Shown here one piece after another: positions 1 to 20,901 of a stretch of DNA of 20,901 nt. A program made the translations under genes and the position numbers. The notes under the pieces were generated by a model, which was not told where the DNA came from, did no database searches, and was given only the letters and a program-made list of their open reading frames with translations. Numbering within the stretch: position 1 is the stretch's first letter; each line of letters begins with the position of its first letter. The stretch covers positions 1 to 20,901 of IMG/VR virus record IMGVR_UViG_3300006865_000376; one strand, 5' to 3'. The stretch comes from a virus.

Positions 1-204
1 CTACTTCGTGCGCTCGATCCGCAGGCAGAGCCCCGTCATGCCCTCGACGAGGACGAGCTGGTGCACCGCCTGTTGCATCGTCGCGGTCGGGCCGGCCGGC
101 TTGGCGGGCGCCGTGGCGAGGTAGGTGCCGCCGGCGCCGGCCAGGGCCGAGGCGGCGGCGAGCAGGGCCGCCGACAGAGCCGGCTTCAGGGTCTCCCAGC
201 TCAT
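1..204 (-). CDS. Small membrane or secreted protein at the end of the lysis block
   Basis: This is a 67-aa protein with an ATG start and a TAG stop on the first bases of the window, so the gene is complete. Its start overlaps the stop of the Rz1-like gene by four bases (ATGA), so it is probably translationally coupled to it. Residues 8-31 form one Ala/Gly/Leu-rich hydrophobic stretch (around SAALLAAASALAGAGG), followed by an Ala/Pro linker and a short charged C-terminus. This could be a single membrane helix or an uncleaved or cleaved signal peptide. I do not recognise the family. Its position beside endolysin and spanin genes makes a holin or holin-modulator role possible, but one weak helix is thin evidence. 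What lies downstream is outside the window. Confidence 0.6.
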   Translation of the reverse strand: MSWETLKPALSAALLAAASALAGAGGTYLATAPAKPAGPTATMQQAVHQLVLVEGMTGLCLRIERTK

Positions 205-530
205 GGCTTCGCCTCCGGGAACAGCGCCTTGAGCCTGGCCGAGCAGGTCGCCCGCTTGGCGACCTCCTCGCGCAGGGCGCGCTTGAGCGCCATGCGGTCA
301 CGCACGGCCACCGCGTCGGAGGCGCCGTCGGGCAGGTCGGCGAGGCCGGCGATCTTAGGCTCCTTGGCCGGTGGAGTCCTCTGGGTGTCGCACTCGGCCG
401 GGATCACCGGATGGGTCTCGGTGACGAACGCCGGCGCCGGCTCGCGCGCGCAGCCAGACAGCAGCGCGCCGAGGGCGAGGGCCGAACGCCCGAAAGCCCG
501 GCAGACGAGGGGAGCAGGTCGCGCGGTCAA
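201..530 (-). CDS. Rz1-like outer-membrane spanin lipoprotein
   Basis: This is a 109-aa protein. The start is TTG at 530, overlapping the TGA of the Rz-like gene (TTGA), and is chosen because GAGGAGG lies 8 bases upstream. The N-terminus has a basic segment, a hydrophobic stretch and a lipobox LLSGC, with the lipidated Cys at residue 27. After it come Pro-rich stretches (REPAPAF, RTPPAKEP) and a charged helical C-terminus. In Gram-negative phages an Rz1 lipoprotein in the outer membrane pairs through the periplasm with the Rz inner-membrane protein and fuses the two membranes in the last step of lysis. Gene order (endolysin, Rz, Rz1), the overlap and the lipobox all support this. At 109 aa it is longer than lambda Rz1 and lies after, not inside, the Rz frame, so this is the overlapping rather than the nested arrangement. 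Confidence 0.82.
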   Translation of the reverse strand: MTARPAPLVCRAFGRSALALGALLSGCAREPAPAFVTETHPVIPAECDTQRTPPAKEPKIAGLADLPDGASDAVAVRDRMALKRALREEVAKRATCSARLKALFPEAKP

Positions 531-910
531 TCGTCGAGCCTCCTCAGGATAGATCGCGGGTAGCAGAGCGTCCGCGGCCGGGCGGCGAGCTCGCGCTCCA
601 CCTGGGCAGCGCGCTCGAGCGCGCGGTCGCGCTCCGCGGCGAGCTCCCTGGCGCGCGCCGCCGCGATCTCCTCGGAGCGGCGCTGCCGCGCCTGGCGGAG
701 CGCCGCGGCCTGGGTGCGGGCGCTGGCGAGCCGCTGCTCCCATGCCGCGTTGCATGCCGCCCGGGCGTCGCCCCGGGCATCCTCGCGCAGCCACCACAGG
801 CCCAGGAGGACGGCGCCGATCGCGACTGTGGCGGCGGCCGCCACGGCGATGGCCTGGGCGGCCGGGCCGGCGAGGCGCTGGCCAAGCCAGGCGGAGATGA
901 GCGCGCCCAT
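527..910 (-). CDS. Rz-like inner-membrane spanin
   Basis: This is a 127-aa protein. ATG at 910 overlaps the endolysin TGA by one base (TGATG). Residues 17-41 are a clear transmembrane segment (AVAAAATVAIGAVLLGLWWL). Residues 42-112 are an Ala/Arg/Glu-rich helix with the heptad look of a coiled coil, followed by a short C-terminal tail. One N-terminal membrane anchor plus a periplasmic coiled coil is the usual plan of Rz (i-spanin), and the next gene encodes a lipoprotein of the Rz1 type. The partner and the lysis role are inferred from family and context. Sequence identity among spanins is low, so the call rests on topology and gene order. A longer frame runs through this gene from 2515, but upstream of 910 it is a shadow of other genes. 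Confidence 0.82.
   Translation of the reverse strand: MGALISAWLGQRLAGPAAQAIAVAAAATVAIGAVLLGLWWLREDARGDARAACNAAWEQRLASARTQAAALRQARQRRSEEIAAARARELAAERDRALERAAQVERELAARPRTLCYPRSILRRLDD
539..545 (-). promoter_or_regulatory. Strong ribosome binding site that sets the TTG start of the Rz1-like gene
   Basis: On the minus strand GAGGAGG sits 8 bases before the TTG at 530. It lies inside the last codons of the Rz-like gene. No ATG or GTG in the same frame lies close to the lipobox, so this site decides the start. Confidence 0.75.
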
Positions 911-1893
911 CAGCGGTGGGCCCTGCGCCAGAGGAAGGTGTAGACGCCGCCGGCGACGGCGATCACCCCGACCCAGAACAGCGGGTCGCCGAGCAGCGCC
1001 ATGACGAACGCCCGGGCCGAGACCTGCCCTTGCATGAACATGCGGTTGAAGGCGTTGCTGATGGCGTTGCCGACGCCGAACGTGCCGCCGCCGCCGAGGG
1101 TGATCTCGGTCTTCCAGGGCGGGATGGGATCGTGGGGCTCGGCGCGCCCCTGCTCGGCGCTGCGGGCGTCGGGATCGGCAGGCGGCGGCTCGAAGGTGAC
1201 CGCGGCCGCCCACTGCTGAGCGCCGGCGTCCTCGAGGGCGCGCCGCTCGATGCGGTCCCAGCGCCGCTCCCAGCCGGGGTTCTGGGGGTAGTTGCGGAGG
1301 CTGCGCCCGAACCGCCGGCGCTCGGCGAGGTAGCGCCGGATCAGGTTGGGCAGGAAGGCGCTGCGGATGGCGCCGGCGGTCTCGTAGCCGAAATGCCCGT
1401 CGGCGTGGACGCCGAGCGCACGCTGCAGGTGCTTCATCGCCGTCACCGGCCCGGAGTTGACGGCGAAGTCGAAGACGGCGAGGTCGAGGCCGGCGGGCAT
1501 GTGCTCGCAGCCCGCCGGGGTCCAGTACTGGCCCCAATAGATGTCGAGGATCTCGTGGCGCTCGATCTGGCGCACGTCGCGCGGGGGCAGGCCGCGCGAG
1601 GCGCGGTAATCGTTGTAGGTGCGCCAGGTCACGCCGCACATGGTGGCACCGCCGGGATCGGCCCTGAGGGGCCGGTTGGAGTAGCCGCCCTCGATGTCGA
1701 GGACCTCGGCCAGGCACCGCTGGAAGCGCCCCTGGGCCGCAGGCCAAGGCTCGGTCATGGGTGCTCCGATTGGCTGGCAGGCGCCGCCGGACGCCCGCGG
1801 AAGGAGCTCGCGGATCAGGAGGAAGGCGAGGAGCGCAGCGCCGCCGATCGCGCCCGCGAGGATCCCCGCCACAACGGCGAGGAGCGTGAGCAC
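910..1893 (-). CDS. Glycoside hydrolase 108 endolysin with N- and C-terminal membrane segments
   Basis: This is a 327-aa protein from a GTG start. The catalytic region carries the GH108 signature: DIEGGYSN (predicted catalytic Glu68), then ADPGG, then TMCGVTW. It is followed by a peptidoglycan-binding-like part (LDLAVFDFAVNSGP, DGHFGYETAGAI). GH108 enzymes cleave the glycan strand of peptidoglycan. Residues 3-28 are a Gly/Ala-rich hydrophobic segment like a signal-arrest-release anchor. Residues 296-320 are a second membrane segment, ending in WRRAHR. The start is uncertain: GTG at 1893 has no clear ribosome site, while ATG at 1758 (MTEPWPAAQ) has GGAG five bases upstream and would give a 282-aa form without the first anchor. 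The gene comes after the tail fibre gene and overlaps the Rz-like gene by one base. The enzyme class is secure; the topology is inferred. Confidence 0.85.
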   Translation of the reverse strand: MLTLLAVVAGILAGAIGGAALLAFLLIRELLPRASGGACQPIGAPMTEPWPAAQGRFQRCLAEVLDIEGGYSNRPLRADPGGATMCGVTWRTYNDYRASRGLPPRDVRQIERHEILDIYWGQYWTPAGCEHMPAGLDLAVFDFAVNSGPVTAMKHLQRALGVHADGHFGYETAGAIRSAFLPNLIRRYLAERRRFGRSLRNYPQNPGWERRWDRIERRALEDAGAQQWAAAVTFEPPPADPDARSAEQGRAEPHDPIPPWKTEITLGGGGTFGVGNAISNAFNRMFMQGQVSARAFVMALLGDPLFWVGVIAVAGGVYTFLWRRAHR

Positions 1894-1926
1894 CGCGGGC
1901 GCCCGCCGGCGCCGGCTGCGCCAGGC

Positions 1927-3594
1927 TCAGGCGTCCCTGCCCCTGCGGTCGGTGTAGCCAACGGTCCAGATGCGTAGCGTGGTGGTGGCCGCCGAGGCGC
2001 GCACCGCGATCCGGCCGGAGGCATCCGTCGGCACCACGAATGCCCCCACGTCCGCCGTGACCGCCCGCAAGGACACTCCCGGCGGCGCCGACGCGCTCGG
2101 TGCCGCATCCGTCTCGGTGGTGGGCTGCAGGAGCACGTTGGCCGACGTGCCATGGGAGGCGAACGCGCGCACGTTCGCCTTCGTGCCCGGCGGCGCCGTC
2201 ACCGTGACGAGCTCGCGCGCGTTGCCGATCGTGGTGTTGAAGTCCAGCACGGCGGTGGTCCACCACACGTCGTCGCCGACCTGGGTGAACGCCAGGATGT
2301 TGCCCGCGGCATCGTTGTAGACCGCGCCGATGCGCCGCTTGAGATCGTAGTTGGCCGGCATGCTGGGCGAGGTCGCGCTCTCGGAGAAGAGCACGTCCAC
2401 CACGCCCGTGTCGGAACGCTTGATGAGCCACACATGGTACCAGGTGGAGACGTCCGGGGTGCCCGCCACGCTCTCCGTGCCGTCGAGGCCACCCTGGTTG
2501 CTGCCGACGGCCCACGATGCATCAAGCTGCTTCGTGAGCGTCGCAGCGAGCACGATGTTCGCGGCGTCGGTGCTGTCGCGTGCGGCGCCGGGGGCGATGT
2601 CGACGTCGTTGGTCGGATCGGTGGCGTTGTTGGCAAGCCCGAGGCCGGCGAGATAGGAGCGCGGCAGGTTCGCCGGCGGCTGATCTCCGGCTCGAGAGAA
2701 CTCAATGGTGAGCTCATTGCCGTTCGCGAACGAGCCCGCGCTCGCCACGTGGGACAATGCGAGCTGCGTCCATCCACTGTTGTCGGTGGAGGCGCCCACG
2801 ACGTTGTAGATCGCGATGTTCTGCGGGGCGCCCTTCTTCTTGATGATGAGCGTGCCGCGCACCGGATTGGTGCTGTCGTCCCATGCCAGGATCGCCGCCG
2901 ACACGTCCGGGTTGCCGACCGCAGCGGACAGGTCCGAGATCGCTGCGGCCGTGACGCTGGACAGGGTCGCATGGTTGAGGCGGATGTCGCCTGCGCCCGG
3001 GTCCGCCATGCTCGTCGCGCTGTCGAACTTGAAGAGGTAGCCGGCGGATACTCCGTCAACACCGTCCGCGCCTGGCGCGAGGTTGATGGTCCAGTCCGCG
3101 TACGTCCCCGAGCCCCCGGTCACATCGACGTCGACGACGAGCTCGTCGCCGTCATAGGAGGTGACGACGCCCTGCATGTAATTGGCCTCGTCGGCATCCG
3201 AGACGCTGATGACGCGCTGCCCGGCGGTGTAGCTGACCCCGGCCACCCCCGCGAAGGTCTTGCTGCCGGTGCCGATCGCCACGCTGGTCGCGGAGGCGCC
3301 GATGTAGCGGACCCCGTCGGACTCGGCGGCGAGTCCGATCGGGACGTAGCGCCTGACGACCTGGAACGCCCCGAGGGTTGCGGTGATCTTGTAGGCGCCG
3401 CCGGCGACGTGGAACGCCGGCTTGCCATCGGTGGAGACGAACGGATTGGAGAGGGGCGTGGCGCCGCTGCGGTCGGCGTAGAGCGTCGCGAGCGGTGCGC
3501 CCGGGGTCTCCCGGCGCACCTCGACCTGCGCTCCGAGCAGCAGGTTGCCCTCGTCGTCCTGGAGGACGCCTTCCCACCGTGCGTAGATGGTCAT
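1927..3594 (-). CDS. Tail fibre / receptor-binding-type protein
   Basis: This is a 555-aa protein. ATG at 3594 lies one base after the stop of the central tail gene. The N-terminus (MTIYARWEGVLQDDEGNLL, then ADRSGATPLSNPF and GGAYKITA) resembles the small beta-sandwich found at the base of phage fibres and side-tail proteins. A short collagen-like link (PGADGVDGVS, near residue 175) leads to a beta-rich part beginning YLFKFDSATSMADPGAGDIR. A further module contains NATDPTNDVDIAPGAARDS and STWYHVWLIKRSDTG, of a type I remember as recurrent in alphaproteobacterial prophage fibres. The C-terminus is beta-rich (RIWTVGYTDRRGRDA). Its place between the central tail protein and the lysis genes is standard for a fibre gene. 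No chaperone or acetyltransferase gene follows it. The receptor is unknown. The structural role is likely; the exact family is not certain. Confidence 0.8.
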   Translation of the reverse strand: MTIYARWEGVLQDDEGNLLLGAQVEVRRETPGAPLATLYADRSGATPLSNPFVSTDGKPAFHVAGGAYKITATLGAFQVVRRYVPIGLAAESDGVRYIGASATSVAIGTGSKTFAGVAGVSYTAGQRVISVSDADEANYMQGVVTSYDGDELVVDVDVTGGSGTYADWTINLAPGADGVDGVSAGYLFKFDSATSMADPGAGDIRLNHATLSSVTAAAISDLSAAVGNPDVSAAILAWDDSTNPVRGTLIIKKKGAPQNIAIYNVVGASTDNSGWTQLALSHVASAGSFANGNELTIEFSRAGDQPPANLPRSYLAGLGLANNATDPTNDVDIAPGAARDSTDAANIVLAATLTKQLDASWAVGSNQGGLDGTESVAGTPDVSTWYHVWLIKRSDTGVVDVLFSESATSPSMPANYDLKRRIGAVYNDAAGNILAFTQVGDDVWWTTAVLDFNTTIGNARELVTVTAPPGTKANVRAFASHGTSANVLLQPTTETDAAPSASAPPGVSLRAVTADVGAFVVPTDASGRIAVRASAATTTLRIWTVGYTDRRGRDA

Positions 3595-3595
3595 G

Positions 3596-6500
3596 TCAGT
3601 TGATCTCCGGGCCGGCGCGTGTGCCGGGGACCGTGATGGTGCAGAAGCTCACGCCGTCGATCGCGGCGCCCGGCTGGCCGCCGGTGCCGCCTGGCGTAGG
3701 AAATTTGCCGCTCTCTCCGGGCTGACCATTCTGTCCGGCCTGCCCTGGACCGCCACCATTGCCGCCGGCGGTATACGCGCCGCTAGGATGACCACTTCCG
3801 CCGCCCTGCCCCCCCTGTCCGCCCGCGTTTGCGGTGCCTGCAGAGCCGGGCAGGCCCGGTACGACAACCGCGCCGGCGACAGTGCCTGACCCGCCTGCTC
3901 CGCCCGTGCCGGGATTGGTTCCAGCACCACCACCGCCACCGCCGCCAGCGTGACTGTATAAGCCTTGATCGAAGTCGGCCCCGCCACCACCGCCACCACC
4001 GCCACCGCCATAAATGGTGCCAGCGTTCTCGAGCGTGATGGGGTGGCGCGTGTAGAGCGCCTTGCCGCCGACGCCGCCGTTGCCGCCCCTATTGGGATAG
4101 AGCCCGCCCGCACCACCGTTGCCGCCCCTGCCCTGGATGCGGCCGTTGTTGCGGATGGTGATCGGCATGCCCGTAGGCCAGCTGCCGACATCGAACGCGC
4201 GCACGGTCGTGCTGGTCGCGCCGACGGTGACTCCGCTGTTGATGATGCACAGCACCTCGACTCCGGCGGCGACGTCCTGGGCAGTTGGCGCCGGGAACAG
4301 CGAGTCGTGCGCGGTGCGCAGGTTGAAGTTGTTGGTGCCCGTGCCGATGACGATCGTGCGGGTCGTCAGGAACGCGTCATCGAACGGCAGCCAGTTCGCC
4401 TCCTCGGCCTCGACCTGGTAGCGGTCCGAGGACGGGTTCAGGCGCACCACCTGGATCGGCAGATTGGCGCGCGCGCCGGTGGCGTCCTGGATGGTGGCAT
4501 GCTCGAGGCGGTAGCCGCCACCCAGCACGACGGCCTCCCGTCCCGGCCGGAACAAATCGAACCGGAACTTGCGCGGCGGCGTCGAGAACCGGCCGAGGAT
4601 GATGTCGTTGAGCCGCAGCGCGGTGCTGCGGCCGAGAGCGGGAATCCAGCGCGAGTAGATCTTGCGGATGGCCGCCGGCTGGTCGATGAAGGCCGCGTTG
4701 GGGTCCTGCGATATCGCGGTGGAGCGGTAGTTGGCGGGGTCGTCCCGCTTCTCGAGCGGGTTGATCTGGCCGAAGTAGGTCCACACCTGCGACACCCGGG
4801 TGTCGGGCTGCTCCGCCTTGTTGAACGTGCCCTCCATCCACGTCCGCTCGTCGAACAGCCGGGCATCCGTCGTGATCTGCCGCAGCACCTGCAGCCGGAT
4901 GGTCTGCGCGGCATCGTCCCAGCCGAGCGCCAGGCCGGCCTGCTCTATGACCTCGGACACGAGCTGGTTGACCGAGGTCGGCTCGGCGATCACCGCCGTG
5001 TAGAGGCGCTGCAGATAGGTGTCGACCTCCTGATCCCAGTCGTGGATCGGGATGAACGCCTCGTCGACGCCGGCGAAGTCGACCAGGAGGTCGCGGATGA
5101 TCTGCGAGGGCTTCTCGGCGTTGAACTCCAGGCAGACCTGCACACGGTCCTCGGCCTGGTGGGCGATGGCCGTCGTGCCCTTCTGCGCGCGGGTCAGGGT
5201 GAGGGCATCGCCCGCGCGCGTGAAGGCGCAGATCTCGCGGCCGCCGATGGCGACGAGACCCGAGGCCGGATACTCGGCATTGCCGATGCCGGTGGGCGAC
5301 AGAGTGGCCGAGGTCGCCGCGGCCGTGATGTTGGCGGCCAGATAGCCGTTGCTCAGCACCGGGGCCTGGGCGCGGTCGCCGTCGGCGAGCTTGAGGACGT
5401 CCTTGGCGGTCAGCGTATAGGTGCCGTCGGCCGCGGCCTGGAAGCTCTCGACCACATAGTGGCGGACGTCCATGTCCCCCAGCGCCTGGCCGAGCAGCCC
5501 GCGAATGACCCGGATCGGCCGGCCCTGCAGGAAGGGATGCCGCGCCCGCCACTTGCCCCAGAACGTCCCCTGCTTGAACGGGTCGTAGGGCCGGTCGGCG
5601 AGGTACTTGTCGAAGCCAGGGCCGGTGTCGCTATGGGGCCGGTCGCGGAAGGTCACCGTGAGCGAGGAGCGCGTGCCGAGGTCCTTGCCGAGGCTCATGG
5701 TGCCGGCGTTGAGCTGGACGCCGGTGACGATCGGGATCGCCGGGATATCGGCAGGCAGATAGCCGGTGTCGATCGCGAAGCGGTAGGTCTGGGTCACCTC
5801 GTCGAAGTTGGCCAGGTCCTGGCAGGTGCCCAGCGAGTTGAAGCACTTGATCGGGCCGGTGGTGAAGAGCGAGGGGTCGAGCGCGCCCTGCTCGGTGAAC
5901 CCGCCACCTGTGCCCTTGTTCTCGATCCAGCCCGGCAGGGCGCCGGCCAGGAACACCTCAGGCGCCGAGCCGGTCGGGGTGGCGCCGTTGGCGCCGAGGT
6001 CGACAGGACGGCCGGCGGCATCGATGAACAGGCGGCGGTTGCCTGTGACCGACAGGTCGAGATAGGTGCCCGGGTTGAACCACAGGTCGGCAAGATCGGC
6101 GTCGAGCTTGTTGCCCCCGCCGGGGTCGGCGCCGACCGCCCAGTCCGCCAGCGTGAGGTCGATGTTGGCGTTGGTGTAGGTCGTCACGGTCGCGAGATCC
6201 GAGAGGTCGTCGCGATAGAGCCACCGCTTGGCGGTGTCGGCGAGGTCGACCGAGCACAGGATGTGGGCCCAGCGCCCGATCGTGAGCGCGCCGGACTCGA
6301 TGTCGAGCACGGTCGCGCCGGCGGCGTCGGCGGCGACGATGCGCACCTTGCCGACCGACCCAAGCGTGGCCCGGAAGCGGAGGGTCGCGCCGCCGACCGT
6401 GGTGGCGCCGCAGAAGATCTGCGCAGCGGAGCCGGGCAGCGCCTGTAGCCTGATCCAGAAGCTCAGCGTGAAGGTCTTGCCGTCGGCCGCGCCGGTGAGC

Positions 6501-6652
6501 CCGGCCCCGCGGGTGAGATAGTCCCCGATGCCGTCGAAGCGGACGGGCGCTGGCCGATAGCCGGCGTAATCGAGCACGGCCTGGCAGGGCAGGACGCCAT
6601 AGTCGAGGGCGCAGTAGGGGACGTCTACCTCGATGTAGACGAGGGCCTTCAT
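3596..6652 (-). CDS. Central tail (hub/tip) protein with inserted LamG-like domain and glycine-rich tip
   Basis: This is a 1018-aa protein. ATG at 6652 overlaps the previous stop by four bases. Residues 1-27 (DVPYCALDYGVLPCQ) and 265-300 (KCFNSLGTCQDLANF, then TQTYRF) look like two halves of one domain, with Cys at 14, 23, 270 and 277. Between them, residues 35-245 read as a LamG/concanavalin-like jelly roll (FDGIGDYLTR, FTLSFWIRLQ, RWAHILCSVD). Residues 300-760 are the hub part, with KDVLKLADG, LVSEVIEQAGLALGWDD and FRFDLFRPGREAVVLGGGY, comparable to lambda J-type central proteins. A connector (ITIRNNGRIQG) then leads into a glycine-rich C-terminus (841-1018). By gene order it forms the tail tip and probably contacts the host. 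The LamG call is from sequence pattern only. Confidence 0.82.
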   Translation of the reverse strand: MKALVYIEVDVPYCALDYGVLPCQAVLDYAGYRPAPVRFDGIGDYLTRGAGLTGAADGKTFTLSFWIRLQALPGSAAQIFCGATTVGGATLRFRATLGSVGKVRIVAADAAGATVLDIESGALTIGRWAHILCSVDLADTAKRWLYRDDLSDLATVTTYTNANIDLTLADWAVGADPGGGNKLDADLADLWFNPGTYLDLSVTGNRRLFIDAAGRPVDLGANGATPTGSAPEVFLAGALPGWIENKGTGGGFTEQGALDPSLFTTGPIKCFNSLGTCQDLANFDEVTQTYRFAIDTGYLPADIPAIPIVTGVQLNAGTMSLGKDLGTRSSLTVTFRDRPHSDTGPGFDKYLADRPYDPFKQGTFWGKWRARHPFLQGRPIRVIRGLLGQALGDMDVRHYVVESFQAAADGTYTLTAKDVLKLADGDRAQAPVLSNGYLAANITAAATSATLSPTGIGNAEYPASGLVAIGGREICAFTRAGDALTLTRAQKGTTAIAHQAEDRVQVCLEFNAEKPSQIIRDLLVDFAGVDEAFIPIHDWDQEVDTYLQRLYTAVIAEPTSVNQLVSEVIEQAGLALGWDDAAQTIRLQVLRQITTDARLFDERTWMEGTFNKAEQPDTRVSQVWTYFGQINPLEKRDDPANYRSTAISQDPNAAFIDQPAAIRKIYSRWIPALGRSTALRLNDIILGRFSTPPRKFRFDLFRPGREAVVLGGGYRLEHATIQDATGARANLPIQVVRLNPSSDRYQVEAEEANWLPFDDAFLTTRTIVIGTGTNNFNLRTAHDSLFPAPTAQDVAAGVEVLCIINSGVTVGATSTTVRAFDVGSWPTGMPITIRNNGRIQGRGGNGGAGGLYPNRGGNGGVGGKALYTRHPITLENAGTIYGGGGGGGGGGADFDQGLYSHAGGGGGGGAGTNPGTGGAGGSGTVAGAVVVPGLPGSAGTANAGGQGGQGGGSGHPSGAYTAGGNGGGPGQAGQNGQPGESGKFPTPGGTGGQPGAAIDGVSFCTITVPGTRAGPEIN
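3599..4132 (-). repeat. Glycine-rich coding tract (polyglycine adhesin-like tip)
   Basis: This tract codes for residues 841-1018 of the central tail protein. It contains a run of ten Gly near residues 882-891, a run of seven near 903-909, and many GG-x-GG steps broken by short loops (LYPNR, ADFDQGLYSH, GTNPGT). The layout resembles the polyglycine-II sandwich of T-even gp38-type tail adhesins, in which the Gly stretches form a rigid lattice and the loops between them bind receptor. Function is inferred from that resemblance. Confidence 0.65.
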
Positions 6653-7455
6653 GCGACGCCCCGCAGGTCGAAGTCGATCGCCATCATGCCGTTGGGGCGA
6701 TCATTGGTCGGCCGCGGCACGCCCCCCGGGAACCAGCCGAAGCCGGTCTCGTAGGGGTAGGTGCCGGGGCGCCAGGCCCAGAAGAAGGGGCTCTCGGCGC
6801 CGGCCGCCACGAACGGGTCCATGTGCTGGCGGTACCAGGCCGGGTCGAGGTTCTTGAGGGAGACCGAGGTGCTGCGGGTCTCGCCGACGACGATGCGGCC
6901 GAGGAAGTTGCCGCTTTCGCTGACGCCGTTGATGACGGTGACCTCGCGCCCGTAGGGCATGGGCGTATGACCGACGTAGATGCGCCTCGGGATCACCAGC
7001 AGCCGGCCGACGTAGAGCACGGCTGCTTCGGGCGGCGCGCTGCCCTCCTGCATGCGCACGCGCACGCCCGCGAGCGACTGCGGCTCCCAGCGGAAGATCA
7101 CCGGCTTGTCGTCGGCGAGCAGCGTCTCGCCGACGAGCTCCGACCAGCCGCTCCCGTCGTCGCCCTCGATGCTTACCGGGATCTGCGCCGAGCCGAGGTT
7201 GTGCCTGGCGATGCCGACGTAGTCGACGGGATCGGAGTCGGCGATGGCGACGGTCAGGTACTCGTCGCCGGAGGGATCGGCCACCCACAAGAGGTCGGTG
7301 GCGGGATTGGCGAGGTTGGTGGCCGGGAAGCCCTCGGCCTGTGTGGTCGCGGTGATGTTCGCCGTGGTGACGAGGTTGCGGTAGCCGATCACGGGATTGT
7401 TGACGTTCGGGTCGGCGCCGAGCTGCGCGACCAGCGACGGCGACAGGATGATCAT
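6649..7455 (-). CDS. Distal tail protein, unnamed family
   Basis: This is a 268-aa protein. ATG at 7455 has AGGA about ten bases upstream, inside the second copy of the 30-bp repeat. The gene overlaps the central tail gene by four bases. It starts MIILSPSLVAQLGADP. The middle has a discoidin-like beta-sandwich look (NLANPATDLLWVAD, DYVGIARHNLGSAQIP, SLAGVRVRM), and the C-terminal third has GREVTVINGVSESGNFLGR, SLKNLDPAWYRQHMDPFV and SPFFWAWRPGTYP. The C-terminal part reads like a distal-tail or hub-adaptor element that connects the tail tube end to the central tail protein. Its position directly before the 1018-aa protein agrees with that. I do not recognise a named family with certainty. Confidence 0.78.
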   Translation of the reverse strand: MIILSPSLVAQLGADPNVNNPVIGYRNLVTTANITATTQAEGFPATNLANPATDLLWVADPSGDEYLTVAIADSDPVDYVGIARHNLGSAQIPVSIEGDDGSGWSELVGETLLADDKPVIFRWEPQSLAGVRVRMQEGSAPPEAAVLYVGRLLVIPRRIYVGHTPMPYGREVTVINGVSESGNFLGRIVVGETRSTSVSLKNLDPAWYRQHMDPFVAAGAESPFFWAWRPGTYPYETGFGWFPGGVPRPTNDRPNGMMAIDFDLRGVA

Positions 7456-7461
7456 GCCGGC

Positions 7462-7491
7462 TGCGTCCTGGTCGAGATCAGCACGTGGCCG
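7462..7491 (-). repeat. 30-bp direct repeat, copy B (remnant of tape-measure 3' end)
   Basis: These 30 bases are identical to 8442-8471. On the minus strand they can be read as GGHVLISTRTQPA followed by TGA, which nearly matches the true tape-measure C-terminus (DGHVLISTRTQGP). The upstream residues VR also match. The TGA overlaps the ATG of the distal tail gene at 7455 (ATGA), and the AGGA inside the repeat is that gene's likely ribosome site. The 72 bases between 7456 and 7527 hold no gene apart from this remnant. Confidence 0.9.
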
Positions 7492-7527
7492 CCACGGACG
7501 CGGCGCGATGCCGCCGCCGGCTGCGCG

Positions 7528-8138
7528 TCAGACCTGCGCTTGCTCCTCGCCGAACATCGCATCGTAGAGTTCCCCCGCCTGCTCCTCGTCGAACGCGGTC
7601 CGGCCCTTGCCGAAGATGCGGGCCTGGCGGTTGGCGTCCATCCACCACCAGAACTCGGCTGGGGTCAGGCGCCAGAAGGCCTCGGGCGTGAGCCAGCGGC
7701 CGCGGGCGACGATGGCCGCGTAGCCTGCGGCGACGATGCCCATCCGCCGGCCTGCGCCTCGTGGAGGGCGGCCGCGGCCAGCGGGTCCGCCGGCCCCCTC
7801 GCAAAAGGGCCCTCGCCTCCCTTGCGCTGCGCCCTCTCCGCGGCGTTCGGGGGCACCATCAGCGCGAGCAGGCCGGAGGCCGCGGCGAGCACGTCGGCGC
7901 CGGGGTCCTCGAACATGCCGATGTAGACCTCCTCGTCTGTGACTTTGGCGCCGGCGTAGCGCAGCACCGCGCCGTAGGCCCTGGCGATGCGCGTCAGGGG
8001 CGGCGCGCTCTGCTGCATCGCCCGGGCCAGCTCGGCGAGCGTGATGACCTCCTCGGCCGAGGCAATGGCGCCGAGCATCCGGTTTGCGGGGATCTGGTAG
8101 GTCGTGCCCCGCCAGCGCAGCTCGTAAGGTTCGAACAT
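7528..8138 (-). CDS. Tail assembly chaperone GT-type fusion made by -1 frameshift (join 8138..7804, 7806..7528)
   Basis: This is the predicted 203-aa frameshift product. Residues 1-112 are shared with the shorter chaperone. The ribosome then slips back one base on the heptamer at 7809-7803 and reads 91 more residues in the -1 frame (next codon TGC, giving FCEGAGG). That frame ends in a conserved-looking domain: GIVAAGYAAIVARGRWLTPE, TPAEFWWWMDANRQ and DAMFGEEQAQV. In long-tailed phages the G and GT products keep the tape measure protein soluble and recruit tail tube subunits; they are not part of the virion. The -1 phase, the canonical heptamer and the stem-loop support a real frameshift. The T part could instead start by itself at ATG 7743 (71 aa), but no good ribosome site precedes it. 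A gene of this type normally lies before the tape measure gene; here it lies after it. Confidence 0.75.
7665..8138 (-). CDS. Tail assembly chaperone G-type (unshifted product)
   Basis: This is a 157-aa protein from ATG at 8138 (MFEPYELRWRGTTYQIPANR). An in-frame TTG at 8144 directly follows the previous stop (TGATTG) and has AAGAGG six bases upstream, so the start could be there and would add two residues. The body is a helical domain (IASAEEVITLAELARAMQQS, RIARAYGAVLRYAG, VTDEEVYIGMFEDPG). It then runs through the slippery site into a low-complexity Ala/Pro/Ser/Arg tail of 45 residues that looks like a dispensable read-on of the unshifted frame. Its role is inferred to be like lambda G: the abundant partner in tail assembly, with the GT form as the minor product. 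Family identity rests on the frameshift arrangement more than on direct recognition of the sequence. Confidence 0.72.
   Translation of the reverse strand: MFEPYELRWRGTTYQIPANRMLGAIASAEEVITLAELARAMQQSAPPLTRIARAYGAVLRYAGAKVTDEEVYIGMFEDPGADVLAAASGLLALMVPPNAAERAQRKGGEGPFARGPADPLAAAALHEAQAGGWASSPQATRPSSPAAAGSRPRPSGA
7764..7800 (-). promoter_or_regulatory. Stem-loop downstream of the slippery site
   Basis: Two bases after the heptamer the minus strand can fold GAGGG, GGCC and GCGG with CCGC, GGCC and CCCTC. That gives 13 pairs with one bulged G on each side and a 9-base loop. If the outer five pairs are unwound by the ribosome, the inner stem starts seven bases after the heptamer, which is the usual spacing for a frameshift stimulator. 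The fold was done by eye in a GC-rich context. Confidence 0.55.
7803..7809 (-). promoter_or_regulatory. -1 ribosomal frameshift slippery heptamer
   Basis: The minus strand reads C CCT TTT in the frame of the 8138 start, an exact X XXY YYZ heptamer in phase. After slippage both tRNAs re-pair (CCC, TTT). The new frame is the one that continues open to 7528. Confidence 0.85.
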
Positions 8139-8144
8139 CTGCAA

Positions 8145-8435
8145 TCAATGCCTCTTGTTGTTGCCCTCAACAGCCGCAGCGAACGCGAGCAGCCGATCGC
8201 CGGCGCGCTCGATTGCGGCGTCGAGCGCCGGCATCGCCGCCTCAAGAGCTGGCCTCTCGTGTGGCTGGCAGGCGCCGAGGCGTTCCAGCTGCAACCGGCG
8301 GCGCACGATCAGTCGCTCGAGCACCACAACCACCTTGGCGCGCCCGGCCAATACCGGGTCGTGCCGCGCTACCGGACAGCCCAGGTAGGCGCGACAGACA
8401 GCAGCTATGGCGGCGAGCGCGCGCCCCCCGGTCAT
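8145..8435 (-). CDS. Hypothetical protein between tape measure and tail chaperone genes
   Basis: This is a 96-aa protein. ATG at 8435 overlaps the tape-measure stop (ATGA). Its TGA at 8147-8145 is followed at once by the possible TTG start of the chaperone. The sequence is mainly helical and rich in Ala, Leu and Arg: MTGGRALAAIAAVCRAYLGC, KVVVVLERLIVRRRLQLERL, then an acidic/Ala helix (ALEAAMPALDAAIERAGDRL) and a polar end (EGNNKRH). It has three Cys (14, 20 and one further on) with no clear metal site. I do not recognise it. It lies inside the unit bounded by the 30-bp direct repeats together with the chaperone pair. A tail-assembly role is possible but is only inferred from its neighbours. 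Confidence 0.6.
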   Translation of the reverse strand: MTGGRALAAIAAVCRAYLGCPVARHDPVLAGRAKVVVVLERLIVRRRLQLERLGACQPHERPALEAAMPALDAAIERAGDRLLAFAAAVEGNNKRH

Positions 8436-10309
8436 GGCCCTTGCGTCCTGGTCGAGATCAGCACGTGGCCGTCCCTGACGGCAGCGTTGATCGCGCCCAG
8501 CAGATCGATCACCGCCGACCCGCGATAGAGGTGGCTCGGGTCGATCCCGCTGACGATGAGCTCGCGTTGGGTGCGCTGCGGCGATGCCGAGCCGTCGGCG
8601 GCCGCTCCGGACCCGCCGCTGGTCGCCGCCGGCATCGCCGCCCCGCCGCCGCCTTCCAGCGTCGTGCTCCTGATCTGCGCGATCTGTGCGACGCCCGCCG
8701 CGGCGATCAGCCCGGCCTGGATCCAATTCAGGGGATAGAAGAGAGAGGGGTCGGAGAATGCCCGGGTGACTCCGACCGCTGTGTTGAGCAGCGCCGCGGC
8801 GATCGCCGCGCCCTTGTTCTTCTGGAACGCTGTCGTCAGCGTCGACGCCAGCACCGATGCCGTCGACAGCATGGCGTCGCGGTTCTGCTTTTCGATGTCG
8901 TTTACTGTCTTCCCGTAGGTGCGGAACGAGATCACGCCGTCGTCGAGAGCGGCCCGGGCCACTGCCATCCTTTCCTGCATCGACATGTTCGCGCGCGACA
9001 TCGCGGCCTCGAACTCGTCGAGCCTGAACTGGCGCTGAATGTTGAGGGCGTCGCTGGCGACCTGGCGATATTGCTCCCAGCTGATCTTGCCCGCATCGAG
9101 GGCTGCCTTGATCGTCTGCATCGTCGGCTCGGCCATGTTCGCGTAGGCGAGCTGATCCTTCATGAGCAGGTCTTGGATGTTGCGGAGATCGGTGAGGCTC
9201 TGGATCAGGGGGCTGGCCATCACCGCGCTCTCGAGGAGCTTGCGGCCGAACTCGTCCTGGGCGCGCTTGACCTGTTCGGCCGTCGCCATCGCCTTCATCT
9301 CGGTCTTGCCGAGCTCACCCTGCAGCAGCTGCAGCGGCTTGAGATCGCCAACCGGATCGGCCCAGCGCGACACCCGCATCTGCTCGGCGATATCGAGCCA
9401 CTTCTCGCGCGCCTTCTCCGCCTCCTCCCAATTGCCTCGCAGCTGCTTGGTCACGATCTCGATCGTCGCGGCAACGGCGGCGCCAATCCGCGCGAGGTCG
9501 TTCATGCGGTCGCCAAGAAACCGAACGACGCTTTCCGACTTGGCGCCTTCCTCCGCCATCCCCTTGAGCCCGCCGGCGAGGAGGTTGAGGGACGGCAAGA
9601 TCTCACCGGAAACCCGCGTCGCCAGTCCCTGGCCGGCGGCGCCGATCGCGCGCAGTGCATCGTTGAAGCGCTCCGCTTCGGCGGCCGTCTTGGTGGACAC
9701 CGTGCGCCCGAGACGGTCGGCCTCCTCGCCAAGGGCCTGCAAACCTGCGGCGCCTTGGTTGAGCAGAGGAATCGACTTCGCGCCTTCCCGGCCGAGCAGC
9801 GCCAGCGCAATAGCTGTCTTGTTTGCACCGTTCTCGGACGCCGCGAACTTGTCGGCGATCTCATTGAAGATCGTGGCTATGTCGCGAGCCTTGCCGCTGG
9901 CGTCGAACGCACTGATGCCGAGCGCCGCGAAGGCACGCGCGGCGTCGGAGGTCGGGGTCTTGGACTCCTGGATCGCGCGCACCAGGTGGACGAGCGACTT
10001 GCCCAGCGTCTCGGCCGAGCCGCCCGAGAGCTCGGCCGCGTAGGTGAGCCGAGAGAGTTGCTCGACCGAGATGCCGCTCTCCTGAGCCAGCTTGCCCAGC
10101 GCGTCTGCCTGCTCGATGGCCTGCCGCGTCAGGGCGCCGAACGCTGCCGCAACCACACCGGCTGCGGCGCCGACCGGCGCGAAGCGGCTGGCAAAGGCGC
10201 CGACGCTATTGGCGAGCCTCGCCAGCCGTTTGTCGACCGCCTGCAGGCCGTCGTGAAACTCCGCTAGGTTCGCAGCCAGGCGGATATATAGAGCACCGAT
10301 CTCGGGCAC
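8432..10309 (-). CDS. Tail tape measure protein
   Basis: This is a 625-aa protein with a GTG start at 10309 and AGGAG nine bases upstream. It has the layout of a siphovirus tape measure: a helical N-terminus (MPEIGALYIRLAANLAEFHD) and a hydrophobic stretch at 46-60, followed by long helices typical of this family (QADALGKLAQESGISVEQLS, LGREGAKSIPLLNQGAAGL). The C-terminal hydrophobic part at 499-545 (AAIAAALLNTAVGVTRAFSD, NWIQAGLIAAAGVAQIAQIR) is characteristic, and a Gly/Ala/Ser linker leads to the C-terminus. Tape measure proteins fill the tail tube and set its length. At about 0.15 nm per residue this one would give a tail of roughly 90-95 nm. It follows the major tail gene by 46 bases with no chaperone genes between, which is unusual. 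Its last codons are duplicated near 7470. Confidence 0.9.
   Translation of the reverse strand: MPEIGALYIRLAANLAEFHDGLQAVDKRLARLANSVGAFASRFAPVGAAAGVVAAAFGALTRQAIEQADALGKLAQESGISVEQLSRLTYAAELSGGSAETLGKSLVHLVRAIQESKTPTSDAARAFAALGISAFDASGKARDIATIFNEIADKFAASENGANKTAIALALLGREGAKSIPLLNQGAAGLQALGEEADRLGRTVSTKTAAEAERFNDALRAIGAAGQGLATRVSGEILPSLNLLAGGLKGMAEEGAKSESVVRFLGDRMNDLARIGAAVAATIEIVTKQLRGNWEEAEKAREKWLDIAEQMRVSRWADPVGDLKPLQLLQGELGKTEMKAMATAEQVKRAQDEFGRKLLESAVMASPLIQSLTDLRNIQDLLMKDQLAYANMAEPTMQTIKAALDAGKISWEQYRQVASDALNIQRQFRLDEFEAAMSRANMSMQERMAVARAALDDGVISFRTYGKTVNDIEKQNRDAMLSTASVLASTLTTAFQKNKGAAIAAALLNTAVGVTRAFSDPSLFYPLNWIQAGLIAAAGVAQIAQIRSTTLEGGGGAAMPAATSGGSGAAADGSASPQRTQRELIVSGIDPSHLYRGSAVIDLLGAINAAVRDGHVLISTRTQGP
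8442..8471 (-). repeat. 30-bp direct repeat, copy A (3' end of tape measure gene)
   Basis: This copy is identical to 7462-7491 and codes for GHVLISTRTQ at the tape-measure C-terminus. AGGA inside it, with a further AGGG after it, is the likely ribosome site for the 96-aa gene. Each copy therefore ends in a stop/start overlap and drives the gene that follows. Confidence 0.9.
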
Positions 10310-10355
10310 CTGCGCGGCTCCTGGCTAAGCGGACAGCGTCATCCCGAACCGCAGC

Positions 10356-10769
10356 TCACGGTCCCGGCGTGTAGCTGACAGGGCCGTCGGACTGCAGCGA
10401 CAGGCTGAACGTCACCTTGTCGTTGTAGGTGGCCCCTTCCTCGTAGCTTGCGATCACGAAGGTGCCGGCGACCTTGGAGCCGTCCTTCGTGTTGCGGAAC
10501 TCGAAGTCCTTGATCACGTCGCGGTCGAAGACCCACCGCTTGATCTTGTCCGAGCGCAGGATGCCGGAGATCGACAGGTCGACCTGCTGCATCGCCGGCG
10601 TGTCGAGCAGCCGGCGCCAGCCGTCGTCCTCGTCGGCCGTCACGTCGATCGGCTCCGTCCCGAACGTGAACGACTTCTCCTGACATCCGGCAACCTCCTC
10701 GAGGGTGCCGCCGACGTCGCCGGCGTAGACGCGGATCAGGCGCCCGACGGTGCCATGCTGTGCTGCCAT
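10356..10769 (-). CDS. Major tail (tube) protein
   Basis: This is a 137-aa protein. ATG at 10769 has GAGGAG eight bases upstream, a strong ribosome site that fits a highly expressed structural gene. The sequence fits a TP901-1-like tail tube subunit: GRLIRVYAGDVGGTLEEVAG, KSFTFGTEPIDVTADEDDGW, a helix-like segment, then VDLSISGIL, FRNTKDGSKVAGTFVIASYE and a beta-rich end (VTFSLSLQSDGPVSYTPGP). These subunits stack as hexamer rings around the tape measure to form the tube. It lies between the tail terminator and the tape measure, as expected. No frameshifted C-terminal extension is evident. The 46 bases between this gene and the tape measure hold only that gene's ribosome site. Confidence 0.85.
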   Translation of the reverse strand: MAAQHGTVGRLIRVYAGDVGGTLEEVAGCQEKSFTFGTEPIDVTADEDDGWRRLLDTPAMQQVDLSISGILRSDKIKRWVFDRDVIKDFEFRNTKDGSKVAGTFVIASYEEGATYNDKVTFSLSLQSDGPVSYTPGP

Positions 10770-10781
10770 GCTCTGTGCTCC

Positions 10782-11183
10782 TCAGTTCGTGTGCCAGACC
10801 AGGAAATCGAGCGAGACGCGGTAGCGGTACTCGCTTTGGTTGCTGCCGCCTTCGCGCGGCATGTCGCGCTCGGCCTCGAGCTCGACATGCGGCACGTCGA
10901 GGCCGGCCATGTCGCCGGAGTAGGCGTTGAGCGAGCTCGTCACCGCCCGCGCCAGCGCCTTGGCCGAGGCGTAGCTCGATCCCCAGCAGTCGATCTGCAG
11001 GCGCGGATTGGAGAGGCCTGACGGGCCGTCGTCGGCGAGCAGGGGAGCGCCGTCGACCCGGGCAACGACGACCGATGGGAGCCGGGCTCCCTGCGGCAGC
11101 GAGACCGGGAAGACGCGATCCTCCACGAGCGCTTCAACGCCGGCATCGGCCAGCAGATGGGCGATGACCGCCGCCTCGATCAT
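10782..11183 (-). CDS. Tail completion/terminator protein, DUF3168 family
   Basis: This is a 133-aa protein. ATG at 11183 overlaps the previous gene by four bases. The pattern is typical of DUF3168: an N-terminal helix (MIEAAVIAHLLADAGVEALV), then RVFPVSLPQGARLPSVVVAR, LSNPRLQIDCWGSSYASAKA with the LQIDCW core, a long helix (LARAVTSSLNAY) and a closing strand (YRYRVSLDFLVWHTN). Proteins of this group form a hexamer ring on the head-side end of the tail tube, stopping its growth and joining the tail to the head. Gene order (HK97 gp10-like, this gene, major tail) is the standard one. Confidence 0.83.
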   Translation of the reverse strand: MIEAAVIAHLLADAGVEALVEDRVFPVSLPQGARLPSVVVARVDGAPLLADDGPSGLSNPRLQIDCWGSSYASAKALARAVTSSLNAYSGDMAGLDVPHVELEAERDMPREGGSNQSEYRYRVSLDFLVWHTN

Positions 11184-11695
11184 CGCCTTCCGGCCCGCTT
11201 CCTGGCCACCCGCGCGACGGCTTTGTCGATCTCGGCCTTAATGTCGGCGGCGATGCCGTCGAGCACCTGCTGTTTGAGCGCGTCCCAGGCCGGCCTGAGG
11301 TAGGGCTGGGCCGCCATGTTCTCGGTCCCGAACTCGACCATGTGCGAGTAGCGCCGATTGGTCGAAGCGACGAAGACCTCCGCCATCCCCGCCGCTGGGT
11401 TGTTGCGATTGGCCGCGCGCGCCGCCGCTCCCGCTTCCTCCCGGGTTGCGCCGGCTCGCATGGCCGCCGCAAACGCCACCTGGGCGGGCTTCGCGCCGCG
11501 CGCCCGGGTGGTCACCATGATCGACTGGCGGAGCGTGCCGACGCGCACCGGTACCAGCTGCCTTGCCCGCTCCGCGACGGGCTCGGCGCGCCGCTTGAGC
11601 ACACGCAGCAGCACGTTCTTCTGGGTCGCCTGCGACAACTGCTGCAGGGCGGCCCGCAGCTCCCTGAGCCCTTCGACTTTCACCGTGACCTTCAT
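11180..11695 (-). CDS. HK97 gp10-like head-tail/tail assembly protein
   Basis: This is a 171-aa protein. ATG at 11695 overlaps the adaptor gene by four bases. It has the features of the HK97 gp10-like family: VKVEGLRELRAALQQLSQ, then ARQLVPVRVGTLRQSIMV (the PVRVGTLR block), and ATNRRYSHMVEFG-type residues (here STNRRYSHMVEFGTENM) followed by AAQPYLRPAWDA. It is longer than the shortest members because an Ala/Arg-rich loop (residues about 70-103) is inserted before the conserved C-terminal half. These proteins act at the head-tail joint or in tail completion; their exact position in the virion varies between phages. Confidence 0.83.
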   Translation of the reverse strand: MKVTVKVEGLRELRAALQQLSQATQKNVLLRVLKRRAEPVAERARQLVPVRVGTLRQSIMVTTRARGAKPAQVAFAAAMRAGATREEAGAAARAANRNNPAAGMAEVFVASTNRRYSHMVEFGTENMAAQPYLRPAWDALKQQVLDGIAADIKAEIDKAVARVARKRAGRR

Positions 11696-12057
11696 GCGGC
11701 GCCCTCGCTCAGCTCATGGCCGGACTCGCCCCGCGCCACCGCATCGATCTCCCGCCACTGGTGACGGCCGAGATCGCGCACGGCGGTGACGTTGTAGTCG
11801 CGGCCGCCGTAGCGGATGCGGTCGCGGGCATCGACGTCGGCCACTTGCGACGACCAGCGGATGGTAAAGCGCGTGGAGATCTCGGCGCCGACCTCCTGAG
11901 CGCGGTAGGCCTCCGCAGCGCTGGCGTCCCGCACGTTGGCCCAGACCGTGGCGAGCGCCACGAACGACTGGATCGGCTCGTTGAACTCGTTCCGGGTCGT
12001 CGTGGCGCGCAGGATGGTGACCCTGCGGTCGAGGTCGCCGGCGCCGCCGGGGGGCAT
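11692..12057 (-). CDS. Head-tail adaptor (phage head-tail joining family)
   Basis: This is a 121-aa protein. ATG at 12057 shares one base with the TGA of the previous gene (TGATG), and this start fits the family's usual 100-120 aa. It has the usual pattern: GDLDRRVTILRATTTRNEFN, PIQSFVALATVWANVRDASA, TRFTIRWSSQVADVDARDRI, then YGGRDYNVTAVRDLGRHQWR. Such proteins form a ring between connector and tail terminator. The open frame extends upstream to 12306, but that part is a shadow of the neighbouring gene. Confidence 0.85.
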   Translation of the reverse strand: MPPGGAGDLDRRVTILRATTTRNEFNEPIQSFVALATVWANVRDASAAEAYRAQEVGAEISTRFTIRWSSQVADVDARDRIRYGGRDYNVTAVRDLGRHQWREIDAVARGESGHELSEGAA

Positions 12058-12563
12058 CAGGCGGACGTCCCCACGATCTCGATCTCGTACTCGACCGAGG
12101 AGCCGCCGCCGGAGTTGGCGATCTTGAGCAGGTCGCCGGTGCCGGCGGTGACTGTCCATCCCGCCTTCGGCGCGGTGATCATGTAGGCGCCGCCCGGCGA
12201 GACCGAGATGACGTCGTCGGCGTTGCCAAAGGGACCCTGGAAGGCGTTGGAGGCGGCGCCACCGACCACGACGTTGTTGGTGTTGTTCTTCGATGCGCGG
12301 ACGCAAATCGCCTTGATCTTGGCGAAGGTCACGGCCGCGCCATGAGGATCGGTGAGCCCGCCGCCGGCGAGATCGAGGTCCTCGCTGGCGGAGGCATTGA
12401 GCGTGCGCTTGTCGGCGAAGATGCGGTCGGCCTGATCGGTGCCAGTGCCGTCGGCGAGCAAGGTGTCCGCGTGACCGGCGAACTGGCTGCGGGTGCTGCC
12501 GAGGTCGGGGGAGCCGACCAGGTCATAGGCGATGGTGGAGCGCAGGCTGGTCTTGAGGGTCAT
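12057..12563 (-). CDS. Hypothetical beta-rich virion-associated protein
   Basis: This is a 168-aa protein. ATG at 12563 has AGGA eight bases upstream. The sequence is beta-rich with many Gly, Asn, Ser and Thr: MTLKTSLRSTIAYDLVGSPD, TGTDQADRIFADKRTLNA, EDLDLAGGG, NNTNNVVVGGAASNAF, SPGGAYMITAPKAGWTVTAG and VEYEIEIVG. I remember similar proteins as hypotheticals in alphaproteobacterial phage head-tail regions, but I cannot name a family. Low charge, a repetitive beta pattern and its place between connector and adaptor genes suggest a virion surface or decoration protein. That is inference only. Confidence 0.68.
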   Translation of the reverse strand: MTLKTSLRSTIAYDLVGSPDLGSTRSQFAGHADTLLADGTGTDQADRIFADKRTLNASASEDLDLAGGGLTDPHGAAVTFAKIKAICVRASKNNTNNVVVGGAASNAFQGPFGNADDVISVSPGGAYMITAPKAGWTVTAGTGDLLKIANSGGGSSVEYEIEIVGTSA

Positions 12564-12588
12564 GGATGGGATCCTTTCTCGCTTGGGG

Positions 12589-13164
12589 TCAGTCGTGCCG
12601 GACGTAGGGCATCAGCAGGTTCTTGGCGCCGGTCGGCAGCTCCGTCATGCTGCCGGCGATGCTGGCCTCGCGGTTCTCGTAAAGGTCGCCGAGGACAAGC
12701 AAAACTGCTGCCTTGATGGCAGCGGGCACCTGTTCGGCCGCCGGCCAGCCGGCCCTGAAGGTGATCTTGACGGCGTCCATCTGCGGCCTGACGGCGGGCC
12801 AGACCTGGCTGAAGGCCGCGCGGATGATGCCCGTCTCGCCCAGCGAGACCTGGTAGACGCTGCTATCCAGGACCTGCTCGACCCCGGCGTCGTCGACGTA
12901 CCTGACTTCGAGGCCCGTCGTGGTCAGGACCGGCCCGATCGGGAGCCGGATCTCGCGCGGGAAGCCGCCATCGAGCCGGTAGCGCCATACAGTCTCGATG
13001 AGTGACGCCCGGAGAAAGGTCTCGACGTGCCCCTGCGCGGCAGCCAGGTAGGCATCTATGACGGCGTCCTCGTCGCTGCCGTCCACCCTGATGTGCTGTT
13101 GCTTTGCCACCGCCGCATCGATCAGTGCGGCGGAGGCCGGCGTGACGAGGTCGAGACCGGCCAC
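12589..13164 (-). CDS. gp6-like head-tail connector protein
   Basis: This is a 191-aa protein with a GTG start at 13164, three bases after the previous stop. The sequence fits the gp6-like connector family (phiE125 gp8 / HK97 gp6 type): an N-terminal helix (DLVTPASAALIDAAVAKQQH), then DAVIDAYLAAAQGHVETFL with the RASLIETVWRYRLDGG block, IRLPIGPVLTTTGLEVRYVD, VKITFRAGWPAAEQVPAAIK and the final helix AAVLLVLGDLYENREAS. These proteins form a ring below the portal at the start of the neck. No strong ribosome site precedes the GTG, so translational coupling is likely. Confidence 0.85.
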   Translation of the reverse strand: MAGLDLVTPASAALIDAAVAKQQHIRVDGSDEDAVIDAYLAAAQGHVETFLRASLIETVWRYRLDGGFPREIRLPIGPVLTTTGLEVRYVDDAGVEQVLDSSVYQVSLGETGIIRAAFSQVWPAVRPQMDAVKITFRAGWPAAEQVPAAIKAAVLLVLGDLYENREASIAGSMTELPTGAKNLLMPYVRHD

Positions 13165-13167
13165 GGG

Positions 13168-13431
13168 CTAGACCGCCGGCTTGGCGCGGGGCTTCGCGCT
13201 GCGAGCCACGGGGCCGCGACTCGTCTGCGCGTCGGGGCTGGCCGGCGCGCCAGGCTGAGGGCCGGGAACGGTGCCCCCATCTGCGTACTCCGCGACGCCG
13301 CGGTTGACCCATCGGGCCGCGGACGCATCGTTGAGCTCGTAGACCCTGCCGGCCTCATAGCGCTCCTCGTCCTGGGTGCCCTTGCGGGCGTCCTCGACGA
13401 CGCGCGTCACGTTGAAGCGAACCCGGCGCAT
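13168..13431 (-). CDS. Small phage protein, unnamed
   Basis: This is an 87-aa protein. ATG at 13431 has GGAGGGG five bases upstream. The N-terminal half is a compact domain: MRRVRFNVTRVVEDARKGT, ERYEAGRVYELNDASAARW, then VNRGVAEYADG. I have seen this small pattern (strand, then RY-x-aG-x-vyel, then AarW-x-x-rGvAe) in the connector region of other phages. The C-terminal half is a Pro/Ala/Ser/Arg-rich tail that looks disordered. It probably takes part in head completion, but the function is unknown. Confidence 0.68.
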   Translation of the reverse strand: MRRVRFNVTRVVEDARKGTQDEERYEAGRVYELNDASAARWVNRGVAEYADGGTVPGPQPGAPASPDAQTSRGPVARSAKPRAKPAV

Positions 13432-13457
13432 GCGCCCCTCCGTCGTTCACTCGGGGA

Positions 13458-13483
13458 GGCTGGGCGGACATTGCCGCCCAGCC
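13458..13483 (-). terminator. Perfect 10-bp hairpin after the 150-aa gene
   Basis: GGCTGGGCGG (13458-13467), a 6-base loop, then CCGCCCAGCC (13474-13483). No T-run follows on the minus strand, so it is not a classic intrinsic terminator. A role in mRNA end protection or partial termination is more likely. Confidence 0.6.
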
Positions 13484-13491
13484 CAGCGGCG

Positions 13492-13944
13492 TCAGCCGAC
13501 GATCTCGTCGACGCTGGCCAGGTCGCTGTCGGAGCCCGGCGCGTAGCGCGCATCGAAGCCCAGCACGACGGCGCCGGCATCGCTGGTCGCGGTGCCGACC
13601 GTCATCGACAGCCGCGCGTGCGTGAAGCCGCCGCTGACGTCGAGCTCCTCGCTCCGCAGGTTGATGATGGCCTGCTTGTTGTCATCGGAGCCGGCCTGCG
13701 TCAGCTGCGTGATTGCCTTGCCGGTGATGTCCTTGGCGCCGGTGCCGCCGCTGTCTTTGGCCTGCTGCAGCTTGGCATCGACAGTGGCGTTGGTGCCGAG
13801 GTCGCCGGCCATGATGATCGCCATGAGCCGCTCGAATTTGCCCATATTGATCCAGCCGGTGGTGTAGGTGTTGGCCGCATAGGCGTCGGGATCGATGATG
13901 CCGGCCATGGCCGCGCGATCGGACGGCCGAAGAACTTTCGACAT
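13492..13944 (-). CDS. Hypothetical head protein, decoration-like by position
   Basis: This is a 150-aa protein. ATG at 13944 has GAGGAG eight bases upstream, a strong ribosome site. The sequence includes GIIDPDAYAANTYTTGWINM, FERLMAIIMAGDLGTNATVD, AKLQQAKDSGGTGAKDITGK, NKQAIINLRSEELDVSGGFT and RLSMTVGTATSDAGAVVLGF. I recall similar hypotheticals directly downstream of capsid genes in related prophages, but cannot name a family. The gene is isolated by GC hairpins on both sides and has one of the best ribosome sites in the window, as expected for a protein needed in high copy. A capsid decoration or stabilising protein is the best guess and is an inference from context. Confidence 0.7.
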   Translation of the reverse strand: MSKVLRPSDRAAMAGIIDPDAYAANTYTTGWINMGKFERLMAIIMAGDLGTNATVDAKLQQAKDSGGTGAKDITGKAITQLTQAGSDDNKQAIINLRSEELDVSGGFTHARLSMTVGTATSDAGAVVLGFDARYAPGSDSDLASVDEIVG

Positions 13945-13974
13945 GGGTCGTGCTCCTCAAGGTGTGTTGGGGGG

Positions 13975-13996
13975 CCGGGCGGATTGCTCCGCCCGG
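13975..13996 (-). terminator. Perfect 9-bp hairpin after the major capsid gene
   Basis: CCGGGCGGA (13975-13983), loop TTGC, then TCCGCCCGG (13988-13996). It lies in the 83-base gap between the capsid gene and the 150-aa gene. There is no U-tract after it. It may be a partial terminator or a barrier to 3' exonucleases. Confidence 0.6.
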
Positions 13997-14027
13997 AGGA
14001 TTGCTTGGGGCCTGTCGTGCCGTCGGA

Positions 14028-15341
14028 TCAGGCGCGCTCGTCGAGCGTGACGAAGTGCGACTTGGCATTGCTGCCGTTGGCGGGCGATACCGGCGCCGAC
14101 AGGTGCGGCTGGCCGCCGAACCGGAAGGTCCAGCGGAAGGCCTGGATGTTGTAGTCGAAGTAGAGATGCATGGACGACGCGAACTGCACGCCGGTGGTGC
14201 GCCGGGCCGCGTAGTAGCCCTTGGGCGAGATGAGTTGCAGGTCGCCCTTGTCGCCGAGCGTCTTGCAGTGCTCCGACCACTTGACGGGATAGCCGAGCAG
14301 GAAGCCGCCAGGCGCATCGATGAGCCCGTTCGGCGGCAGCCACACGGGCTTGTCACCGATGGTGATCGCCGACAGCTGCGGGACGGTGTCCCGATTGGCG
14401 AGCCAGTACGGCCTGTCGCCCGGCGCCACCAGCAGGCGCGAGTACATCTTGAGCACGTTCTGGGCGACGATGGTATCCGCGCTTTGGCCTGACTCCTTGG
14501 CCACGGACACCAACGCCGGGGAGTTGAACCAGCCCAGGGGCTCGCCGGCGCCGCTGCCGTAGATCACCTTGTCGGCGATCTTCCAGCTGATAGCCTGCGC
14601 CGACTTCGCCGACAGGCGGCTATTGAGGCGCGGCGCGTCCTCGAGCAGCTCTTCGGTGGCGAGCACGAAGCAGTAGAGTTCGTGCAGCGGCAGCTGGCGA
14701 CCCTTGGTACTGAGCTTGCTGGCCACCATCTGGCTGCCGCCCTCGGCCCGGAAGTAGGCCTGCACGCCGGAGGCGCCCCACGGCGTCGTCTCGTCGGCCG
14801 TCCAGTCGACCTGGCGCGCGTTGGTCGGCTCGAGGTCGACGTCGGCGACGAGATCGTCCTGGTTGATGACGATCTCCCAGATCTCGTCCCGATACTGGAC
14901 CGGCAGCTCGAAGCCCTCGCCGGCGGAGCCGCCGCCCTCATGGAAGTTGGCGGGGGCGGCCTGGATGCCGGGCTGCGGCGTCGCGCGCACGAGGCGCGGA
15001 TCGACGCGGCCGCCGGGCTCGCAAGCCGCGCGGACCGCCCGGGCGAAGTCGGCCACGTTGCGGAAGCCGCCGGTCGTTGCCGGGTTGGGCTCATTGAGCA
15101 CCGCAGTGGCTCGGTAGGGCGCGGCGGCGATCGCCTCGATGGAGCGCCTGCGCTCCGCGCTCCGCTCCTCGGCGGCGATCTGCGTCTCGAGCGCCTTCAG
15201 CTCGGCCTCGATCTCGCCGAAGCGCTTCTCCTCGACCTCGGTCAGGTCGCGGCCGTCCTTGTCGGCTGCATCCAGCAGCGCCGTTGCCTCGGTCTTGAGA
15301 GCGTGCTGGCGCTGCCGGAGGTCCTTGAGCTTCTTGCTCAT
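14028..15341 (-). CDS. Major capsid protein, HK97 fold
   Basis: This is a 437-aa protein. ATG at 15341 (MSKKLKDLRQRQHALKTEA) has GGAGAA six bases upstream; an in-frame start seven codons earlier lacks this site. Residues 1-70 form a highly charged coiled coil (the delta domain, an internal scaffold that the prohead protease removes). After a linker comes the HK97-fold domain: FELPVQYRDEIWEIVINQDD, DVDLEPTNARQVDWTADE, GRQLPLHELYCFVLATEELL, DKVIYGSGAGEPLGWFNSPA, LVAPGDRPYWLANRDTVPQL and DLQLISPKGYYAARRTTG. The subunit builds the icosahedral shell. The protease gene lies just upstream and the gap between them carries a hairpin. No separate scaffold gene is present, in line with the delta domain. 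Confidence 0.93.
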   Translation of the reverse strand: MSKKLKDLRQRQHALKTEATALLDAADKDGRDLTEVEEKRFGEIEAELKALETQIAAEERSAERRRSIEAIAAAPYRATAVLNEPNPATTGGFRNVADFARAVRAACEPGGRVDPRLVRATPQPGIQAAPANFHEGGGSAGEGFELPVQYRDEIWEIVINQDDLVADVDLEPTNARQVDWTADETTPWGASGVQAYFRAEGGSQMVASKLSTKGRQLPLHELYCFVLATEELLEDAPRLNSRLSAKSAQAISWKIADKVIYGSGAGEPLGWFNSPALVSVAKESGQSADTIVAQNVLKMYSRLLVAPGDRPYWLANRDTVPQLSAITIGDKPVWLPPNGLIDAPGGFLLGYPVKWSEHCKTLGDKGDLQLISPKGYYAARRTTGVQFASSMHLYFDYNIQAFRWTFRFGGQPHLSAPVSPANGSNAKSHFVTLDERA

Positions 15342-15389
15342 CCACGTTCTCCGTCGTTGCATCCCTGGTGCTGGAAAATGCTCGCCGTT

Positions 15390-15411
15390 CTCTCCGCCAG
15401 GTGCCGGAGAG
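15390..15411 (-). promoter_or_regulatory. 7-bp hairpin in the protease-capsid gap
   Basis: CTCTCCG (15390-15396), an 8-base loop, then CGGAGAG (15405-15411), a perfect stem in the 100-base gap before the capsid gene. No U-tract follows. Together with the hairpins at 13975 and 13458 it marks off the capsid gene and the next gene as separate mRNA segments. Confidence 0.5.
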
Positions 15412-15441
15412 CCCGTCGTACTACTCGATGATTGGGTTGCG

Positions 15442-16362
15442 TCAGATCAGCGCCAGCCGCCGGCGTCCGGCGTCGGCCTTGCGCTTGCGGCGATAGCCGC
15501 CGCCCGCCTGCAGGCGCTCGATCACCTCGTCCAAGGTCTCGACCCTGTCGGCCATGCCGAGATCGACCGCCATCTGGGCGGGATAGACGCGACCGCCGCC
15601 CATGTGCTTGTCGGTCTTCTCGGGATCGGCCCTGACCACGGCGGTCGACACACCGCGCGCCTTCGCTACGTCCTTGACGAACATGTCGTAGTAGTAGCGC
15701 ACGACCCCGGCGAGCGCGTTGCGTGCCTCGGGCGTCAGCGGCTCGAACGGGTTGCCTTCGACCTTGCGCGGTCCCTCGGCAATGAACGTCACGTTGACGC
15801 CCATTGCCTTGACCATCTCGGATACGTCCTCGTGGACGGTGTAGACGCCGATCGAGCCGACCTCGCCCGATGGCGTCACCACCAGCTCGTCCGCCGCGGA
15901 GGCGATCCAGTAGGCGGCGGAGGCGGCGATCGTATTGGCGACGGCGACGATCGGGCGGTCCTCCCGCTTGGCGCCGCGGATCCTGGCAGCGGTCTCCGGG
16001 ACGAGATCGACCGTGCCGCCGGGCGAGTCCACATCGAGGACGATCGCCCGGGTATTGGGGTTGGCCGCTGCTGCATCGAAGGCGGTCCCGAACTCGACCA
16101 GGGAGGCGGCAGTCTGCGACACGTCCTCCAGCCGCTCCATGCGCGGCACGATGGTGCCGTAGAGCTTGAGCACGGCGATGCTGCCGGCCGCCGTTTGCGA
16201 TAGGGGCTCCCTGCCGGCCGGCTCGGCGCGGTAGCGCTCCGTCCTCGGCCCGAGGCTCGCCCGCAATTGCAGCATGGCGACGATCTCGGCCGCCTTGCGC
16301 GGCTCGATGAACCACGGCCGCGTCGCGAAGGCCCTGAGCACGCGGCGGATCTCATGCGGCAT
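15442..16362 (-). CDS. Prohead protease / minor capsid protein C, S49 (SppA-like) family
   Basis: This is a 306-aa protein. ATG at 16362 (MPHEIRRVLRAFATRPWF) lies inside the end of the portal gene (11-base overlap). The S49 fold is clear: AVLKLYGTIVPRM, AIVLDVDSPGGTVD, IVAVANTIAASAAYWIASAA with the predicted nucleophile Ser148, GEVGSIGVYTVHEDV, and EGPRKVEGNPFEPL with the predicted general base Lys200. The Ser-Lys distance of about 52 residues fits phage and bacillar S49 enzymes. The protease cleaves the capsid delta domain, and often itself, during head maturation. Like lambda C, the gene lies between portal and capsid genes. A Lys/Arg-rich C-terminus (YRRKRKADAGRRRLAL) may bind DNA or capsid. 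No internal scaffold gene like lambda Nu3 is evident. Confidence 0.92.
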   Translation of the reverse strand: MPHEIRRVLRAFATRPWFIEPRKAAEIVAMLQLRASLGPRTERYRAEPAGREPLSQTAAGSIAVLKLYGTIVPRMERLEDVSQTAASLVEFGTAFDAAAANPNTRAIVLDVDSPGGTVDLVPETAARIRGAKREDRPIVAVANTIAASAAYWIASAADELVVTPSGEVGSIGVYTVHEDVSEMVKAMGVNVTFIAEGPRKVEGNPFEPLTPEARNALAGVVRYYYDMFVKDVAKARGVSTAVVRADPEKTDKHMGGGRVYPAQMAVDLGMADRVETLDEVIERLQAGGGYRRKRKADAGRRRLALI

Positions 16363-17677
16363 GGCACAGCTCCTGGGCAGGCCGGCGATAGTCGGCGATG
16401 CGCACGATGTTGCTCCCGAAGATCTTCGAGACCGGGCGCCCGTCCGGCCCGAGGATCTCGGCGTCGGGCTTCTGGCGCGGCGGCGAGCCGGCCGGCGCCA
16501 TGTTGAGCGGCTGCAGATAGGCATCGCCGCCGGCGATCGGGTTCATGTTCTCGAGCTTGCGGATCTCGTTAACGCTGAGCCACCCCCATTGGCGGCCCTG
16601 GGCATAGGCCTCATAGCGGGACTTGAGGTCGCCACGCAGCAGGCCGCTGACATTGAACTCGAAGAAGAACCGCCTATCGTTGAGGATGAGAACCTTGCGG
16701 ATCGATTGCTCGATGAGCTCGAGCCAAGGCAGCAGCGTGTCGATTACGAACTCCAACGCCTGCTGCTCGATGTTGTTGTTGGTCGCGCGCTCGAGCAGTC
16801 CGACCTTGTGGGGCGGCATGCGCCAGAACTGCGCGATGGCGTAGGAGAGCTCCTTCTTGCTCTCCAGGAACTGGGCCTCGTCGTTGGCGACGCCGACCTT
16901 CTCGATCTTGATGCCGTACTCGAGCACGCCCGGCGAATGCTGCCGCTCGCCGCGCCACCAGCGCTTGATCGCCTTGAGATAGTTCTCGCGCGATACCTGG
17001 TCTTTGAAGTGGCTGGGATGGTGCAGAACGAACGGCGGAGTCGCGTCGTTGGCGAAGAATCGCGCTGCATAGTCCCGCAGGGCCAGAGCCGCCCCTATCT
17101 CCTCGCGCGCCACGTGGATGCGCGAGGTGCCGCGCAGCCCGTCAGAGGCAATGGGCAGCGCGCGGATGTGCCAGATCTCGTCATCGAGAAAGATCTGCTC
17201 GCGGCCGGCGTCGTCTCTGTACCGGTAGCGGCGCGAACGATCCGGCAAGCGCTCGACCGTCATGCGGCAGGGTTCGAGCCGCCACAGCGCTGAAACCGGC
17301 CCGCGCGGGCCGCCCTGCAGCTCCACGAACGCGTCGCCCTCGCTGGCGAGGTCGAACACAATCTGGCTGAAAAGGTCCTGCGCCGTCGTCTCGGGATTGG
17401 GGTCGGCCAGCACATCGACGAGCGGATGCTCGTCGCGCCGCTGCTTGGCACCATCCCGGGCCCGCTCGAAGATGCCCCACGGCAGGGCACCGATCGTCTG
17501 CGACAGGACCTGGCAGCAGTCGTAGACGACGGGCAACGTGAGCGCCTTCTCGACTGTGACGGCGACGCCGGCGGCTACAGGTCGCGTCAGCGGCCTGTAC
17601 CAATAATCGTCCGAGGGATCCCGCGCCGCGCCATCGCTGGCCGCAGGCCGCCCGCCGAACCAATCAGATATGCGCAT
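16352..17677 (-). CDS. Portal protein, HK97 type
   Basis: This is a 441-aa protein. ATG at 17677 shares one base with the large terminase stop (TAATG). It has the classic pattern of the HK97/lambdoid portal family: TLPVVYDCCQVLSQTIGALP, DEHPLVDVLADPNPETTAQD, GDAFVEL, LWRLEPCRMTVERL, DEIWHIRALPIASDGLRGTS, ALALRDYAARFFANDATPPF, then SPGVLEYGIKIEKVGVANDE, AQFLESKKELSYAIAQFWRM, PPHKVGLLERATNNNIEQQA and DTLLPWLELIEQSIRKVL. The portal forms the dodecameric ring at one vertex through which DNA enters and leaves, and it docks the terminase and the connector. Size and order are normal. The open frame extends upstream to 18442 only as a shadow of the terminase gene. Confidence 0.93.
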   Translation of the reverse strand: MRISDWFGGRPAASDGAARDPSDDYWYRPLTRPVAAGVAVTVEKALTLPVVYDCCQVLSQTIGALPWGIFERARDGAKQRRDEHPLVDVLADPNPETTAQDLFSQIVFDLASEGDAFVELQGGPRGPVSALWRLEPCRMTVERLPDRSRRYRYRDDAGREQIFLDDEIWHIRALPIASDGLRGTSRIHVAREEIGAALALRDYAARFFANDATPPFVLHHPSHFKDQVSRENYLKAIKRWWRGERQHSPGVLEYGIKIEKVGVANDEAQFLESKKELSYAIAQFWRMPPHKVGLLERATNNNIEQQALEFVIDTLLPWLELIEQSIRKVLILNDRRFFFEFNVSGLLRGDLKSRYEAYAQGRQWGWLSVNEIRKLENMNPIAGGDAYLQPLNMAPAGSPPRQKPDAEILGPDGRPVSKIFGSNIVRIADYRRPAQELCHAA

Positions 17678-19416
17678 TAGAGCGACACCCTGTAATCGCT
17701 GTCGATCACGACGCCGGCACCCGGCGCCTGTGGATTGGTCGACATCACGGTGACGGCGTCGAAGAGCGCCATCGCCAGGTCGATCTTGGCGTCGCCGGCG
17801 TGCTGCTTGGTGGCGCGGATGGCGGTCGCGGTCGGCTCGATCTTGAGGTTGCCCACGCACCAGGTCATGAGGCCGCTGCCGCTGTGCCTGAGCGTGCCGT
17901 TGGCGAGCTTGCGCTCGGCAGTCTTGATCGCGTTCATCATGGCGTAGCCCTGGGGCGCGCCGACGAGCTGCTTGCCCTCCTGGGTCACGCCGATGCCGGC
18001 GAGAGCGTCGACGAGCTCGCCGATCCCGGCGGGGTCGACGGCCACGCTGGCGAGCAGCCCGCGATCGTTGATCCGTTCCACGATCTCGACGATGGCCGAG
18101 ATGTCGCCGAGCTCGTCGCCGACGATGGTGAGCTCGCCCTTCCTCTCGAAGTCGAGCAGCGTCGGCGCTATCGCAGGCCTGCGCTCCAGCACGCCCTTGT
18201 GGCACCAGGCGTGCCCCCACGCGAACCACTGTCGGCGCAGGAGCTCCGCGTCGATGGACTGTGCGCTGCTGCCCTCCGCGCCGGCGGCGGCCTGCGACCG
18301 CGGGGCCGGTGTCTTGGAGCGGCCGAGCACGACCAGCCCGAAGAGATCGTCCAGGCCGCCGCCGTCGATGCCGACCACGACCACCTCGCTGCGCTCGATG
18401 ACCTCCTCCAGCGTCAAGGACGGGTCCGCCCTCTTGAGCCAATGCTCGGCGCCAGGCCAGCGGTCGGGCCGGAGGGCGATGCCGATCTGCACGTTGAAGT
18501 GCTGCGAGGCGAAGAGGGCCAGGGCCTCGATGCCCTCGCGCTCGGTCCTGGCCAGCTGGTTCGCCAGGAACGTCTCATCGAGCGAGCGACCCAGGTTGGG
18601 GTTGAGGAGCGGCCAGTACTTGCGCTCCTTCCATGCCGCCTGCTTCACGAGGTCTTCCGGAAGCTCGTAGAGCACCGGCAGGAGCGGTAGCTTGATCTTG
18701 CCGTCGCGGACGTCGCGGGCGCTCTGCAGCTCTGCCTCGAACACGCCTGCGGGCGGGATCTTGGACTGGGTCGTGATCTGCAGCAGGAAGCCGTCCGGCT
18801 TGGCCGCCAGGGCGCCGCGGATCTCGGTGAACACATGCGCGGCGCGCGCGTGGGCCGCAAAGACGTGGGTCTCGTCGATCAGCGTCACCCACTGCTTGCC
18901 GCCTGTGATGACGTCCGTGTCCGCGGCCTTGATTTGGACCGCGACTCCCGAGAGCCGATGCTGCAGCGACCGGCGGTGCTCGATCGCTTTGAAGATCTTG
19001 CTCAGCCGCGGATCGGCCTGGACGATGCCGACCGCCTGGCGGAACGATATGCCGGCGACCTCCAGCGTCGGCGCGACGAGCACGATCTCAGCGTTCTCGT
19101 GGGGGCACAGCAGAGCAGCGATGACCACGATGCCGGCGGCCGATGTCGACTTCCCGTTCTTCTTGGGGATCAGGAGAAAGACCTCCTGAATGTGGCGCTT
19201 TGGCCCCTCGAGCGACCCGAAGATGGCTGCGACGATGTCCTCGCACCAGGGCAGGGCCTGCTCAAACCGCGGCTTGCCGGCGACGTCCGGCACGCGCAAC
19301 CTCCGGAACATGCGCACCGCCTCGTCGGCGGCGGCGCGATCGAGCGGGAGGTCCGGTACCAACGACCGGCCGGAGAGCAGCCTGTCGCGCCAGTCGGGAC
19401 AGGACGTGTCCCACAT
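17677..19416 (-). CDS. terL: Terminase large subunit
   Basis: This is a 579-aa protein from ATG at 19416 (MWDTSCPDWRDRLLSGRSLV), two bases after the small terminase stop. A GTG at 19455 would add 13 residues and overlap the small terminase gene; I prefer the ATG because family members begin at this point. The ATPase has Walker A LLIPKKNGKST (residues about 82-92), Walker B WVTLIDETH (176-183) and a coupling motif LQITTQS (about 212-218). The nuclease has acidic residues at VVVVGIDGGGLDDLFG, SVAVDPAGIGELVDAL and DAKIDLAMALFDAVTVM. It powers DNA packaging into the prohead and cuts the concatemer. It resembles the HK97 gp2 group, which uses cos ends and works with an HNH protein, and both a cos candidate and an HNH gene lie upstream. 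Confidence 0.94.
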   Translation of the reverse strand: MWDTSCPDWRDRLLSGRSLVPDLPLDRAAADEAVRMFRRLRVPDVAGKPRFEQALPWCEDIVAAIFGSLEGPKRHIQEVFLLIPKKNGKSTSAAGIVVIAALLCPHENAEIVLVAPTLEVAGISFRQAVGIVQADPRLSKIFKAIEHRRSLQHRLSGVAVQIKAADTDVITGGKQWVTLIDETHVFAAHARAAHVFTEIRGALAAKPDGFLLQITTQSKIPPAGVFEAELQSARDVRDGKIKLPLLPVLYELPEDLVKQAAWKERKYWPLLNPNLGRSLDETFLANQLARTEREGIEALALFASQHFNVQIGIALRPDRWPGAEHWLKRADPSLTLEEVIERSEVVVVGIDGGGLDDLFGLVVLGRSKTPAPRSQAAAGAEGSSAQSIDAELLRRQWFAWGHAWCHKGVLERRPAIAPTLLDFERKGELTIVGDELGDISAIVEIVERINDRGLLASVAVDPAGIGELVDALAGIGVTQEGKQLVGAPQGYAMMNAIKTAERKLANGTLRHSGSGLMTWCVGNLKIEPTATAIRATKQHAGDAKIDLAMALFDAVTVMSTNPQAPGAGVVIDSDYRVSL

Positions 19417-19418
19417 GG

Positions 19419-19838
19419 TCAATGGCGCGTCCTGAGTCTGAGATCGTTGCCCCACTCGTCGTCGACGCCGCTGGTGGCCACGGCCGCCTCGACCTTCGCC
19501 TGGTCCTTCTTGCCCAACGCCTCTGCGGGTTGCGGGGCGGGCGCGGCGCTGTGCGCGGACCCGGCGGCGACAGTCATCCGAGCCATTGCCTCCAGCTTGA
19601 GGATGGCGTTCACCTTGCCCTCGCGGGCGGCCTTATCCAGCTTCTTGAGGGCAGCGGCACGCCGGCGCGCAGCACCATTGGCGAGTTCATCGCTGAAGTA
19701 CTTCACGAGGGTCGGGGTGGAGCAGCCGATCGCCCGCGCGATCGCGTCCTGGGACATGCCGCCGCCAACGTAGATCTCGACATCGCGGCGCAGCGCGTCC
19801 GTTGGCCGGAACGGCTTGCGCCCTCGCTTCTTCGCCAT
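19419..19838 (-). CDS. terS: Terminase small subunit-like DNA-binding protein
   Basis: This is a 139-aa protein. ATG at 19838 has AGGTGA a few bases upstream. The N-terminus is basic (MAKKRGRKPFRPTDALRRDV, including an AT-hook-like RGRKP). A helix-turn-helix follows at residues 28-52 (MSQDAIARAIGCSTPTLVKY, with FSDEL), then a charged helical middle (ALKKLDKAAREGKVNAILKL) and an Ala/Pro-rich C-terminus. Small terminases recognise the packaging site through such a helix-turn-helix and pass the DNA to the large subunit. Its place directly before terL and after the cos candidate supports the call. Sequence similarity between small terminases is weak, so context carries much of the weight. Confidence 0.85.
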   Translation of the reverse strand: MAKKRGRKPFRPTDALRRDVEIYVGGGMSQDAIARAIGCSTPTLVKYFSDELANGAARRRAAALKKLDKAAREGKVNAILKLEAMARMTVAAGSAHSAAPAPQPAEALGKKDQAKVEAAVATSGVDDEWGNDLRLRTRH

Positions 19839-20040
19839 CGCTCACCTGACTGGAATTCTTTGGCAACTCGCTGGTTCGTGGAAAACGCGCCGGACGCAAA
19901 AAATCTCTTTGTGAGGCCGGCGCGGCTCCAGGCCCTTGATCCGCCGAGAGATTTCATCCCCCCTGGGGTGGGTTGCGAGCCCATCGCGACGCGCGGAGTT
20001 GCATGGTCGCGCCTTTCAGGTAGCTCGCATCTACCTGCGC
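19839..20040. other. Candidate cos/packaging region
   Basis: This is a 202-base gap between the HNH and small terminase genes in an operon where nearly all other genes touch. It holds an 8-bp inverted repeat, AAATCTCT (19901-19908) and AGAGATTT (19947-19954), 38 bases apart. A run of C followed by TGGGG (19958-19968; CCCC-T-GGGG at 19960-19968) lies right beside the second arm. In phages with an HNH protein next to the terminase, the cos site commonly lies here. The cleavage positions cannot be read from the sequence alone. Confidence 0.55.
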
Positions 20041-20367
20041 TCAGGCGCTCCGGGCCCTTCGTGCGCGCTCGCGCGCCGTCTTGCGGACGTGGCAGGCATG
20101 GCAGCGCAGCAGCACGTTGCGCTTGTCGAGCGGCGCACCGCCGTCCCTCAGCTCCCTGATGTGGTCGCCGATGATGCGGCGCCATGGACCGAAAGGCGTG
20201 GCACACTCCGGATCCTCGCAGCGTGCTCCGCGCTCGCGCTTGATGGTAGCAATCACCGCGCGCCACTCGGGCGAGCGGTAGAAGCCATCGTGAGGGCCAC
20301 CCGCCGTCCCCACTCTGCGCACATCGAGCGTGGCGAGACGGTGGGGCACCATCCGTAGGGCGCTCAT
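20041..20367 (-). CDS. HNH endonuclease of the packaging module
   Basis: This is a 108-aa protein. ATG at 20367 overlaps the previous stop (ATGA). A zinc-finger type HNH fold is clear: GFYRSPEWRAVIATI, Cys50 and Cys55 (CEDPEC), then IGDHIRELRDGG with the first His at 69, Asn84 in DKRNVLLRC, and Cys89 and Cys92 with His93 (CHACHVRKT). The C-terminus is Arg-rich. HNH proteins encoded beside the terminase in HK97-like phages act with the large subunit in cos cleavage and are needed for DNA packaging in the cases studied. An alternative is a homing endonuclease, but its small size, its place in the operon and the neighbouring cos candidate favour the packaging role. Confidence 0.88.
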   Translation of the reverse strand: MSALRMVPHRLATLDVRRVGTAGGPHDGFYRSPEWRAVIATIKRERGARCEDPECATPFGPWRRIIGDHIRELRDGGAPLDKRNVLLRCHACHVRKTARERARRARSA

Positions 20368-20576
20368 GTCTTCTGCCCGTCCTTACTCAATCGCTCCTCT
20401 AGGGCGTGGGCAAGCAGCTCCCTGATCATGGCGGTACGATCCGGCCGATCCATGCGCTGATGGCGGAGCGTATCGATTGCCTCCAGCATCTCGGTCGGCA
20501 GCCTAAGCGCGATCTGCTTCATCGGCTCCTCGCCCGCGGGGGGTCTGCCGCGGGGGCGTTTGGCGGGCTTGCTCAT
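20364..20576 (-). CDS. Ribbon-helix-helix DNA-binding protein
   Basis: This is a 70-aa protein. ATG at 20576. The basic N-terminus (MSKPAKRPRGRPPAGEEP) contains an AT-hook-like RGRPP. The ribbon-helix-helix domain follows: strand KQIALRLP (20-27), helix TEMLEAIDTLRHQRM, then RPDRTAMIRELLAHALEE. Such proteins are dimeric repressors or antitoxins that read DNA with the strand. No toxin gene is adjacent, so a regulator of the late operon or of its own promoter is more likely than an antitoxin. It is the first gene of the left-going operon, and inverted repeats lie directly upstream. No ribosome site precedes the ATG and the predicted -10 ends only six bases away, so the mRNA may be leaderless. 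Confidence 0.82.
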   Translation of the reverse strand: MSKPAKRPRGRPPAGEEPMKQIALRLPTEMLEAIDTLRHQRMDRPDRTAMIRELLAHALEERLSKDGQKT

Positions 20577-20581
20577 GCCCC

Positions 20582-20610
20582 ATTATCGCATCCCGATACA
20601 TCCTGTGCAA
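20582..20610 (-). promoter_or_regulatory. Sigma-70-like promoter of the leftward operon
   Basis: On the minus strand TTGCAC (20610-20605) and GATAAT (20587-20582) are separated by exactly 17 bases. The expected start is at about 20576, the first base of the ribbon-helix-helix ATG. The arm CGCATCCC/GGGATGCG at 20587-20594 lies in the spacer beside the -10, so a bound repressor would block it. Confidence 0.55.
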
Positions 20611-20650
20611 TGACAAAAACGTGATTAGTGGGATGCGGCATTTCATTGCA
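20587..20650. promoter_or_regulatory. Two interleaved 8-bp inverted repeats (operator candidates)
   Basis: Pair one is CGCATCCC (20587-20594) with GGGATGCG (20630-20637). Pair two is TGCAATGA (20606-20613) with TCATTGCA (20643-20650). One arm of each pair falls on the predicted leftward promoter. The ribbon-helix-helix protein encoded next to them is the natural candidate to bind here. Confidence 0.5.
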
Positions 20651-20676
20651 TTTATGTCTCCCATGCGCCATATATT
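20646..20676 (+). promoter_or_regulatory. Weak candidate promoter for the rightward small gene
   Basis: TTGCAT (20646-20651) and TATATT (20671-20676) are 19 bases apart, longer than ideal. The predicted start leaves a leader of about 75 bases before the ATG at 20758. A short dyad CGCAT/ATGCG (20677-20692) lies just after the -10. Confidence 0.3.
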
Positions 20677-20757
20677 CGCATGCAACGATGCGTACGCCCG
20701 CAAGCGGCTGTCACCGCCGGGCGCTGGAAGACCAACCCCAGACAGGAGAGCACTGCA

Positions 20758-20901
20758 ATGCGCGTGATCGTGACGACCTTCGACGAGTCCGGCGACGAGA
20801 TCGAGACTCGCAAGGCCTGGCTCGAGGATCTCTGCTCCAGCCCCGGCGACGACGCCGGTGACCTGGTCGAGGAGGTCCTGGCCGAGATGTCGCTCAGTTG
20901 A
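20758..20901 (+). CDS. Small acidic protein, unknown
   Basis: This is a 47-aa protein, the only gene on the plus strand. ATG at 20758 has AGGAG nine bases upstream (20744-20748), a good ribosome site, and the TGA is the last three bases of the window. It starts MRVIVTTFDESGDEIETR and contains GDDAGDLVEEVLAEMSLS; Asp and Glu clearly outnumber Arg and Lys. I do not recognise it. It diverges from the late operon across the shared control region, so it probably belongs to another transcription unit (early or middle genes). An upstream in-frame start at 20680 would give 73 aa but lacks a ribosome site. Confidence 0.6.
   Translation: MRVIVTTFDESGDEIETRKAWLEDLCSSPGDDAGDLVEEVLAEMSLS

Follow-up and report, generated by a model that had tools for sequence, protein, structure and literature searches.

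The tail genes of the virus studied here stand in a new arrangement of a known, strongly conserved module. The window, which is the whole stretch of DNA that was analysed (a 20,901-base IMG/VR record of an uncultured virus), encodes the head-tail block of a siphophage on the minus strand. In this block, the chaperone genes are located downstream of the tape measure gene (TMP), and not upstream of it, after the major tail gene, which is their canonical place in other siphophages (PMC3706429, PMC2147016). The features of the block, in the order of transcription, are the following.

10356..10769, minus strand: major tail protein gene (PF06199 Phage_tail_2, 1.2e-21; phrog_1407, 3e-24)
10310..10355, minus strand: interval of 46 bp between the major tail gene and TMP, the chaperone site in relatives, with AGGAG 8 nt upstream of the TMP GTG
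8432..10309, minus strand: tape measure gene (TMP), 625 aa (phrog_8462 tape measure, 1.7e-42; PF10145, 1.6e-8)
8442..8471, minus strand: inner copy (R1) of a 30-bp repeat, in the TMP 3' coding end
8145..8435, minus strand: orf96, 96 aa, function not assigned, with an ATG overlapping the TMP stop
7665..8138, minus strand: tail chaperone G, GTA-gp10-like (about 50% identity to the G of relatives, which match PF11836 Phage_TAC_11)
7803..7812, minus strand: candidate -1 frameshift site GGGCCCTTTT, with in-frame CCCTTTT, positioned as in relatives
7528..7743, minus strand: T-like chaperone extension (TAC ORF), in the -1 frame relative to G (PF09550 Phage_TAC_6, 1.4e-5)
7453..7494, minus strand: TMP 3' stub (GGHVLISTRTQPA-stop), which contains the outer copy (R2, 7462-7491) of the repeat and overlaps the P268 ATG
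6649..7455, minus strand: distal tail gene P268 (phrog_11633, 8e-40), directly after TMP in relatives
3596..6652, minus strand: fibre gene

Our gene calls agree with the preliminary description of this DNA, according to which only 46 bases separate the major tail gene from TMP, and the chaperone pair and a 96-aa ORF come after TMP. The TMP matches several PHROG tape measure families. The G ORF spans 8144-7665, and the ATG at 8138 is its likely start. All genes of the rearranged block are intact, and the joints coincide with gene borders.

The chaperone unit, i.e., orf96 and the overlapping chaperone pair, is flanked by an exact 30-bp direct repeat (7462-7491 and 8442-8471, 980 bp from start to start), as had been noted before. 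No other repeat in the window is as long, and chance is ruled out as its origin by the 50 order-3 Markov shuffles, where repeats reached at most 19 bp. The inner copy is the genuine TMP 3' end, which finishes in DGHVLISTRTQGP and a stop. The outer copy translates into RGGHVLISTRTQPA followed by a stop that shares 4 nt with the ATG of P268, in line with the earlier remark that it reads to its stop and overlaps the next gene as a true TMP end would. Identity breaks off abruptly at each end of the 30 bp, short of the two stop codons. On the 3' side, the TMP continues with GP-stop into orf96 and the stub with PA-stop into P268; on the 5' side, the TMP continues into its own body and the stub into the 36 bp that lie downstream of the chaperone stop. 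These 36 bp have a weak likeness to the TMP linker (p about 0.06) and no clear TMP homology.

Several observations identify the stub as a piece of tape measure gene. When the window was scanned in six frames with the 31-aa TMP tail, only the outer copy, apart from TMP itself, rose above background (score 60, the next being 36). The stub peptide has an ISTR/STR-type ending, as in the TMPs of five relatives (L079, L085, L112, L115, and L133), and the C-terminus of the window's TMP can be aligned to the TMP ends of two of them (L085 and L079). Among 130 distinct TMP ends, that of the window is alone in being repeated within 5 kb: its repeat has 30 bp and the next longest 15 bp, which is the level expected by chance. 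The lack of a duplicate in the relatives rules out that the repeat is a common feature of the family, and the exact 30-mer has no other occurrence in the viral contigs searched.

To put this arrangement in context, we gathered relatives through P268, TMP, and G, added the annotated phages P12026, PHS3, GJ44, and 1N2-2, ran profiles made from the window and its relatives on every locus, and removed duplicates before counting. Apart from the window, 80 distinct loci have both genes, and G lies upstream of TMP in 79 of them; only the window and one further locus, L199, have TMP before G. In the relatives, the chaperones stand between the major tail gene and TMP, the distal tail gene comes after TMP, and the repeat is lacking. 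In 95 of 112 loci, no more than 100 nt separate the TMP stop from the start of P268, which bears out the earlier proposal that the ancestral TMP ran directly into the distal tail gene, and the two genes overlap by 4 nt, as ATGA, in 53 of 93. Since relatives have G before TMP, and TMP running straight into P268, the order in the window is derived and the outer copy represents the former TMP/P268 junction. Judged from sequence comparison, the window carries a derived rearrangement of a strongly conserved tail block, in which the relocation of the chaperones is supported, and the outer repeat is the former TMP end, still standing where it ancestrally did. The identity of 30 out of 30 positions suggests that the event was recent, and we consider the rearrangement to be probably so.

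The searches for closer relatives gave a consistent picture. There is no duplication intermediate among the 80 loci, and no close relative in an intermediate or unrearranged state was found, the nearest P268 being 57% identical. Single-protein searches with TMP retrieved no close relative either, and those with the capsid protein gave best identities of 41-50%; a capsid match, L102, was discarded because its tail is unrelated. No relatives were found at the DNA level among phages. In the literature, within a limited coverage, we did not find chaperones reported after TMP.

The second locus with TMP before G deserves a separate description. It belongs to the same element as L206, a whole IMG/VR contig (3300017658_000112, 16627 b) that sits inside a split radC and carries genes for an integrase, an HTH protein, a portal, a capsid, TerS, and TerL. 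Its only tail genes are the tape measure gene and the chaperone pair, in the order TMP-G-TAC. This gene content suggests a phage satellite that forms capsids and has its own tape measure and chaperones.

The chaperone pair of the window looks like an ordinary G/GT type in terms of sequence. In the window, as in each of the 80 distinct loci, the second chaperone ORF lies in the -1 frame, and an in-frame slippery heptamer is present in 77 of the 80, most commonly GGGAAAC, versus 23% expected from codon shuffles. The GTA-gp10-like (TAC_11) and TAC_6 ORFs of this phage group appear to form a -1 frameshift pair in which the heptamer is conserved; three loci (L042, L045, and L059) keep the overlap in the -1 frame and lack a standard slippery heptamer. 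The heptamer of the window, CCCTTTT, is found 30-33 nt past the G domain (median of 24 in relatives), and one would be expected by chance with a frequency of 60% when the window is taken alone. G itself has no Pfam match. The TAC ORF scores 25.8 bits with PF09550 Phage_TAC_6, above the gathering cut-off (23.4), and 25.1 bits (1.5e-5) with TIGR02216 (rcc01693 family), below the curated cut-off (56.1). The C-terminus of TAC is complete, the only sequence cut back being that of TMP, and the start signal of TMP is intact (AGGAG). We found no sign of a loss of function, and infer that the chaperone system is functional. Some relatives have additional genes between TAC and TMP, named by eye: one for a second tail-completion-like protein (L030 and L079), or a DUF2190-like gene (L067, L077, and L082) that is elsewhere located between the major tail protein gene and G. 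These extra genes between chaperones and TMP indicate that the block is open to insertion there too.

The status of orf96 is less clear. No homologues were found in viral contigs, phages, or plasmids, and its GC content at the three codon positions (0.79/0.53/0.78) departs from that of the other genes (about 0.65/0.48/0.92). An orphan with such atypical composition may not be a gene, and it is possible that orf96 is not a real one. The preliminary description had proposed that each copy of the repeat keeps a ribosome site for the gene that follows. This fits P268, which has an AGGA inside the repeat, 10 nt before the ATG, even if the predicted pairing is weaker (-4.0) than the median of relatives (-5.8). 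It does not fit orf96, whose best site is outside the repeat.

How could this arrangement have arisen? The simplest single account, and the one we regard as probable, is a tandem duplication of the chaperones and TMP, or a replication template switch within the block, followed by reciprocal losses that left the stub. Starting from an ancestor with the order major tail, G/GT chaperones, TMP, P268, this event would have placed a copy of TMP directly after the major tail gene, with a chaperone unit now behind it. The first copy of the chaperones and the body of the second TMP would then have been lost, so that the TMP formerly preceding P268 would persist only as its last 40 bp or so. The 30-bp repeat would be the stretch of TMP shared by the two sites, with a 3' edge corresponding to the joint of the duplication or switch and a 5' edge corresponding to the joint of the deletion. 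A duplication joint on one side and a deletion joint on the other would leave such different, abrupt edges. The stub retains the Shine-Dalgarno-like AGGA before P268, suggesting that the loss stopped short there. Expressed from the same operon, the chaperones would remain able to act in trans, with G and the -1 frameshifted GT binding TMP during polymerisation of the tube.

The path that we infer, which we hold to be likely overall, predicts both sharp repeat edges and intact genes. One remnant of a lost copy is at the expected place, namely the TMP 3' stub directly before P268. The lost chaperone copy has no clear remnant in the 46-bp interval: the end of the interval aligns weakly with the 3' end of the TAC gene, with a p of about 0.01 that is post hoc and a control region that scores nearly as well. 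The lack of a known source for orf96 counts against an origin by duplication and loss.

The same final map, with repeat copies flanking the unit exactly, would result if the chaperone unit, cut out or copied from where it stood before, had been inserted in the TMP 3' end, with duplication of a 30-bp target. This had been put forward in the preliminary description, of which the relocation stands, given the ancestral order in relatives, and the insertion with duplication of the junction is not established, because the product is no different after duplication with reciprocal loss, or after template switching, neither of which needs a staggered 30-bp target duplication. Such a target duplication would be unusual, the unit has no integrase, transposase, or homing endonuclease (nor does orf96 match one), and a separate clean deletion would be required at the old site; we regard insertion as unlikely. 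A foreign origin of TMP, or the replacement of the old genes by a ready-made TMP-G-TAC cassette from a phage or satellite that left the old TMP end behind, seems to us more doubtful still. The order TMP-G-TAC does exist in L199/L206, and the similarity ranking of the window's TMP is unrelated to those of P268 and the major tail protein (8th, 1st percentile; 74 references), but TMPs are mosaic in general. The stub is identical to the present TMP end at 30 of 30 positions, yet TMPs of the family have only 27-38% protein identity, and the identical ends are unexplained unless the swap came first. A broader conjecture, which we also rate as improbable, is that TMP and chaperones are mobile as a TMP-first cassette, in the order of L206, and that this phage acquired or created one, with the stub as its scar.

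The record is a single contig from an uncultured virus, which raises the question of a metagenomic misassembly or chimera. Re-joining the sequence differently at the 30-bp repeat fails to restore the usual order, which makes an artefact very unlikely: three joints would have to be assumed, including one that has no repeat, and every joint respects gene borders and start signals. Finally, the two copies have start codons downstream and AGGA within, as one might expect if the repeat were no scar but an element kept in both places for its function, as a translation signal or a recombination boundary. It is duplicated in no relative, is absent from other viral contigs, and is the coding end of TMP, so we give this reading almost no credit.

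The placement of chaperones before the tape measure gene is among the firmest rules of gene order in long-tailed phages, and it serves to annotate chaperones that are otherwise unrecognisable. That an exception bearing a molecular scar looks intact suggests that tail assembly does not strictly depend on this order, and this window offers a way to test order versus dosage. It also implies that chaperones can be overlooked where genes are annotated only by their position. Duplication and loss would provide a path for reordering a conserved phage block. Tandem duplication followed by random loss is known from mitochondrial gene order, and the likeness lies in the duplication of adjacent genes, their complementary loss, and the remnant left; a literature search found no case in phage tail genes.

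Compared with known chaperone systems, the window resembles the lambda-type G/GT in that its two chaperone frames overlap, with the second in -1, and lie next to TMP; in the family, an in-frame heptamer is seen in 77/80 loci. It differs in that the chaperones follow TMP and in the heptamer, which is CCCTTTT/GGGCCCT instead of GGGAAAC. The pair matches, directly or via relatives, the families of the GTA-like pair (PF11836 Phage_TAC_11, and PF09550 Phage_TAC_6/TIGR02216, the rcc01693 family), from which it is distinguished by its location after TMP and by a TIGR02216 score under the cut-off. Marinomonas phage P12026, Oceanospirillum phage GJ44, Pseudoalteromonas phage PHS3, and Idiomarinaceae phage 1N2-2 have a homologous distal gene and the same set of tail genes, but, unlike the window, they all have the order major tail, chaperones, TMP, and distal gene.
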